A stretch of 64,000 nucleotides of DNA from assembly GCA_040754075.1 (NCBI GenBank), contig JBFMDH010000003.1, positions 140,307-204,306 on the forward strand. The letters are read 5' to 3'. Made by a program: the position numbers and the translations under genes. Under the pieces are notes generated by a model that worked only from the letters and a program-made list of their open reading frames with translations, was not told the DNA's origin and did not search any database. Below, one piece after another: positions 1-64,000 of this stretch; position 1 is the stretch's first letter, and each line of letters begins with the position of its first letter. The stretch is from Acidobacteriota bacterium. GTDB taxonomy: Bacteria > Acidobacteriota > Blastocatellia > UBA7656.

Positions 1-980
1 ATATCGCCACGCGCTTCAAAAACGGCGCGCGCCCCCGTCGGCGAAATCCCGTAGTTGAACATGCGATTACCGATTTTTTCATAGCGGGCGCGAACCGAAG
101 GCAAATCGCCGTTCAAGGTGATGTTGACTTTCTGGGTCTTGCCCGATTTCAAATCGAAAAGATTAATTACGCCGAATTGTTCGTAAATAATCGCGTCTGC
201 GCCAAGCGATGCCGCCTTGATGTCATAGCCGGTATTTTGCAGCACCTGATTAACGCGCCTGGTGGTCGTGTCATAAGCAAACAAAGTGACTGCGCCGTTG
301 CGGTCTGAAAGGAAATAGACTTTGTTGCCAGTCCACATCGGATTGAAATCGTTGGAATCAACCCGCGGGATTTTTTCAATACTCGAATCTTTCAAATCAG
401 CAATCCAGACAGGGGTAGCGCGTCCGCCGCGATAGCGTTTCCAATTTTGAAAAGCGCGCGGCAACGGCACATACGCAAGACGCTGTCCATCGGTTGAATA
501 AGCGCCTTCGTAAGCCATCGGCAACGGCACGACAGTTGGAGAGACGCCGTCAACTGACATGGTGAAAAGTTGCCCGGTGCGACCCGATTCGCTGGTGCGC
601 CCGGAAACGAACAGAACATTTTTGCCATCAGGCGTCCATCCGACCACGCCATCATTCCCCGGATGATAGGTCAAACGACGCGGCACACCGCCGGTGGTCG
701 GCACGACATAAACATCTATGTTGCCGTCATATTCGCCCGTGAAAGCGACCATCGACCCATCGGGCGAAAACAGCGGCGAGCTTTCCACACCGACACCAGT
801 TGTCAGGCGCGAAGCTTCGCCGCCTTCGCGTCCGACGATCCACAAATCACCGGCAAACACAAAAACGATATGGGTTTTGCTCAATGTCGGTTGCCTGAAG
901 AGCATCGGCTTATCGGTTTGCGCGAGGCCGGCGATTGCCAGCGTCAGCAAAAGAAATAGACTGAGGATTGCTTTTTTCAT
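1..980 (-). CDS. Tricorn-like S41 protease, N-terminal part (runs off window)
   Basis: The minus-strand frame is open from the ATG at 978-980 to the left edge, so about 326 N-terminal residues are visible and the gene is partial. It starts with a signal peptide (Lys-Lys, hydrophobic core, GLAQ). PD40/WD40-like propeller repeats follow, with motifs such as FSPDG, GWTPDGK, VYFLSDR and ISPTGARAVFEARG. It matches the complete tricorn-like gene at 1205-4597 almost block for block, so the two are tandem paralogues. Tricorn-type proteases use a beta-propeller to gate peptide entry to an S41 serine-protease core; the core of this copy lies outside the window. A location outside the cytoplasm is inferred from the signal peptide. 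Confidence 0.9.
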   Translation of the reverse strand, partial: MKKAILSLFLLLTLAIAGLAQTDKPMLFRQPTLSKTHIVFVFAGDLWIVGREGGEASRLTTGVGVESSPLFSPDGSMVAFTGEYDGNIDVYVVPTTGGVPRRLTYHPGNDGVVGWTPDGKNVLFVSGRTSESGRTGQLFTMSVDGVSPTVVPLPMAYEGAYSTDGQRLAYVPLPRAFQNWKRYRGGRATPVWIADLKDSSIEKIPRVDSNDFNPMWTGNKVYFLSDRNGAVTLFAYDTTTRRVNQVLQNTGYDIKAASLGADAIIYEQFGVINLFDLKSGKTQKVNITLNGDLPSVRARYEKIGNRMFNYGISPTGARAVFEARGD

Positions 981-1056
981 TTCGATTTCTCCTATAAATG
1001 ACCTGTCGGCGTGCCACCTTTAATCCGGTGACCTTGCCTTAAAAGAGCAACAGCGA

Positions 1057-1163
1057 GATTACCGAACAAACCGAAATGAATGAACAAACGGAAGCATCTG
1101 AAACCGTAGATTCAACTAACCATTGAGTAATCTTTTTCATTCATTTCGGTTTGTTCGGTAATC
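1057..1163. repeat. Perfect 27-bp inverted repeat between tandem tricorn genes
   Basis: The left arm at 1057-1083 and right arm at 1137-1163 are exact reverse complements over 27 bases, with a 53-base spacer. It lies between the stop of the downstream reading unit and the start of the partial tricorn gene, so it could end the transcript of the left-hand gene's neighbour or be an inserted palindromic element. There is no clear run of T residues directly after either arm. Confidence 0.8.
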
Positions 1164-1204
1164 GTTTTACTTTTCCTTAACCACGACGATTCGTAAATTG
1201 AAAG

Positions 1205-4200
1205 CTAATTCGAGCGACCGCCACTTGAGGTCATCGGCATCGCGCCCGTTGGTTTATTTTGATAATTCGGGAAGGGCGGCAATTTGTATTTTTGACGCGG
1301 ATTCTTTTTGAGTTCTTCCATCAAATATTCCACCGCTTTTTCAAGTTGCGGGTCGCGTCCCGCGCGCCACATCGCCGGGTCGAATTCAACTTCGATGTCC
1401 GCCGGAACGCCGACATTTTCGACTTCCCATTCGCCGCTCAGTCCATAAATCGCCGCATCGGGCGCAGTCACGCCGCCGCCATCCATCAACGTCGGCGCGG
1501 GGAATGATGCAATCAAGCCGCCCCAGGTGCGTTTGCCGATGGTCGGGCCAACTTTGGCTTTGCGAAAATACCAGGGCATGGCGTCGCCACCCGAACCCGC
1601 CATTTCATTAATCAACATGGCTTTCGGCCCGTAAATCGCGCCCGCCGGAACCGGCACGTCCTGACCGCCTTCACGATAATGAATCATACTCAGTTGCTGG
1701 CGCGTCAAATGTTGGACGATATAATCGGCAAGCAGCCCGCCCCCGTTGAAACGTTCATCCATCACCACGCCATCTTTATTGGTTTGCGCGAAGAAATAGC
1801 GGTTGAAACTGGTGTAGCCGCCGTTTGCCGTGTCCGGCATATAAACATAAGCGAGTTTGCCGCCGCTCATCTGCTCAACTTTGCGACGATTGCCCTCAAT
1901 CCACGCGAGATTGCGCAAGCCGCCTTCATTAGCGACCGGCACCACGGTGACTTCCCGCGCGCCTGTGCCATCGGGATTTGCGCCGATTTTAATGACCACT
2001 TGTTTACCGGCTTTGCTCTCGAATGCCTGATAGAGGTTATCGGTCGAGCGAATCTCTTTGCCATTGATGGCAATCAAATACTCGCCCTCTTTAACATTCA
2101 CACCGGGTTGCGTCAGCGGGGCGCGCAGATTGGGATTCCAGTTTTCGCCGTTGTAAATTTTGGCGAAACGATAACGCCCGTTTTCGATTTTATAATCGCA
2201 ACCCAGCAGACCGCCGGGCACGAAATTCGGGCGCGGTTGGTCGCCGCCGCGAATGAACATATGACCGACGGTGAGTTGATTGAGCATCTCTGTGAAGAGG
2301 TAATTCAAATCGGCGCGATGAGCAACCGCTTCGAGATATGGCTCATACAATTTCTCGGCGACTTTCAAATCCAAGCCGTGCGCGTTCGGGTCATAGAAGA
2401 AATCGCGTTCGCCGCGCCACACCTCTTTGTACATCTGACGCCACTCGACTTTCGGGTCGGTGGCGACTTCCATTTCGGCAACCCGCAACAAATTGGGCGC
2501 ACCCGGAGCGCCCGGCGGCAATGGCGCGCCAAGCGTTGCCGTCGAACCGATGAACCACGCTGTGAAGCCTTGACGATAGAGCGCCTTTTCGCCATTTGCC
2601 GAAACCGTAAAGCCGGTTACGCCATCAAGGGCTTTATCGAATTTGCGTTTCCCGAAATCGAATTTGTGAACCGTGAGTGAAGGCGGCGCGAAGACTTCGA
2701 GATTGATGGGCGGCGCTTCGACAATGTAAATGGTGTTGGCTTTACCGGCGTATAAATCAACGAAGTTTCGCGCCGGAATCGGTAAAGAAACGATGCGCTG
2801 GTCAATGGCTTCGAGGTCAACGCGAATCGGCTCGACTTCTTTCTTCGCGGGAGGCGTGCCAGCGGGAGGCGTAGCGGGTTGCGCGCCTTCCGGTTTTTTC
2901 TCTGCCGCAGCTTTATCATCAGCCGGTTTGTCAGCAGGCTTTGCATCCTCTTTCTTTTCCGGTTGCACTTTCTCTTCATCGCTTTCGGGCGCGAGCGGTG
3001 ACGGAATGTCATTGCGCAACACAACGGCATAGACGCTGCGTGTCGGTTGATGCGCGATGCCGGAAAGGTCTGCGAAACTGATTGACGGGCCAATATTGGT
3101 GCTGGCGGTGAAATAGAGATATTTGCCGCTCTTGTCGAATGCAGGGTAACGCGCGTCGCTCAGACCATCGGTAATTTGATGGGTTTGATTTTTTTCGAGC
3201 GAATAGAGAAAGACCGCGCGTAAAAGATTGGGCAATTGTTTCGTATACGTCAGCCAACGACTATCGGGCGACCACACCGGACGCACCACATCATCATTGG
3301 AGCCAATCGGATTGCTATCGACTTTGATGGGCGTGGCTTTGTCAACTTCGAGATACCAGAGTTGGAGTTTCTTATCAAACAGAGCAACCTTTTTGCTGTC
3401 GGGCGACCACGTCGGCGCATAATAAAAAGTCGGCGGCAATTGAATTTTTTTCACTTCACCTTTGCCGAGCTGATCGCGCACATGCAAAGCGTATTCGCCG
3501 GATTCATCGGAAAAATAGGCAATCCATTTGCCATCGGGCGACCAAGCCGGGTCGCGTTCCATCACCCCCGGCGTGTTGGTCAAATTGCGCGGGTCGCCTT
3601 TTTCAGCCGGGACGGTGAGAATTTCGCCGCGCGCTTCAAAGACCGCGCGCGCCCCCGTCGGTGAAATCTGTGCATTGGCAATGCGATTGCCAACCCGTTC
3701 AAAATGTGGACGCACGGAAAGCAAATCATTGGCAACGCGAATATTGACTTTGTTCACTTTGCCTGATTTCAAATCGTAAAGGTGGATGGTGCCGAACTGT
3801 TCAAGCACGATTGCGCCCGCGCCCGCCGCCGCCGATTTGTAATCGAGTCCATCGTTTTTAATCAGTTGGTCAACCTTTTTGGATTTCGTATCGAATGAGA
3901 AGAGGCTGACGGCTCCGGCGCGATTCGACAAGAAATAAACTTTATCACCGACCCACATCGGGTAACGTTCATTGGAGTTTTCACGCGGCAATTTTTCGAT
4001 GGATGAATCGGCAAGCCGGGCAATCCAGATGGGCTGGGTTTGCCCGCCGTTATAACGTTTCCAATCGGGCTGCCATTGGGTGAGCGGTTCATAAGCGATG
4101 TATGCGCCGTCGGGCGAATAGGAGCCGTAGCTTCCGAGTGGCAGCGGCACTTGCGTCGGCAACCCGCCATCTATGCCGATGGTATAAAGTTGCGTATAAA

Positions 4201-4597
4201 AAGATGTGCTGTTGCGCGGCGATGAAAAGAGAATCTGTTTGCCGTCGTTGCTCCAGCCTACGGCTTTATCGGGACCCGGATGATAGGTGATGCGTTTGGG
4301 TACGCCGCCCGCTGCCGGTACGACGTAAACATCGGTGTTGCCATCGTATTCGCCCGTAAAGGCAATCATCAAACCATCAGGCGAAAAGCTGGGGTCGGTT
4401 TCGATGCCGACGCCGTTCGTCAGGCGTCTGGCATCGCCGCCTTCACGTCCGACTATCCATAAATCGCCCGCATAAACGAAAACGATATGCGTTTTGTTAA
4501 TCGTTGGCTTTTGATAAAGCGTTGCTTTGTCACTTTGCGCCAGCGCCGAAACGACGGTCGCCAGCAAGAGCATGAGAAGAAGAAATAGTCTGGTCAT
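1205..4597 (-). CDS. Tricorn-like protease (S41 family), 1130 aa
   Basis: Predicted exported peptidase that trims peptides. Residues 1-20 form a signal peptide ending ALAQ. About 25-540 carry PD40 propeller repeats (FSPDG, WSPDGKWIAYFSD, WSPDSKKVALF). About 540-590 is a Lys/Glu/Ala/Pro-rich linker. A tricorn C1-like region contains GHMFIRGGD, matching the catalytic His region of tricorn. A PDZ-like domain precedes the S41 core, which has NEMAGSGGDAMPW with the likely nucleophile Ser1002. The order propeller, linker, C1, PDZ, C2 is that of tricorn protease. A near-identical paralogue begins to its left. The alanine/lysine-rich linker is longer than expected from archaeal tricorn and may be flexible. 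Family assignment is firm; the substrate is unknown. Confidence 0.93.
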   Translation of the reverse strand: MTRLFLLLMLLLATVVSALAQSDKATLYQKPTINKTHIVFVYAGDLWIVGREGGDARRLTNGVGIETDPSFSPDGLMIAFTGEYDGNTDVYVVPAAGGVPKRITYHPGPDKAVGWSNDGKQILFSSPRNSTSFYTQLYTIGIDGGLPTQVPLPLGSYGSYSPDGAYIAYEPLTQWQPDWKRYNGGQTQPIWIARLADSSIEKLPRENSNERYPMWVGDKVYFLSNRAGAVSLFSFDTKSKKVDQLIKNDGLDYKSAAAGAGAIVLEQFGTIHLYDLKSGKVNKVNIRVANDLLSVRPHFERVGNRIANAQISPTGARAVFEARGEILTVPAEKGDPRNLTNTPGVMERDPAWSPDGKWIAYFSDESGEYALHVRDQLGKGEVKKIQLPPTFYYAPTWSPDSKKVALFDKKLQLWYLEVDKATPIKVDSNPIGSNDDVVRPVWSPDSRWLTYTKQLPNLLRAVFLYSLEKNQTHQITDGLSDARYPAFDKSGKYLYFTASTNIGPSISFADLSGIAHQPTRSVYAVVLRNDIPSPLAPESDEEKVQPEKKEDAKPADKPADDKAAAEKKPEGAQPATPPAGTPPAKKEVEPIRVDLEAIDQRIVSLPIPARNFVDLYAGKANTIYIVEAPPINLEVFAPPSLTVHKFDFGKRKFDKALDGVTGFTVSANGEKALYRQGFTAWFIGSTATLGAPLPPGAPGAPNLLRVAEMEVATDPKVEWRQMYKEVWRGERDFFYDPNAHGLDLKVAEKLYEPYLEAVAHRADLNYLFTEMLNQLTVGHMFIRGGDQPRPNFVPGGLLGCDYKIENGRYRFAKIYNGENWNPNLRAPLTQPGVNVKEGEYLIAINGKEIRSTDNLYQAFESKAGKQVVIKIGANPDGTGAREVTVVPVANEGGLRNLAWIEGNRRKVEQMSGGKLAYVYMPDTANGGYTSFNRYFFAQTNKDGVVMDERFNGGGLLADYIVQHLTRQQLSMIHYREGGQDVPVPAGAIYGPKAMLINEMAGSGGDAMPWYFRKAKVGPTIGKRTWGGLIASFPAPTLMDGGGVTAPDAAIYGLSGEWEVENVGVPADIEVEFDPAMWRAGRDPQLEKAVEYLMEELKKNPRQKYKLPPFPNYQNKPTGAMPMTSSGGRSN

Positions 4598-5007
4598 GAA
4601 GGTTCAAAACTCCTTAGAAGAAAATGCGTGCCATGTTGGAATTGAGAGAAAAGTATCCGCCTTGTTTCCGGTTTCGTCCAATACAAGTCATCAATTTTCA
4701 AGTTTGAAAAAGCTGTGACTATCCTCTACGACTAATGGGCGATTTGCGTTCCCGATGAATTATGAATGTTGTTTTTATTCAGGTACCCATAAACCGCTGC
4801 AACCTCTGAGGCATAATTCCGGGTAGCGTTATAAAGCAACGGTTTAAAATCGGCTGGTTTGGGTAATCGGAATGAAGATAATAAACCAATCGTTATCATT
4901 TGCAAATTTGAAATTGTCTCCGTGAATCAAGTGACAAAGGCGCTGGCCGGGATCATCTGCCGAAGACTGTTCAGGGTTCAATGAGAAAATCTGGATGCAG
5001 AAAGAAC
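4598..5007. other. Intergenic stretch without recognised gene
   Basis: About 410 bases between the tricorn gene and the ABC permease gene. Neither strand shows a convincing short gene with a ribosome binding site. No strong hairpin or repeat was found. It presumably holds the tricorn promoter, but none was confidently picked out. Confidence 0.5.
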
Positions 5008-5769
5008 TCAGGCAACATCGCGGCGCGTGAATTCAATTGCCCCAACCGCTGAAGCGATCACACAACCTATCAGGCTGATGAGCAAGGCACGCGTGATGTT
5101 GCCGTTATTGATTAATACATTCATAGGCAATGTGTATGGATAAATCCTTCCCCATTTTTCCGAGTTAATCAAAACATAACCCATCACAGTCGCCGAAATG
5201 CCTGTGGCCAGGGCGACCGTGAAACTCTGCCAGCGCACACTCACCCAAATCTGTATGGCAATCATCAGCCAGGCACAGAGATAGGTTAAATAGTAAGGAC
5301 GAAAAATCTGCGACCAGGGAATGTTTGAAAAGGCGAGTTGATAATCGGGCTTTAACAATCCAAGCACCAGGCCGGCGCTCGTCATACAAAGAAAAAGCAC
5401 TACAGTGCTCAGCCCAATCAGCGCGAGAGCTGCAGTCAGTTTGGCCGCATAAATCGTGGTGCGCGGAATCGGCAACGCAAACAGATGCTTCCAATTCTTT
5501 TCGGAATTTTCCAGCCCGCCAAGCAGCGCCGTTTCGAGTGTAATGAACATCGGCAGCATCAACAGCGTCCAGAGCGCGATAACCTCCTGATTGAATCTCA
5601 CCCAGAGTTCGCCGCCCGCAAGGGTGATGCCTTTACGCTGGTGGTAAACAAAAAAGATCAGCACCGCGACCACCAGGGGCGCAACGAAGGCCATTCTCAG
5701 TGCCAGTGTGCGTTTGAGTTTTAAAACCTCTGCGCTGATTGCTCGAAAAATGTATTGCAAATCATTCAT
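5008..5769 (-). CDS. ABC-2 type transporter permease, 253 aa
   Basis: Integral membrane protein with about six hydrophobic segments, beginning near residues 26-43 (ALRMAFVAPLVVAVLIFFV) and including IALWTLLMLPMFITLETALLGG. The Glu-Asn-Ser-Glu-Lys-Asn-Trp stretch after the second segment resembles permeases of the lantibiotic-immunity/ABC-2 type. It lies 24 bases downstream of the ATPase gene at 5794-6699 in the same direction, so the two probably form one exporter. The transported substrate cannot be told from the sequence. Confidence 0.85.
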   Translation of the reverse strand: MNDLQYIFRAISAEVLKLKRTLALRMAFVAPLVVAVLIFFVYHQRKGITLAGGELWVRFNQEVIALWTLLMLPMFITLETALLGGLENSEKNWKHLFALPIPRTTIYAAKLTAALALIGLSTVVLFLCMTSAGLVLGLLKPDYQLAFSNIPWSQIFRPYYLTYLCAWLMIAIQIWVSVRWQSFTVALATGISATVMGYVLINSEKWGRIYPYTLPMNVLINNGNITRALLISLIGCVIASAVGAIEFTRRDVA

Positions 5770-5793
5770 CCTTTCGCGGGGGTTGCGACAAAC

Positions 5794-6699
5794 TTACTCT
5801 TTGGTCATCTGCAAAAAGGTCTCTTCAAGCGACGGGCGTTCGATACTGAGCCGCGAGACTTCGAATCCTTGCCTGACTAAAAGGCTGTTAATGTTTGCGG
5901 CAGCCGCGCGCCCCTTGGCCTGGACATAAATTTTTTGTGTGCCGTTGCGCTGCACTGCAAAGCCATGTCCGGTTAACAATTGCGCGGCTTCTTCGGGTTG
6001 GTTCAATTCAATTTCAAGATGTTCCTGCATTCTTGCCTGAAGCTGTTCAAGCCTGCCCTCAAACAATAGCTTGCCTTTTTGAATAATGCCGATGTGAGTT
6101 GCCATCTGTTCGACTTCGCTTAAAAGATGACTTGAAAGAAAAACGGTGATTTCGTGTTCAGATGGCAGGCGACGAATCAATTCGCGCATTTCGTGAATGC
6201 CTGCGGGATCGAGGCCGTTGGTTGGTTCATCGAGGATTAACAAATCCGGGTCGCCCAGTAATGCCAACGCCAATCCCAGACGCTGGCGCATGCCGAGCGA
6301 ATATTCGCGGGCTTTGCGGTCGGCATCCTTTTCGAGATTGACGATAGCCAGCACCCGGTCAATCTGTTTGCGACTAACGCCGCGCAGCCTGCGCGTTACT
6401 TCCAAATTTTCTCTGCCCGTCAGGTGCGAATAGAGCGACGGCGTTTCAACCAGCGAGCCGACGCGCGCGAGCACCAACAGGCGGTTTTTGCCGAGCGATT
6501 CATTAAGTAATCGCACATCGCCCTGGTTGGGGCGAATCAGGCCAAGAAGCATGCGAATGGTGGTGGTTTTACCGGCGCCGTTTGGGCCTAAGAAACCATA
6601 AATGCTGCCGCGCTCGACGCGCAGGTTGAGGTCTTCGACGGCAATGAGATTTCCATAGCGCCTCGCGAGGCGCGACGTTTCGATGGCGAGTCCTTGCAT
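5794..6699 (-). CDS. ABC transporter ATP-binding protein, 301 aa
   Basis: ATPase subunit of the exporter whose permease follows. The Walker A motif GPNGAGKTTT is near residues 38-47, the signature is YSLGMRQRLGLA, and Walker B with the catalytic Glu is LLILDEPTNGLDP, followed by the switch His in LSSHLL. The C-terminal 80 residues form the extra domain seen in ABC-2 ATPases of the BcrA/CcmA type. Its start is 21 bases from the preceding stretch that contains the palindromic repeat at 6847-6907. Function as drug, peptide or lipid export is inference only. Confidence 0.93.
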   Translation of the reverse strand: MQGLAIETSRLARRYGNLIAVEDLNLRVERGSIYGFLGPNGAGKTTTIRMLLGLIRPNQGDVRLLNESLGKNRLLVLARVGSLVETPSLYSHLTGRENLEVTRRLRGVSRKQIDRVLAIVNLEKDADRKAREYSLGMRQRLGLALALLGDPDLLILDEPTNGLDPAGIHEMRELIRRLPSEHEITVFLSSHLLSEVEQMATHIGIIQKGKLLFEGRLEQLQARMQEHLEIELNQPEEAAQLLTGHGFAVQRNGTQKIYVQAKGRAAAANINSLLVRQGFEVSRLSIERPSLEETFLQMTKE

Positions 6700-6846
6700 G
6701 ACAGTCCTTAAAATTTACCGAATTCGGCTTTACGCAACGCGCAAGCCATTCGTTCCAAGAACTCTATTACGGATGCCAGGGAGTTAAAGGGTGCAGGGAA
6801 TGTTGAGAAGGGATAATAAATTTAAATGAGAAAAATATTTTTGAGG

Positions 6847-6907
6847 TTGAACAAGCGGTCTCTGACCGTGTTTTACCAAACGGCGCGGTCAGAGACCGCT
6901 TGTTCAA
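6847..6907. repeat. REP-like palindrome, copy 1 (22-bp perfect stem)
   Basis: The arms at 6847-6868 and 6886-6907 are exact reverse complements with a 17-base loop. They carry the core AAGCGGTCTCTGACCG, which is itself nearly palindromic. Related elements lie at 20563-20610 and 63814-63856. It sits about 95 bases downstream of the S46 peptidase stop and could terminate that transcript. The surrounding region 6700-7000 holds nothing else recognisable. Confidence 0.8.
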
Positions 6908-7000
6908 CGAATACTGTTTATTTTCGAGGATGTAAGTTGATTAACAAGGTGATGCGGGTAATTTTATGGACCTGTTTATCAACTTCTCACCATTAAAACC

Positions 7001-9076
7001 TCAGTTGCCGGTCAATTCTTTGACGAGCGCGCTGGCGTCATAGATTTTTTGCAGGGCTTCAAGAATGCCTGCGCTATGGACGCCGACCGCCCGCGAACCT
7101 TCCGACTCTTCGATGTACCAGTAGCGATTCGATAATTTCTGAATGTTGCTGTCGAAATTGAGTCCCACGAGTTCCCCGTTGCGGTTAATCACCGGCGAAC
7201 CGGAATTGCCGCCAATCGTGTCGGCGGAGTAAACGAAGTTCAGCGGGGTCGCCAAATTGACTTTGTCTTTGCGCGCTTTGTAACGCTCCGGCAAATTGTA
7301 GGGCGCTTTTTCGTTGAAACTCAAAGCCCGGTCATACAAACCAAAAAACGTGGTTTTGTAAGGCACCAGCGTGGTGTCTTCTTCGTAGCCGATGACGCTG
7401 CCGTAAGCGAGGCGCAAATTGAAATTGGCATCGGGCGGAATGGTTTTGCCGTAAACCGCAAAACGCGCTTTGGCGATTTTTTCACCGGCACTGCTTTCAA
7501 CGCTTAAAATATTTTCTTCGTACCAGGCGCGAAGTTCGCGAATAATCGGCTCGACATTGCGCGCCAAAATAATCATCGGGTCGTCGGATTTCGCAACCGC
7601 ATCGGCTCCACCTTCAATCAAAGCTTTGCGAACCGCAACATCATCAAGCTTCGTGCCCTGCACGGCTTTACGCGCTGCTTCAGCGGGCGTCTGTCCATTG
7701 AGCGCCGCTTTAATAAACGGGTCGTTGGCGGTGAGCGTCTTTACGCCTTCTTCGAGCCACGCGGTTAAAACTGCCTCTTCCAGGTCTTTATAAATCGGCG
7801 CAGTTGAAAACAGACTGAATTTAAACGATTCGAGGCGATTGTCACGATATTCGTCATAGCGTTTGTCGTTGGGTTTTTGTACCTCGGTTGTATAACGAAC
7901 AATCTTTGAAGCGATGTCACCGAGGCGCACCACATCAATCACCGAAAAGGCGCGGCGACGAGCAGGCACAGGCAAGGCGCGGTAAGCCGCAGAAACTTCA
8001 AGCCATGCAGTGCCATAAGCTTTTTGTAAATCGGCGCGTTTGGCAACTTCCGAACGCAGGGCTTTTTCTTCTTCCTCTTTTTTCGCCATCAAACGCGGAT
8101 TAGCCAAGCCTTCCTGTTGACCTGCGAGTCGCTTGAGCGAATTGTTGAGTGAACGAATCGCGTCGCCCGCCTGTCGCGCCGGTTCCGCGCCGCGTTTGGC
8201 ATATTCTTCAAGGGCGCGCAGTCGGGTTTCCCAAATCTGTTTTTGATAAACATTACCGGCATCGCGTTGATATTTAATCTGGTCAAGGGTCAGCAGTCGC
8301 GCCGTCGAACCCGGATAACCGGAAACGATGACGAATTCACCTTCGCTTGGACCCTTTTCCGACCATTTCAAAAAGTGCGGCGTCTTTGCCGGTTGCCCGT
8401 TTTCATAAGCGCGAAGAAAGGCAAAATCCAAATCGTGACGCGGGAAAGTGAAGTTGTCATAATCGCCGCCAAAAAAAGCAATCTGTTCTTCGGGCGCGCA
8501 AACCAATCGAATATCGTTGTAGCGTTTGAAACGATAGAGCCAGTATTCGCCGCCGTTATAAAACGAAATCACTTCGCATTTCAGACCATTGGCTTGTTGC
8601 GTGGATTCCTTTTCGATTTGCGCGGCGGCGGCTTTGCGCTGTTCATTGGCTTCTTTATCGCTTGCCCCCGATTTCACCGCCGATTGCACGCGCTTGGTTA
8701 CCTCTTCATAAGAAACCAAAACATTGATTTCGAGGTCTTGACACTTGAGTTCTTCAGCTTTGGTTGCTGCATAAAAGCCATCATGTACGAGGTCGCGCTC
8801 TTTGGTTGAAAGTTTTTGAATCGAATTCAAAGCGACGTGGTGATTGGTGACAATCAAGCCGTCACCCGATACGAAAGCGCCCGAACCGATATTGCCGATG
8901 CGCGGCGATGATAATCGAAGGTGTTCGAGCCATTCGGCAGATGGCGTGAAATTGTATTTCTCTTTCCACTGTTTGAGCGGTGGATTATCAAACGTCCACA
9001 TTCCTTCATCGGCGCGATGAACCGGAACACAAATTAAAAACGAGAGGATGATTAAAAGGGCTGAAAATTTTTTCAT
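7001..9076 (-). CDS. S46 family dipeptidyl peptidase (DPP7/DPP11-like), 691 aa
   Basis: Exported serine peptidase that releases dipeptides from peptide N termini. The start at 9076 was chosen because Met-Lys-Lys and a hydrophobic signal peptide follow; the reading frame stays open 16 codons further upstream. The chymotrypsin-like fold is marked by GAFVSGDGLIVTNHHV with the catalytic His, the central helical domain, and GGNSGSPVIN with the likely nucleophile at about Ser625. Length agrees with the family (about 700 residues). Neighbouring M16 and tricorn peptidases suggest a peptide-scavenging region. The specificity-determining residue near the C terminus was not assigned. Confidence 0.93.
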   Translation of the reverse strand: MKKFSALLIILSFLICVPVHRADEGMWTFDNPPLKQWKEKYNFTPSAEWLEHLRLSSPRIGNIGSGAFVSGDGLIVTNHHVALNSIQKLSTKERDLVHDGFYAATKAEELKCQDLEINVLVSYEEVTKRVQSAVKSGASDKEANEQRKAAAAQIEKESTQQANGLKCEVISFYNGGEYWLYRFKRYNDIRLVCAPEEQIAFFGGDYDNFTFPRHDLDFAFLRAYENGQPAKTPHFLKWSEKGPSEGEFVIVSGYPGSTARLLTLDQIKYQRDAGNVYQKQIWETRLRALEEYAKRGAEPARQAGDAIRSLNNSLKRLAGQQEGLANPRLMAKKEEEEKALRSEVAKRADLQKAYGTAWLEVSAAYRALPVPARRRAFSVIDVVRLGDIASKIVRYTTEVQKPNDKRYDEYRDNRLESFKFSLFSTAPIYKDLEEAVLTAWLEEGVKTLTANDPFIKAALNGQTPAEAARKAVQGTKLDDVAVRKALIEGGADAVAKSDDPMIILARNVEPIIRELRAWYEENILSVESSAGEKIAKARFAVYGKTIPPDANFNLRLAYGSVIGYEEDTTLVPYKTTFFGLYDRALSFNEKAPYNLPERYKARKDKVNLATPLNFVYSADTIGGNSGSPVINRNGELVGLNFDSNIQKLSNRYWYIEESEGSRAVGVHSAGILEALQKIYDASALVKELTGN

Positions 9077-9092
9077 TGTAAATTTAGCTCCG

Positions 9093-9260
9093 TTAAAAGT
9101 CTTCAAATTCATTTTGCAACTCATCTATCACATTGCGCGGTAAAACAAGCTCGCCGCTGAAACCCGTGTCAATAATACATTCAACAAACAGGTTGTTTTC
9201 AAAATGCAGAACGACGCCAGCCTCCCGCCAATTATTGACTGTGTCATTTTCTGAAGCCAT
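9093..9260 (-). pseudogene. Truncated clan AA (retropepsin-like) aspartic protease
   Basis: A 55-residue reading frame beginning MASENDTVNNW contains CIIDTGFSGELVLPR. The Asp-Thr-Gly-Phe-Ser-Gly core and following hydrophobic-Pro are typical of small bacterial retropepsin-like proteins. Those proteins usually run to about 110-130 residues; here the frame stops shortly after the active-site loop, 17 bases before the S46 start. No continuation is found in the other frames because the S46 gene begins immediately. It overlaps the stop of the preceding 89-residue gene by 17 bases, which suggests a former coupled pair. A real short protein cannot be excluded. Confidence 0.6.
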
Positions 9261-9513
9261 AACCGCCCAAGTTGTACACAGCGCGAAAGCCAATTCGGTT
9301 TAAATAAAATTGTTTACCGGGCATTGCAGCACGTCCGGCATGAACAGCTTCAGGTAAGGTATCGCCAGGAAAGTATCTGCCTGAATCGGGTTCGATAGCG
9401 ACAAAGCGACCGTGATGTTCCGGCTCCAATTGCGATTTCAAATGTTCGTCATGAAATCGCTTTCCGCGCGCCGCCAAACTTTCGCCAACGTCAGTTTCAA
9501 AAGATGTCGTCAT
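9244..9513 (-). CDS. Conserved hypothetical protein, 89 aa (partner of retropepsin-like gene)
   Basis: Soluble small protein with no signal or membrane segment. Its middle reads GRFVAIEPDSGRYFPGDT followed by AAMPGKQFYLNRIG. As far as I recall, this pattern occurs in small proteins encoded directly upstream of clan AA aspartic protease genes. That fits here, since a DTGFSG-containing frame overlaps its end. It may act as a toxin-antitoxin-like or regulatory partner, but no function is established. The upstream stretch between it and the M16 gene is only 55 bases. Confidence 0.65.
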   Translation of the reverse strand: MTTSFETDVGESLAARGKRFHDEHLKSQLEPEHHGRFVAIEPDSGRYFPGDTLPEAVHAGRAAMPGKQFYLNRIGFRAVYNLGGYGFRK

Positions 9514-9568
9514 CGCAAAACTCCTTTGGTTCGGAACATTTTTAAACTGGTTTGCCGCTTCGAGTTTA

Positions 9569-10966
9569 TCAGAATCCCGATTGATTGATGGATTTCTTGT
9601 CGAATTTCGGCGCGTATTTCTGCGCCACTTTTTCGATTTCGCTCGCTTTGCCGATTAATACGAAAACCAGATTGTCGAGCGGGTAATATTCTTTAATGAT
9701 GCGCTGGGCGTCCTGCATAGTCATCGCATCAATCTTCGCATAGAGTCCGTTGATGTCGGCTTCCGTGAGTCCAAAAAATTCGAGTTGGGCAATCGCCGCT
9801 GCCAACTGGTCGGTGGTTTCAATGCTGGTCGGAAACAGACCTTTGATGTAGGTCTTTGCCGATTTCAACTCTTCTTCAGTAATACCTTTTTCGTGAAGCC
9901 GTTTCAAAATGTTCAAGGTGCGGTCAATCGCTTCTTCGGTTTTTTCGTTGCGCGTGTAGGTTGAAATGATGAACGCGCCTTTGGCTTTGCGTTCCTCAAA
10001 ATTCGAGCGCGCGCCATAAGTGAGTCCGGTTTGGATGCGCAATTCGCTATTGAGCATCGAGGTGAACCTGCCGCCGAAAAGCGTATTCACGACGTTGATA
10101 TAAACCCGGTCGGCATTGGTTCGGGCAATGCCGAGGTTGCCAATCATGTAAAAAGTTTGCGTCGCGTCGGGTTTATCAACAAGCAACAATTTTTTACCTT
10201 GCACAGCGGGCGCATCCGTGACCTTCAACGCCGTATTGCCTTTCGCATTCCACGCGCCGAATTTATCGGTGAGCATTTTCTCCATCTCACTCGAATTGAA
10301 ATCACCGGCGACCGCCAGAATGGTATTTGCGGGCGTGTACCAGCTTTGATAGAACTTGGCGACATCCCCCTGGGTGATTGCGGCAAGCGATTTTTCGCTA
10401 CCCTGTGTCGGGCGACCATAAAGGTGATTGCCATAAAGATAACCCGCGAAGTAAATGCCAATCACCCCTTGCGCGCGGTCTTTTGCAGCCTTGATGCCAT
10501 CGACACGTTGTTTGATTAATTTAGTGACTTCGGCTTGCGGGAATGTCGGATTGAGCAAAGTATCCGCGAGTATGTCAAAGCCGGTCTTCATATCTTTTTT
10601 AATAAACTCGGCAGAACCTGTGGTTGCATCATAATTGACATTGGCTGCCAACTCGCCGCCGATGAAATCGAGTTCCGAAGAAACCTGGTCAGCGGTGCGC
10701 GTCTTCGTGCCTTTGCGCAAAAGTTCGGCGGTAACGGACGCGAGTCCTTCTTTACCGGCAGGGTCAGCCGTTGAACCGGCTTTGACGATGAAGTTAAAAC
10801 TGATGACCGGGACTTCATGCTGTTCCATTAACAATAGCGTCATGCCATTTGGCAGTTTTACTTTTTTATAAGTCGGCAATTTTAAATCGCCATTCGCTGT
10901 GGGATAGGCAACCGCCGTTGTCGCGATCAACATTAAACACCATATGCAGGCAGATAATCTCTTCAT
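9569..10966 (-). CDS. M16 family peptidase-like subunit without zinc site, 465 aa
   Basis: Second gene of an M16 pair. The start at 10966 is supported by AGAGGA five bases upstream and by a signal peptide (MKRLSACIWCLMLIATTAVA). A longer frame begins at 11008 in a TAATG overlap with the preceding stop. The two M16 half-domains are present, but where HxxEH should occur the sequence reads GLASVTAELLRKGT, so the zinc ligands are absent. The C-terminal Arg/Tyr-type substrate-binding region (LTYGARSNF) is kept. Paired active/inactive M16 proteins are known to form heterodimers, and this one probably stabilises substrate binding for the active subunit at 11008-12444. Confidence 0.9.
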   Translation of the reverse strand: MKRLSACIWCLMLIATTAVAYPTANGDLKLPTYKKVKLPNGMTLLLMEQHEVPVISFNFIVKAGSTADPAGKEGLASVTAELLRKGTKTRTADQVSSELDFIGGELAANVNYDATTGSAEFIKKDMKTGFDILADTLLNPTFPQAEVTKLIKQRVDGIKAAKDRAQGVIGIYFAGYLYGNHLYGRPTQGSEKSLAAITQGDVAKFYQSWYTPANTILAVAGDFNSSEMEKMLTDKFGAWNAKGNTALKVTDAPAVQGKKLLLVDKPDATQTFYMIGNLGIARTNADRVYINVVNTLFGGRFTSMLNSELRIQTGLTYGARSNFEERKAKGAFIISTYTRNEKTEEAIDRTLNILKRLHEKGITEEELKSAKTYIKGLFPTSIETTDQLAAAIAQLEFFGLTEADINGLYAKIDAMTMQDAQRIIKEYYPLDNLVFVLIGKASEIEKVAQKYAPKFDKKSINQSGF

Positions 10967-11007
10967 AATTCCTCTATTCAAGCGTCTTTCAACTTGGCTT
11001 CGCATCA

Positions 11008-12444
11008 TTATTTTTTGCTCGCGGTCTGTTGATTGGTTGTGGCAGTCTTCGATTTTTTCGCGGCGACCGAGGGTTTGCCGGATTCGACTTTTTTCGCATC
11101 AGCCGTGGTGTTGGCTTTTTCGGGAATCAGCGTTGCCACGGTGCGATGGTTTTCCGAAAAATATTTTTTCACCACGCGCTGCACATCTTCTTTGGTAACT
11201 TTCTTATAATCATCAGCCGCGTTGAACATCTTTTTGTAATCACCGAAAAATACTTCGTAGCTGCCAAGCGTGTTGGCTTTGCCGTTGATGGTTTTCTGTG
11301 TGCGATAAAAATCGGCAAGCAAAATATTTTTGGCTTTTTCCAGCTCTTTATCGGTAATCAATTCGGTTTTCAGTTTATCAATCTCCTGATAGATGACCTT
11401 TTCAACCGTTTCGGGCGCGACCCCATCTTTGGGTTGCGCGGTGATTTCAAAAAGCGAGGGGTCGAAACTGAAGCCGAACCCCAAACCGCCGCGCACCGAA
11501 AGCGCCAGTTGGTCTTTATCAACCAGACGTTGATACAGGCGCGAACTGTCGCCCGCGAACAACACATTTTCTAAAACGCGAAGCGGATAATAATCCGGGT
11601 GTGCCGATTCGGGTATGTGATAGCCCATCATCAAAATCGGCAACTGCGCAAATTTTTTCAGCACGATGCGGCGTTCACCAAGCTGTTCGGGTTCCGTGGT
11701 CGTAACTTTTGCCGGCAGTTCGCGGGCGCGAATCGGTGCGATATATTTTTGCGCAAACTTGATAATTTCATCGGCGCTCACATCGCCGACCACAACCATC
11801 GTGGCGTTGTTTGGCGCATAGCCCATCTCGAAATGTTTTTTGAGGTCTTCCATTTTCCAGTTTTCAATATCGACCATCCAGCCGACCACCGGCCACTGAT
11901 AGGGATGCGCCGTGAACGCCGCCGCATAAAGCTGTTCGTTCAGCAGTCCGAAATTATTGGCATCAACCGAAGTGCGCCGTTCGCTTGCCACCACGCCGCG
12001 TTCGGATTCGATAATCTTGGGGTCGAAGGCGAGGTTTTGAATGCGGTCGCCTTCGAGGTCAAAAATCAATTCAAGCGCCGAGGGCGTGAACCAGTCCTGA
12101 TAAACCGTCACATCGTTTGAGGTGTAAGCGTTGTTGCGCCCGCCGGCGGCTTCCATCACGCGGTCAAATTCGCCCGCGCCATATTTTTTCGCGCCGTTAA
12201 ACATCATGTGCTCGAAGAAATGTGAAAGCCCCGTAGTGCCGGGTCGTTCATTGCGCGAGCCGATGCGATAAAAAATATAGAGCGCCACACTCGGAATCGA
12301 GTGGTCTTCCTGAATTAAAATCTTCATCCCGTTTGTAAGCTGATGGGTTTTGACTTCAAAACTCTGGGCTTTGGTTGGGGTTGAATTGAAGGTGACAAAG
12401 AATAGAGCCAGAAACAGGCTGACAGTTGATTGCAAAAATTTCAT
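11008..12444 (-). CDS. M16 family zinc peptidase, active subunit, 478 aa
   Basis: Exported or membrane-anchored insulinase-type zinc protease. The start at 12444 follows GAGGAA with an eight-base spacer and gives a signal peptide; a Met five codons upstream is also possible. The inverted zinc motif HFFEHMMF lies at about residues 75-82 (His75, Glu78, His79), with the downstream Glu in ESERGVVASERR. The C-terminal half is the usual inactive M16_C domain. The tail is rich in Lys, Ala and Ser. It is translationally linked to the metal-less subunit that follows, so the two likely form one complex degrading peptides outside the cytoplasm. Confidence 0.93.
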   Translation of the reverse strand: MKFLQSTVSLFLALFFVTFNSTPTKAQSFEVKTHQLTNGMKILIQEDHSIPSVALYIFYRIGSRNERPGTTGLSHFFEHMMFNGAKKYGAGEFDRVMEAAGGRNNAYTSNDVTVYQDWFTPSALELIFDLEGDRIQNLAFDPKIIESERGVVASERRTSVDANNFGLLNEQLYAAAFTAHPYQWPVVGWMVDIENWKMEDLKKHFEMGYAPNNATMVVVGDVSADEIIKFAQKYIAPIRARELPAKVTTTEPEQLGERRIVLKKFAQLPILMMGYHIPESAHPDYYPLRVLENVLFAGDSSRLYQRLVDKDQLALSVRGGLGFGFSFDPSLFEITAQPKDGVAPETVEKVIYQEIDKLKTELITDKELEKAKNILLADFYRTQKTINGKANTLGSYEVFFGDYKKMFNAADDYKKVTKEDVQRVVKKYFSENHRTVATLIPEKANTTADAKKVESGKPSVAAKKSKTATTNQQTASKK

Positions 12445-12593
12445 ATAACAATTCCTCATTGATCGGGCAGTATCGCTTTACCGGTTAAGCAATCGTAACT
12501 GAATAGTCAAGCCCACAGCAAGCGGCGCTTTATTGACGAAATTAAAGCCCGGAGTTTGTGAATTACACGGGCGCTGGTATTATCACACACGAG

Positions 12594-13580
12594 ATGAGCG
12601 AAAAAATTTTAGTCACCGGAGCCACGGGATTTGTCGGCAGCCATCTGGTTGAGCGTTTGATTGAATGCGGCAAACAGGTGCGCTGCCTGGTGCGAAAATC
12701 AAGTAACCTCAGATACCTCACCCATCCGCAAATTGAATTGGTTTACGGCGGACTTGATGGCTCGACCAACTGGGAAGAGGCGTTTGCCGATGTCGGAATG
12801 GTTTATCACGTCGCCGGGTTGACCTTTGCCAGACGCCCACAAGACTATTTCATCGTCAATCATCAGGGCACCGAAGCGATTGTCTCGGCGACGCTGTTGC
12901 ATCGTGAACAGATAAAAAAATTCGTGCATGTCAGTTCGCTTGCGGCGGTCGGTCCCGGCGTCAAAGACCGTCCGGTTGACGAAGACACAACCCCCGCGCC
13001 GATTACCGCTTACGGACGCAGCAAATTGATGGGCGAAGAGGTGGTGTTGGCTGCCGCAGATTTATTACCAGTGACCATCGTGCGACCCCCTGCGGTTTAT
13101 GGGCCGCGCGATTACGCGATCTATGAAATGTTCAAAGCGATTGCCAGAGGTTTTTCTCCTTCGATTGGCAAATATGATAAGCAAATCAGTCTGGTGCATG
13201 TTTTCGATTTAGCCGATGGCATCATTCTCGCAGGTGAAAGCGACAACGCTAACGGGCGAGTCTATTTCATTTCAAGCGAAGAAATTTATTCTTATGATGC
13301 GCTGGTTGAAATGATTGCAAAAATTTTTAATCGCAAAGTGCGTTCGCTCGCGATACCGAAAAGCCTGGCTTACAGCGTGGCGGCAGTTGCCGAAGTCGCT
13401 TCAGCCATCACCCGCAAAGCGCCTGTGATGAATCGCGATAAAGTGACCGATTTTTCGCAGGAAAACTGGGGTTGTTCGATTGCCCGGGCTAAAAAAGAGT
13501 TGGGTTACGAACAACAGATTCCCATCGAAGAAGGCTTGCGCCGCACCATTGACTGGTACAGGAAAGAAGGATGGTTGTAA
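12594..13580 (+). CDS. NAD-dependent epimerase/dehydratase (extended SDR), 328 aa
   Basis: Rossmann-fold enzyme acting on nucleotide sugars or related substrates such as dihydroflavonol or sterol-like compounds. The cofactor motif GATGFVGSHL is at residues 8-17, and the catalytic Tyr140 and Lys144 are in AYGRSKLMGEE. The C-terminal half is that of extended SDRs. The ATG at 12594 places the Rossmann strand at the very N terminus; an in-frame GTG at 12558 with CCGGAG upstream is the alternative. It overlaps the following PAP2 gene by 10 bases, so they form an operon. Substrate unknown; a hopanoid or lipid role is possible given the PAP2 partner. Confidence 0.9.
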   Translation: MSEKILVTGATGFVGSHLVERLIECGKQVRCLVRKSSNLRYLTHPQIELVYGGLDGSTNWEEAFADVGMVYHVAGLTFARRPQDYFIVNHQGTEAIVSATLLHREQIKKFVHVSSLAAVGPGVKDRPVDEDTTPAPITAYGRSKLMGEEVVLAAADLLPVTIVRPPAVYGPRDYAIYEMFKAIARGFSPSIGKYDKQISLVHVFDLADGIILAGESDNANGRVYFISSEEIYSYDALVEMIAKIFNRKVRSLAIPKSLAYSVAAVAEVASAITRKAPVMNRDKVTDFSQENWGCSIARAKKELGYEQQIPIEEGLRRTIDWYRKEGWL

Positions 13581-14641
13581 AAGAAGAAGGGGAGACCGGG
13601 AGACCGGGAGGCGGGGAGACGGCAAACTTTCAAACTCCTTTGCAAGAGCCTGTGCAAGCTACTACGCGAGAGCCTCTTCAAACTTCCACACAAAACCGCA
13701 CCCTAAGCGTAGGTCAGGACGGCGCAAGCGGCGCTAAACAAAAATTACCTGAGGGCGCAGTCTACGATGGGCGATTGACACCCGCCGATAAAGTCTTCAT
13801 TGCTTATCTGCTAATCCTTGCCGGTTTAATTTTATTGGCGATTGAACGCATTGAGCATTGGGCAATGTTACTGTTGCTTCATGCGTTGAGCCTGGGCTTT
13901 ATCGTCTTACTGGCAAAAGTAATTGCGCCGAAACTGGGCAATGTCGGGCGATTCATTCGCGGCTGGTATGCCGTACCGTTTATTCCTACGACGTTTAAAG
14001 AGCTTGAATATTTGATTCCGCGCCTGCACCCGCGTGATTTCGACTGGCAACTGGCGGCTATTGATTACCGCGTGTTTGGCGTGCATCCGACCATCTGGCT
14101 CGAACGTTTGCACGTTCCGTTGCTCACGGAAATTTTTCAAATCGTTTATGCGACCTACTATTTTTATCCGGTGATTTTAGGTGTGGTACTCTGGCTGAGA
14201 GGCGATTTTGAGAGATTTCACTTCTGGGTATTTATTCTGATGTGCGGATTTTATTTATCGTATCTGGGCTATATCGCTGTACCGGCAATCGGGCCGCGAT
14301 TTATTCTCGCCGACCAACAGAGCTTGCCGCTTTCGGGCGTCTGGTTATTCGATACGATTCGCGGGACGCTTGATCGAGCCGAGGGCATTACGCGGGATTG
14401 TTTCCCCAGCGGGCATACGGAAATCACATTGCTGGTACTTTTTTATGCGTGGAAATTTCATCGGCGAACCTTTCAATGGATGTGGTTGCCGCTTTTCGCC
14501 ATCATTGTTTCAACGGTTTATTTGCGCTATCACTACGTTGTCGATGTGGTGGCGGGTGTGGTTGCGGCGCTTTTGGTGATTGCCGCCGCCAAACCAATGT
14601 ATCGCTGGCTTGGCGGTGGTGAAATTGAAACGACCGATTAA
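13571..14641 (+). CDS. PAP2 superfamily membrane phosphatase, 356 aa
   Basis: Polytopic membrane protein of the PAP2_3/inositolphosphotransferase type. The conserved motifs are DCFPSGHTE with His282, and RYHYVVDVVAG with His321 and Asp325. About seven membrane segments begin near residue 78. The first 70 residues are polar and probably disordered, and part of them (EGETGRPGGG) is encoded by a run of 8-base repeats at about 13590-13622. The ATG is preceded by GGAAAGAAGG. It probably removes phosphate from, or transfers a head group to, a lipid at the membrane. The overlap with the epimerase gene points to shared lipid or sugar-lipid metabolism. Confidence 0.88.
   Translation: MVVKEEGETGRPGGGETANFQTPLQEPVQATTREPLQTSTQNRTLSVGQDGASGAKQKLPEGAVYDGRLTPADKVFIAYLLILAGLILLAIERIEHWAMLLLLHALSLGFIVLLAKVIAPKLGNVGRFIRGWYAVPFIPTTFKELEYLIPRLHPRDFDWQLAAIDYRVFGVHPTIWLERLHVPLLTEIFQIVYATYYFYPVILGVVLWLRGDFERFHFWVFILMCGFYLSYLGYIAVPAIGPRFILADQQSLPLSGVWLFDTIRGTLDRAEGITRDCFPSGHTEITLLVLFYAWKFHRRTFQWMWLPLFAIIVSTVYLRYHYVVDVVAGVVAALLVIAAAKPMYRWLGGGEIETTD
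13590..13622. repeat. Octamer tandem repeat inside PAP2 gene
   Basis: Four imperfect copies of an 8-base unit close to CGGGAGAC lie in phase at the 5' end of the PAP2 gene. They encode the Gly/Glu/Arg-rich stretch of its N-terminal tail. The composition differs from the rest of the gene. It resembles the intergenic 7-base repeats found elsewhere in the window, except for the unit length. Confidence 0.65.
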
Positions 14642-15027
14642 GATTGGTGATGGTTGCCATTGAGTTGATGGTTCACCACCTTAATCGAAAGGGCGATTAA
14701 ATACCGATTAACCATTTCTTTATCCATTGCCTGAGCCAATTCATCTTCAAGCCTTCTGAGCGCCTGAGAGCGATTTTCAATCAATCGTTGATAAACGTGT
14801 TCTACTAAATCATCGACCATAGCGTTGGTGTTTTTATTGTGTGTTTCTGCTTCTGCCTTCAAATTGAGAGAGGTGATGACGCTGGTATGAATCGTGCGAT
14901 GAAATCGCGACACAAATTCATTCCAGGCAACCGCATCGGGGGGGCGGAGTGTACATCGCTGTATCAACTCCAAAGCGGTCATCCGACCAGCGCCATTTCT
15001 TGTGTAATCGTGATTAGGGTTCTCCAT
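14638..15027 (-). CDS. Sigma-70 region 2-like small protein, 129 aa
   Basis: Helical soluble protein. The stretch AVAWNEFVSRFHRTIHTS followed by DDLVEHVYQRLIENRSQAL resembles region 2 of ECF sigma factors (core binding and -10 recognition). Region 4 is missing, because only about 40 charged residues follow. It is therefore either a sigma-like fragment or a regulator that binds the polymerase core. It follows the CxxC/HTH gene by 36 bases, and its end lies against the end of the convergent PAP2 gene with a 4-base overlap. The assignment rests on pattern only; a profile search of region 2 would settle it. Confidence 0.5.
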   Translation of the reverse strand: MENPNHDYTRNGAGRMTALELIQRCTLRPPDAVAWNEFVSRFHRTIHTSVITSLNLKAEAETHNKNTNAMVDDLVEHVYQRLIENRSQALRRLEDELAQAMDKEMVNRYLIALSIKVVNHQLNGNHHQS

Positions 15028-15063
15028 TTTCTCTCCACTGTTTTGGCGGTCAATGTTTTATTT

Positions 15064-15375
15064 TTATGCGTGTACTAGCGTTAAGTATCTTTGGCCCAAG
15101 TTGGTGGATTTGGCTGCTGCCTTGATTTGAGCAAGCGATTCGGGGCAAACCAGAAGCACCCGTATGGCAGTTTCTGTGAAATGGATTTTCTTGTCATTCA
15201 CCAGCTGGCATAGTTCCAGCGTGCTCAAGCCAAAAATGGCGGTCGCTTCATCCAGTGATAACATCGTGGTGTCTTCGCTGCAAACCGGGCAATTCGGTTT
15301 AATCGCTTTGCTGCGACGGCGTATCACCATCACCTCGTGAGTTTCTACGATGATTTCAGTTCTTGTTGTATCCAC
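15064..15375 (-). CDS. CxxC and helix-turn-helix-like small protein, 103 aa
   Basis: The N-terminal part has a beta-like strand with HEVMVIRRR, then CPVCSEDTTMLSLDEA with one CxxC pair. AIFGLSTLELCQLVNDKKIHF follows and looks like an excisionase/MerR-type helix-turn-helix, then a closing LLVCPESL. Small proteins of this layout seem to recur in acidobacterial genomes near winged-helix regulators; this is recollection, not a search result. It is transcribed away from the PD40 regulator at 15571 and shares its upstream region, which contains direct repeats. A role in DNA binding is inferred. Confidence 0.55.
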   Translation of the reverse strand: MDTTRTEIIVETHEVMVIRRRSKAIKPNCPVCSEDTTMLSLDEATAIFGLSTLELCQLVNDKKIHFTETAIRVLLVCPESLAQIKAAAKSTNLGQRYLTLVHA

Positions 15376-15378
15376 GTC

Positions 15379-15477
15379 CTGACCTCAGAAAAGTTTGCTT
15401 GGGTCAGCGAACTGTGATATTTTTGCACCCAAAGTTTATTAGGTTCAGGCTTCCCTGTTCACTGACCTCAAGTTTGC
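15379..15477. promoter_or_regulatory. Direct repeats in divergent promoter region
   Basis: CTGACCTCA followed by AAGTTTGC occurs at 15379-15398 (with three extra bases) and again, without them, at 15462-15477, about 83 bases apart. Each is followed within about 20 bases by an ACTGTGA-like string (15411-15417 and 15478-15484). A reverse-complement half (GCAAACTT) lies near 15516-15523. The region separates the CxxC/HTH gene from the winged-helix regulator. OmpR-type winged helices bind direct repeats, so these are candidate operators; this is inference. Confidence 0.4.
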
Positions 15478-15570
15478 ACTGTGACAATTTCATATTGGGT
15501 TCGCTAAAATCCTTAGCAAACTTTGAATCTTTTATGAAAAAACTCTGAATAAGACTTAACAGGTAGTGAT

Positions 15571-17988
15571 ATGAAGCATTTATACAGATTCGGCGATTTT
15601 TATTTAGACCCCCAAAACAAATCTTTATTAAAAGACCAGGCGACGATTCAGCTTGCGCCCAAGACCTTCGACACCCTTTTGGTGCTGGTTGAAAAAAACG
15701 GTAATGTCGTAACCAAAGATGAATTGTTACAGAAAGTCTGGCAGGGCGCTGCCATTGAAGAGAACAATTTAAACCAACAGATTTCCGCTCTGCGGAAAAC
15801 TTTGGGTGAAGCGCCCGATGGCATGAAGTTCATCGAAACGATTCCGAAACGCGGTTACAAATTCGTCGCCCCGGTTGAAGAAGTCGATGACGCCATCATC
15901 ATCGAAAAGCATAAACTCTCGCGCGTGGTCATTGAACATCGAAGCGGCGAGCAGGCGCAGGTTGCAACAGCGGAACTCACAGACCCGGCGACTAAAGTTT
16001 TACCTGAGACTCAGCAAAGCTTTTGGCAAACCCGGCAAAAGGTGATTGCGGCTTTCCTGATACTTCTGATGCTCATCGGCGGCTACACGATTTGGCGATA
16101 CTTCAAACCGGTTGATAGTCCTGAAGCTCAGTGGAGCAACGGCATCATTGAAACTCAGCTTATTTCCGTAAAAGCAAATGTCGGCGGAGGTATTGGTTCA
16201 TGCAAATTTTCACCTGACGGAAAGCTGGTGGCTTATACTGATGAAAGAGATAATTATCTCAACATTCGAGTCACTAAAGTTGGCAGCAACGTTTCAAGAG
16301 CGATTACCGATGAAAAATCGATAAATCAAAGCCCGGTCTGGTCGCCTGATGGTGGGCAGATTGCTTTTTTATCTGACCGGGGCAGTAAACTCGGACTGTG
16401 GGCGGTGGATTCTTTTGGCGGCGCGCCGAAACCTCTCATCACGTTTGATGACTTCGGAGAAAAGGGCAAAGAGGGTAAACCATCACTTATCAAATGGTCA
16501 AAAAACGAAAAAATTTACTATCAATGGGGCAGCAATTTATTTAGCGTCGATTTAAATTCAAAAGCCATTTCGCAAATCACGTCATTTGACCAGACAAAAT
16601 TTTTTACCAGAGATTTCGACATTTCAGCCGACGAAAACTATATCGTGTATTTGGATAAACAGAACAACCAGTCCGATATTTGGCAACTGCCGATGCAGGG
16701 TGGCACTCCGGTTCAACTTACCAGTGATGCAGCAACCGAACGTAGTCCGTTGTGGTATCCTGACGGGAAACACTTGGTTTACAAATCAATCACCGATGCC
16801 ACCAATCAAATCTGTTTATACAATCTCGAAAGCCGAGAGATAACCCAGATTAAACTTGAAAACGACGATGGCGCTTTGAGGGATATATCACCCGATGGTC
16901 AGCAGATACTCTATTCTCAAAGAAAAATTGAATCGGATATATGGAAACTGGATGTAGATAATCCCGAAGAAATTCCGCTGACTGCGGAATCGGATTTGGA
17001 ATCCTGGGCGGACGCTTCACCCGATGGCACAACCATCGCCTATCAAGTGATTAAAGGAACCCAGGGAAGATGGGATTTTAAAGAAAGCCGGTTATTTATT
17101 AAACCGATTGCTTCGGAAAGTCCGGCAACTGAACTCGCGGCGAAAGCCTATGACCCGCAATGGTCACCCGATGGAAAAAGCATCGCATTTCTTCGGGTTG
17201 TCGAGGGGTTCCATGACCTCTGTGTGATTAGCGCGATGGGCGGGCAGGAACGAAATCTGGTAGCGGGCAATGTTCAATATGGTGGTTCAGTTCCTCCGGC
17301 AATGCTTCGCTCACTGCCCAAAGATTATTGCTGGTCGCCCGATAGCAGCAAAATTGCTTATAGCTACCGGCAAGATGAAGTGAACAATATCTGGGTAGTA
17401 GCGGCAGATGGCTCCGACAATCGGAAAATTTCAAACAATCTGGATACAAACCTCGAAGTAAAATGCCCGATGTGGTCGCCTGATGGCAAACGCCTTGCCT
17501 ATATTTCCGGTTACACTCCTCCCCCAAATGAAAATCAACGTTGGAGTTTATGGGTTTCCGATTCGGATAAGCCGGTATTTCAAACGGCTTCCGTTTTACA
17601 ATTACTGGGCTGGGCAGGAGAAAACGAATTCATAGTCGCAAGCGTTGAAAACGAAAGGGGCAATAAAGCCAACCTTACAAAAGTGACATTGTCAAAAATT
17701 TCCCCCGCAGGTGAACAAAAAATTGCCACTCTCGAATCGACCTACCTTGCCAATATTTATTTATCGCCGGATGGTAAGCAGGTAGCATTTGTGGCGGTGC
17801 AAAACGGCAAAGGAAATATTTATCTGATGCCAGTTGGCGGAGGCGAGGTTAAACCATTAACCAACAATCCTGACCCAAGGGTGCTCTTTTCGACACTCAA
17901 CTGGTCAGCCGACAGCAAAACCCTGTTTTACGGGAAAACCGGGTTAATTAACGGATTAACTCTGATTACGAGCAAAGGAGACGAATAG
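15571..17988 (+). CDS. Winged-helix (OmpR/CadC-type) membrane regulator with PD40 propeller, 805 aa
   Basis: Residues 1-105 form a Trans_reg_C winged helix (FGDFYLDPQ, LAPKTFDTLLVLVE, NNLNQQISALRKTLG, TIPKRGYKFVAPV). One membrane segment follows near residues 155-172 (VIAAFLILLMLIGGYTIW). The remaining 620 residues form PD40/TolB-like propeller repeats with SPDG motifs, predicted outside the cytoplasm. This is the CadC/ToxR layout, with a DNA-binding head inside and a sensor propeller outside. Its stop codon directly abuts the ATG of the next small gene, so that gene is almost certainly co-transcribed. Candidate operators lie in its upstream region. The ligand is unknown. Confidence 0.9.
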   Translation: MKHLYRFGDFYLDPQNKSLLKDQATIQLAPKTFDTLLVLVEKNGNVVTKDELLQKVWQGAAIEENNLNQQISALRKTLGEAPDGMKFIETIPKRGYKFVAPVEEVDDAIIIEKHKLSRVVIEHRSGEQAQVATAELTDPATKVLPETQQSFWQTRQKVIAAFLILLMLIGGYTIWRYFKPVDSPEAQWSNGIIETQLISVKANVGGGIGSCKFSPDGKLVAYTDERDNYLNIRVTKVGSNVSRAITDEKSINQSPVWSPDGGQIAFLSDRGSKLGLWAVDSFGGAPKPLITFDDFGEKGKEGKPSLIKWSKNEKIYYQWGSNLFSVDLNSKAISQITSFDQTKFFTRDFDISADENYIVYLDKQNNQSDIWQLPMQGGTPVQLTSDAATERSPLWYPDGKHLVYKSITDATNQICLYNLESREITQIKLENDDGALRDISPDGQQILYSQRKIESDIWKLDVDNPEEIPLTAESDLESWADASPDGTTIAYQVIKGTQGRWDFKESRLFIKPIASESPATELAAKAYDPQWSPDGKSIAFLRVVEGFHDLCVISAMGGQERNLVAGNVQYGGSVPPAMLRSLPKDYCWSPDSSKIAYSYRQDEVNNIWVVAADGSDNRKISNNLDTNLEVKCPMWSPDGKRLAYISGYTPPPNENQRWSLWVSDSDKPVFQTASVLQLLGWAGENEFIVASVENERGNKANLTKVTLSKISPAGEQKIATLESTYLANIYLSPDGKQVAFVAVQNGKGNIYLMPVGGGEVKPLTNNPDPRVLFSTLNWSADSKTLFYGKTGLINGLTLITSKGDE

Positions 17989-18372
17989 ATGAACTCAGAA
18001 AAAGCTTTCACCATCAATGTCCTCAGCAAAAACGCAAAAGCCCACGCCGAAATTGTCGAGCGTGATTTTTATGCGGAAGATTTCAGAACCTTTTTAGTCC
18101 TCAGAGAGGTTCTCGATATTTTTCAGCGACGAATGATTGATTATTATCTGGCGGGCGAAACCGTTGAAGAGCGCAACGCCCGCGCCGCCGAAATCGAAAA
18201 AGGCATCAGCGCCATTCCCAATGAAATTTGGATGATTGACCAACTTCAATGCCATGATGATGGGGATTGTCCCGATGGGCAAAGATGCCTTGATGGGGTT
18301 TGCCAAGCCATGATGCAAGAGCGCGCTAAGGCATTAAAAGCATTTGCACAATCCGGTTCTCTGAAACCGTAA
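17989..18372 (+). CDS. Unknown 127-aa protein with C-x5-CPxGQxC cysteine motif
   Basis: Not recognised. The first 85 residues are charged and helical (EVLDIFQRRMIDYYLAGETV), with no signal peptide or membrane segment. Then comes a compact cysteine cluster, C-HDDGD-CPDGQRCLDGVCQ, at about residues 88-106, and a short basic helix. The same spacing C-x5-CPxGQxCxxGxCQ appears in the next gene (18544-18744), which does have an N-terminal hydrophobic segment. The start ATG touches the stop of the PD40 regulator, so the pair is one unit. It may be a metal-binding or disulfide-knot protein, or a peptide precursor with a long leader. All of these are inference. Confidence 0.8.
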   Translation: MNSEKAFTINVLSKNAKAHAEIVERDFYAEDFRTFLVLREVLDIFQRRMIDYYLAGETVEERNARAAEIEKGISAIPNEIWMIDQLQCHDDGDCPDGQRCLDGVCQAMMQERAKALKAFAQSGSLKP

Positions 18373-18543
18373 TATTGCGATTTCCTCAATCATTTGGTTA
18401 AATTTCGCGGCTCCATAAAAACATTCTTGGTTGAATCAACGCTAAATAGTTTTGGGGTAGCGTTAGCTCTCATGTAGGTTTATGACTTTGGATGCTCCAT
18501 TCGTCATAAATAAATATCAACGCTCAACAATATGGAGGATTAA

Positions 18544-18744
18544 ATGGTAAAAAAACAAACTTTAGTCGTTCTTTTGATTGTGGTAATGGTTGCTGTCGTT
18601 CTTAGCATAGGGGTTGTTACACCTACTTCAAAAGCTGTCCAAAACACATCTCAGGTTGAAAATTCTCAACGTTGCTCTGAAGACAGCCAGTGTCCAACTG
18701 GGCAAAAATGTATCAATGGAACATGTCAGGAAACCGCGAAATAG
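18544..18744 (+). CDS. Small exported or anchored cysteine-motif protein, 66 aa
   Basis: A strong ribosome binding site (GGAGG at about 18536) precedes the ATG. Residues 5-25 form one hydrophobic segment (LVVLLIVVMVAVVLSIGVV), either a signal peptide or a membrane anchor. A Ser/Thr/Gln-rich linker follows, then C-SEDSQ-CPTGQKCINGTCQ. This repeats the motif at the C terminus of the preceding 127-residue protein. The mature part would be a roughly 40-residue peptide with four cysteines, probably two disulfides outside the cytoplasm. Function unknown. Confidence 0.82.
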   Translation: MVKKQTLVVLLIVVMVAVVLSIGVVTPTSKAVQNTSQVENSQRCSEDSQCPTGQKCINGTCQETAK

Positions 18745-18806
18745 GGTGCAGAACATTAAGACGGTTGTGTAATCTACCGCTTTTGAGAATTCAAAATTCA
18801 AATCAT

Positions 18807-18852
18807 TGTGCAGCTACTCTTTGTACAAACATACGTAAAGAATAGCTGCACA
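18807..18852. terminator. Bidirectional hairpin between convergent genes
   Basis: Stem of 16 bases with one mismatch (18807-18822 and 18837-18852) and a 14-base loop. It lies between the stop of the 66-residue gene and the stop of the YkgJ gene, which converge. Short T/A-rich flanks are present on both sides, so it can serve both strands. Just upstream, AATTCAA occurs twice in tandem. Confidence 0.6.
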
Positions 18853-18856
18853 TCTT

Positions 18857-19237
18857 TCAAGCCGAGGGGATAAACTCAGGGTCTTGCTGGCGGACGCGCT
18901 CAGCCTTTAAGAAGTCGAAATAAGCGCAACGCCTGCCGTCCGGATATTCGCGACAAACGTCGGGTCGCGCTGCATAAATTGTGCAACGGCGTTCGCTCTG
19001 GTCGAAAAACTGGCAGGTGGATTTGAAGACATGGTCTTTGCGATGACGCAAAATGCGTTCGCCCCAGGCAAACTTGGTGAATTTTTTCTCAGCCTGTTCA
19101 TAAGTCAGATTGAAACGTTTGGCTAATCGGGTGATGTCTTTTTTGGTGACTTCGATGCGGTCATAACTGCAACAATAACCGGGACACTGCGCACAATCGT
19201 ATAAAACCCGCAAAACCTTACCGTTGGTTTGAGACAT
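18857..19237 (-). CDS. YkgJ family cysteine-cluster protein, 126 aa
   Basis: Zinc- or iron-chelating cysteine-cluster family (UPF0153). The pattern is [21 protein letters not shown] in the first 40 residues, then [22 protein letters not shown] in the last 50. Eight or nine cysteines fit a bound metal centre. Many family members accompany metal handling or oxidative maturation, but the biochemical role is unsettled. It is transcribed toward the hairpin at 18807-18852. No neighbour clarifies its job. Confidence 0.88.
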
Positions 19238-19337
19238 TCGGCGTTCCTTCAGCGTAAAGAATTTCTAAAGCCAAGCATTCTATACTGCCCTCGTAGCTTT
19301 CAACAAATTGTTACTTTCATTCGCTGTAAAAATTTAA

Positions 19338-19367
19338 AAGCCACCCTGTAGGTGGCTTGTTGTTTTT
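19338..19367 (-). terminator. Rho-independent terminator downstream of lysW-like gene
   Basis: Eight-base perfect stem AAGCCACC/GGTGGCTT with a five-base loop. On the minus strand it is followed by TTAAATTTTT. It ends the short LysW-type transcript. The plus side also has a T-rich tail (GTTGTTTTT), so it may act in both directions. Confidence 0.75.
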
Positions 19368-19412
19368 GACAAAACTGGGGAAAACCGGTAAGCCGATGCT
19401 TGGCAAATTTGC

Positions 19413-19589
19413 CTATTCGTCTTCCCATTCATCCTCTTCTTCTTCTACGGCTACGTCCAGTTCGATTGGGTCAAGACCAACGACTTCTAACATGACGCCG
19501 CAATCGTCGCATTCAACCGTATCGCCCTTGTCCATATCCTCATCAACTTGAACATCAGCATCGCATTCCGGGCAAGTCCCTCTTGGCAT
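19413..19589 (-). CDS. lysW: LysW-like amino-group carrier protein, 58 aa
   Basis: Very short acidic protein starting MPRGTCPECDADVQVDE, with a second pair CDDC. GVMLEVVGLDPIELD follows, and the tail EEEEDEWEDE ends in Glu. This matches LysW, the carrier whose zinc-ribbon core is followed by an acidic tail and a C-terminal Glu that receives alpha-aminoadipate or glutamate in lysine/arginine biosynthesis. The usual terminus is EDWGE; here it is EDE after the Trp. GGAGG lies eight bases before the ATG. No lysX, lysZ or argC-like partner is next to it in the window, so it stands alone with its own terminator. Confidence 0.85.
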   Translation of the reverse strand: MPRGTCPECDADVQVDEDMDKGDTVECDDCGVMLEVVGLDPIELDVAVEEEEDEWEDE

Positions 19590-19706
19590 ATCTCAATCCT
19601 CCGTTGTATTTCTTTCCACCATTGGTTGTGGATTGCTAACAGCAAATATCTAAACCAAAATTTCTGATGATTGCAAGAATTTCATTGGCAAATTCTTTTA
19701 CGCCTT

Positions 19707-20420
19707 CTATTTTTGCGCCAACCGCTGTCTCTGGCTTTCCAGTTGTTTTGCGGCAACCTTTGCCTCTTCACTTTTCGGAAAACGTCGCAGAATTTCTTTG
19801 TAAGCCTGACCGTCATAAATATACTCGCTATGCTTTTCGACAAACTCGAAATGAATTTGCAAACGGCTGTAGCGGTCAAGCCCCGTATCACTCAAATAGT
19901 AATCGCGCGCCGCAAATTTCGAGTCAGTCGTTGACAGGTTTTTCAAACGGCGGTCGGCTGAACGATTAAGCTGAGCGGCGGCGCGTTCGGCTTCTTCGGC
20001 AAAAGTGAGCAGCACGCGAGGCAAAAGCGGCGAACGATTAAATTTTTCAATGAAGAATTGACAAAGCGCCAGGCGGTCAAAGCCTTCTGCCAATTGAATG
20101 AGTGAAAGCGCGCGCGCATCTTCGCCGGCGCGTCCGGGCAGGACAATCGCGCCTTCGTGCAGCCAGCCGCGTGTTCGACGAGTGACGGCGACGCGATAAA
20201 ATTTCGGCTGCTGGTTGCGGGCAGGTCTGGTTTCGACAATATAAACCGCTCTGCCGATTCGCAATCTCCTTAGCACCGTAGATTTCAAATCGGGGGCGCG
20301 ACGCAATGCCGATAACCGGTCATCAATCACGAATGCTTTATTTTGCGCCAGGGTTATGGGTTCAATTGAAAGCCATATCAGAAATGTAAACAGGCATAGC
20401 AGACCTCGCATGTGCATCAT
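19707..20420 (-). CDS. Secreted SH3-like domain protein, 237 aa
   Basis: The ATG at 20420 is preceded by GGAGG five bases away and gives a signal peptide (MRGLLCLFTFLIWLSIEPITLAQ). A longer frame to 20546 is open but lacks these features. Residues about 30-100 resemble a bacterial SH3 fold (LRRAPDLKSTVLRRLRIGRAVYIVE, then RGWLHEGAIV). A helical C-terminal part follows, with tetratricopeptide-like character (DGQAYKEILRRFPKSEEAKVAAKQLE). It probably binds cell-wall or partner proteins outside the cytoplasm. No catalytic residues are visible. Confidence 0.8.
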   Translation of the reverse strand: MMHMRGLLCLFTFLIWLSIEPITLAQNKAFVIDDRLSALRRAPDLKSTVLRRLRIGRAVYIVETRPARNQQPKFYRVAVTRRTRGWLHEGAIVLPGRAGEDARALSLIQLAEGFDRLALCQFFIEKFNRSPLLPRVLLTFAEEAERAAAQLNRSADRRLKNLSTTDSKFAARDYYLSDTGLDRYSRLQIHFEFVEKHSEYIYDGQAYKEILRRFPKSEEAKVAAKQLESQRQRLAQK

Positions 20421-20546
20421 CTTTTCCTCCAAATGGTTTGTGTTGTTCCATTCAGACGGAAAATAAACCAAATACAATGCAAAAAAATTAACCAAATTCG
20501 CTGGCGGCATCATTTTGTTGCAATGCCAGAACAGCTTGCCAAACAA

Positions 20547-20620
20547 TTTACTGAAGTTGAAAAAGCGGTCTTTGACTGCGTAATTGGTGAATCGTGGTCA
20601 AAGACCGCTTCTCAGTAAAT
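20547..20620. repeat. REP-like palindrome, copy 2, with outer stem
   Basis: The core stem AAGCGGTCTTTGAC (about 20563-20576) pairs with its complement at 20597-20610. A second outer stem pairs 20547-20555 with 20612-20620. The left flank GTTGAAAAAGCGGTC matches copy 1 (GTTGAACAAGCGGTC at 6847-6860) except at one base. It lies upstream of the SH3-like gene and beyond the CBS terminator. Confidence 0.75.
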
Positions 20621-20675
20621 TCAAAGGAAAATCAATCGCAAACGGCTCTAAGAGTACGGCGTATTATGCTTTGCA

Positions 20676-20716
20676 AAAAAGACAAGCGTTGAACCTGAAA
20701 GCTCAACGCTTGTTTA
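20676..20716 (-). terminator. Rho-independent terminator of cystathionine beta-synthase gene
   Basis: An 11-base perfect stem (ACAAGCGTTGA at 20682-20692, complement at 20703-20713) with a 10-base loop. On the minus strand it is followed by CTTTTTT. It lies 28 bases after the stop of the gene at 20742-22103. Confidence 0.8.
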
Positions 20717-20741
20717 AAGGAAAACAAATTTTACAGACGAA

Positions 20742-22103
20742 TTACAACTGCGCGCCCAGCACGTCGTAGCGTGTGACGATGCCGACGATGCGTCCGTATT
20801 CTTCAACCAGAATCGCCGGAGAATCTTTCAAATGTTTGGCGGCGTGTTCGATACTCACCGCTTCATCAACCACCGGGAAACCTTTTTCCATCACTTCGGC
20901 AACGGTTGATTTCATCAGGTCACGATTTTTTAAAAGCTTTGACATCATCTTGCCTTCGCGCAATGACCCCACGGATTTGCCATCTTCAATCACCGGCAAC
21001 TGCGATAGCCCGTATTGATTCATCATCTGCAAAGCATCGCCGACCAGATGCTTGGGTGAAACCGCCACCAGATGCGGCGTCTCTTCGTTCTGTTTGGTCT
21101 GATGCAACAACCCGATGGTCATTTTTTCGGGTTGCAACAGACGTTTTTCGCGCATCCATTCATCAGATAAAAACTTCGATAGATACCGCTCGCCGGTATC
21201 ACAAACGATAAACACGACGACCGCATCTTTGGGCAAATCATGCGCGACCTGTAAGGCGGCAACCGCAATCGTCCCCGTCGAACCGCCGCAAAAAATCCCT
21301 TCTTCGCGTCCAAGTCGTCTTGCCATCTGAAATGAATCGCGGTCGGTGACATTGATGATTTCGTCAATATATTTCATATGGACATTTTCGGGAATGATCT
21401 CTTGCCCGATACCTTCAACTAAATAGGGCGTTGCCTGCATGAGTTTGCCGGTCTCTTTGAAGGTTTTGAACACCGAGCCATAGGGGTCTGCGCCGATGAT
21501 GCGGATGTCGGGATTTTTTTCTTTCAGAAATCGCCCGGTGCCGCTGATGGTGCCGCCGGTGCCGACGCCGGCGACGAAATGAGTGATGTGCCCGTTGGTC
21601 TGTTCCCAGATTTCCGGTCCCGTCGTCAAATAATGAGCTTCGGGATTTGCGGGATTGCCATATTGAAAAACGAATAAGGAATTGGGCGTTTCCTGGGCGA
21701 TGCGCCGCGCCGTGTTGACATAGTGGTCGGGCGAATCGGGTTTTGCCGAAACCGGAACCACCACGACATCTGCGCCGAGGGCTTTTAAATAGCGAATCTT
21801 TTCAACCGAGCATTTGTCGGTCATCACAAACACTGCGCGATAGCCGCGCACCGCGCAGGTGAGAGCAAGCCCGATGCCTGTGTTGCCGCTGGTGGCTTCG
21901 ACGATGGTGCCGCCGGGTTTGAGTCTGCCGTCGCGTTCCGCCGCATCAATCATCGAGATGCCGATGCGGTCTTTGACCGAGCCGCCCGGATTGCGCGATT
22001 CCATTTTCGCAAGCACCAGCGCCTTGATGCCCCTGGTCAATTTATTGAGTTTTACTAAAGGGGTTTTACCGATAAGCTCCAAAATATTTTCTTCGTAGTG
22101 CAT
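20742..22103 (-). CDS. cbs: Cystathionine beta-synthase (PLP enzyme with CBS domains), 453 aa
   Basis: Condenses serine (or O-acetylserine) with homocysteine to cystathionine in transsulfuration. It is a fold-type II PLP enzyme: Lys44 in [11 protein letters not shown] forms the Schiff base, [10 protein letters not shown] binds substrate, and GGSTGT binds phosphate. Residues from about 325 to 450 are two CBS domains ([32 protein letters not shown]), which usually sense adenosyl compounds. No haem-binding N-terminal extension is present. It ends at a clear terminator. Cysteine synthase lacks the CBS domains, which supports this name. Confidence 0.92.
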
Positions 22104-22149
22104 AAAGTTCGTAGTCCTTTGAGTGGTTATTCAAATGTAGTATATGAAA

Positions 22150-22262
22150 ATTTTGCTTTCCCTCTATGTCCTCTGCGCGAACCTTAATGTTTTCTGCGTT
22201 ACTTTCTTTGGTGTTTATCAAACGCAGAGAACGCAGCGTTTTTTACAGAGGGCGCAGAGCGT
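22150..22262. repeat. Imperfect inverted repeat of CGCAGAG-type units
   Basis: The left half reads CCTCTATGTCCTCTGCGCG and TTTTCTGCGTT; the right half carries AACGCAGAGAACGCAG and CAGAGGGCGCAGAG. The units recur about every nine bases and face each other around 22210. It lies between the divergent cbs and penicillin acylase genes. No gene is seen in 22104-22397. Confidence 0.65.
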
Positions 22263-22397
22263 TATTGCTTCTTCAATCTCCAGTTAAAATTTCGCCTGGC
22301 TCTTCACAACATCCTTGAAACGAAATAGTATCACTTCACTCGGTTTCCAAAAAAGCGTTCAGTGGACAAACGAAATTTCCATCGAAAGGCTTGCGCC

Positions 22398-24773
22398 ATG
22401 AAAAAAACATTGGCTCTCTTGGTCACGTTCCTGTTCGCCATTCAACTGGCATTTTCCAATTCATTCTTAAACCCAACTCAATCAAACGACCTCGAAGCGC
22501 GCGCCCGCGCCGCACTGGCGCAAACTTCGGGGACAATTGAACTCGCGGGGTTGATGAAACCTGTCGAAGTGTTACGCGATGAATGGGGCGTGCCGCACCT
22601 CTACGCCGAGTCGCAGGAAGATTTGTTTTTCGCGCAAGGATTCGTCGCTGCGCAAGACCGCCTGTGGCAAATGGAACTCTGGCGCAGAACCGGCGAAGGG
22701 AGACTGAGCGAAATCCTCGGCGCGGCTTACCTTGAACGCGACAAGTTCGCGCGCTTGTGTCGTTATCGCGGCGATATGCAGAGGGAATGGCAAAGCTATG
22801 CGCCCGACACCAAACGCATCATCGAATCGTTTGTCGGCGGCGTGAATGCTTTCATTGAATTGAGTCGCCATCGTCTGCCGATTGAATTTCAACTGACTGG
22901 CATTCAACCGGAACTATGGACACCGGAAGTTTGTCTCACCAGAATGGCGGGCTACATTATGACGCGCAACGCCTCGAGCGAAGTGTTGCGCGCGCAACTT
23001 GTCAAACTCGTGGGCGCGGAAAAAGCCGCTGAACTTTTAGCTACCGACCCGCAGACCCATATCACCATTCCAGATGGCTTGGATTTGAATGGCATTGATT
23101 CGCGCATCCTCGCTTTAGCCAGTGCCGCAAGCGCGCCGATTTCGTTCGGTAATATCGAAGGCAGCAACAATTGGGTGGTAAGCGGAAAGCTTTCGGCAAC
23201 CGGAAAACCGATTTTAGCCAACGACCCGCATCGCCCGATTTTGACGCCGTCGCTGCGCTACATTTCGCATCTGGTTGCGCCCGGTTGGAATGTTATCGGC
23301 GCGGGCGAACCGACGATTCCAGGCATTGCCGCAGGTCATAACGAGCGCGTCGGTTTCGGCTTTACCATTGTTGGTATTGACCAGCAGGATTTGTATGTCG
23401 AAGAAGTCAATCCGCAAAACCCGAATGAATATCTCTACAAAGGCAAATGGGAAAAGATGCGCGTCGAACGCGAACGCCTCAAAGTAAAGGGCAGCGCGGA
23501 CGTCGAAGCTGAATTCAAATTCACCCGTCACGGCGCAGTGTTATTTGAAGATAAAACTTTGCATCGCGCCTATGCGCTCAAGTGGGTCGGCAGCGAACCG
23601 GGTACGGCAGGTTATCTCGCATCACTATCACTGAATCGCGCCAAAAACTGGAAAGCGTTCTTGAAGGCGCTTGAACGCTGGAAAGTGCCTTCGGAAAACC
23701 TCGTCTACGCAGATGTTGATGGCAACATCGGTTGGGTGGCGGCAGGGCTTGCGCCTGTGAGAAAGAATTGGAATGGACTTTTACCGGTTCCCGGCAAAGA
23801 CGGCAAATATGAATGGCAAGGTTTCTTGCCGGTTTCCGAGCTTCCGCAATCCTATAATCCCGCGAATGGGTTTATCGCCACGGCAAACCACAACATTTTG
23901 CCCGAAGGCTACAAGCACGCCTTGAACTTTGAATTCTCGCCGTCGTTTCGCGCCATTCGTATTAAAGAGGTTTTAGGCGCAGGAAAAAATTTCACCGTTG
24001 AAGATTTCAAACAACTGCAACATGACGAAACCTCATTGGTGGCGCGTGAACTGGTGCCTCTGATGAAAGGTGTAAAGATTAATGATGCGACAACAAGAGA
24101 AGCCGCCGAGATGTTATTGAATTGGAATTTTGTAATGGCAAAAGAATCGCCTGCCGCAGCGATTTTTGCAGTGTGGTTGGACAAACTGCGCCCGAATGTT
24201 TTTAAGTTTGCGGTTTCTGCCGAGACCTGGAAATTGATGGGCGGACGCTTTTCAATTCCGCAAACGATTACTGCGCTCAAAACGGTTGACTCGAAAATTT
24301 TCGGCGCGAATGCTAAAGCCGCAAGAGATGCAGCGATGATTAAAAGCCTTGAAGAAAGTGTCTCTGATTTAACCAAACGTTTCGGCGCAGACAAGAAGAG
24401 TTGGCGCTGGGGCGCGTTGCATATTGCTGAATTCAAACATCAGCTTTCGGGAAAGCTAGCCGGGCAGATTTTCGATTTACCAACGGTTACGCGCGGCGGC
24501 GATGCCAATACGGTTAATGCGACGGGCGGCGGCAATTTCAAACAAAATGCCGGTGCATCTTACCGGCAGATTTTAGATGTGAGCAATTGGGATAACTCGG
24601 TCGCGGTCAATGTTCCCGGTCAATCGGGGCAACCTTTCAGTCCGCATTACGGTGATTTGTTATCGTACTGGGCGGAAGGCAAATATTTCCCGTTGCTATT
24701 CAGCCGCGAAAAAATCGAACAGCACACCAAAGAGCGATTGAAATTGGTGCCCAAAGCCAGACTGCAAAAATAA
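22398..24773 (+). CDS. Penicillin acylase family protein (S45), 791 aa
   Basis: Periplasmic N-terminal nucleophile hydrolase, self-cleaved into alpha and beta chains. The start at 22398 gives Met-Lys-Lys and a signal peptide ending LAFS. The alpha chain has [12 protein letters not shown] and [14 protein letters not shown]. The cleavage and catalytic site is [10 protein letters not shown] with Ser256 as the expected new N terminus. The beta chain has [10 protein letters not shown] and GNIGWVAAG, then the conserved Asn region and C-terminal [14 protein letters not shown]. Members hydrolyse acyl-amides such as beta-lactams or acyl-homoserine lactones; the substrate here is not known. It stands alone. 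Confidence 0.93.
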
Positions 24774-24838
24774 CCGAGGGTAGAGGGACGGCTGGAGGTT
24801 GCCGCTAAACAAATTGAGATAATTCTTTTACCTCTACA

Positions 24839-25188
24839 TCATTCAATTTCAATGCTGTAACTCACAACCCAAAGATCGAGTTGCTCAAGGCGAGATTTCC
24901 ATCGGCTTTTGAATTGCCTCATCCATTTGCGATTCTTAACTGAATCAGGAACATCAACTATGATACGAACTAAATTATCACGATAGAGAATACCCCATGC
25001 CGCCAATGGCCTTCGACTTTTTGAGTTTCATAACTGGCTGCGCCAAAGTGGTCAACAATTTCCAAAACCGCTTCGGCAAGCCAGTCTCCCGGAATTTCTC
25101 GCCCATCATTGAACTGAAGCGGGAGCAGTACCTCGAATCGCCGCCATTTGCTGCTCATAGGTGGTTTTTCCTTTAACCGTAAATGCAA
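24839..25188 (-). pseudogene. Conserved hypothetical gene with -1 base frameshift in a G run
   Basis: The first frame encodes MSSKWRRFEVLLPLQFNDG followed by WLAEAVLEIVDHFGAASYE, and stops soon after VEGHWRH. If one G is restored to the GGGG run near 25006, the other frame continues with GILYRDNLVRIIVDVPDSV and runs to a stop at 24839, giving about 105 residues that read as one natural protein. Both parts have matching composition. The intact form resembles a conserved hypothetical family that I recall from planctomycetes and cyanobacteria. Its start (25158 or 25188) overlaps the end of the gene at 25106-25330. The frameshift may be real decay, a homopolymer sequencing error or slippage. Confidence 0.7.
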
Positions 25189-25330
25189 TATTTTGATCCG
25201 CGAGCGCTTCCAATGCCGCTTCGGGAACTAAATGTTCACCTGTGCGAAGTACACGTCCCGAAAAACGACCAAGCAAAAACGCCAACGCCCGTTTTTCGGT
25301 TTCGCGGTCAGGAAAAACTATGGTCACCAT
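25106..25330 (-). CDS. Hypothetical protein, 74 aa
   Basis: Small soluble protein with AAGGAG seven bases upstream of its ATG, starting MVTIVFPDRETEKRALAFLLG. It has no signal peptide, cysteines or membrane segment, and one predicted amphipathic region. It begins 14 bases after the stop of the gluconate dehydrogenase subunit 3-like gene and overlaps the start of the frameshifted gene downstream. The overlap of two small genes is reminiscent of paired accessory genes, but no family was recognised. Confidence 0.7.
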   Translation of the reverse strand: MVTIVFPDRETEKRALAFLLGRFSGRVLRTGEHLVPEAALEALADQNIAFTVKGKTTYEQQMAAIRGTAPASVQ

Positions 25331-25343
25331 AAATGAACTCCTT

Positions 25344-25958
25344 CTAGGAACCTTGCTGATGTTCGGGATGGGTGCAGCCGGTAAATTCTTTCAGGTAAGT
25401 GTTGCCGCGATATTTCAATTCTTCGTGAATGCCAATCTTTGAGGTGTAATAGCCATCAATGGTTCGGTCTTTGATGGATTTGAAAAATCGCTCTTCGAGA
25501 GTCTGCGGCTTGAACTCGTTTTTGCTGATGGCGGTGAGCAGTTCGACCTGTTGGGCTTCGCTGGCGTCCGCGAAATCTTTGCCATATTTATCGCGACTCA
25601 TTTTATTGACCGCAGCGATACCTTCGCGCCAGTGCTTTTTGGTTTCCTCGTTGGCAATGTCAATAATCGAATCGATGTAGGCGGCGACTCCTGCGGCTTT
25701 CGCGCCCGGGCTGTGGTCATCTGCGGGAATGATGCGCTCGCTCATTTCCACCACCAGACGGTTTTCATCGGCGGTGAAAAATTTTAGTGGCGCAGCTTTT
25801 TGCGGAGCCGCTTTGATTTGCGCCGAATGATTCATATGGTCGTGCGCGGTTTTGTTCTGTGCCGCCACGGTTGAACCTAAAACCGGCAGCGTCACGATTG
25901 CGCCGCCCAGGGTTTTGATTGCGTCTCTTCTGGTCACATCATTTTTTGCATCTGCCAT
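25344..25958 (-). CDS. Gluconate 2-dehydrogenase subunit 3 family protein, Tat-exported, 204 aa
   Basis: The start at 25958 follows GGAGG by six bases and gives MADAKNDVTRRDAIKTLGG, a twin-arginine signal with hydrophobic core and AQ cleavage site. The mature part has FFTADENRLVVEMSERIIP and ADDHSPGAKAAGVAAYID, the pattern of the small subunit of membrane GMC-type dehydrogenases. That subunit is normally encoded next to a flavin-containing GMC oxidoreductase and a cytochrome c subunit. Neither is present here, so it is an orphan within the window. It probably escorts a dehydrogenase encoded elsewhere. Confidence 0.9.
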   Translation of the reverse strand: MADAKNDVTRRDAIKTLGGAIVTLPVLGSTVAAQNKTAHDHMNHSAQIKAAPQKAAPLKFFTADENRLVVEMSERIIPADDHSPGAKAAGVAAYIDSIIDIANEETKKHWREGIAAVNKMSRDKYGKDFADASEAQQVELLTAISKNEFKPQTLEERFFKSIKDRTIDGYYTSKIGIHEELKYRGNTYLKEFTGCTHPEHQQGS

Positions 25959-25986
25959 GTTTGCCTCCAAAGGTGAATTTCAATGA

Positions 25987-26244
25987 TTAATATTTATTGC
26001 GATTGGGAATCAACGAATTGATCCAGGCTCTGCGCCTGGGATTTTCCGGCGCGCGAATGATTTTGCAAAACGTCTGCCCGGCAACTTGCTCAAGGTCAGC
26101 GAGCCAATCTTCCTGCGCGATGAAATGACCGTCGCTGGCTTTCAGCAATTTTCTTTCGGGAAACTGGTCTTCCCATTCGACGTGAAAGGCGCGTGCCCAG
26201 AAATCGTCACGCCCCTGTATAGCAATTTTGATTTGCCGCGCCAT
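25987..26244 (-). CDS. Hypothetical protein, 85 aa
   Basis: Not recognised. Basic, soluble, with aromatic residues spread through the first half (GRDDFWARAFHVEWEDQFPE) and an Arg/Asn-rich C terminus. No cysteine motif or signal peptide. It starts nine bases after the NYN gene stop, so it is probably in the same transcript. Its ribosome binding site is weak (TTTTGGGTT). Confidence 0.65.
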   Translation of the reverse strand: MARQIKIAIQGRDDFWARAFHVEWEDQFPERKLLKASDGHFIAQEDWLADLEQVAGQTFCKIIRAPENPRRRAWINSLIPNRNKY

Positions 26245-26253
26245 AACCCAAAA

Positions 26254-27120
26254 TCAATTTTCGTCGGTGACTCGACTGAGCGGCGATTCTAGGCGGTTCA
26301 TACCAAAATCGGGAACCGTGTCTTCAACGAAATCAATCTCGCGCGATTGTTCGACGATGGTGATTTCGCGTCCGTCTTCAACCACCCGCACCTCCTGAGT
26401 CTCTTCGACCACGCGCATATTTTCGGTCTCTTCAACCACCCGCACGGAACGCGCCTCGGCATTCAATCGCAGGAACGGTTCCGACGAGAGCGGCTGGGTA
26501 ATCGGCGGTTGCGGATGCCCGTTGCCGAGTGGACTTGGATACAGTTGCCCACTGTTGCCGGTCGGCGGATACAGTTGCCCGCTTTGTCCGGGTTGCTGCA
26601 ATGGCTGACTGTGTTGACCGTGATAATAATGACGCTCGGTTTTGGTTATCTGGTCAACATGAGCATCGAGTTCAATGAACTGATCGGCAACGTCAATAAG
26701 TCGCGGACTGGTGTTGGTGCGAAACCCCGCAAGTTCTACGCGCACGCCTTTGTAAGCAACAGCATTGATGGCATAGGCAAAATCTTCATCGCCGGAAACC
26801 AACACGGCAGTGTCGTATTTATCGGCAAGCGAGAGCATATCGACGGCGATTTCAACATCGAGGTTGGCTTTTTTGGTGCCATCAGCATATGTCTTGAGTT
26901 CTTTTTCAACGACGCGATAACCGTTGCGGCGCATCCATAACAAAAAACCTTGTTGGCGTTCTGCTCGTTCATCTACGCCCGTATAAAAGAATGCTCGGAG
27001 AAGGTCTGAACCACCTCTTAAAAAATTTAAAAGCTTCGCGTAATCGATTTCGACTCCCACGGCTCTGGCGGCGTGAAATAGATTATTCCCATCAATAAAG
27101 ATAGCGATTTTACCGCGCAT
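26254..27120 (-). CDS. NYN domain (LabA/DUF88-like) protein with repeat tail, 288 aa
   Basis: Residues 1-150 form a PIN-like NYN fold: IFIDGNNLFHAAR with Asp10, KKANLDVEIAVDMLSLA, VSGDEDFAYAINAV. The acidic residues fit a metal-dependent RNase. Residues about 165-205 are Gln/Gly/Pro-rich with two QLYP repeats. From about 225 on there are five in-phase copies of a nine-residue unit resembling V-R-V-V-E-E-T-x-x (RVVEETEN, RVVEETQE, RVVEDGRE, TIVEQSRE, DFVEDTVP). These could form a beta-like or extended binding tail. RNA processing is inferred from the fold; the tail is unusual. Confidence 0.88.
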   Translation of the reverse strand: MRGKIAIFIDGNNLFHAARAVGVEIDYAKLLNFLRGGSDLLRAFFYTGVDERAERQQGFLLWMRRNGYRVVEKELKTYADGTKKANLDVEIAVDMLSLADKYDTAVLVSGDEDFAYAINAVAYKGVRVELAGFRTNTSPRLIDVADQFIELDAHVDQITKTERHYYHGQHSQPLQQPGQSGQLYPPTGNSGQLYPSPLGNGHPQPPITQPLSSEPFLRLNAEARSVRVVEETENMRVVEETQEVRVVEDGREITIVEQSREIDFVEDTVPDFGMNRLESPLSRVTDEN

Positions 27121-27316
27121 ATTATCCTCTCAGTTTTCATATCAGGCTAAATAAATTAAAGAAATTTTATACACTCAATGTCTAACACACTGACGAAATC
27201 AGTTGCAAGCTAGCAGTAATATTGCTTGAAGCCCGATGTTGACAAGAGTAGCATAGCAAAGAGCTTCTTTCTCTCCCACAGTTTTGGAAATCACTAAAGC
27301 GAGTTGTTTAACTCTT

Positions 27317-27739
27317 ATGCGGATTTTTGCAATACAGGCAAACTGTTTACTGGCAATCCTGTTGGCTTTTCTGCCTGCGCAAGCCATTCATCGACAAGCG
27401 ACAACCCCGACAACACCAACCGCGACTTCGCCGTCAGCGAAACAATTGTATGCAGTGCGCGGGGAAGTGGTGAAAAAAACTATCGCTACCAAAGGTTGGT
27501 TACAAATCACCATTCGCCCGTTGAAAGAGACCTCGACGGTGGTGATTTTTGCCCGCGAAAACGATCTCGTAGGCAATGGTGTGCGGCGTTCAAGTGATAC
27601 CAACTTCTTAGGTCTGCTCTCGGAAGATGAAGACCCAGGCGAACCTTTAACGGCTGCCGAGTTGGATGAAGGCGATTTTGTTTCGGTCATTTATGACCCG
27701 CAACAACAAAATCGCGCGATTGAAATTTATATTCATTGA
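27317..27739 (+). CDS. Secreted hypothetical protein, 140 aa
   Basis: The ATG at 27317 gives a signal peptide (MRIFAIQANCLLAILLAFLPAQA). A Thr/Pro/Ser-rich linker follows (TTPTTPTATSPS), then about 90 residues of mixed beta strands (RGEVVKKTIATKGWLQI, FARENDLVGNGV, GDFVSVIYDP). The second half looks like a small OB- or beta-barrel-like fold. No known family was recognised. A longer frame opens at 27284. Confidence 0.7.
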   Translation: MRIFAIQANCLLAILLAFLPAQAIHRQATTPTTPTATSPSAKQLYAVRGEVVKKTIATKGWLQITIRPLKETSTVVIFARENDLVGNGVRRSSDTNFLGLLSEDEDPGEPLTAAELDEGDFVSVIYDPQQQNRAIEIYIH

Positions 27740-27758
27740 GCCACACAACCTGAATGTC

Positions 27759-28368
27759 GCCTTGCGGCATCAACTCAACTCAGCTAACGAAAACAGGGCG
27801 TCATCGCTGATGATTTATTGATAATTTCCGATTGGGCAAATGCCCAAGGCTCAGGTAGAATCTTTGCGGCTGACACGAAAGCCCACAATGAATTTCAGTA
27901 CAAGGAGAAGAATTCAAACATGCGTAAAAGTATCGTAGCTCTATTTCTTATAAGCGTATTTTCACTCGCCGCCTTTGCGGCGTTGACGGATGATAAAAAA
28001 GAAGAAACGATGGCTGTTACCAACAAGGAATGTCCGGTAAGCGGCGGTAAAGTCAACCCGCAATATCGCACCGAATACAACGGGCAATATGTTTATGTTT
28101 GCTGTCAGGGTTGTTTGGATGAATTCAAAAAAGACCCGGAAAAATTTGTCGCCAAGATGTCCAAAGAAGACAAGGAAGCGATAAAGACCAACGCCCTTTG
28201 TCCGATTTCCAAAGAAGCAATTACCAGTAAAGAATTCTGGGTCGAAGACCACGGCAGAAAAGTGTACCTCTGCTGCGCCGGTTGCAAAGCCACTTATGAA
28301 AAGAAAATGGCTACCAAGAAGAGCGATTAATTCAATTTAAATTCGGAACACGGTCAATGCCGCAAGGC
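27759..28368. repeat. 12-bp inverted repeats flanking the YHS gene
   Basis: GCCTTGCGGCAT at 27759-27770 and its exact complement at 28357-28368 bracket the YHS-domain gene. Each copy can also form a short hairpin of its own. They may be small transcription signals or remnants of a mobile palindrome; chance is not excluded. Confidence 0.4.
27920..28330 (+). CDS. Secreted protein with two YHS-like metal-binding motifs, 136 aa
   Basis: AAGGAG lies ahead of the ATG at 27920, which gives a signal peptide (MRKSIVALFLISVFSLAAFA). Two YHS/TRASH-type units follow: CPVSGGKVNPQYRTEY with VYVCCQGCLDEFKKDPEKF, and CPISKEAITSKEFWVED with VYLCCAGCKATYEKK. Such domains bind copper or other heavy metals. The paired layout suggests a periplasmic metal carrier or sensor. 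An inverted repeat brackets the gene, and a hairpin follows it. Confidence 0.85.
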   Translation: MRKSIVALFLISVFSLAAFAALTDDKKEETMAVTNKECPVSGGKVNPQYRTEYNGQYVYVCCQGCLDEFKKDPEKFVAKMSKEDKEAIKTNALCPISKEAITSKEFWVEDHGRKVYLCCAGCKATYEKKMATKKSD

Positions 28369-28392
28369 ACATGGTTTGACGATTGAAAATTC

Positions 28393-28438
28393 AATGAGCG
28401 GCTAAGTGAGGCGCGAGCGTTTCATTTAGCCGCTCGTT
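28393..28438 (+). terminator. Hairpin between YHS gene and cyclophilin gene
   Basis: A 13-base stem with one mismatch (28393-28405 with 28426-28438) and a 20-base loop. It lies six bases before the GGAGGAA that serves the cyclophilin gene. There is no long T tract, so it is either a weak terminator or a leader hairpin affecting the next gene. Confidence 0.5.
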
Positions 28439-28458
28439 CATTTGGAGGAATCAGAAAA

Positions 28459-29100
28459 TTGCTTAACAGAAAATCCATCGCACTTATTTTTTTGCTCGCC
28501 GGTCTGTTGTTGCTTGGCGCTTGCACTCAGCCGCAAAACACCAATCAACCAAGTAGTAATCAAGCCAACAGCAATCAGGCGCAACCTGCGCCCGCGCCGA
28601 AAGGTAAAAACCACATTGCGGTTTTGGAAACCGATGCTGGAATCATTAAATTCGAGTTGTTTGAATCGGACGCGCCGAAAACCACAGAGAATTTCATCAA
28701 GCTTGCCGAAAAGAATTTTTATAATGGTTTGATTTTCCATCGCGTCATTAAAGGCTTCATGATTCAGGGCGGCGACCCGCAAGGCAATGGCACCGGTGGT
28801 CAAACCTGGAACGGTAAAGATTTGCCCAATGAAATCAAATTGAATTCGCCGCTCTATCAAAAAGGCGGTTATTCGCGAGGCGTGGTGGCAATGGCTAACA
28901 AAGGTTTGCCACAAACCGCAACCAGCCAGTTTTTCATCATGCATCAATCGCGCCCATTTCAATCCTTACCACCCAACTACACGATTTTCGGGCAGGTGGT
29001 TTCCGGTATGGATGTGGTAGATAAAATCGTTTCGGCTCCCGTGAATGGTGACCGCCCCATCGCGCCTGTGAAGATGAAGAAAGTGTATATCGAAAATTAA
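28459..29100 (+). CDS. Cyclophilin-type peptidyl-prolyl isomerase lipoprotein, 213 aa
   Basis: Assists folding of exported proteins. It starts at a TTG eight bases after GGAGGAA. Residues 1-21 are a lipoprotein signal with lipobox LLGAC. A Gln/Asn/Pro-rich linker follows, then a cyclophilin domain: TTENFIKLAEKNFYNGLIFHRVIKGFMIQGGDP, then ATSQFFIMHQ and FGQVVSGMDVVDKI. The Arg of FHRV and the Phe and Gln of FMIQ match the active site. The acylated Cys would tether it to the outer or inner membrane. A heptamer repeat block begins two bases after the stop. Confidence 0.92.
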   Translation: MLNRKSIALIFLLAGLLLLGACTQPQNTNQPSSNQANSNQAQPAPAPKGKNHIAVLETDAGIIKFELFESDAPKTTENFIKLAEKNFYNGLIFHRVIKGFMIQGGDPQGNGTGGQTWNGKDLPNEIKLNSPLYQKGGYSRGVVAMANKGLPQTATSQFFIMHQSRPFQSLPPNYTIFGQVVSGMDVVDKIVSAPVNGDRPIAPVKMKKVYIEN

Positions 29101-29101
29101 A

Positions 29102-29247
29102 AGTCTGGAGTCGCGAGTCGCGAGTCTGGAGTCAGAAGAAGAACGCTGAATGCTGAACTTGGCAAATAGCTACTCAATTCATCCTTCATCGTTTAGCGTT
29201 CATACTTTCTTGCTTAGACTTTAGACTCCAGACTCGCGACTCCAGAC
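29102..29247. repeat. Heptamer-phased inverted repeat (146 bp)
   Basis: Nearly the whole block splits into 7-base units. The left arm reads AGTCTGG, AGTCGCG, AGTCGCG, AGTCTGG, AGTCAGA and so on. The right arm from 29178 reads TTCATCC, TTCATCG, TTTAGCG, TTCATAC, TTTCTTG, CTTAGAC, TTTAGAC, TCCAGAC, TCGCGAC, TCCAGAC. Read on the minus strand the right arm repeats the left arm's units, so the block can fold into one large stem. It lies between the cyclophilin and MFS genes. Confidence 0.8.
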
Positions 29248-29325
29248 TGCTTATTTCTGGACACCCCGCCAGTCGGTTTGTTAGTTTTGAAATAGCTCAC
29301 TACGTTCTGCCGAGAATCAAGGTTG

Positions 29326-30711
29326 ATGGATACGCCGTTGCACACCTCCCGAAAAAATTCCCGCGAAATGGTTGCTTATGCGCCGGAGGTTCACGACACT
29401 ACGGATTTCAGCAAACTGCCGCGTTATCTGGTGCGTTCGTTGATTGCCGTGGTACTCGGCACACTGGTTTTACGTCTGTCATCGCAAACTATGGGGCAGA
29501 TGCTGCAATATTACTTAGCGGAAATCGACCGCAATTATTTTCCCATTTCTTACACGGCGAGGGGATTTATTATTGCGGCATTTTTTATTCCCGAACTTCT
29601 CGGTTCACCTTTGCTGGGCGCGATGAGTGACCGTCACGGGCGCAAACTCTTCATTATGCTTGGACCCATTCTCGGAGCCATCGCTGTACAAATTACCTCA
29701 CTGACCACAGCCATCTGGTTACTGGTATTCACGCGACTCCTTGAAGGGTTATCGACGGCGAGTTCAGTGCCGTCAACCCTCGGCTACATTTCCGAAGCGA
29801 CAGTTGGCAGACCGAAACTTCGCGCCCGGGTGATGGGGCTTTTTGAAATCACTTTAGTTGGCGGGATTGCCATTGGCGCAGTCGCTGCCGGGTATCTCTG
29901 GAAGTTTTTCGGTTCCCCACAAATCATTTTCGGCATTCATCTCATCAGTCCGGCGTTTGCCCTCAATGCGGTGATTTATCTGATTAGTCTGCTTATCTTC
30001 TGGCGCGGCGTTGGCGAAGTACAAACCACCGCCAAACACTCGACTGTCGATGACCACAGTTGGCATCGCCTGGTGGATGCGGTGCGCGCGCCGCAGGTCT
30101 GGAAATTCGTTCCGGCGTGGCTTGGCATCAATTCCATCATCGGCGCGTGGCTCAATACGGCGAACGGACTGATGACCGGCAAAGACCATTTCGCGGGGCA
30201 ATTACTGACCGGCAATGTCTCCCCCGAACGATTCGGCAACGGCTTTGCAATTCTCGCTGTAGTGTTTTCGGCGGGCGTTCTCGGCTGGAGTTTTTACATG
30301 GGCAGTCGCCGGCGCACCAGCATCATGTTGCTGGCGACCGGCGGCCTGTTCGCTACGGTGCTTTCGGTCTATGCCTTGAATCACCTCGGCTCATTCGATA
30401 GCCCATTTCATTATCCGCTGCTTGGCAGTTTGCTGGTGAGCGTCGTTGTGCTGAGCGCCTTCACGCCCGCCGCATTGATTTATCTTGCCGACGTAACGGA
30501 ATCCAAAACCGAGGATCGCGGTTCAATTATGGGATTGTATTCGGTCTTTCTCGGTGTCGGGCAATTAATCGGCACGCTTGCGGGCGGCAAATTTGCCAGT
30601 TGGGCAGGCATTGATGGACTGGTGTTACTAAGCATCCTTCTCGGTTTGATCACCTTGTGGACGTTAATCATTTTGCGTCGTCAGGAACCGCGCAATCCGC
30701 CAGGCAGTTAA
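29326..30711 (+). CDS. MFS transporter, 461 aa
   Basis: Polytopic membrane carrier with about twelve segments. The MFS signature between segments 2 and 3 is GAMSDRHGRKLF. The first half has LIAVVLGTLVLRL and GFIIAAFFIPELLGSPLLG; the second has LYSVFLGVGQLIGTLAGGKFA. The ATG at 29326 is preferred over the TTG just before it. It carries a polar N-terminal tail of about 35 residues. Substrate unknown. It precedes recF by 75 bases in the same direction. Confidence 0.88.
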   Translation: MDTPLHTSRKNSREMVAYAPEVHDTTDFSKLPRYLVRSLIAVVLGTLVLRLSSQTMGQMLQYYLAEIDRNYFPISYTARGFIIAAFFIPELLGSPLLGAMSDRHGRKLFIMLGPILGAIAVQITSLTTAIWLLVFTRLLEGLSTASSVPSTLGYISEATVGRPKLRARVMGLFEITLVGGIAIGAVAAGYLWKFFGSPQIIFGIHLISPAFALNAVIYLISLLIFWRGVGEVQTTAKHSTVDDHSWHRLVDAVRAPQVWKFVPAWLGINSIIGAWLNTANGLMTGKDHFAGQLLTGNVSPERFGNGFAILAVVFSAGVLGWSFYMGSRRRTSIMLLATGGLFATVLSVYALNHLGSFDSPFHYPLLGSLLVSVVVLSAFTPAALIYLADVTESKTEDRGSIMGLYSVFLGVGQLIGTLAGGKFASWAGIDGLVLLSILLGLITLWTLIILRRQEPRNPPGS

Positions 30712-30786
30712 AATTCGCACGAAAAATATCATAAAAACTACTCTGCAAGCGGTAACCGGTAACTGCTCCTGTGCTAACATGCAAAA

Positions 30787-32013
30787 ATGCAAGTGACGCG
30801 CATAGAAGCCAATGGATTTCGTAACCTCAGCGGCTTCGTCGAACCCGGTGCGGGACTGAACATTTTTTATGGCGACAATGCTCAGGGAAAGACCAATTGG
30901 CTGGAAGCGATTTATGTTTTAGGCATGACCAAATCGTTTCGCACCTCGCAGGTGCGCGACGCCATTAATTTCAATGCCGCGCAAGCGGTTTTGCGCGGCG
31001 AAGTCAGGCACGGCTCGCTTACCAAACAGATTCAACTGCTGCTCGCGCCATCAGCGAAAGAACTTTACGTAAACGGCAAACGCGAAGCCGTGATGCGTTA
31101 TCTCGGCAATCTTGATGTATTCGTTTTTTCACTGGAAGAACTCGATGTCATCCGACGCGACCCGACCGAACGCCGGCGCTATATTGACCGAGGCATTGCC
31201 ACCCTGACGCCCGCTTATCTGAATACCCTGGCGCGTTACAATCACATCCTCAAACAGAAAAATCGTCTGCTTGCCGATGCCAGTGAAAGCCGTCATCACG
31301 AATCGTTCCATTCGCAAATCGAAGCCTGGAATGATCAACTGATTGAAGTCGGCACAGAGGTTCATCAGGCGCGGGTCAAATACATCGAGCAGTTGAATCA
31401 AGTCTTAGCCGAAAATGATTATGGTCGAGATATTTTTGGCGCTGAACGAGTGAGTGTGCGCTACAAATCCCAACTTGAAGACAAGGGTGATTTAAGCAAT
31501 TTCGCGCACCTGTTTGCCGAGCGATTGGCAATTCGCTTGCCTGCCGAAATCGCTTCCGGGCACGCCTTGATTGGTCCCCATCGTGACGATTTGGAAATTC
31601 TTGCAGATGGTCGTGAAGTGGCGCGTTTCGGCAGCGCCGGACAGCAGCGAAGTGCCTTACTTTTGCTTGATTTAGCGCAAGTTTCCATCTACAATTTTGC
31701 TTACGAAGAAAGCCCCGTTTTACTCATTGATGACGTTGATGCAGAACTCGACAGAACGCGGATTGAGGCGCTACTTTCAACGCTCGAAGGACGCTCACAA
31801 ACCTTCATCAGCACCTCGCGAAGAGCCATTGCCAATCGTTACCGCGACCGCGCCGCTGTCTTCTATGTCCAACAAGGTCAGGCAATGAGTGAACGACCCA
31901 GCGTCTCTCGCTCCCAGTCCCATCAAAGCGCCACCCAACCCGATGATGAGCTAGAGCGAGCAGTACGTGAAATGTTCGTTGATGAAGAAAACGAACCCTT
32001 GAATGTCGAATGA
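30787..32013 (+). CDS. recF: DNA replication and repair protein RecF, 408 aa
   Basis: Loads RecA at single-strand gaps with RecO and RecR. Walker A GDNAQGKT is at residues 29-36, followed by NWLEAIYVLG. The ABC-type signature GSAGQQRSALLLLDLAQ is near 280-296 and Walker B LLIDDVDAELD near 307-317. QTFISTS completes the head. The C-terminal 40 residues are polar. gyrB follows after 51 bases, as in the classic dnaA-dnaN-recF-gyrB cluster; dnaA and dnaN are not in this window. Confidence 0.95.
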   Translation: MQVTRIEANGFRNLSGFVEPGAGLNIFYGDNAQGKTNWLEAIYVLGMTKSFRTSQVRDAINFNAAQAVLRGEVRHGSLTKQIQLLLAPSAKELYVNGKREAVMRYLGNLDVFVFSLEELDVIRRDPTERRRYIDRGIATLTPAYLNTLARYNHILKQKNRLLADASESRHHESFHSQIEAWNDQLIEVGTEVHQARVKYIEQLNQVLAENDYGRDIFGAERVSVRYKSQLEDKGDLSNFAHLFAERLAIRLPAEIASGHALIGPHRDDLEILADGREVARFGSAGQQRSALLLLDLAQVSIYNFAYEESPVLLIDDVDAELDRTRIEALLSTLEGRSQTFISTSRRAIANRYRDRAAVFYVQQGQAMSERPSVSRSQSHQSATQPDDELERAVREMFVDEENEPLNVE

Positions 32014-32046
32014 CTACAGGAGTTCGCCAACCTCAAAAACACATAA

Positions 32047-35991
<3,945 letters not shown>

Positions 35992-36015
35992 AACAAGCGT
36001 TTGGTCGATGAATAC

Positions 36016-36062
36016 AATTGGTCTATCGAGTTTGGTCATTCACCTAACTTGATAGACCAATT
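36016..36062 (+). terminator. Hairpin downstream of gyrB
   Basis: Perfect 12-base stem, AATTGGTCTATC at 36016-36027 with its complement at 36051-36062, and a 23-base loop. It lies 25 bases after the gyrB stop. No T tract follows directly, so termination is probable but not certain. The rest of the stretch to 36263 holds nothing recognisable. Confidence 0.6.
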
Positions 36063-36263
36063 CAACCCATCGCCTTTCATTGATTAAAAGTATACAAAAT
36101 CCGCGATGCGTGATTTAGAATAACCACAGATGTTGTCCCCTTCATCAATTCACTGAATTCACCAAAGCCCCGCAATCAATCAAGCAGGTTTGCCCTTAGG
36201 CGCACCGATTCAACCTTTTGAATTTGTGCTGAAAGCCCTCAGAAGTTGTGAGGTAGATGCAAA

Positions 36264-36503
36264 ATGTTTGGAAAAGAAAATCCCGTACTCTCAATCAAAG
36301 AAATCAAAAACCGGTATGTCAATGAATGGGTAGCCCTGGCGATTGCCGAAACCGATGCCGATGGCTTTGCCGCCGCAGGCGAAGTCATCACCCATGACAG
36401 AGATGAAAGTTTTGTGTGGACGGCGGTAAAACTGCGAGAAGTCGAAGACCCGATTTATGTCTTTTTCACCGGCACCAGGCGCAAGTTCCGAAACGTCGCG
36501 TAA
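36264..36503 (+). CDS. Small conserved hypothetical protein, 79 aa
   Basis: Soluble protein starting MFGKENPVLSIKEIKNRYV, then EWVALAIAETDADGFAAAG and THDRDESFVWTAVKL. A GAGG-containing ribosome binding site lies about 12 bases before the ATG. The repeated acidic and aromatic residues suggest a small alpha/beta fold. No family name is known to me. Its end lies 18 bases from the end of the convergent threonine dehydratase-like gene. Confidence 0.75.
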   Translation: MFGKENPVLSIKEIKNRYVNEWVALAIAETDADGFAAAGEVITHDRDESFVWTAVKLREVEDPIYVFFTGTRRKFRNVA

Positions 36504-36521
36504 TGAATCAAAGCCGCTTCT

Positions 36522-37484
36522 TTAAAGCTTTGACGCAATCGCTCGCATAAAAACATCCAGGCTGATATTGCGTCCCGAAATAATCGCCGCTAGCGATTGA
36601 CCTGTGAGTTTCGGCGAATGCAACGCCGCCAGACTCACCGCCGCAGACCCTTCAATCATCACATGCTCTTCGCGCGCAAATCGGTAAAGCGCCTCACCAA
36701 TTTCCGCTTCACTGACAGTAATCATGTCATCGACGAAGCGCTGCACAATCGGAAACGTAATCGAACCGGGTTCGATGTTTCCCGCAAGCCCATCGGCAAT
36801 GGTGTCGTCTTCGATGACTTCAATAATCTGCCCGGCTTTCAAAGCTTCCATCATCGTCGGCGTTGTAGCGGGTTCCGCGCCATAAATTTTGATTTGCGGA
36901 TTCAAGGCTTTTGCGGCAAGCGCGATGCCGGCAATGAGTCCGCCGCCGCCAACCGGAATGACCATCGCGTCAAGGTGCGGCGCGTCTTCCAAAATTTCAA
37001 GCGCGATGGTTCCCTGTCCGGCAATCACTTCGAGGTCATTATAAGGCGAGACAAAAGTTTTGCCGCTTTCGCGTTCCATTTCACGCGCGGCGCGCTCGGC
37101 TTCGTCATAATTTGCGCCACGTTCGATGAGGGTGACGGGGAAGCGACGAATGGCTTCGACTTTGGCGCGCGATGCGGACTTTGGCACCACGATAGTTGCA
37201 TCGATTTTCAAAACCTCAGCGCCGCGCGCGACCGCCAATCCGTGATTGCCCGCTGAAACCGTCAACACGCCGCGCGCTTTTTCTTCATCGCTGAGCGCCG
37301 TGAGTTTCGCCATCGCGCCGCGCAATTTGAAAGAGCCGGTCTGCTGAAAGCATTCCAGCTTTAAAAATATTTCGCGGCTGAGTTCTTTCGTAAGCCATCG
37401 CGAATACTCGGTCGGCGTGCGCCGCACCCATTCGGCGATGCGCGCGCGCGCCTGCTTCACTTGTTCGAGAGTAACTGAGTTCAT
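36522..37484 (-). CDS. Threonine dehydratase-like PLP enzyme, 320 aa
   Basis: Fold-type II PLP enzyme of the threonine/serine dehydratase and serine racemase group. Lys53 in GSFKLRGAM is the Schiff-base lysine, TVSAGNHGLAVA binds substrate, PVGGGGLIAGIALA is the phosphate loop, and Ser/Gly of EGSAAVSLAAL lies near the pyridine ring. Length matches catabolic (TdcB-like) enzymes without an ACT domain. It follows the MBL gene by 13 bases. Biosynthetic IlvA enzymes usually carry a regulatory domain, absent here, so a catabolic or racemase function is likelier. Confidence 0.88.
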   Translation of the reverse strand: MNSVTLEQVKQARARIAEWVRRTPTEYSRWLTKELSREIFLKLECFQQTGSFKLRGAMAKLTALSDEEKARGVLTVSAGNHGLAVARGAEVLKIDATIVVPKSASRAKVEAIRRFPVTLIERGANYDEAERAAREMERESGKTFVSPYNDLEVIAGQGTIALEILEDAPHLDAMVIPVGGGGLIAGIALAAKALNPQIKIYGAEPATTPTMMEALKAGQIIEVIEDDTIADGLAGNIEPGSITFPIVQRFVDDMITVSEAEIGEALYRFAREEHVMIEGSAAVSLAALHSPKLTGQSLAAIISGRNISLDVFMRAIASKL

Positions 37485-37497
37485 AAAAATTTGAATT

Positions 37498-38436
37498 TCA
37501 GTAAATATCCAAATCGCGGGCTGAGACCACTTTGCCCGAATAAAATTGCTGCACCTCTTTTACCAAATCTGCTTCGCTGGTTCCCCAGAACAGTTGATGA
37601 TACAAAATCAACAAACCGGGTTTGGTTTGCGTGGCGAGATCAGCGAGTTGGCGTGAAGAGGTATGAAAATTCGCATGATATTTTTGCCATTCGGGAGGAC
37701 GGCGCGCAAACCCTGCGGTTGAATAGACCTCGTGAATCAACACATCGCAACCATCGCAATTGTCAATCACACTTTTTGCGGGCGTTGCATCACCTGAGAT
37801 AACAATGGTTTTGTCGGGCGTTTCAAACCGAAAGCCGAACGCCTCGCGCCACGAGCCATGCGGCACGCGAAAGGCTTTCACGCGGACATTTTTATCCTGA
37901 TAAATCATGCCGGGTTTGAGGTCTTCGGCAATCACCCGATAGCCGGTTTTGTTTGAGGGTTCCAACCCTTTGGTGCGGATTTCAATATCTTCTCGATAAG
38001 CCTGCAACAAATGATGAGACATGGTTTTGATGCCGCGTGGCCCGAAAACTTTTAATGGCTCCTGACGTTCCAGTGTCCACGGCGTGAAGATTAAATCGGC
38101 AAAACCCAACGTATGGTCAGAATGCAAGTGGGTCACGAACGCGGTTTTGAGTTTATCGACTTTCAATCCGGTCACGCCTTTTTGATAAGCGGCGGCGGCG
38201 CGACGCACCACGCCGGGTCCGCAATCAACAATGTAAGGCGTGTCATTGACGACAATCGCCACGCTTGGTCCCGAACGTTCGGGGTCGGCATTGGGTGTGC
38301 CGGTTCCAAGCATCACGATTTGCGTAATTGGCTGCTTGTTCGTTTGCGAATTATCGCTTGCGGGTTTGGTCGTATGGGTTGATGTAGCAACGACAAAAAT
38401 AAAAATCAACGACAGGCAAGACATTTTGTATTTCAA
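37498..38436 (-). CDS. Exported MBL-fold metallohydrolase, 312 aa
   Basis: The start is a TTG at 38436, eight bases after a perfect GGAGG-type site, and gives a signal peptide (MKYKMSCLSLIFIFVVATST). An ATG at 38424 is possible but lies farther from the site. Zinc ligands are seen in THLHSDHTLGFADL; VISGDATPA and LILYHQLF supply the rest. GTGTPNADPERSGPS is near the N terminus. The layout is that of the RNase Z/arylsulfatase-like branch of MBL proteins. It lies between rsmB and the dehydratase in one apparent operon. Substrate unknown. Confidence 0.87.
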   Translation of the reverse strand: MKYKMSCLSLIFIFVVATSTHTTKPASDNSQTNKQPITQIVMLGTGTPNADPERSGPSVAIVVNDTPYIVDCGPGVVRRAAAAYQKGVTGLKVDKLKTAFVTHLHSDHTLGFADLIFTPWTLERQEPLKVFGPRGIKTMSHHLLQAYREDIEIRTKGLEPSNKTGYRVIAEDLKPGMIYQDKNVRVKAFRVPHGSWREAFGFRFETPDKTIVISGDATPAKSVIDNCDGCDVLIHEVYSTAGFARRPPEWQKYHANFHTSSRQLADLATQTKPGLLILYHQLFWGTSEADLVKEVQQFYSGKVVSARDLDIY

Positions 38437-38467
38437 GGAAATCACCTCCAAAACAATGCCAGGATGA

Positions 38468-39841
38468 TTAATTGATACGCTCCATCACGGCGGCAAAAAA
38501 ACCATCGGTGGCGTGAAGATGCGGAAAGGTTCTAACAAATCCTTCGCGGGTGATGCAAACATCCGGCGCGTTCGGCGCAAGCAATCGAAACCCTGAATTC
38601 ATTTGCAGAAAATTCTGTACAACCGCTTCGTTCTCTTGGCGTTCGATTGAACAGGTCGAATAGACCAGTTTGCCGCCTGCTGCGACGACACTTGCGGCGC
38701 GGTCGAGTAATATCGCTTGCAAAGTTGCGAGCCGCTTGAGGTCATTCACCACCAGTCGCCATTTGATTTCAGGATTGCGCCTGAGCGTTCCGGTTCCCGA
38801 ACACGGCGCGTCAAGTAAAACCCGGTCAAATGATTTTGCGCTTTCAACGAAGGGCAATCCTAGGGTGGCATCGCAAGCGACGGCGTCAACCGAAGTCACC
38901 CCCAACCGGTTGCAGGTGGTCATCAAGGTTTTCAAACGATGGGAATATAAATCGGCGGCAAGGATTTCCGCTTGATTATCGGTGAGCGCGGCAAGCAGCG
39001 AGGTTTTAGAACCCGGCGCGGCGCACATATCGAGAATGCGCTGTGCGGGTTTGACATCGAGTAATCGCGCGATGAGTTGCGAGGCTTCGTCTTGAATATA
39101 AATCCGCCCGGCTTCAAGGGCGCGTGTGAGGCTCGCTATTGAACCCTGTTCGACTACGAAAGCCTGACGAGCAATTTTAGAAGGCGCGATTTGCACACCG
39201 GCTTTGGTCAATTCGTCCAGCACTTCATCAACCTGTGCTTTCAGGGTATTGACGCGAAAAGCGAGCAAAGGCGTTTGATTATTGGCTCGCGCAAGTTCTG
39301 TGGCTTCAGTTTCGCCAAAGGTTTTTATCCAGCGTTCGAGCATCCAGCGCGGGTGCGAAACGGCTATCGCCAATTTTTCGAGCGCGTCGTTTATGCCTTC
39401 GCCCGGTTGGTCTTCGAGATGCCTCGCAGCGTTGCGAAGCGTTGCATTCACAAACGGCGCGGCGCTTGATTTGCGGGCAAATTTTACGAGTTTCACTGAT
39501 TCATTGACCGCCGCCGATGGCGGAATGCGGGTCAGGAAACGCAGTTGATAAAGCCCCAGGCGAAGCGCCAGCAATACCGCTAAATCCAACTTTGCAATTT
39601 TTCGTCCGGCATATTTTTTGATGAAATAATCGAGGGTTTTTTGTTGGCGCAACACGCCGAGCACCAGTTCCTGGGTTAGCGCCTGATCTTCACGCGAAAG
39701 TTGGTTGAGGGATGCCAGCAACACCGATGCGTAAGCGTTTTCGGAAGCGACACGATTGAGAATTTCAAAAGCCACGCGCCGCGCGTGAGTGATTTCGGGG
39801 TGTTTACCTGACGGGGATTTTCGTTTTGCAGATTTCATCAA
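38468..39841 (-). CDS. rsmB: 16S rRNA (cytosine-967-C5)-methyltransferase RsmB, 457 aa
   Basis: Methylates C967 of 16S rRNA with S-adenosylmethionine. The N-terminal 150 residues are a NusB-like RNA-binding domain (REDQALTQELVLGVLRQQKT). The methyltransferase part has CAAPGSKTSLLAAL, then LLDAPCSGTGTLRRNPEIKW with Cys347 and VYSTCSIERQEN with Cys397; the latter two are the paired catalytic cysteines of RNA m5C enzymes. The Lys-rich start MMKSAKRKSPSGK may begin at the second Met. The MBL hydrolase gene follows closely. Confidence 0.93.
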   Translation of the reverse strand: MMKSAKRKSPSGKHPEITHARRVAFEILNRVASENAYASVLLASLNQLSREDQALTQELVLGVLRQQKTLDYFIKKYAGRKIAKLDLAVLLALRLGLYQLRFLTRIPPSAAVNESVKLVKFARKSSAAPFVNATLRNAARHLEDQPGEGINDALEKLAIAVSHPRWMLERWIKTFGETEATELARANNQTPLLAFRVNTLKAQVDEVLDELTKAGVQIAPSKIARQAFVVEQGSIASLTRALEAGRIYIQDEASQLIARLLDVKPAQRILDMCAAPGSKTSLLAALTDNQAEILAADLYSHRLKTLMTTCNRLGVTSVDAVACDATLGLPFVESAKSFDRVLLDAPCSGTGTLRRNPEIKWRLVVNDLKRLATLQAILLDRAASVVAAGGKLVYSTCSIERQENEAVVQNFLQMNSGFRLLAPNAPDVCITREGFVRTFPHLHATDGFFAAVMERIN

Positions 39842-39885
39842 GCACGTCGATTATAGCGCAGCGCCGGTTCACGCGCCTGCAAAGA

Positions 39886-41244
39886 TTACTCGACGGATTG
39901 TGAATTCCAGGCGTATTCACTTTCTTCATCTGCGGTAGTGGGGTTCGCGAAAATTTTATAACGAGCCGTCAGCGAAGCGGAGATGGCAGCCAGAAAACAG
40001 AATATCGGCGAATAGGCGTGCGATAACAGCGCCCCGGAAACCATGAAGCCGACAATACTGACTTCGATTGCCGAAGCCAGCCACCACAATTCCTGGGCTT
40101 CGGTTGCGTCACGCGCCAGGCGTCGCGCCCTGCGCGCACCCAAAATTGCCGTGATGATGATTGCCAGAAAACAGAGGATGCCGCCGACACCGAGTTCCGC
40201 CATGACTTGAATGAACGAGTTGTGCGGCGAGATATAAATGTGACCGTCGGATAAAACCCGATGCGCTTCGTTAAACGAGCCGATGCCTACGCCGGTCAGC
40301 GGATGAGTGATGAGCATTTTTATGCCGTTTTGCCAGACGCTTTTTCGCCCATGCCCATCCTGCATATTGTAGTCCTGCTCCAACGCAAAAATCGTATTGA
40401 TACGATTCCAGAACGAAGCCGGCGCAGCCACCACGAAAAGCGTCGCGCAAACGAGCAGCCCGATTAACACATATTTTCGCGCTTCACTTGATGAGCGAAC
40501 GAAAATGAACAGGCTGATGACCACCAAACCTAAAAAGCCGCCGCGCGAAGCCGTCTTCACCATTCCTAAAAGCATCAAGCCGATAGCGCAAAAGAGCAGG
40601 AGGCGAGATTTGAAACTTGCTTCTTTCATCAGGAAAAAAGCGAAAGGCAGGGTGACGACAAACAAGAGCGCCAGATCGTTTACATCATAAGTGCCGCCCA
40701 CCATCATTCGTTGTTCGGCTTCATAAATCGAAACTTCGGGACCAAAGCCGGTCATAATCGCCAGCACGATCAGCGAACAACCCAAAACCAACGCCCCGGC
40801 AATCATTCGCGATGAGCGATTGTCTTTTGCGCCCTGCACCAACAGGTAAGCGAACACCACATTTTTGACAAAGGTTTCCATCAGAAAATTAACGCTGCCG
40901 CCGCGCCAGTAAGAGAACGGCAGGGTTAAAACGCCAAGAAGCAGAATGCCAAGCAGATATTTAAATTGGGGGATGTCACCTAAACGCCAGCGATTGGCAA
41001 TCAGATGCGGGGTGGTAACAAAAATGATGGCAACCAGAGCGACGATGATTTTAACCAGCGGCAAACCATTCAATTTGGGAAAAAGCTGCATCAACTGCGT
41101 CACGAAAAACAGCGTCAATACCGATACGCCCAGCACAAACACCGACGGTTTGGTTTTCGCCGCCGCTTCAGACCGCGTTTCACTTTTACTCGCTTCGAGT
41201 TCGGTGTTGTCGGTGAATTCAAATGATTCGTATGTGCTGCTCAT
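39886..41244 (-). CDS. O-antigen ligase/Wzy-like membrane protein, 452 aa
   Basis: Membrane protein with about eleven hydrophobic segments and a large external loop. The motif GVGIGSFNEAHRVL followed by ISPHNSFIQVMAELG is typical of the Wzy_C/O-antigen ligase family, with the functional His-Asn pair. It probably polymerises or ligates polysaccharide chains at the outer face of the inner membrane. It is encoded next to a glycosyltransferase and opposite to the main polysaccharide cluster, so it belongs functionally with it. Confidence 0.87.
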   Translation of the reverse strand: MSSTYESFEFTDNTELEASKSETRSEAAAKTKPSVFVLGVSVLTLFFVTQLMQLFPKLNGLPLVKIIVALVAIIFVTTPHLIANRWRLGDIPQFKYLLGILLLGVLTLPFSYWRGGSVNFLMETFVKNVVFAYLLVQGAKDNRSSRMIAGALVLGCSLIVLAIMTGFGPEVSIYEAEQRMMVGGTYDVNDLALLFVVTLPFAFFLMKEASFKSRLLLFCAIGLMLLGMVKTASRGGFLGLVVISLFIFVRSSSEARKYVLIGLLVCATLFVVAAPASFWNRINTIFALEQDYNMQDGHGRKSVWQNGIKMLITHPLTGVGIGSFNEAHRVLSDGHIYISPHNSFIQVMAELGVGGILCFLAIIITAILGARRARRLARDATEAQELWWLASAIEVSIVGFMVSGALLSHAYSPIFCFLAAISASLTARYKIFANPTTADEESEYAWNSQSVE

Positions 41245-41261
41245 TTTGTAACTTTCTGTGA

Positions 41262-42413
41262 TTATTCACCGCGCACCCAGACATTGCGTTTGCCGAAAAT
41301 AAAGTAGAATAAGCCGACAATCGCCGCGGCGTTCATCACTGAAAAAACATAGACGACATTAAAAATTTTTACCCTGATTTTACGTTTAGCCAGAAGCCAA
41401 CCAAACAACACACTCAGATAAAACCCCGATTGGAAAGCCAGCGCAGTTTTATAAAAAAGCGCCGCCAAATCACCCGCGTTTTGCAGGCAAATGCTGATAT
41501 TGGCAATCAGCAAAATCATCATCAGGATGGGCGCGGCAAGGCGCAGCAATTTATGCGACCAGAATTGCCATAACAACAGATTGTTGGGAAATAACAATCT
41601 TGGCATCAACTGGCAGAGTTGATAATTGCCTGTCAGCGTCCGTGCTTTGCGGGAAAACTCGCGCCTTGCAGATTGAGGAGCACGGTCGTGCGCGGCGGCT
41701 GCGGGTTCATAAATGACGCGGCTGCCGCTTAAAGCGATTTGCATCGGCGTATAGACATCATCAAGGATAGTTTCCGGCGGCAAGGCTTTCCACAATTTTT
41801 TACGAATCGCATAAATCGCCCCGGTTGCGCCAATGATGGAATTGAACCTGCCTTCGTTTTGACGAATCCACGCTTCGTATTGCCAATAAAAGCCGACACC
41901 TTCGACCACCGTTGAACCGCCGGGTTTACTTATTACATAGGAACCGGAAACCGCGCCGACGGTGGCATCGGCAAAATTCGCAGCCAGTTCTTTGAGCGCC
42001 TGTGGTTCAAAGCTTTGTCGCGCATCGGCAAACACCAGGATGTCGCCGCTGGCATGTTGTACGCCGAGATTCAAGGCGCTCGGTTTGCCCCTGCGTTCCG
42101 GGTAATGCAACAGGCGCACGCTTTGACTGGTGAACGATTCTGCGCATTCAACGGTGCGGTCGGTTGAGCCATCCGAAACCACAATGATTTCCAAATGGGT
42201 TTTCGGATAATCGCTTTGCAATAGATTGTGAATTCTTGCGGCGATGTTTTTTTCTTCATTCAAACAGGCGATGATGACTGTAAGATGTGGCGTAAACGGT
42301 TGTTTGCTAACGTGTCTTCCGCGAAAGCGCGCAAGCATCCACACCGCGAGTGGATAGCCGACAAAGGTGTAAAGGAGTGCTGCTATGGAAAACCAGAAAA
42401 GAAATTTTGCCAT
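41262..42413 (-). CDS. Membrane glycosyltransferase, GT2 family, 383 aa
   Basis: The start at 42413 gives MAKFLFWFSIAALLYTFVG, a first membrane segment. The GT-A domain follows: LTVIIACLNEEKNIAARI, VVSDGSTDRTVE, DILVFADARQ and DDVYTPMQIAL. Two to three membrane segments close the protein. The pattern fits processive or polyprenyl-linked sugar transferases in exopolysaccharide assembly. The frame extends upstream to 42458, but that part lacks a ribosome binding site. It is in the same transcript as the Wzy-like gene. Confidence 0.88.
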   Translation of the reverse strand: MAKFLFWFSIAALLYTFVGYPLAVWMLARFRGRHVSKQPFTPHLTVIIACLNEEKNIAARIHNLLQSDYPKTHLEIIVVSDGSTDRTVECAESFTSQSVRLLHYPERRGKPSALNLGVQHASGDILVFADARQSFEPQALKELAANFADATVGAVSGSYVISKPGGSTVVEGVGFYWQYEAWIRQNEGRFNSIIGATGAIYAIRKKLWKALPPETILDDVYTPMQIALSGSRVIYEPAAAAHDRAPQSARREFSRKARTLTGNYQLCQLMPRLLFPNNLLLWQFWSHKLLRLAAPILMMILLIANISICLQNAGDLAALFYKTALAFQSGFYLSVLFGWLLAKRKIRVKIFNVVYVFSVMNAAAIVGLFYFIFGKRNVWVRGE

Positions 42414-42584
42414 GTTTGAATCACCGCAAATTAAACGTGAGCCAAAGCCTTCTGACAAGTTAAATTCGTAACTGTGTTCTGATTCCTGATTTGTTTATCA
42501 ACGAATGGAAAAATTATTCGATTGACCATTTATTGGTTATTGAAGCCATCTCAGGTGTGCATCTCGATTCTTGGTTAGCGCCAT

Positions 42585-44528
42585 ATGATTAAAACAAATT
42601 CTTCCACTGATTCCAGTTTCAACATCAGGAAAGGTTTACCTGACCGCGATACCCAGGTCATCAGCAATGAAGCGTTTCATAAAGTCGAAACCCACAATGC
42701 TCAGCCGGAAATTTTTCCCAATGCTTTGCCTGATAAAAAAACATTAATCATTGGCAGCCTTTGCATCACCATTTTTGTCACGGCTTTTGTTCTGTTGTGG
42801 TGGAATAAATATCTTGGCATTACCAATGACGGCTGGCATTTTTTTCACGCGCAGAGAATGTTGAATGGCGAAATTCCTTATCGTGATTTTTATCTCTTCA
42901 TTCCGCCGCTGCATCCTCTGCGACTGGCGCTTGAAATCAAACTATTCGGCAATTATTTAATCGTTCCGCAAATTTTCGGACTCCTTGAACGCTTGATTTT
43001 ATTCGTGGTTTTATTCATCTGGCTGGCGCGCTTTTTCCCGGTCAAATACGCCTGCATAGGAGTTATCGCCGGAGCGGTTTTTTATCTCGCGGATTATTCC
43101 GAGACCCTCAGTTCATTGCATCACGAAGCGGTTTTTTTTCCGACACTAGCGGCTTTCAGTTTAAGCGCCGCTTATAGCAAATCTCATCGCCAAACCCGTT
43201 GGTTGATGGTTGCCGGGTTTTTTGCTGGACTCGCATTTTTAGGAAAGCAGACCTCGGGGCTTGGCATCACGGCAGCAATTCCCGGGTTTTTGATTTTCGC
43301 GGACTATAAATCCGGCTGGCGGTTGTTGGCGAAAAAGCTCGCGGCATTCGCCGCCGCTTTCATCTTGCCGGTCGGGATGGTTTTCAGTTGGCTTGCCGCA
43401 AATCATGCCTTTTCGCCGTTCATCGAACAGATTTTTCTTAAAGGTCCCACCAGTAAAGGCTCACTCGCGCAATTGCTGATTCGCCCGATTGCCATGACGC
43501 TTGAAGAACCTTATATGCGGCGCACGGCATTTTTGGCTCTGGCAATCATTATAGGGTGTGCTTATTTGATTTATCGCAGCAGAGGCAAAGCGACCAATCC
43601 CACAACCAACCGTCAGCTGTTGGTTATCACCACCGGCGCGTTTTTATCATTGGGCGCGGGAATAATGATTGCGAAATTGACGACGCTTTCTCTGCAATCC
43701 TATTTTGCCAAACTGGTTGAACAATTGCCGATGTACATCAGTCAAATCGGCATCCTCGCCATGTTGATTTATATCGCTCAACGATTTTTTCGCGGGAAAT
43801 TCAACAAACAGGATTTACCCCTCGGCGCGTTTGTGTTTTGCGGCGCGGCGATTATTCTGACCCTCTCTTTTTCGTGGTCGGTTTATGTGTCGATGATTAT
43901 TCCGGCGTTGCCTTTTTTAATCGCTTTGGCGCTCACCCATCTCGACAAGCGCCGCTTGACAGGTTTTGCGCGTTTTGGACTGCTCGCCGGATGCGCGTTG
44001 CTGATCATGTTCACCGTCGCGCAAAAACTTGAACGCCCTTATAACTGGGCGCACTGGATCGAACCGAGTGTCGAACAGGCGACAGTTGCTTCAACGCTTC
44101 CTGAGTTGCGTGGTATTCAAATGTCACCTTTAACCAGAGAGCGCGTCGAACGCATCACTCAGTTGATGCAAACTCATGCAAGCGAAACCGAGCCGGTTTT
44201 TGTCTATCCGCATCTGCCGATTTTTTATAGCCTCTCGCATCGTCGTCCAAGCACGTTTGCGAGTGTCCATTTTTTTGACGTCAATCCCGATTATGTCGCC
44301 AGACAGGATGCCGCCGAACTTTTGCAACATCCACCGGCGGTTATTGTCGATTTTCAGTTTACGCCTGAACAGATTGCCAATAACGAAATGCTGTTTCGCG
44401 GCGGCGCGCCAAGCGGGCAACGCGACATCGTTGACGCCATTCACCAATTGACGGTTAATTACCAGTTGCTCGAAAGCTACAGCTTGCCGAAAGGTAATGT
44501 GATTCGCGTCTGGGCAAAAAAGTCATGA
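42585..44528 (+). CDS. GT39-like membrane glycosyltransferase, 647 aa
   Basis: Large polytopic protein with a polar N-terminal tail of about 48 residues, then roughly eleven membrane segments. After the first segment comes ITNDGWHFFHAQRMLNGEIP and RDFYLFIPPLHPLRLALEI, matching the acidic first external loop of GT39/ArnT-type enzymes. The C-terminal 150 residues form a soluble external domain. Such enzymes use polyprenyl-phosphate sugars. It opens the plus-strand polysaccharide cluster and lies ten bases before a GT4 gene. Donor and acceptor are unknown. Confidence 0.75.
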   Translation: MIKTNSSTDSSFNIRKGLPDRDTQVISNEAFHKVETHNAQPEIFPNALPDKKTLIIGSLCITIFVTAFVLLWWNKYLGITNDGWHFFHAQRMLNGEIPYRDFYLFIPPLHPLRLALEIKLFGNYLIVPQIFGLLERLILFVVLFIWLARFFPVKYACIGVIAGAVFYLADYSETLSSLHHEAVFFPTLAAFSLSAAYSKSHRQTRWLMVAGFFAGLAFLGKQTSGLGITAAIPGFLIFADYKSGWRLLAKKLAAFAAAFILPVGMVFSWLAANHAFSPFIEQIFLKGPTSKGSLAQLLIRPIAMTLEEPYMRRTAFLALAIIIGCAYLIYRSRGKATNPTTNRQLLVITTGAFLSLGAGIMIAKLTTLSLQSYFAKLVEQLPMYISQIGILAMLIYIAQRFFRGKFNKQDLPLGAFVFCGAAIILTLSFSWSVYVSMIIPALPFLIALALTHLDKRRLTGFARFGLLAGCALLIMFTVAQKLERPYNWAHWIEPSVEQATVASTLPELRGIQMSPLTRERVERITQLMQTHASETEPVFVYPHLPIFYSLSHRRPSTFASVHFFDVNPDYVARQDAAELLQHPPAVIVDFQFTPEQIANNEMLFRGGAPSGQRDIVDAIHQLTVNYQLLESYSLPKGNVIRVWAKKS

Positions 44529-44537
44529 AAGCGTAGG

Positions 44538-45878
44538 ATGCAAACCATGCGTAAGTGGGAACCGCAGCTTAGAATTTTATATTTCGCGCCGCGTCTTTGC
44601 GTCCCGACCAATACCGGCGCGCACCTGCGCAATTTTCATCTCACGCGTGAACTGTCACAATCGGCGCGCGTGGTTTTTCTCTCTTTCCCGAATCAGGATT
44701 CAGAGACCGCTGTTGATACAGATGAAACCAAGGAATGGGGTGTCCAACGTGTAGTGACAGTGCCGCGAGCCGGCGGTTATTCTGCCGGTAAAATTTTGCG
44801 CGGCGCGGTTGGCAAAACCCCTTTGCCGATTCTCAACTACACCACAGACGATATGCACGAAACCCTTGCGCGATTACTCGATGAAGAAGATTTTCACATC
44901 GTGCAGATTGAAAGCGTGCAACTGTCCGCTTATCTGCCGACGATTCGCCGGGCGCGCTCAAAACCCTCAATCATTTGCGACTGGCATAATGTCGAATCGG
45001 AATTGATGCAACGTTACAGCGAACACGCTACGAATCCTGCCCGAAAAATGTATGCGCGAATGACAGCGCGGCGTCTGGAAGCGGTTGAACGCCGCGTGTT
45101 GCGCGATTGTGATGCCCATTTTACGGTCAGCCAACGCGACCGTTTGCGACTACTTGAGATGAACCCGAAGGCGCAAATTTCGGTTGCCGATAATGGCGTC
45201 GATGCGCGGCATTATTCCCCGCAAGCCTGTCAAAAAGCCTATGAACATTGGCTAAATAGCCTATCGGATAATTCTTTAAAAAATCGTTCGGCAATCAACG
45301 GACGCCCACGTTTGTTATTCGTCGGTTCGATGGATTATCACGCCAACATTGATGCGGCGCTCTATTTCGCGAATGAAATCTGGTCGGAGGTTTACCAGAA
45401 ACACCCTGAAATGATTTTCACTATCGTTGGTCGCAATCCCGCAAAAGTGGTGCAGGAGTTGGCGAATTTACCCGGCATCGAAGTCACCGGCACTGTTGAT
45501 GACGTGCGCCCTTTTTACGCCGAAGCCTTTGCCTCGGTTGTGCCTTTAAGAGTTGGCGGCGGTTCGCGTTTAAAAATTCTTGAATCAATGGCTGCGGGGG
45601 TGCCGGTCATTTCGACGCGACTTGGAGCCGAAGGCATAGCGGTGTGCGATGGCGAAAATATTTTACTTGCCGATAGCCAAGCGAGTTTAGCGCAGCACAT
45701 ATCACAGGTTCTTATTAATCGGGAATTGCAGAATAAATTAAGCCAAGCCGCGCAGACGCTCGTGCATAAAGGTTATGACTGGTCGGCAATCGGTAGCGTT
45801 TTATTGAACGCTTATGCGAAGCTATCGCAAGCCAATCGCTGGTCTTTTGAAAGCACCGGTGTCACGCTGACATCTTAG
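44538..45878 (+). CDS. Glycosyltransferase family 4 protein, 446 aa
   Basis: Cytoplasmic GT-B enzyme transferring a sugar from a nucleotide donor. The N-terminal domain contains NTGAHLRNFHLTRELSQSA. The C-terminal domain has PRLLFVGSMDYHANIDAALYF and PLRVGGGSRLKILESMAAGVP with the donor-binding Glu. EGIAVCDGENILLADS closes the site. It resembles the GT4 proteins of the exosortase-associated exopolysaccharide clusters, though no exosortase is seen. It may start at the second Met. Confidence 0.9.
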   Translation: MQTMRKWEPQLRILYFAPRLCVPTNTGAHLRNFHLTRELSQSARVVFLSFPNQDSETAVDTDETKEWGVQRVVTVPRAGGYSAGKILRGAVGKTPLPILNYTTDDMHETLARLLDEEDFHIVQIESVQLSAYLPTIRRARSKPSIICDWHNVESELMQRYSEHATNPARKMYARMTARRLEAVERRVLRDCDAHFTVSQRDRLRLLEMNPKAQISVADNGVDARHYSPQACQKAYEHWLNSLSDNSLKNRSAINGRPRLLFVGSMDYHANIDAALYFANEIWSEVYQKHPEMIFTIVGRNPAKVVQELANLPGIEVTGTVDDVRPFYAEAFASVVPLRVGGGSRLKILESMAAGVPVISTRLGAEGIAVCDGENILLADSQASLAQHISQVLINRELQNKLSQAAQTLVHKGYDWSAIGSVLLNAYAKLSQANRWSFESTGVTLTS

Positions 45879-45937
45879 AAATCATTGTTGAACGGCTTTT
45901 ATCGGGTGAAAGCGGTTTTCAAGGAACCAAACATTTC

Positions 45938-47122
45938 ATGAAGTTACTGGCAATCATCGAAGCGGGTTCGATCACCGGACCTGCAAAAAATCTTCTGGCA
46001 TTTTGCGAGAACGCCCGCTGTCATGCGTTTGATAATTTGCCGCGCATTGAAACCACGCTTGCGACCTTTCAAAGAGCCGGTTCTGCAAACTCATCGAATG
46101 AATTCATCGCCTGCGCTCAAGAGAAATCCATTCCCATCGAAATCATCGAAGAACGGTTTCGTTTCGACACCCGCATCATTGGTGATGTGAAAAAGCTGGT
46201 CAACCAATTGCAGCCCGAGGTCATTCAAACGCACAACGTCAAATCGCATTTTTTAGTGAACGCATCGGGACTGTGGCGCGATATTCCCTGGGTGATCTTT
46301 CATCACGGCTACACGGCGACCGATTTCAAAATGCAGCTTTACAATCAACTGGATCGCATCTCGATTAGAAATGCGGCGCGCGTCGTCACCATGAATCAGG
46401 CATTTGGGCAGCACCTTGAAGCCATTGGCGCGAAATCTGCAAGCATTAGAATTTTGCACAATGCGGTTGACGTCGAAAATCTGACGAATATCAATCAACA
46501 GGAAACAGAAAATTTAAAAACCCGTTTGGGCATCGCTGATAATCAACCCGTTGTAATTGCCATCGGACGATTATCGAAAGAAAAGGGACACCTTGATTTA
46601 ATTCGCGCCTTTGCGCGGTTGCTTGAACTCGATGCGCAAACATCAGCCAGATTGTTGATTGTCGGTGATGGTCCTGAACGCCCTGTACTTGAAGAAACGG
46701 CAAATAATCTGGGACTCAAAGCGCGTGTGGTATTTGCAGGGCAAATAAGTGATGTGAAGCCATTTTACGCGCTGGCTGATTTGCTGGTTTTGCCTTCACA
46801 TTCTGAAGGCTCGCCCAATGTTTTACTTGAAGCGATGGCGGCGCGTGTGCCTGCGATTGCGACAGCGGTCGGCGGCGTACCGGAAATCGCTACGCATAAT
46901 GAAACGGCGTGGCTGGTAAACGCGCGCGATACGCAAGCGATGGCTCAGGCGATGCGAACCCTGTTGACGGAGCGGGCATGGGCTTTGCAGCTTGCCGAAA
47001 ATGCCCAACAACACATCATCAAGCATCATTCGCCCGATGCCCGTTTGCGGTCATTGCTGGAAATTTATCGAGAGGTTGTGCCAACCAGCATCGAGAATCA
47101 AGTTTCGGTTGCGCGTTGGTAA
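45938..47122 (+). CDS. Glycosyltransferase family 4 protein, 394 aa
   Basis: GT-B enzyme of the exopolysaccharide cluster. The N-terminal half has IEAGSITGPAKNLLAFC and VIQTHNVKSHFLVNASG. The donor-binding half has VVIAIGRLSKEKGHLDLIRA, LLIVGDGPERPVLEE and LPSHSEGSPNVLLEAMAARV with the conserved EGSPNVLLEAM pattern. Length is normal for the family. A deacetylase gene starts 26 bases later. A second long frame over its end (from 46909) is an artefact of the downstream gene's open upstream region. Confidence 0.92.
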   Translation: MKLLAIIEAGSITGPAKNLLAFCENARCHAFDNLPRIETTLATFQRAGSANSSNEFIACAQEKSIPIEIIEERFRFDTRIIGDVKKLVNQLQPEVIQTHNVKSHFLVNASGLWRDIPWVIFHHGYTATDFKMQLYNQLDRISIRNAARVVTMNQAFGQHLEAIGAKSASIRILHNAVDVENLTNINQQETENLKTRLGIADNQPVVIAIGRLSKEKGHLDLIRAFARLLELDAQTSARLLIVGDGPERPVLEETANNLGLKARVVFAGQISDVKPFYALADLLVLPSHSEGSPNVLLEAMAARVPAIATAVGGVPEIATHNETAWLVNARDTQAMAQAMRTLLTERAWALQLAENAQQHIIKHHSPDARLRSLLEIYREVVPTSIENQVSVARW

Positions 47123-47148
47123 ATGCCTGGGTTTTTAATACGAAAATA

Positions 47149-48084
47149 ATGAACGAAGGCTCAGTAAAAATTTTAGAACCGCAAACTGCTGGTGAAGTTG
47201 TTGGAGAAACGCCATCATTTGCGGCACGGGCGCGTTCCTGGGTTAAAGCAGTTTTCTTTTTCATCTATCTCTATTGCGGCTATGTGCAATTGCGCGATTA
47301 TTGTCTGGCGTTACTTGGTCGTTCACGCGCCGTGGTGCTGTATTATCATCGACTCGGTAAAGCCGATGTGTTGACCCGCGCGCCGGAACAATTCAGCGAA
47401 GACCTCAACTATTTAAAGCAACATTACGACTGCATCAGCCTGCGCGAACTGTGCCAGCGTTTGCAAAGTAAACAGGCGTTTCGTCGTCGCGCTGTGGTCA
47501 TAACCTTCGATGATGGGTATCGCGACAATTACCTGCTGGCGGCGCCGATGTTGAAAAAAGCTGGAATTACCGCAACATTTTTCGTTTCCACTGGATATAT
47601 GGGAACCGAGCGCGACTTTCTACATGATTTGCGAGATGAAAAAGAAGTTTCAGAAAAACCGCTGCGGTTCCCGAAACTGACTTGGGATGATTTACGTGAG
47701 ATGGAACGCGAGGGGTTTGAAATCGGTTCGCATACCGTCAATCACACGAATATGGGAAAAACGGATAAAGTGAGCATTGAACGGGAAATTGTCGGCTCAC
47801 TTGCAATGCTGAATTGCGAACTCAATGAACGACCGCGCGCTTTCTCGTTTCCCTGGGGGAAACCCGATGACATTTCCGATTACGCGCTGGAAATCGTCCG
47901 GCAAGCCGGTTATTACACCGCCGTGTCGGCGTATGGCGGAAGCAATACGCGCGGCGCAAATCTATTCAACATCCATCGCGTGGATGTTGGCAACGGTGAA
48001 CTGAGCCGCCTTGCGATGCGCGCCCGGGTTGCAGGTTTTGACCCGGACTTTTATCGGTTGAAATTAAAAAATAGAAATATCTAA
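47149..48084 (+). CDS. Polysaccharide deacetylase (NodB domain), membrane-anchored, 311 aa
   Basis: The ATG at 47149 was chosen over a frame open from 46909, which would overlap the GT4 gene by 214 bases. One hydrophobic segment near residues 30-48 (VKAVFFFIYLYCGYVQL) anchors it. The NodB domain has RAVVLYYHRLG, VVITFDDGYRDNYLLAAPML with the metal Asp pair, and IGSHTVNHTNM with the two metal His. FSFPWGKPDDISDY completes the site. It removes N-acetyl groups from surface polysaccharide in the cluster's product, by inference. Confidence 0.92.
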   Translation: MNEGSVKILEPQTAGEVVGETPSFAARARSWVKAVFFFIYLYCGYVQLRDYCLALLGRSRAVVLYYHRLGKADVLTRAPEQFSEDLNYLKQHYDCISLRELCQRLQSKQAFRRRAVVITFDDGYRDNYLLAAPMLKKAGITATFFVSTGYMGTERDFLHDLRDEKEVSEKPLRFPKLTWDDLREMEREGFEIGSHTVNHTNMGKTDKVSIEREIVGSLAMLNCELNERPRAFSFPWGKPDDISDYALEIVRQAGYYTAVSAYGGSNTRGANLFNIHRVDVGNGELSRLAMRARVAGFDPDFYRLKLKNRNI

Positions 48085-48115
48085 ACGTTACCTGGCTGTA
48101 CTGGCATTAAATCAG

Positions 48116-49696
48116 ATGTTACCCGCAACCCAGACAATCGATACACCCCTCCCGAAGACTTGGTCTCTGGCTTTTGTGAACCTGCGCAAACTCTTACTTC
48201 TTTTCTGGGCATTCATCGCATTTTTCTTTTATCTATCTGCCAGCGCGCAGGCAAAAACGATTTATGTTGCGTCGAATGGTAAAGACAGTAATTCCGGCAC
48301 ACTTCAACGTCCCGTGGCATCGCCCGCGCAGGCGCTGGCAATGAGCGAAGCGGGCGATACGATTTACCTGAGAGCCGGACGTTACTCGATCAATCATTTT
48401 TTGTGGGTTGATAAACCCGGCATCACCATCGCTTCTTATCCGAAAGAGCGCGCCACCCTCACAAGCGGCACCGAAGAAACCGATAGCAACGCCAACAACA
48501 TTCTCATTCTGGTCGCCGACAATATTTCCATCCTTGATATAGACATCGAAGGCGGTTCGTATTACGGCATTAAAATCGACATTGACCGCGCGCAAACCAC
48601 CAAAGGCGTCACCCTTCGCGGTTGTCGCATACGCAACACCGGACGCGATTGCATCAAAAGCTTTCGCGCCGATAAATTGCTCATTGAAAATTGTGAAATC
48701 GGCCCATCGGGCATACGCGACGCATCAAACGCCGAAGGCATTGATGCCATTGCTTCTGTCGGCATCACCATTCGCGGTTGTTACATACACGACACTGCGA
48801 CCAACGGGCTTTATTTAAAAGGCGGAACCCGTGAAGGTTTGGTTGAGCGCAATCGCCTCGAACGCGCGGGACATGCAGGGATATTGCTTGGACAGGACAC
48901 CGACGAAGCGGCGATGCGCGACGGCGCAAAGTATGAAGCCCTCAATTGCGTTGCGCGAAATAATATCATCAGTGACACGCGGGGAGCGGGCATCGGTTCT
49001 TATTCGGGAAGCCAGATTCGTTTTGAAAACAACACGCTTTACGATGTAGCGAAACAGATGCAGGCGGGTTTTTATGTTGTGACCAACAGCCGCGCGGTGA
49101 TGGCTGAAAAAATTTCTTTCAAAAATAATATTGTGGTTGTCTTGAGCGAACGCCCGCTGGTGTTGATTAAAAATTTAGGCGACCCGCTCCTGTGTGATAC
49201 GAACATCTGGTTCAGCCCCAGGCAAGCCAACAATTTTCATCGCGAAGTCGAACTTGCAGGCAAATTCGATAAATGGAGTTTTGCGGATTGGCAGCGCCAG
49301 TTGCGAATTGATGCGCACTCGTTTTTTGCTGACCCACTGCTTGACCCGGCAAGCCTGTTCAAACCGCGCGCCGGAAGCCCTGCATTTGACAGCGGCGAAC
49401 AGTTGCCGGAAATCAAAACCGATTATAGAGGCAACCCCAGACCACAAGGTGCGGCTTTTGACATCGGCGCTTACGAAGTGGGCGGCAACCACGAATCTGC
49501 GACAACCGCTTTGCCCGAACGCAACCCTGACGTTCCCGATACCAACGCCGAAATCGAAGAAAAGGACGAAACATTTGTCTCAAGAAAAAAACAAATCCTT
49601 GTTATAGTTTTTTCGGTACTGTCCGGGATATTGATTGTTTTATGTATCTACTGGTTTCGCGCCAAAAACCGTGCTCCCAAAAATATCCGCATCTAG
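48116..49696 (+). CDS. Right-handed parallel beta-helix protein with C-terminal anchor, 526 aa
   Basis: Residues about 20-45 form a signal peptide (LLLLFWAFIAFFFYLSASAQA). Then comes the DUF1565-like YVASNGKDSNSGT start of beta-helix proteins, with repeated coil turns such as VTLRGCRIRNTGRDCIKSF and ITIRGCYIHDTATNGLYLKG. The end has NPRPQGAAFDIGAYEVGG, frequent in this family. A final membrane segment (ILVIVFSVLSGILIVLCIYWF) is followed by a basic tail, but no PEP motif. It is likely a surface polysaccharide lyase, epimerase or binding protein. Catalytic residues are not assigned. Confidence 0.87.
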   Translation: MLPATQTIDTPLPKTWSLAFVNLRKLLLLFWAFIAFFFYLSASAQAKTIYVASNGKDSNSGTLQRPVASPAQALAMSEAGDTIYLRAGRYSINHFLWVDKPGITIASYPKERATLTSGTEETDSNANNILILVADNISILDIDIEGGSYYGIKIDIDRAQTTKGVTLRGCRIRNTGRDCIKSFRADKLLIENCEIGPSGIRDASNAEGIDAIASVGITIRGCYIHDTATNGLYLKGGTREGLVERNRLERAGHAGILLGQDTDEAAMRDGAKYEALNCVARNNIISDTRGAGIGSYSGSQIRFENNTLYDVAKQMQAGFYVVTNSRAVMAEKISFKNNIVVVLSERPLVLIKNLGDPLLCDTNIWFSPRQANNFHREVELAGKFDKWSFADWQRQLRIDAHSFFADPLLDPASLFKPRAGSPAFDSGEQLPEIKTDYRGNPRPQGAAFDIGAYEVGGNHESATTALPERNPDVPDTNAEIEEKDETFVSRKKQILVIVFSVLSGILIVLCIYWFRAKNRAPKNIRI

Positions 49697-49724
49697 GTGA
49701 AGCCAACAGCAAAGTGATTGAGCA

Positions 49725-50867
49725 ATGATACGAGTAGAGAGGATTAACACCGATACCGCATTTCAACAACTCGCGCCGATCTGGAATCAAATTCTGGAAG
49801 CGAGCGCGAGCAACACGCTGACCCTCACCTTTGAATGGCTCTCCTGCTGGTGGCAAACCTTTAAAGAAAATCGCGGGTTATACATTCTGCTGGCGCGTGA
49901 TGGAGAAGCCATCATCGGCATTGCGCCACTGCTGAAACGCGCGGTTCAACACTTAGGTGTGCTTCCCTATCAACGCCTTGAATTCCTCGCTTCGGGCGAA
50001 GATGAAGCGGACGAAATTTGCTCGGACTATCTCGATTTCATCTGTGTGCGCGGACGCGAAACCGATGCTTTAACGGCGATAGTCACTTATCTCAATCAAA
50101 ACAGCAGCGATTGGGATGAAATTCTGCTGACCGATATTTCCGGCGAATCAATCAACCTGCCAATCCTTGAAAAACTTTGCGAGCAATACCGGATGCCGGT
50201 GCAAACCGTAGGTGAAGCCATTGCCGTTTACCTGCCGCTCAATCAAAGTTGGGAATCCATTGTGCAAAATGTCGGCAGCCATTTTCGCAGGCGCATTCGT
50301 CAGGATCGTCAGGTCTTTTCGGATTTTGGCGGAGAGTTTCGCATCATTGACACAGGCGAAGGCTTTGCCGAAGGGTTTGCAACGCTCATCGAGTTGCATC
50401 AAAGTCGCTGGGAATCGAAAGCCGAGTCAGGGGTTTTTGCCAGTCCACGCTTTGTGGAATTTCATCAACGATTTGCTGAACAAGCAATTGAACAAGGTTG
50501 GCTGCGGTTATATGTCGCGCTTAAAAACGGTGAACCTTTTGCGGCAATTTATAACTTTTTTTACAACCGCAAAGTGTATTACTACCAAAGCGGCGTCAAT
50601 ATCGCAGCGAGCGGTTTACATAGCCCTGGCATTTTATTGCAGGGCTTGGCGATTGAAGACGCCATGCGAAGCGGGCTTTGGGAGTATGATTTTTTGAAAA
50701 GCCCGGAAGGCAGTTATAAATTCAAATGGCGACCTCAGACGCGCCCACTTCTGCAAGTGCGCCTTGCGCAATCGCAAGCCAAAGAGCGGGTTTACCGGGC
50801 AACGACAAAAATGCTGAATGGCTTAAAAAATTTCAAACGCGGTTTACGAAATAAGGCGGCTCTGTAA
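49725..50867 (+). CDS. FemAB/CelD-like GNAT acyltransferase, 380 aa
   Basis: Acyltransferase of the BioF2/CelD group, which resembles FemAB in polysaccharide clusters. It has two GNAT-like halves: LTLTFEWLSCWWQTFKENRG and IGIAPLLKRAV early, then HFRRRIRQDRQVFSDFGG, LHQSRWESKAESGVF and YYYQSGVNIAASGLHSPGIL later. No membrane segment. It probably adds acyl or aminoacyl groups to a sugar precursor. A similar gene lies at 53240-54508. It precedes the second deacetylase gene by 17 bases. Confidence 0.85.
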   Translation: MIRVERINTDTAFQQLAPIWNQILEASASNTLTLTFEWLSCWWQTFKENRGLYILLARDGEAIIGIAPLLKRAVQHLGVLPYQRLEFLASGEDEADEICSDYLDFICVRGRETDALTAIVTYLNQNSSDWDEILLTDISGESINLPILEKLCEQYRMPVQTVGEAIAVYLPLNQSWESIVQNVGSHFRRRIRQDRQVFSDFGGEFRIIDTGEGFAEGFATLIELHQSRWESKAESGVFASPRFVEFHQRFAEQAIEQGWLRLYVALKNGEPFAAIYNFFYNRKVYYYQSGVNIAASGLHSPGILLQGLAIEDAMRSGLWEYDFLKSPEGSYKFKWRPQTRPLLQVRLAQSQAKERVYRATTKMLNGLKNFKRGLRNKAAL

Positions 50868-50884
50868 TCGCGCGAAGTTTAGTT

Positions 50885-51973
50885 ATGAGCAAACGAGAAG
50901 TAGCGGCAAAAATTTTAGATAACCCGTTGGTGCGCGGCTTGTGGCGTGTGGCGACGCCCTTGAGAAACGGTTTGCGCATTCTGGCTTATCATCGCATCTT
51001 TGATTCTACAGATAGTGAATTTCCATTTGATGAAGCGGTGATCAGCGCCTGCACCGAGGCGTTTTATCAGCAGATGAAATTTGTTCAGCGTAATTTTGAG
51101 GTCATCTCGTTTGCTGATTTAGATGAGTGCGAACGAAAAGGTCGCCCGTTTCCGCGTCGCGGATTGATTATTACTTTCGATGACGGCTATCGCGATAATT
51201 ACACCCACGCTTATCCGATTCTCAAACAGCTCAATTTACCGGCAACCATTTTTCTGGTCACCGGCCACATCGGCTCAGCAAAATTATTCTGGTGGGACAT
51301 GGTCTCTTATTGCATTAAACATACGCCGCTCAAAGAAAAAATCTTTCACGACATTTCGCATCAAAAAATGAGATTGATTGATAGCCGCGATAAAGCCTTC
51401 ATCATTCAATTGATTCTCGGATGGATTAAACATGTCCCGGACGATGTGAGCCGCCGGTTTGTTGAAAAATTGCCCGCAGAACTTGAAGTCGATTTATCGA
51501 ATGAAGTTGGTCAGGGCGTGTGTCTCGCCTGGGAAGAGGTGCGTGAAATGGCTGCAAATCGCATTGAATTCGGCTCACATACGGTGACTCATCCAATCCT
51601 GGCTAACGTTAGCGAAGAACGATTGAACTGGGAAATTTCAGAAAGCAAAAAAACCATCGAGCAACAGGTTGGCAAAGAAGCCCTGGTGATGGCTTATCCG
51701 GTCGGACGTAAAACCAAATTCAGCAAACTGGCGCAGGAAGCCGCCGCTCATCACGGTTTTCGTTTTGCCGTCTCTTATGAAGAAGGCGTCGTCCTGCAAA
51801 AAAACTACAATCGTTATGCGATGCCGCGCGTTCATGTGGAAACCGAATATACCCGCAATCTTTTCCGCGCCAATTTAATGTTTCCCAATTTAATGTTGAG
51901 CGGCAGTCAATGGCCGCATTTAGCTCTGGAATTCACCGAGAATTTTCATTTATCTTCTAAAGAGCTTGCTTGA
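50885..51973 (+). CDS. Polysaccharide deacetylase (NodB domain), 362 aa
   Basis: Soluble NodB-type deacetylase: RILAYHRIFD, RGLIITFDDGYRDNYTHAYPIL with the catalytic and metal Asp, and IEFGSHTVTHPILANV with metal His. An insert of about 80 residues between these blocks (KLFWWDMVSYCIKHTP onward) is typical of the DUF3473/XrtA-linked branch. MAYPVGRKTKF ends the core. It has no clear signal peptide. It differs from the deacetylase at 47149 in length and insert, so two distinct deacetylation steps are likely. Confidence 0.9.
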   Translation: MSKREVAAKILDNPLVRGLWRVATPLRNGLRILAYHRIFDSTDSEFPFDEAVISACTEAFYQQMKFVQRNFEVISFADLDECERKGRPFPRRGLIITFDDGYRDNYTHAYPILKQLNLPATIFLVTGHIGSAKLFWWDMVSYCIKHTPLKEKIFHDISHQKMRLIDSRDKAFIIQLILGWIKHVPDDVSRRFVEKLPAELEVDLSNEVGQGVCLAWEEVREMAANRIEFGSHTVTHPILANVSEERLNWEISESKKTIEQQVGKEALVMAYPVGRKTKFSKLAQEAAAHHGFRFAVSYEEGVVLQKNYNRYAMPRVHVETEYTRNLFRANLMFPNLMLSGSQWPHLALEFTENFHLSSKELA

Positions 51974-52020
51974 GGGTTTCCTTATATCCCCGCAATTTCC
52001 ATCAGGCAAGAGAGCAAACT

Positions 52021-53178
52021 GTGAACACACTCAGTGAAAATGAAATGAATTTGAGCGATGAACTGGTTGCCGCCTGTGTCGCTACGAAAACGCCGCTTGC
52101 CGTCATGCAGGTCGTCTGGTCGCTGGTTGCCGGTGGTTCGGAAATGTACGCCTACACGGTGGCTGCCAATTTGAATGCCGAACGGTTCAGCAGTTCGCTT
52201 TGCGCCATTGATAAAGGCGGCGCGCTGGAACCGGAAATTCGCAGAAAAGCGATTCCCTATTTTGTAATGAATCGACGCAACGGGTTGGATTTCGCCTTGA
52301 TGTGGCGAATGTATCGTCTGCTCAAATCTCAACGGATTCGCGTCATTCACACGCATCATTTCAATCAACTGTTTTACAGTGTCATCGGCGCGAAACTCAC
52401 GGGTGCGCGCATCGTTCACATGGAACATTCCATTGAATATTTGAAAAGCAAAAAATTCCGCCTGGCATTGAAATTTCTATCCTTCTTTTGTGACAAAGTC
52501 ATGGCTATCGGCAATGACGGACTGACGGTTTTAAAAGAGCAGGTGGGCATTCATCCTCGCAAACTGGAAATCGTGCGCGCCGGCGTTGACCCGGCAATCT
52601 ATGCGGAAGAAAAAAAACAAGCGCGACAGGCGCTGGGATTGAATGCCGACGCTAAAATCATTGCCATCATCGCCCGGTTGTTCCCTGAAAAGAATCACCT
52701 GTTGCTGCTTGCAGCTTTCGCCGAAGTTGTTCGTCGCCTATCGAATGCGCAACTGCTGATTGTCGGCGATGGCACTGAACAGAAAATCATCGAAGAAAAA
52801 ATTAATGAATTGCATTTAACCGCTAGTGTGCAGATGCTCGGTGTGCGCCGCGATGTGCCGCGCATTCTGGCGGCAGCCGATGTTTTTGCGCTCTCATCAG
52901 ACCGCGAAGGTTTGCCGATTGCCGTGCTCGAAGCAATGGCAGCCGGAAAGCCTGTGGTGGCGACAGCCGTTGGCGATTTGCCGATGGTTGTTAAAGATGG
53001 TGAAACCGGACGCCTGGTGCCGCCGAAAAATTCTCAGGCTTTTGCCGACGCGCTTTGTGAAATTTTGAGTGATTCAGACCTTGCCTCAAAGATGGGCGCA
53101 AATGCCAGACGCGCGAGCGAAAATTACAGCCTTCGCGCTATGATTGAAAAATTTGAAAAACTCTATTCGGGCAAATGA
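52021..53178 (+). CDS. Glycosyltransferase family 4 protein, 385 aa
   Basis: A GTG at 52021 gives [19 protein letters not shown] and follows AAGAGAG; an upstream TTG at 51970 overlaps the deacetylase stop, and the ATG at 52045 is another option. GT-B motifs: [67 protein letters not shown], and [20 protein letters not shown] with the donor Glu. It acts in the cytoplasm on the growing polysaccharide repeat unit, by inference from the cluster. Confidence 0.9.
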
Positions 53179-53239
53179 ACCTTAGAGGGTTGAACCGAAC
53201 ACCAGTAGGCAATTTGATTGCTGCTTTTCAGGATGAATA

Positions 53240-54508
53240 ATGAGCGTGCGCTTTACCCAGATGGAACCAGATAACGCAAGCCCGGTTGCCTTAGCAACTC
53301 AAAACCTTGTGCGCCAAAAAGCTTTATCGGAAACCGCACCAACCTCAACGCCTTTAACACCAAGCGAAAATAAAATGACGGTTGTGGTGGCGCGAACGGT
53401 TGATGAGTTAAAACCGCATCTCGACGCCTGGAAAAAACTCGCCGCCACTGTCATCGAACCGAATGCGTTTTATGAATCGTGGATGCTTGTGCCGGCAATT
53501 GAAGTCTTAGGCAAAGAAACGGATTTATATGTTGTTTTAATTTACGCAACCGACCCGTTGCACCCATTTGGAGAAAAGATTTTATGCGGGTTGTTTCCGC
53601 TTGAACGGTTGCGAAACTACAAAATATTTCCGCTTGCCACGTTTCGTTTCTGGAAAAGCCTTCATGGTTTTTTATGCACGCCGTTAATTCACACGGAATT
53701 CGCGCACCGTTGTTTAGCGACATTTTTCGATTGGCTTAAATCTCCTGCCGCGCCTGCAAAATTAATGGAATTTTATTCGGTAGCCGGTGACGGTCTGTTT
53801 TACCGATTATTGATTGATGAATTGAATAATCGCGGTTGTTTGACATTTTCTTCCGACAGTTACAATCGCGCCATGTTCAAACCGCATACCAGCGAACCAT
53901 CGGTGGTCGAAGGCATTTCGGGGCGACATAAAAAAGAGTTGCGCAGGAAACTAAATCGCCTGGCAGAAGAAGGCGCGGTTGAATTCGTCGCGCTTGAATT
54001 TGAAGACGAGGTGGATGCCTGGATTCAGGAATTTTTAACCCTTGAAGCGATGGGCTGGAAAGGGCAGGAAGGCACGGCTTTTGCCGCAGACGTTGAACAA
54101 AAAAGGTTTTTTGAAAAGGTAGTGAAAAACGCCTTTGCCAACGGGCGATTGATGATGCTGGCTTTGCGACTGGGCGGCAAAGCGATTGCGATGAAATGTA
54201 ATTTCCTGTCGGGTCGCGGTTCATTCGCTTTTAAAATCGCTTTTGATGAGCACTATTCGCGCTTTTCGCCGGGTGTGTTATTAGAGATGGAAAATATGCG
54301 TCGCTTAGAAGCGATGCCTGAAAGAGAGTGGATGGATTCCTGCGCCGTGGCAGAGCATTTTATGATTAACCGGTTGTGGACGTCGCGCCGCAACATTACA
54401 ACATTGCTGGTTTCGACCGGCAAAGGCTCTGCCGATTTATTGGTTTCAACGCTCCCGCTTTTGCGCTGGCTCAGTCGCAAATTGAAAGGGATAAAGAAGA
54501 GGAGTTAA
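53240..54508 (+). CDS. CelD/BioF2-like GNAT acyltransferase, 422 aa
   Basis: Second acyltransferase of the cluster. Residues 1-50 are polar. The body has PNAFYESWMLVPAIEVLG, CGLFPLERLRNYKIFPLA, then GISGRHKKELRRKLNRLAE, FLTLEAMGWKGQEGTAF and FKIAFDEHYSRFSPGVLLEM. These match the CelD-type GNAT domain. It ends two bases before the next gene's start, so translation is probably coupled. It likely transfers an acyl group to a sugar or lipid of the exopolysaccharide pathway. Confidence 0.85.
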   Translation: MSVRFTQMEPDNASPVALATQNLVRQKALSETAPTSTPLTPSENKMTVVVARTVDELKPHLDAWKKLAATVIEPNAFYESWMLVPAIEVLGKETDLYVVLIYATDPLHPFGEKILCGLFPLERLRNYKIFPLATFRFWKSLHGFLCTPLIHTEFAHRCLATFFDWLKSPAAPAKLMEFYSVAGDGLFYRLLIDELNNRGCLTFSSDSYNRAMFKPHTSEPSVVEGISGRHKKELRRKLNRLAEEGAVEFVALEFEDEVDAWIQEFLTLEAMGWKGQEGTAFAADVEQKRFFEKVVKNAFANGRLMMLALRLGGKAIAMKCNFLSGRGSFAFKIAFDEHYSRFSPGVLLEMENMRRLEAMPEREWMDSCAVAEHFMINRLWTSRRNITTLLVSTGKGSADLLVSTLPLLRWLSRKLKGIKKRS

Positions 54509-54509
54509 G

Positions 54510-55427
54510 ATGAGCGCACAATTGGTAATGGGAAAGGCAATGACAAACGCTTCCGCGAATCCATCAACGACGAACCGTAACTTGCTGGAGATTAACCAAG
54601 CCGAGTTTCGCGAAAATTTTAATCGCCAGTCATTTTTCATCCGTCACTATTTAACCGGGCAGCAATTGTTTGAACTGCCGCGATTGATTGAATTAGCCAA
54701 ACAACTGCCCGCTGAATTTGTTGAATATAACACCGGTACGATTCCAATCAATCAAGACCCCACACTGACACCCCAAAACGGACTTTCAGTGGAAGAGACT
54801 ATTCGCCGCATCGAAGCCTGTAGGTCATGGCTGGTCTTGAAATATGTCGAAACCGCCCCCGAATATAAAAAGCTTCTGGATGATTGTCTTGATGAAATCA
54901 AACCGTTTTCAGAACCCTTAGCGCCGGGGATGCGCAAACGCGAAGGCTTTATTTTTATCACCTCGCCCGGTTCAGTAACGCCTTATCATATCGACCCCGA
55001 ATATAATTTTCTTTTACAAATTCGCGGCAATAAAACCATGAGTGTGTGGAACCCTGCGGATCGCGCGGTGCTCAGCGAACAGGAACTCGAACAATATTTA
55101 TCGGGCGGGCATCGCAATTTGGTTTACAAAGACGAGTATCAAGCGAAGGCGAAAGAATATCATTTAACGCCCGGAATGGGTTTGCACGTTCCGGTGACTG
55201 CGCCGCACTGGGTGCAAAACGGCGATGCGGTATCGGTTTCATTCAGCATTACCTTTCGCAATCCGGCATCCGACCGGCGCAACCTCATCTACACCACGAA
55301 TGCCTATTTGCGAAAACGTGGTTTGAACCCCAAGCCTTTTAATGAATCGCGCTGGCGCGACGAAATAAAATTTAATTCCTATCGCGTGGTGAGAAAAATC
55401 AAAGGCGTGCTGGGAAGTAAAAAGTAA
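54510..55427 (+). CDS. JmjC/cupin_8-like oxygenase, 305 aa
   Basis: Predicted Fe(II)/2-oxoglutarate-type protein. The core is GFIFITSPGSVTPYHIDPEY with the His-x-Asp metal pair, FLLQIRGNKTMSVW, and GMGLHVPVTAPHWVQNG with the third His region. No signal peptide. In this setting it may hydroxylate a sugar, lipid or acyl group of the polysaccharide; the substrate is unknown. The last codons (GSKK then stop) are made by heptamer repeats at 55416-55427. It follows the acyltransferase almost directly. Confidence 0.82.
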   Translation: MSAQLVMGKAMTNASANPSTTNRNLLEINQAEFRENFNRQSFFIRHYLTGQQLFELPRLIELAKQLPAEFVEYNTGTIPINQDPTLTPQNGLSVEETIRRIEACRSWLVLKYVETAPEYKKLLDDCLDEIKPFSEPLAPGMRKREGFIFITSPGSVTPYHIDPEYNFLLQIRGNKTMSVWNPADRAVLSEQELEQYLSGGHRNLVYKDEYQAKAKEYHLTPGMGLHVPVTAPHWVQNGDAVSVSFSITFRNPASDRRNLIYTTNAYLRKRGLNPKPFNESRWRDEIKFNSYRVVRKIKGVLGSKK

Positions 55428-55563
55428 AAAGTAAAAAGGCAAAAGTAAAAAGTCAGGAAAGCTGTTTAGTTCATTGCGCCAAACCGATTTCCAAAACAAC
55501 AATCAAGAAGGCAAAAGTGAAAATTGAAACTCACTTTTGCCTTTTTACTTTTTACTTTTTACT
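55416..55563. repeat. Heptamer-phased inverted repeat supplying two stop codons
   Basis: The left arm reads AGTAAAA three times, then AGGCAAA and AGTAAAA. The right arm is its exact complement over 31 bases (55416-55446 with 55533-55563). Inside lies another perfect 11-base hairpin (55510-55520 with 55531-55541). The stop TAA of the JmjC gene (55425-55427) and that of the convergent DUF5522 gene (55545-55547) both fall within the arms. Confidence 0.85.
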
Positions 55564-55733
55564 TGATACGGGCAATGACGGCAGTTTGCATCACAGCAAG
55601 AACCGCGCTTTAACAGATAGGCGCTTGTAAAAATCATAAACCGACCTTCAAAATAGAAATCGGCTCCCTCAATCAATTCCAAAGTCGCGATGGGATTCGC
55701 AGGGATTGATTTTTTAACTTCATGGCGGTTCAT
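55545..55733 (-). CDS. DUF5522 family small cysteine protein, 62 aa
   Basis: The ATG at 55733 gives MNRHEVKKSIPANPIATLEL. The C-terminal signature is FTSAYLLKRGSCCDANCRHCPY, the DUF5522 pattern with Cys-Cys-x3-Cys-x2-Cys, which probably binds a metal or Fe-S cluster. The final residues VKSKK and the stop codon come from the heptamer repeat. The frame is open to 55760, but that part has no support. Function unknown. Confidence 0.85.
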   Translation of the reverse strand: MNRHEVKKSIPANPIATLELIEGADFYFEGRFMIFTSAYLLKRGSCCDANCRHCPYQVKSKK

Positions 55734-55815
55734 TACTGGCTTACCAAAAATGTAAAACAAAATTTCGCAAAAGGCGTTAGATAGATTTTATTTTGCCACT
55801 CTTGAAGAGGAGAAC

Positions 55816-56157
55816 ATGTTCACAATTTTCCGAACGGTTGGTTTATTGACTTTATCCAACATCTTTATGACCTTCGCCTGGTATGGGCATCTCAAAAATT
55901 TAAACAACCGAAAATGGTACGTCGCCGCGCTGCTCAGTTGGGGCATTGCGCTGTTTGAGTATCTTTTACAGGTTCCGGCAAACCGCATCGGCGCAACCGA
56001 ACTGAGCGTCCCGAAACTGAAAATTATGCAAGAGGTCATCACGCTTTGCGTGTTTGCGCCATTTGCGATTTTTTATATGCAGCAACCGTTGAAACTCGAT
56101 TACCTGTGGGCAGGGCTTTGTCTGCTCGGCGCGGTCTATTTTATCTTTCGCTCTTAA
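55816..56157 (+). CDS. DUF486 family membrane protein (DMT-like), 113 aa
   Basis: Four membrane segments: LLTLSNIFMTFAWYGHL, YVAALLSWGIALFEYLLQV, VITLCVFAPFAIFYM and YLWAGLCLLGAVYFIF. The order and NRKWYVAALLSWGIALFEY followed by QVPANRIG match DUF486, relatives of small multidrug transporters. AGAGGAG lies just before the ATG. It probably works as a dimer in the inner membrane. Substrate unknown. Confidence 0.9.
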   Translation: MFTIFRTVGLLTLSNIFMTFAWYGHLKNLNNRKWYVAALLSWGIALFEYLLQVPANRIGATELSVPKLKIMQEVITLCVFAPFAIFYMQQPLKLDYLWAGLCLLGAVYFIFRS

Positions 56158-56213
56158 CAGAGGTCGCAGTCTTCAGACCACTTGCTCAACCAACGCCATG
56201 TTTCGCGAAACGA

Positions 56214-56909
56214 TTAGCTGGCATTCAGGCACATCTGGTAAAGCGCTCTGGAAAAATCGCCTTTGACGCCCAGCATTTCGCGAAGTGCGGCTTTGGCTTT
56301 TTCCTGCGCCTCGCGGGTGTCGGCAAATTTTTCGATAATCGCGAGCGCGCGTTCGGCGTGGTCTTCATCTTCGCCAATGTGAATGAGCAGATATTCCACA
56401 TCGTTTTTCGATAAACCGTAGTTGGTTTGCAAAGACCGGGCGAACATTGCGAAAAATTGCGGAATCGAATATTCGATACCGACACCGATTGCTGTCATGC
56501 CTTCGACGAACGACTGGTCGTGAGTGATGCGCAAACAAAAATTCACATAGGCAGTGGTTTCAGGAAGCGGCGCAACCGAATGGAGTTCTTCATCAGTTGC
56601 GCCGAGACTTTTCGCCAGGCGTTGAATCAATCGGTAATGGTCGCGTTCGATTTTACCTTTGCCATGTTCTTCCCAGAGATTTTCCGCAAGCAAAGCCTGC
56701 GCGTCGCGATGCGGGCAATTGGCATGAATGCCGCTCACGAACCGCGTAAACGGTTCGACGATGAGTGACGCCTGCAACATCCAGAGCTTGAGCGCCTCGC
56801 GACTCAGTTGCCCTTGCTGAATCGCCTCAAAAATCGGGTCGCGGCTGGATGCTTCGCGAAGAATGTCAAGTAGTTCTTCGCGAAATAATTTTCCTTTGGG
56901 TTGTGACAT
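56214..56909 (-). CDS. Haem-oxygenase-fold iron-containing redox protein (PqqC/TenA-like), 231 aa
   Basis: All-helical protein of the PqqC/TenA/CADD superfamily. Likely metal ligands lie in ENLWEEHGKGKIERDHY, GIEYSIPQFFAMF and HIGEDEDHAERAL. Family members oxidise small molecules using a di-iron or cofactor-free site. The start at 56909 gives MSQPKGKLFREELL; the frame is open to 56942. It begins 13 bases after the fumarase stop, so it is probably in the same transcript. The substrate is not known. Confidence 0.82.
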   Translation of the reverse strand: MSQPKGKLFREELLDILREASSRDPIFEAIQQGQLSREALKLWMLQASLIVEPFTRFVSGIHANCPHRDAQALLAENLWEEHGKGKIERDHYRLIQRLAKSLGATDEELHSVAPLPETTAYVNFCLRITHDQSFVEGMTAIGVGIEYSIPQFFAMFARSLQTNYGLSKNDVEYLLIHIGEDEDHAERALAIIEKFADTREAQEKAKAALREMLGVKGDFSRALYQMCLNAS

Positions 56910-56922
56910 GGCGTTGCTCCTT

Positions 56923-58449
56923 TTAAAACACCGGGTCGGCAAGTTTCGCGAGCATCAATGCAGATGATTGTTCGACATCGGCGTGCAGAGAATTGCCATG
57001 CGCATCCATCGTCACGATTGCCGGAAAATCTTTGACGCGCAGATGCCACATCGCTTCAGGAATGCCGAAATCAAGCAATTCGACATCAACCACTTCTTCA
57101 ATACAACGCGAATAATATTGCGCTGCGCCGCCGATGGCATTCAGATAAACCGCGCCCGATTCTTTCAGCCCATTGAGCGTCTTTTTGCCCATTCCGCCTT
57201 TGCCGATGACGGCGCGCACCCCGTAACGTTTGATGATGTCGGCTTGATACGGCTCTTCGCGAATGCTGGTCGTCGGGCCTGCGGCAGTGATTTTGTAATG
57301 CCCGTTATTTTTCAAGACGACGGGTCCGCAATGATAAAGCACAGAACCTTGCAAATCATAGGGCGCGTCATGTTTCATCAAGTAAGAATGTACGGCGTCG
57401 CGCCCGGTAAACATTTCGCCGGAAATCAACACCACATCCCCGACTTTAAGCTCGCGCACCTGGGCTTCGGTTATCGGTGCGGTGAGATATTTTTCATTCC
57501 CGGTCAAGGTAAAGCCCGCGCCGGCTGCCATCGGTTGCGGCGCAACTTGGTCATCGCGATAGAGCCAGCGTTTGATTGCGCCGGTTTTGGCATCAAGCAC
57601 CACGCCGAGCCGTCTGAACGCCCAGCAATCATAAGCTACTGAAACGAAGAAACTCGCGGGCAGGCGATTGAGCGCGCCAACTTTGCAACCGATGAGCGTG
57701 GTGCCGCCGGAAAATCCCATCGTGCCGATACCCAGAGTATTGGCGGCTTGCATGATGTAATCTTCGAGGGCTGCAAGTTTCGCATTCGGGTTGGTGTCGT
57801 CCAAGGTGCGAAAGAGTTGTTCTTTGGCGAATGAATAACTGCTGGCACGGTCGCCGCCGATGCAAACGCCTACGGCACCGGCGCTACAGCCTTTGCCCTG
57901 GGCTGCCCAGATGGCATGCAGAATACATTTGCGAACACCATCGAGGTCACGACCGGCGCGACCGAGTTGCGGGAGTTCCATCGGCAAGGCGTATTGCGCG
58001 TTGGTGTTTTCGCAACCGCCACCTTTCAGCAAGAGTTTGATTTCGATTTCATCTTCGTTTTCCCACTGATCGAAATAGATGGCAGGGGTGCCGGGTCCGA
58101 GGTTGTTGCCGGAATTTGCGCCAGTGATGGAATCGACTGAATTGGGGCGAAGTTTCCCGGTTTTGGTTGCGTCGTCAATTGCCTGATAAATTTCGCGGCG
58201 CATGACGATTTGATTAGCGCCCACAGGCGTTTTGATTTTGAAGGTCGGAAAGCCGGTATCCTGACAGATGGGACCTTCCGCTTCGCAAGCCATATCGATG
58301 TTGCTGGCGATAACATTTAAAGCCGTACCGGCGCGGGTTGCGGCGTCTTCCGTGTTGAGCGCAGCCGCCATCGCCTGTCGAACATCGGGCGGTAAATTGG
58401 TTGATGTCTGGGTGATGAGTTCAAGCACACTTTCTTTGAATGATTGCAT
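56923..58449 (-). CDS. fumA: Class I fumarate hydratase, 508 aa
   Basis: Oxygen-sensitive [4Fe-4S] fumarase of the citric acid cycle. The alpha part has ICQDTGFPTFKIK, LKGGGCENTNAQYALP and GGTTLIGCKVGAL; the three cysteines bind the cluster. The beta part begins near 330 and has VLISGEMFTGRDAVHSYL, YHCGPVV, AAGPTTSIREEPYQ and GKGGMGKKTLNGLKE. Length agrees with single-chain enzymes. The L(+)-tartrate dehydratase group is related but usually split. It lies 18 bases after the DUF5615 gene. Confidence 0.93.
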   Translation of the reverse strand: MQSFKESVLELITQTSTNLPPDVRQAMAAALNTEDAATRAGTALNVIASNIDMACEAEGPICQDTGFPTFKIKTPVGANQIVMRREIYQAIDDATKTGKLRPNSVDSITGANSGNNLGPGTPAIYFDQWENEDEIEIKLLLKGGGCENTNAQYALPMELPQLGRAGRDLDGVRKCILHAIWAAQGKGCSAGAVGVCIGGDRASSYSFAKEQLFRTLDDTNPNAKLAALEDYIMQAANTLGIGTMGFSGGTTLIGCKVGALNRLPASFFVSVAYDCWAFRRLGVVLDAKTGAIKRWLYRDDQVAPQPMAAGAGFTLTGNEKYLTAPITEAQVRELKVGDVVLISGEMFTGRDAVHSYLMKHDAPYDLQGSVLYHCGPVVLKNNGHYKITAAGPTTSIREEPYQADIIKRYGVRAVIGKGGMGKKTLNGLKESGAVYLNAIGGAAQYYSRCIEEVVDVELLDFGIPEAMWHLRVKDFPAIVTMDAHGNSLHADVEQSSALMLAKLADPVF

Positions 58450-58467
58450 ATCAAGGTCTCCAAAAAA

Positions 58468-58818
58468 TTAAAGTGGTAGGTCAACGATTAAATTTGTCCG
58501 GTCTTCCATTTCTGATGCCGTCCATACCAAAAGCAATTCGTTAATTGCCGACCGCACGCTTTCTCTTTGCGAGATGATAAAAACCCCGGGACTATCCTCA
58601 TTCGCAATAAATTTTGCAAAATGACCGGGCATGGTTCGGCGGTCATGAGTAACTAAAATTCGCTTGTCTCGCATAGCGATTTGCAAAACTTCTTCATCAG
58701 CCAAACCGCGCAGTTTCGCTTCGCTAGCGGTTTGAAAATCCACAGTAGATTCCTGTCGTATGAGTCCTGAAACGATTTCTTCATTCAGGTCTGCATCGGC
58801 TTGGAAGCGGATTTTCAT
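58468..58818 (-). CDS. DUF5615 PIN-like toxin candidate, 116 aa
   Basis: Small PIN-like protein: MKIRFQADADLNEEIVSGL has the first Asp residues, ASEAKLRGLADEEVLQIA follows, and ILVTHDRRTMPGHFAKFI carries the later acidic/basic cluster. It matches the DUF5615 group, often paired with DUF433 genes. The ATG overlaps the stop of that partner by one base (TAATG). RNase activity is inferred. It is unusual that fumarase follows after only 18 bases. Confidence 0.87.
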   Translation of the reverse strand: MKIRFQADADLNEEIVSGLIRQESTVDFQTASEAKLRGLADEEVLQIAMRDKRILVTHDRRTMPGHFAKFIANEDSPGVFIISQRESVRSAINELLLVWTASEMEDRTNLIVDLPL

Positions 58819-59153
58819 TACCTTGTGACCTCGCTCTCCTGCTTGGCGCTTTTCAGCCGTTTTATCAACTCTGGTTTCGCTTTTTGTATTTGCTTTCGAC
58901 GGGCTGCGGCTGTTGATTCGAGTTGGGTATTGGCTTCTTCAAGGTAGTCATCGACTTTTTTCTCATTTGCGAGATAGAAAGTTATTGCGCCGTAGATTTC
59001 TTCGAGCCTTAACAAAGGAAATTTGTGTTTTATGGTTTCAGGTGAAGCGCCTGCTTTAAAAGCATAAACAATTGAATCAAGTGAAATGCGGCTATCTTTA
59101 ACCCAGTATCCGCCTTTACGTTTTTCTATATAATCTTTGCTCATGGTTTCCAC
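58818..59153 (-). CDS. DUF433 antitoxin-like protein, 111 aa
   Basis: DUF433 helix-turn-helix-like domain: GGYWVKDSRISLDSIVYAF, then GASPETIKHKFPLLRLEEIY and GAITFYLANEKKVDDYLEE. The C-terminal 35 residues are charged. It is translationally coupled to the DUF5615 gene, the known pairing of a VapBC-like toxin-antitoxin module. It probably neutralises the toxin and represses its own promoter. Confidence 0.87.
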   Translation of the reverse strand: METMSKDYIEKRKGGYWVKDSRISLDSIVYAFKAGASPETIKHKFPLLRLEEIYGAITFYLANEKKVDDYLEEANTQLESTAAARRKQIQKAKPELIKRLKSAKQESEVTR

Positions 59154-59240
59154 CCGAATCTGATTTCATGTGTTTAACGAAGGTATCGGATATTCGATTG
59201 TCGCTATTCATTGATGTCAAGTCAACGGCATCACCAAATA

Positions 59241-59271
59241 AAAAAGGGAGGCGCGATTGCCTCCCCTTTTT
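59241..59271 (-). terminator. Strong rho-independent terminator after atpE
   Basis: Stem AAAAAGGGAGGC with its complement at 59259-59271, one bulged base and a six-base loop. On the minus strand it is followed by a TTTTTT run. It lies 20 bases after the atpE stop and marks the end of the atp transcript. Confidence 0.9.
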
Positions 59272-59290
59272 AGCTTGTCTGGCTCATTCA

Positions 59291-59605
59291 TTACTTGGCG
59301 ATAAACAGCGTCAGGAACGTAAAGAGCACGAGGGTTTCAATCAGCGCCAGACCCAGAATCAACATGGTGAAGATACGTCCACCAGCGCCGGGGTTGCGGG
59401 CAGTGCCTTCGCAAGCGGCGGCAATCGCTTTTCCGTCTGCGAGCGCGCCACCGATAGCGGCAAGCGCCACGGCAAATCCGGGCCAATTGGGAATCACCCA
59501 GAACTGGCTGCCGGTCGCGGCAGTATGAGTGTCTTGCGCGGACGCGGTGGCAACCGCAATCAACATAACAAAGAGCGCCATGAAAAATAATCTTGCTTTA
59601 ACCAT
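59291..59605 (-). CDS. atpE: ATP synthase F0 subunit c, 104 aa
   Basis: Forms the rotating ring of the F-type ATP synthase in the membrane. GGAGG precedes the ATG. Residues 1-23 look like a cleavable signal ([16 protein letters not shown]) followed by a polar linker. Then come the two helices: [18 protein letters not shown] with loop ARNPGAGG, and [20 protein letters not shown] with the ion-binding Glu in IETL. Canonical c subunits are about 80 residues, so the extra N terminus is notable. No Gln is present at the helix 1 position used by sodium-binding rings, which argues for protons. Confidence 0.93.
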
Positions 59606-59638
59606 TGAGCTTTCCTCCAGAGGTTGTGAACAACACTC

Positions 59639-59666
59639 GTCGGTCGTCGGTAGCCGGTAGCCGGTA
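59639..59666. repeat. Heptamer tandem repeat, GTCGGTA/GCCGGTA units
   Basis: Four in-phase 7-base units: GTCGGTC, GTCGGTA, GCCGGTA, GCCGGTA. It lies upstream of atpE. Confidence 0.75.
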
Positions 59667-59879
59667 AAGAATGAAATTTATAAAATGACTACAGGTTGCG
59701 AACTTCCGCTTTCGGTTGTTCGGGTTAATGCCAAAGGAGAGCGTTGAGAAAACTCAGGGATTATTTCCACTCGTCTGGTATTCACTTGCCTTTCCCCCTA
59801 GCTGTTGGCAAGGCTCCGACAACCAAGTGCCTCATTGAACTGCTTATAAAAGAGCTTCTTTCTTCTCTCCCACTTTTTG

Positions 59880-59932
59880 AACGATGAAGTTTAAGATTTC
59901 AGTTCATCGTTCATACTTCATACTTCATCAGT
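59880..59932. repeat. Heptamer repeat with inverted arm, TTCATNN units
   Basis: The units TTCATCG, TTCATAC, TTCATAC and TTCATCA follow in phase from 59904. The complement GAACGATGAA lies at 59880-59889, so the block can fold back on itself. TTCATCG and TTCATAC are also used in the block at 29102-29247. Confidence 0.75.
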
Positions 59933-59938
59933 TAAATA

Positions 59939-60739
59939 TTAATGCGCAGCGGCGGCTTCGCCGTGACCGGATTCTTCGTGGTCGTGTTCTTCGTGCGGCA
60001 CGGTTTCCGATAGATAGACCATCGACAGCATGATGAAAATAAAGGTCTGCACGAAGGCGACGAATATGCCAAGCACGGTGGTAAACATCGGCACCAATGG
60101 CGGCGCGAGGTTCAAAAAGGATACGGCAATCTGATGGTCGGCAAACATATTGACGAACAAACGCAGTGCCAGCGTCACCGGTCGCACGCTATTGGATAAC
60201 AATTCGACAAAGAAAATCAAAACCCCGATGATGACCAGCGGTCCCGATGTCAGCCCACCGGTGAAATGCTTCAAATATTTAATGCCTTGCTGTTTGAAGC
60301 CCATCGCCATGTAATACAAAAATGAACAGACGCCAAGCGCCCCCGTGACGTTGATATTATCGGTTGGCGCTGTAAGCCCCGGAACCAGTCCCATGAGGTT
60401 GGCGATTAAAATAAACAGCGCGAATGAACCGACGACCGGCAAATAGCGCCGTCCGTAAGGACCAACGACGCCATCAAGCATGCCGCGCACCTGTTCGACG
60501 GCGACTTCAAGCAGTTGTTGCCCTTTGGATGGTTTATCCACAGAGAGTTTGCCGCGCAGCAACAGCACCAGGACAATGACAATCAGAAACAGCAGCACGG
60601 TTGCGATAATGTGTTCGGGAACTTTGCCGCCCAGCAGGTGGTTGATTTGTTCGATGATAAACGGAGGCGGGCCGTGATCGCCGCCCGATTCGCCGCCACC
60701 GTGGTCGCCTTGTAATAATGCAAGTAAAATTGCTGTCAT
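59939..60739 (-). CDS. atpB: ATP synthase F0 subunit a, 266 aa
   Basis: Stator subunit providing the proton half-channels. The key region LALRLFVNMFADHQI carries the essential Arg, and QTFIFIMLSMVYLSETV forms the last helix. Six or so membrane segments are visible (IIATVLLFLIVIVLVLLL, YLPVVGSFALFILIANLM). The N terminus has a Gly/His/Asp-rich stretch and the C terminus is rich in His and Glu. Its ATG directly follows the atpI stop. The next gene, atpE, is unusually far away. Confidence 0.95.
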   Translation of the reverse strand: MTAILLALLQGDHGGGESGGDHGPPPFIIEQINHLLGGKVPEHIIATVLLFLIVIVLVLLLRGKLSVDKPSKGQQLLEVAVEQVRGMLDGVVGPYGRRYLPVVGSFALFILIANLMGLVPGLTAPTDNINVTGALGVCSFLYYMAMGFKQQGIKYLKHFTGGLTSGPLVIIGVLIFFVELLSNSVRPVTLALRLFVNMFADHQIAVSFLNLAPPLVPMFTTVLGIFVAFVQTFIFIMLSMVYLSETVPHEEHDHEESGHGEAAAAH

Positions 60740-61261
60740 TTAATTATGCTCTCCGGGTTGAGTGATCGTCTTATAGGTAACGTAACCAGCTTCAATCATC
60801 ACGGCAAGCGCGGGAGCAAAAAGTCCCGCAAGCATGGCGACGATGTCAAAATAACCGGTCAGGTGCAGCCCGTAAACCACCGCGCCAACCAAAATCCAGC
60901 GAACGATGAACAGAAGCATCGTGCCGGGAGGTCGTTTGCCATCGCTTGCCGTCAGCACATCTTTGATGGAGGCGTGCAGCCATTTGAAATTGACCAGACT
61001 GAGCGCGCTACCGACGAACAAGCTGAGCGTGAATTTGAGGTTGGCAAATAGGCTTGCGAAGATGATTGCCAGAATAATAATCGCAAACGTATTGCGCCAG
61101 ATTCGGCGTTCGACCCGTTCGGGACTGGTCACTTCGTTCAGCGCCCTGGTTGCGGGCGAGTCCGGCGAATCTGCTACGCCATGCTCAGGTGTCTCACTCG
61201 TATTCAAAGCCGCTGATTTTAGCAGCGCGGTGAAATCATTGTCCAGCGCGTCAGTTTTCAA
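60740..61261 (-). CDS. atpI: ATP synthase subunit I-like protein, 173 aa
   Basis: Assists assembly of the c ring and is commonly the first gene of the cluster. It starts at a TTG after a hairpin, without a clear ribosome binding site; a GTG inside the frame (in the stretch EVTSPERVERR) is an alternative start. The first 60 residues are polar. Then four membrane segments: TFAIIILAIIFASLFANL, LSLFVGSALSLVNFKWL, LLFIVRWILVGAVVYGLHL and IVAMLAGLFAPALAVMIEA. Its place before atpB supports the name. Confidence 0.82.
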   Translation of the reverse strand: MKTDALDNDFTALLKSAALNTSETPEHGVADSPDSPATRALNEVTSPERVERRIWRNTFAIIILAIIFASLFANLKFTLSLFVGSALSLVNFKWLHASIKDVLTASDGKRPPGTMLLFIVRWILVGAVVYGLHLTGYFDIVAMLAGLFAPALAVMIEAGYVTYKTITQPGEHN

Positions 61262-61263
61262 TT

Positions 61264-61295
61264 AATGGCGGTTTTGCTATGCTCAAACCGCCATT
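61264..61295. promoter_or_regulatory. Hairpin touching the atpI start
   Basis: Perfect 11-base stem, AATGGCGGTTT with its complement, and a 10-base loop. On the minus strand its base lies two bases before the TTG start of atpI, where a ribosome binding site would be expected. It may limit translation or mark an upstream end of transcription. Confidence 0.5.
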
Positions 61296-61398
61296 GGCAA
61301 TTCTGGTTTTTCTATTAGTTCATTAATCAAGGTCAATTGATTTTTAAATCACAATTCGAGTCAACGCAACTTACAGAACTTTAATAGAATTGGTGGTC

Positions 61399-61686
61399 AT
61401 GGAAAATAATTACACATGGATTATTGAGGGAATTGGTTACTATCCGGTTTTCGGGAGCATATTACCTGATGGGCATTTACGAATTGCAATATCGGGTATG
61501 AACTCGAATGGTGAAAGATGGGATGGATATGAAACCATCGGTCTGCAACATAAACACTATGAACTCTGGCGGCAAATCATCGAAAATAAAGAAACTATTC
61601 TTCGTGCAATGAAGGACGAAAGAGCGAAAAGAAGGGCAAAAAATAAATCTGATGTCTTTGAAGAACGTAAATCAAAAAATCGCTAA
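61399..61686 (+). CDS. Hypothetical protein, 95 aa
   Basis: Starts MENNYTWIIEGIGYYPVFG, then ILPDGHLRIAISGMNSNGER and a basic helical C terminus (AMKDERAKRRAKNKSD). No signal peptide or known motif. Low GC compared with neighbours, which may point to acquisition. An upstream in-frame TTG at 61390 is less likely. It is divergent from atpI. Confidence 0.65.
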   Translation: MENNYTWIIEGIGYYPVFGSILPDGHLRIAISGMNSNGERWDGYETIGLQHKHYELWRQIIENKETILRAMKDERAKRRAKNKSDVFEERKSKNR

Positions 61687-61808
61687 TTTCCCTTCAAAAA
61701 GGTTTGCTGCGAATATTTATCAAAATGTTATTTTCCGTGACCGCAGTTTATGATTGTTTGAAAAAGAACTGTTGAATTACAATCGTTGCGCCGACGCTTC
61801 TTATCGTT

Positions 61809-62492
61809 ATGAGTAACACTTCAAAACAAGCGATCCGTATTTTACTCATTGATGACCATGTGGTGATTCGCACGGCGCTCAAAATACTCATTGAAAGTCA
61901 GGAAAGTTTGACGATGGTCGGCGAAGCTGGCAATCGTCAGGAAGCATTTGCTATTGCCGAAGGCGAACAGCCCGACATTATTTTGCTCGATATTGACCTT
62001 GGCGGCGAAAACGGTTTAGACCTCATTCCTGAACTGCTCAACCTCGCAACTCAAGCGCGCATTGTCGTGCTGACGGGCGTGCGCGACCAGGCGGTTCATC
62101 AACAAGCCATCAGCCTCGGCGCAATGGGCATCGTGCAAAAAGACCGCGCTTTTGAGGTGCTGGTCGGCGCTATCGAGCGCGTCAATGCCGGTGAAGCGTG
62201 GCTTGACCCGACCTTGATGGCAAAGGTACTCAATCAAATGTCTGCCGCCGGGAAAGCCAAAAAGGTTGACCCGGAAGAAGCCAAAATCGCCACGCTGACC
62301 GAGCGCGAACGCGAAGTGCTGGAGCATATCGGGCAGGGGTTAAAGAATAAGGAAATCGCTGATAAATTATTTATCAGCGAATGGACGGTGCGCCATCACA
62401 TCACTTCGATTTTTTCCAAACTGGAAGTTTCCGACCGCGTGGAGTTGATTCTCTACGCCTATAAACGAGGGCTTGCCACGCCGCCCCGCTAA
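61809..62492 (+). CDS. NarL/FixJ-type response regulator, 227 aa
   Basis: Two-component transcription factor. The receiver domain has IRILLIDDHVVIRTAL, the phosphoacceptor Asp61 in IILLDIDLGGENG, and the conserved Thr/Lys in VVLTGVRD and GIVQKD. The LuxR-type DNA-binding domain is LTEREREVLEHIGQGLKNK, then EIADKLFISEWTVRHHITSI and FSKLEVSDRVELI. No histidine kinase is adjacent, so its partner is encoded elsewhere. Standard length and layout. Confidence 0.94.
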   Translation: MSNTSKQAIRILLIDDHVVIRTALKILIESQESLTMVGEAGNRQEAFAIAEGEQPDIILLDIDLGGENGLDLIPELLNLATQARIVVLTGVRDQAVHQQAISLGAMGIVQKDRAFEVLVGAIERVNAGEAWLDPTLMAKVLNQMSAAGKAKKVDPEEAKIATLTEREREVLEHIGQGLKNKEIADKLFISEWTVRHHITSIFSKLEVSDRVELILYAYKRGLATPPR

Positions 62493-62694
62493 ATTTTTCA
62501 TCCTCACTGATTTTTCGTTATAGCAGTTTGGTGCTACCCATTCTGGTTAGTTGTAGCCAGTGAAATTGGCACCGGCTGGCGATGACGAAGAAAATAAACA
62601 ATGCTAGACTGTAGTTTCTTGAACAGGTGGTAAGAAAAACGTGGGGTGTCTGGCCTGTCTTAATATTCTAAACAATAGAGGAAAAGAGGTAGAG

Positions 62695-63783
62695 ATGGAC
62701 AAGAGAGTTAGATTTCGTTCGTTTATCGTAGCAATTTTGGCTTTAACTGTCGGACTTGGAAATGGGTTTGCCGCCTTTGCGCAAAAAAAGACGACAACCA
62801 CAACAAAGAAAACTTCAACAACCGCGAAAAGCGCGACCGCACAAAAAACCGCAACCAAACCTGCGGCTCCGGCAACGCCTTACGCCAAAGGTTATACCAG
62901 CGGTTATTCGGATGGATTCGGGCAGGGCGGTCAGGACTGGCGCGCCAAGTATCCGCGCGATTATAAAAACTCGGATGCCTATCAACGCCGCGAGCGGCTC
63001 TATGACCCGCAACTCGCAGATTCCGATGAGTATCGTCAAGGTTACGATTTAGGCTATGAACTCGGCTACACCGATGGTTATTTCGGTCGCCTGCGCAATG
63101 CGGAAGTTCCGGTCAATGGCGAAGCGATTGCCCGCGCCGCCGCGCCGCGTGAAACGGAAAGACCGCGCGAGCCTGAGCCAACCCAACCGGTGCAACCGGC
63201 GCAACCACAGACGCGCCGCGATACCTCTTCGAGCCGCAATGCCATGTCGGTCAATATTCCGGTCGATACCAAGTTGCGCTTGCAACTCACATCGGAAATC
63301 AGCACCAAGACGGCGCGCGTCGGCGACCGCTTTACCGCCACCGTCACTTCGCCTGACACCTATGCCAATGCGGTGGTTGAAGGGCATGTTTCCAGCATCA
63401 ACAAATCCGGCAGAGTGAGCGGCAAAACCGAAATGAGTTTGACCTTTGATTCGATTTCCCTCGAAGACGGCAGAAAAGGACCCTTGACCGCAGACATCGA
63501 ACGCATCGTCGAATCCGACAGCGTCAAAACCATTGATGAAGAGGGTAACATTCAATCCGGCAGTCGCACGTCGGATTCGCAAAAACGCGGCGGCATCGGC
63601 GCGGCAGCCGGCGCAGTCATTGGCGGTATTGCCGGTGGCATCAAAGGCGCGATTTTAGGCGCAGTGCTTGGTGGCGGCGCAGGCGTTGCAACGGTTGCTA
63701 TCGAGGGCAGCAAGGATTTGGTTTTAGGCGTGGGAACCGAAATGGTCATTCGCACAGCAAAAAGCAGTTCGCGCGCGCAATAA
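62695..63783 (+). CDS. Secreted protein with GY-rich repeats and glycine zipper, 362 aa
   Basis: The start at 62695 follows AGAGGTAGAG and gives a signal peptide ending AAFAQ. A Lys/Thr/Ala-rich stretch follows. Then come Gly-Tyr repeats (YAKGYTSGYSDGFGQGGQD and YRQGYDLGYELGYTDGYF). A Pro/Gln/Arg-rich linker leads to a roughly 100-residue beta domain (VDTKLRLQLTSEISTKTARV). The end is a glycine zipper: GGIGAAAGAVIGGIAGGIK, GAILGAVLGGGAGVAT. Such proteins often associate with the outer membrane. No enzyme function is apparent. Confidence 0.8.
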   Translation: MDKRVRFRSFIVAILALTVGLGNGFAAFAQKKTTTTTKKTSTTAKSATAQKTATKPAAPATPYAKGYTSGYSDGFGQGGQDWRAKYPRDYKNSDAYQRRERLYDPQLADSDEYRQGYDLGYELGYTDGYFGRLRNAEVPVNGEAIARAAAPRETERPREPEPTQPVQPAQPQTRRDTSSSRNAMSVNIPVDTKLRLQLTSEISTKTARVGDRFTATVTSPDTYANAVVEGHVSSINKSGRVSGKTEMSLTFDSISLEDGRKGPLTADIERIVESDSVKTIDEEGNIQSGSRTSDSQKRGGIGAAAGAVIGGIAGGIKGAILGAVLGGGAGVATVAIEGSKDLVLGVGTEMVIRTAKSSSRAQ

Positions 63784-63813
63784 TCCGAACGATTTTTTAG
63801 TCAACATTATTGT

Positions 63814-63856
63814 AAAAGCGGTCAGAGATTTCATTGGTTGATCTCTGACCGCTTTT
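63814..63856. repeat. REP-like palindrome, copy 3 (terminator position)
   Basis: Arms at 63814-63829 and 63841-63856 are exact complements over 16 bases with an 11-base loop. The core AAAAGCGGTCAGAGAT shares AAGCGGTC with copies 1 and 2. A GATTTT tail follows, so it probably also terminates the gene at 62695. Beyond it, to the window end, nothing is recognised. Confidence 0.75.
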
Positions 63857-64000
63857 GATTTTAAAAATCATTTGTCACCTGATTCAACAACTTCTCTGAA
63901 CGTAAGATGCAATCACTCACCCGTTGCCTTGCGAAATTCATCACGGTTTAACAGGCGCGATAGCCAAGCAAAACGATAAGCATAGCAAGCACGATTAATG

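Follow-up and report, generated by a model that had tools for sequence, protein, structure and literature searches.

A small gene for a protein with a short cysteine-rich tail stands directly behind a membrane regulator with a PD40 beta-propeller in the stretch of 64,000 nt analyzed here (the window), and this pairing of a Cys-tailed gene with one propeller subfamily is wider than the window itself. We read regulator and small gene together as a dedicated sensor-partner pair in which the cysteine module would act at the propeller, and we put the probability of this reading at about one half. The features concerned are summarized in Table 1.

Table 1. Features of the regulator, the small ORFs behind it and the divergent pair in front of it (positions in the window)
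Feature	Position	Strand	Basis
Membrane regulator, 805 aa	15571..17988	+	Pfam, AF2, A2 profile
Winged helix of regulator	aa 25-98	+	Pfam Trans_reg_C (PF00486) 4.1e-17
PD40 beta-propeller region of regulator	about aa 207-805; 16189..17985	+	Pfam PD40 1.2e-39
Ribosome-binding site (AAAGGAG) of 127-aa ORF, within regulator gene	17974..17980	+	Read from sequence
127-aa leaderless partner protein	17989..18372	+	ORF; A1-profile homologs in class
Predicted helical hairpin of 127-aa protein, aa 26-54 and 59-83	18064..18237	+	AF2
Four-Cys module of 127-aa protein (C88, C94, C100, C105)	18250..18303	+	Motif; AF2
Ribosome-binding site (GGAGG) of 66-aa ORF	18534..18538	+	Read from sequence
66-aa protein, hydrophobic N terminus (signal or anchor) and Cys module	18544..18744	+	ORF; TIGR04201
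Four-Cys module of 66-aa protein (C44, C50, C56, C61)	18673..18726	+	Motif; TIGR04201
103-aa protein with Cx2C pair, divergent	15064..15375	-	54% identity over 87 aa to L241:6281-6661
129-aa protein, second of divergent pair	14638..15027	-	48% identity over 80 aa to L241:5816-6214

Between its winged helix and its propeller, the regulator has one hydrophobic stretch, where AF2 placed a helix (aa 150-177) with low to middling confidence. The model is of low confidence before aa 208 and, as with that of the 127-aa protein, partly confident overall (mean pLDDT 65 and 66, respectively). The propeller is predicted to be extracytoplasmic, an orientation that we infer. The N-terminal winged helix is of the Trans_reg_C type, the feature taken to mark a CadC-like protein, and the CadC equivalog model NF007540 matched the regulator below its cut-off (68.2 bits, cut-off 400) and in the N-terminal part only. 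In its own genome the regulator is the sole member seen of the propeller subfamily defined by profile A2, scoring 465 bits with the next gene at 70 (150 of 183 candidates scored). In PADLOC, the propeller repeats of the regulator weakly matched PDC-M58B (22.5 bits), the sole match obtained, and no model matched either small ORF; a link to anti-phage defence was dropped.

The two adjacent ORFs behind the regulator, encoding 127 and 66 aa, both carry the motif C-x5-CPxGQxCxxGxCQ, as the first-pass annotation had reported. Its statement that both proteins end in this motif is apt for the 66-aa protein, in which four residues follow, but only loosely so for the 127-aa protein, in which 21 follow. 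The 127-aa ORF does begin immediately after the regulator gene, with its ATG at 17989 and the last base of the regulator's stop codon at 17988, and the N termini are likewise as described, with no signal in the 127-aa protein and a hydrophobic start in the 66-aa protein. The 66-aa ORF starts 171 nt beyond the 127-aa ORF with a ribosome-binding site of its own, the sites of both ORFs being good ones, and no terminator-like site was reported between the two. The AF2 model of the 127-aa protein reaches pLDDT 94-96 at residues 51-70 and is lower elsewhere; within the cysteine module, a small beta hairpin is predicted (98-101/104-107).

Judged by profile matches, the cysteine motif is of a type already known (TIGR04201; DPY/Dickkopf/EB-like). 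The 66-aa protein passes the curated cut-off of 25 bits for TIGR04201 (Myxo_Cys_RPT) with 26.1 bits, and the 127-aa protein, with 17.0 bits, falls below it. Of six TIGR04201 matches at E<=10 in the 7.58-Mb genome, the two best, with 26.9 and 18.4 bits, are the window ORFs; the next (16.3 bits), near the score of the 127-aa ORF, is overlain by a 491-aa ORF and was therefore taken as chance. Pfam matches of the small ORFs to EB, Dickkopf_N, DUF7107, and WAP were all under their curated cut-offs. A phmmer search of the PDB with the 66-aa module gave the Dumpy DPY module 1oig as best match (E 0.022), followed by Dkk4 (E 0.31), and none of the Foldseek matches of the 127-aa model reached E<=0.001, the best local ones being squash trypsin inhibitors and Dkk4 at E 0.4 or more. 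In the alignment with 1oig, the 66-aa module shares the spacing C-x5-C-x5-C-x4-C; the DPY/Dickkopf-like two-disulfide hairpin has disulfides 1-3 and 2-4. Dumpy DPY, the Dickkopf N-terminal domain, EB, WAP, and squash inhibitors belong to animal or plant proteins and none of these matches is significant by itself; the likeness may be convergent. The cysteines of the Myxo_Cys_RPT (TIGR04201) repeats in TraA, a secreted protein, are reported to be likely disulfide-bonded (PMC3325183). TraA has its repeats in a large protein, unlike the single module copy near the end of the small proteins found here, and the MYXO-CTERM model had no match in the NCBIfam scan of the window proteins. Against chance, the conserved linkage is a stronger argument than these motif scores.

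The linkage was followed from the sensor side with profile A2, made from the last 350 aa of 14 linked propellers and applied at E<=1e-40. This gave 77 matches in 50 of 154 genomes of the class, which is Blastocatellia judging by named relatives (at most 13 candidates scored per genome). Six were dropped, five running off contigs (G144:C306, G160:C82, G021:C90, G062, and G081) and one, in G040, being a further stretch of a gene already included. Of the 71 places examined, two with <300 nt downstream (G158:C591 and G157:C253) were set aside, leaving 69. A small ORF with at least three cysteines in its last 75 residues follows the sensor at 61 of the 69 places, 59 found by a regular expression and two (G156 and G023), for which the ORF picker had chosen a wrong frame, read by hand; the places counted include the 14 loci behind A2, which had been picked for having a partner, and the expression, like the partner classes below, was set by eye after the loci had been read. 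Five further places (G072:C4, G060, G153:C58, G090:C18, and G083:C495) have a two-Cys tail behind the sensor, and three (G159:C13, G160:C49, and G158:C457) are without such a gene downstream. The gap between sensor and partner is at most 25 nt in 44 of 59 cases.

As a control, 12 other A2 matches in the window's genome (E<=1e-10), PD40-like by this match, gave two matches to the tail expression, neither of them partner-like by eye; one resembled a 2Fe-2S oxidoreductase subunit and the other a spurious ORF. Among 96 long ORF ends from the window and nine loci, the expression scored seven, and all seven belong to subfamily PD40 genes; the other 89 include one subfamily PD40 gene (L025) whose partner was missed by the ORF picker. 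The DNA pattern for CGD[IV]CIP, taken from BON-type tails, was found at 15 places in 14 genomes when 154 whole genomes were scanned, in every case downstream of a same-strand subfamily PD40 gene and no further from it than about 1.1 kb, and the reversed pattern had no match among those listed. The linkage holds across four families whose propellers are 28-40% identical to that of the window.

Three loci stood out when read. At G160:C49, which lacks a downstream gene, a Cys-tailed small ORF (L242:11711-11959) lies divergent, upstream of the winged-helix/PD40 gene, and the partner gene may here have switched its side of the sensor. The PD40 kinase of Acidobacteria bacterium 28-9 (L197:476-3919) contains a propeller segment of well over 100 aa repeated in identical letters, which is either a recent duplication or an assembly artefact. 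At L272 (G063:C6) the sensor frame has 385 aa only and no kinase in frame, the result of a broken gene or a sequencing error.

Seen from the side of the hairpin protein, the same association was obtained. The 127-aa protein as a single query matched at E<=0.01 in 13 of 162 class genomes; those in G009 and G010 were rejected, and the weak hits L019 and L020 were taken as chance. Profile A1, built from nine members of the 127-aa family found by sequence alone and regardless of PD40, gave 28 matches at E<=0.1 in 25 of 158 class genomes (at most 29 candidates scored per genome). At E<=0.01 there were 20, including the nine that built the profile; 18 follow a PD40 gene, either immediately or with one small gene in between, and two are at contig ends. 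The eight weaker matches comprise two behind PD40 genes (G083, G160:C73), one divergent beside a winged-helix/PD40 gene (G160:C49), and five (G034, G126, G053, G006, and G102; E 0.02-0.1) taken as chance, with no PD40 gene among the neighbours listed. A match in G347, from another class (E 0.0097; at most 11 candidates scored per genome), was also taken as chance; it has an internal stop and is CsoR-like by eye. A pattern scan of named genomes with the 127-aa protein gave 22 pattern matches, none of which was confirmed, and a narrower alignment, A3, found five loci, apparently within genomes already counted. The possibility that the motif is scattered without linkage to PD40 genes was thus checked, and the Cys-tailed small genes proved to be tied to one PD40 subfamily. 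Across 396 genomes of the phylum, 20 had members of the A2 subfamily, and these 20 all belong to the same class (at most five candidates scored per genome), which weakly suggests that the subfamily is absent from the other classes; named relatives of the hairpin type come from Blastocatellia and Acidobacteria MAGs.

To type the output domains, small HMMs were built on five kinase and five winged-helix sequences from these loci; they gave 67 rows, one of them a repeat (G041). The 66 distinct subfamily proteins comprise 58 with a Ser/Thr kinase, six with a winged helix, and two undecided (one truncated, one with a broken frame); two more winged-helix sensors are those of G156 and G160:C11, the N termini of which were used in the winged-helix model. 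The earlier description of a CadC-like regulator next to the Cys genes needs correcting in this respect, as the output type is not constant in the subfamily. By eye, 65 partners were assigned to a leaderless hairpin-like (19), secreted BON-like (28), lipoprotein-like (12), mini two-Cys (4), or short Cys (2) type, and BON was confirmed by Pfam in both partners tested. Some hairpin-type tails carry just three cysteines and five partners just two; in the lipoprotein type, the tail precedes a further low-complexity stretch, so that the module does not form the end of every partner. Pairs of tail proteins in tandem, as in the window, were found in four other genomes, G075, G091, G159, and G158 (loci L129, L132, L051, and L058), in keeping with the proposal of an internal and an external version of one module, but this arrangement does not describe most partners: by a hydrophobicity cut, 40 of 59 have a hydrophobic N terminus and are BON- or lipoprotein-like, the remaining 19 having none. 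Among the 40, G157:C504 is a borderline case that looks like a leaderless protein.

The 71 propellers were placed on a quick tree, in which a branch of SH-aLRT 99 splits 33 rows from 38. The side of 33 holds all 19 hairpin, all four mini, and both short partners together with two BON and six unlabelled ones, and the side of 38 consists of 26 BON and 12 lipoprotein types. Partner class changes 13 times on this tree against a shuffled mean of 37.3, with none of 200 shuffles as low (the six unlabelled forming a sixth class), and eight times if the unlabelled rows are left out; near-copies and shared descent could account for part of this clustering. The window's clade (SH-aLRT 98) has nine rows, five winged-helix and four kinase proteins, and its eight labelled partners are seven of the hairpin type and one short Cys protein. 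Partner type clusters by propeller clade and survives the change of output domain in the window's clade.

The two divergent proteins in front of the regulator had no Pfam match at E<=0.01; the 129-aa protein resembles a sigma region 2 fragment, by eye only. The syntenic locus G001:C139 (L241) retains the divergent pair, a winged-helix/PD40 regulator with a propeller 41% identical to that of the window, and a small Cys gene. Its cystathionine beta-synthase is 88% identical to that of the window, which lies further downstream and on the opposite strand. The partner at this locus has 56 aa and lacks the hairpin domain, keeping the Cys module; it aligns to the 66-aa protein in the module region only (22% over 32 aa, E 3e-4 in a single comparison). 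These identities indicate that sensor and partner diverge far faster than the neighbouring enzyme, and the 56-aa form that the N-terminal part of the partner can change while the tail stays. At G160:C11 the divergent gene gave sigma-70 matches below threshold; behind it come a protein with a weak likeness to zf-HC2, another protein, and a caspase. Right behind the Cys pair of the window lies a convergent CxxCxxCC gene (PF03692; 18857-19237, minus strand), which is probably unrelated.

Beyond the Cys gene, some loci contain further genes, among them tyrosinase-like ones in G001, G156, G158, and G160. At L038, L049, and L048 (G160:C11, G158:C670, and G156:C53) a short tyrosinase-like gene lies directly behind the Cys gene; that of G160 scored 24.1 bits with PF00264 (cut-off 22.6), and the contig of G158 ends before the sensor. 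The tyrosinase of G001:C125 is a different, full one. A copper-chaperone role, considered for the tyrosinase loci, was dropped as a general explanation, the window's genome being without a tyrosinase-like match of the G160 type. Other neighbours were a papain-like cysteine peptidase (PF00112) directly behind the Cys-tailed partner in G153:C136 (L039:1857-3107), a subtilase (PF00082) in a divergent operon beside the sensor of G001:C125 (L022:3001-4143, minus strand) that could be a processing enzyme, and, by reading, an ABC transporter beside G158:C670. The f5 genomes (L023-L026) show a recurring order of kinase-PD40 gene, hairpin-Cys protein, sigma-54 activator with GAF, and penicillin acylase-like gene, GAF and sigma-54 being assigned by Pfam for L026 and the last by reading; a gene resembling the last one, also by reading, lies in the window (22362-24773). 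No modification enzyme, constant protease, or exporter was recognised among the neighbours read.

In the mechanism that we propose, the sensor would cross the membrane once, with its output domain in the cytoplasm (a winged helix here, mostly a Ser/Thr kinase elsewhere) and its PD40 propeller outside, and the partner would be translated directly after it. The conserved element of the partner would be its short C-terminal Cys module, putatively a two-disulfide hairpin in the window type. From the envelope side, this module may serve the propeller as ligand or co-sensor and thereby determine how the output domain is set. The N-terminal part, which varies (leaderless hairpin, BON domain, or lipoprotein), might decide where the module is placed or what is reported. 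In the window, the 127-aa protein would take the role of coupled partner, and the 66-aa protein would provide the module a second time in exported form. The loci themselves show the pairing, its attachment to one propeller subfamily, the exchange of N-terminal parts, and the clustering of partner type described above; binding, topology, disulfides, the signal, and the route of the leaderless forms to the outside are all points that we infer. We favour an action of the module at the propeller because the module alone is constant among the partners, because the pairing tracks the propeller subfamily and persists when the output domain changes, and because most carriers look exported. The leaderless type is the weak point, as the propeller is predicted to be outside and no constant exporter was seen for the 127-aa protein; the signal-bearing 66-aa copy could supply the module there.

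The small genes could instead be targets, the sensor controlling its own operon and the Cys-tailed envelope effectors being autoregulated cargo, which we consider possible, if doubtful. The other genes that follow in some loci (tyrosinase-like, papain-like peptidase, sigma-54 activator, penicillin acylase-like) fit such an operon, as does the G160 tyrosinase-like family, found in three of 58 genomes and always directly behind the Cys gene. However, these further genes vary between the loci read, the Cys-tailed gene being the constant one directly behind the sensor, and most sensors are kinases, which would need an extra step to reach transcription. Chance or neutral hitchhiking of small Cys-rich genes beside PD40 genes has in its favour the three of 69 places where the gene is missing, but is contradicted by the count over the 69 places, the controls with the tail expression, the CGD[IV]CIP scan, and the persistence of the linkage across the four families; we regard it as very improbable.

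Two explanations start from the leaderless forms. If these were RiPP- or bacteriocin-like precursors, a conserved helical leader would be followed by a Cys-rich core that is cut, exported, and sensed or used against neighbours. The conservation of the N-terminal part beside a variable Cys-rich end, the 56-aa form in G001:C139, the GGG ahead of the module in G159, and the subtilase and ABC transporter named above are in line with this. Against it, most partners are hydrophobic at the N terminus and resemble BON proteins or lipoproteins, and the neighbours read included no recognised modification enzyme and no constant protease or exporter; we consider the explanation unlikely. Slightly less probable still is a cytoplasmic metal binder or redox switch, in which the leaderless Cys cluster would act on the output domain or near the membrane. 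It would suit the absence of a signal peptide from the hairpin type and the three-Cys versions, which leave one cysteine unpaired in a pure disulfide module. Against it, proteins whose N termini are of the Sec or lipoprotein type carry the same kind of tail, extracellular disulfide hairpins are what the module resembles (no match being significant), and the partner type is constant across the change of output domain in the window's clade.

The dedicated sensor-partner pair can be set beside several known systems. With one-component regulators of the CadC/ToxR type, the window regulator shares the N-terminal winged helix, one predicted TM stretch, and a C-terminal sensor part; unlike these, it has a PD40 propeller as sensor, a kinase in most relatives, and a small Cys-tailed gene behind it. 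In ToxR-ToxS, CadC-LysP, and other regulators with an accessory protein, a partner acting at the membrane or from the envelope modulates the regulator, whereas here the N-terminal part of the partner is exchangeable and only the Cys module is constant. PknD-type receptor Ser/Thr kinases share the kinase, the TM stretch, and the external propeller with this subfamily. The PknD propeller was described as a possible ligand-binding sensor, and PD40-tethered kinases were noted (PMC2877116); the propeller of the PknD type is a different one, and the part of that article available to us describes no small Cys-tailed partner gene. The first-pass annotation was aware of no described counterpart to the layout; the pairing of sensor and Cys-tailed gene was indeed not found in the open-access literature searched, but the motif type was known. 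Taken singly, all the parts are of known kinds.

These genomes are rich in PD40-like propellers, with up to 272 first-look candidates in a single one, and no signal for such PD40 sensors turned up in the literature searched. A partner gene directly behind one subfamily provides a concrete candidate for a ligand or co-sensor, with dozens of natural variants. We tentatively suggest, as an extension rather unlikely to hold in full, that each sensor, whether its output is a kinase or DNA binding, reads its own cysteine-hairpin ligand from the next gene, with exchangeable carriers and co-divergence of the two; the pairs would then resemble a bacterial analogue of receptors with peptide ligands. Should the module prove to be the ligand, the subfamily would represent a modular bacterial receptor-peptide scheme in which outputs and carriers are exchanged around a fixed contact between propeller and module.
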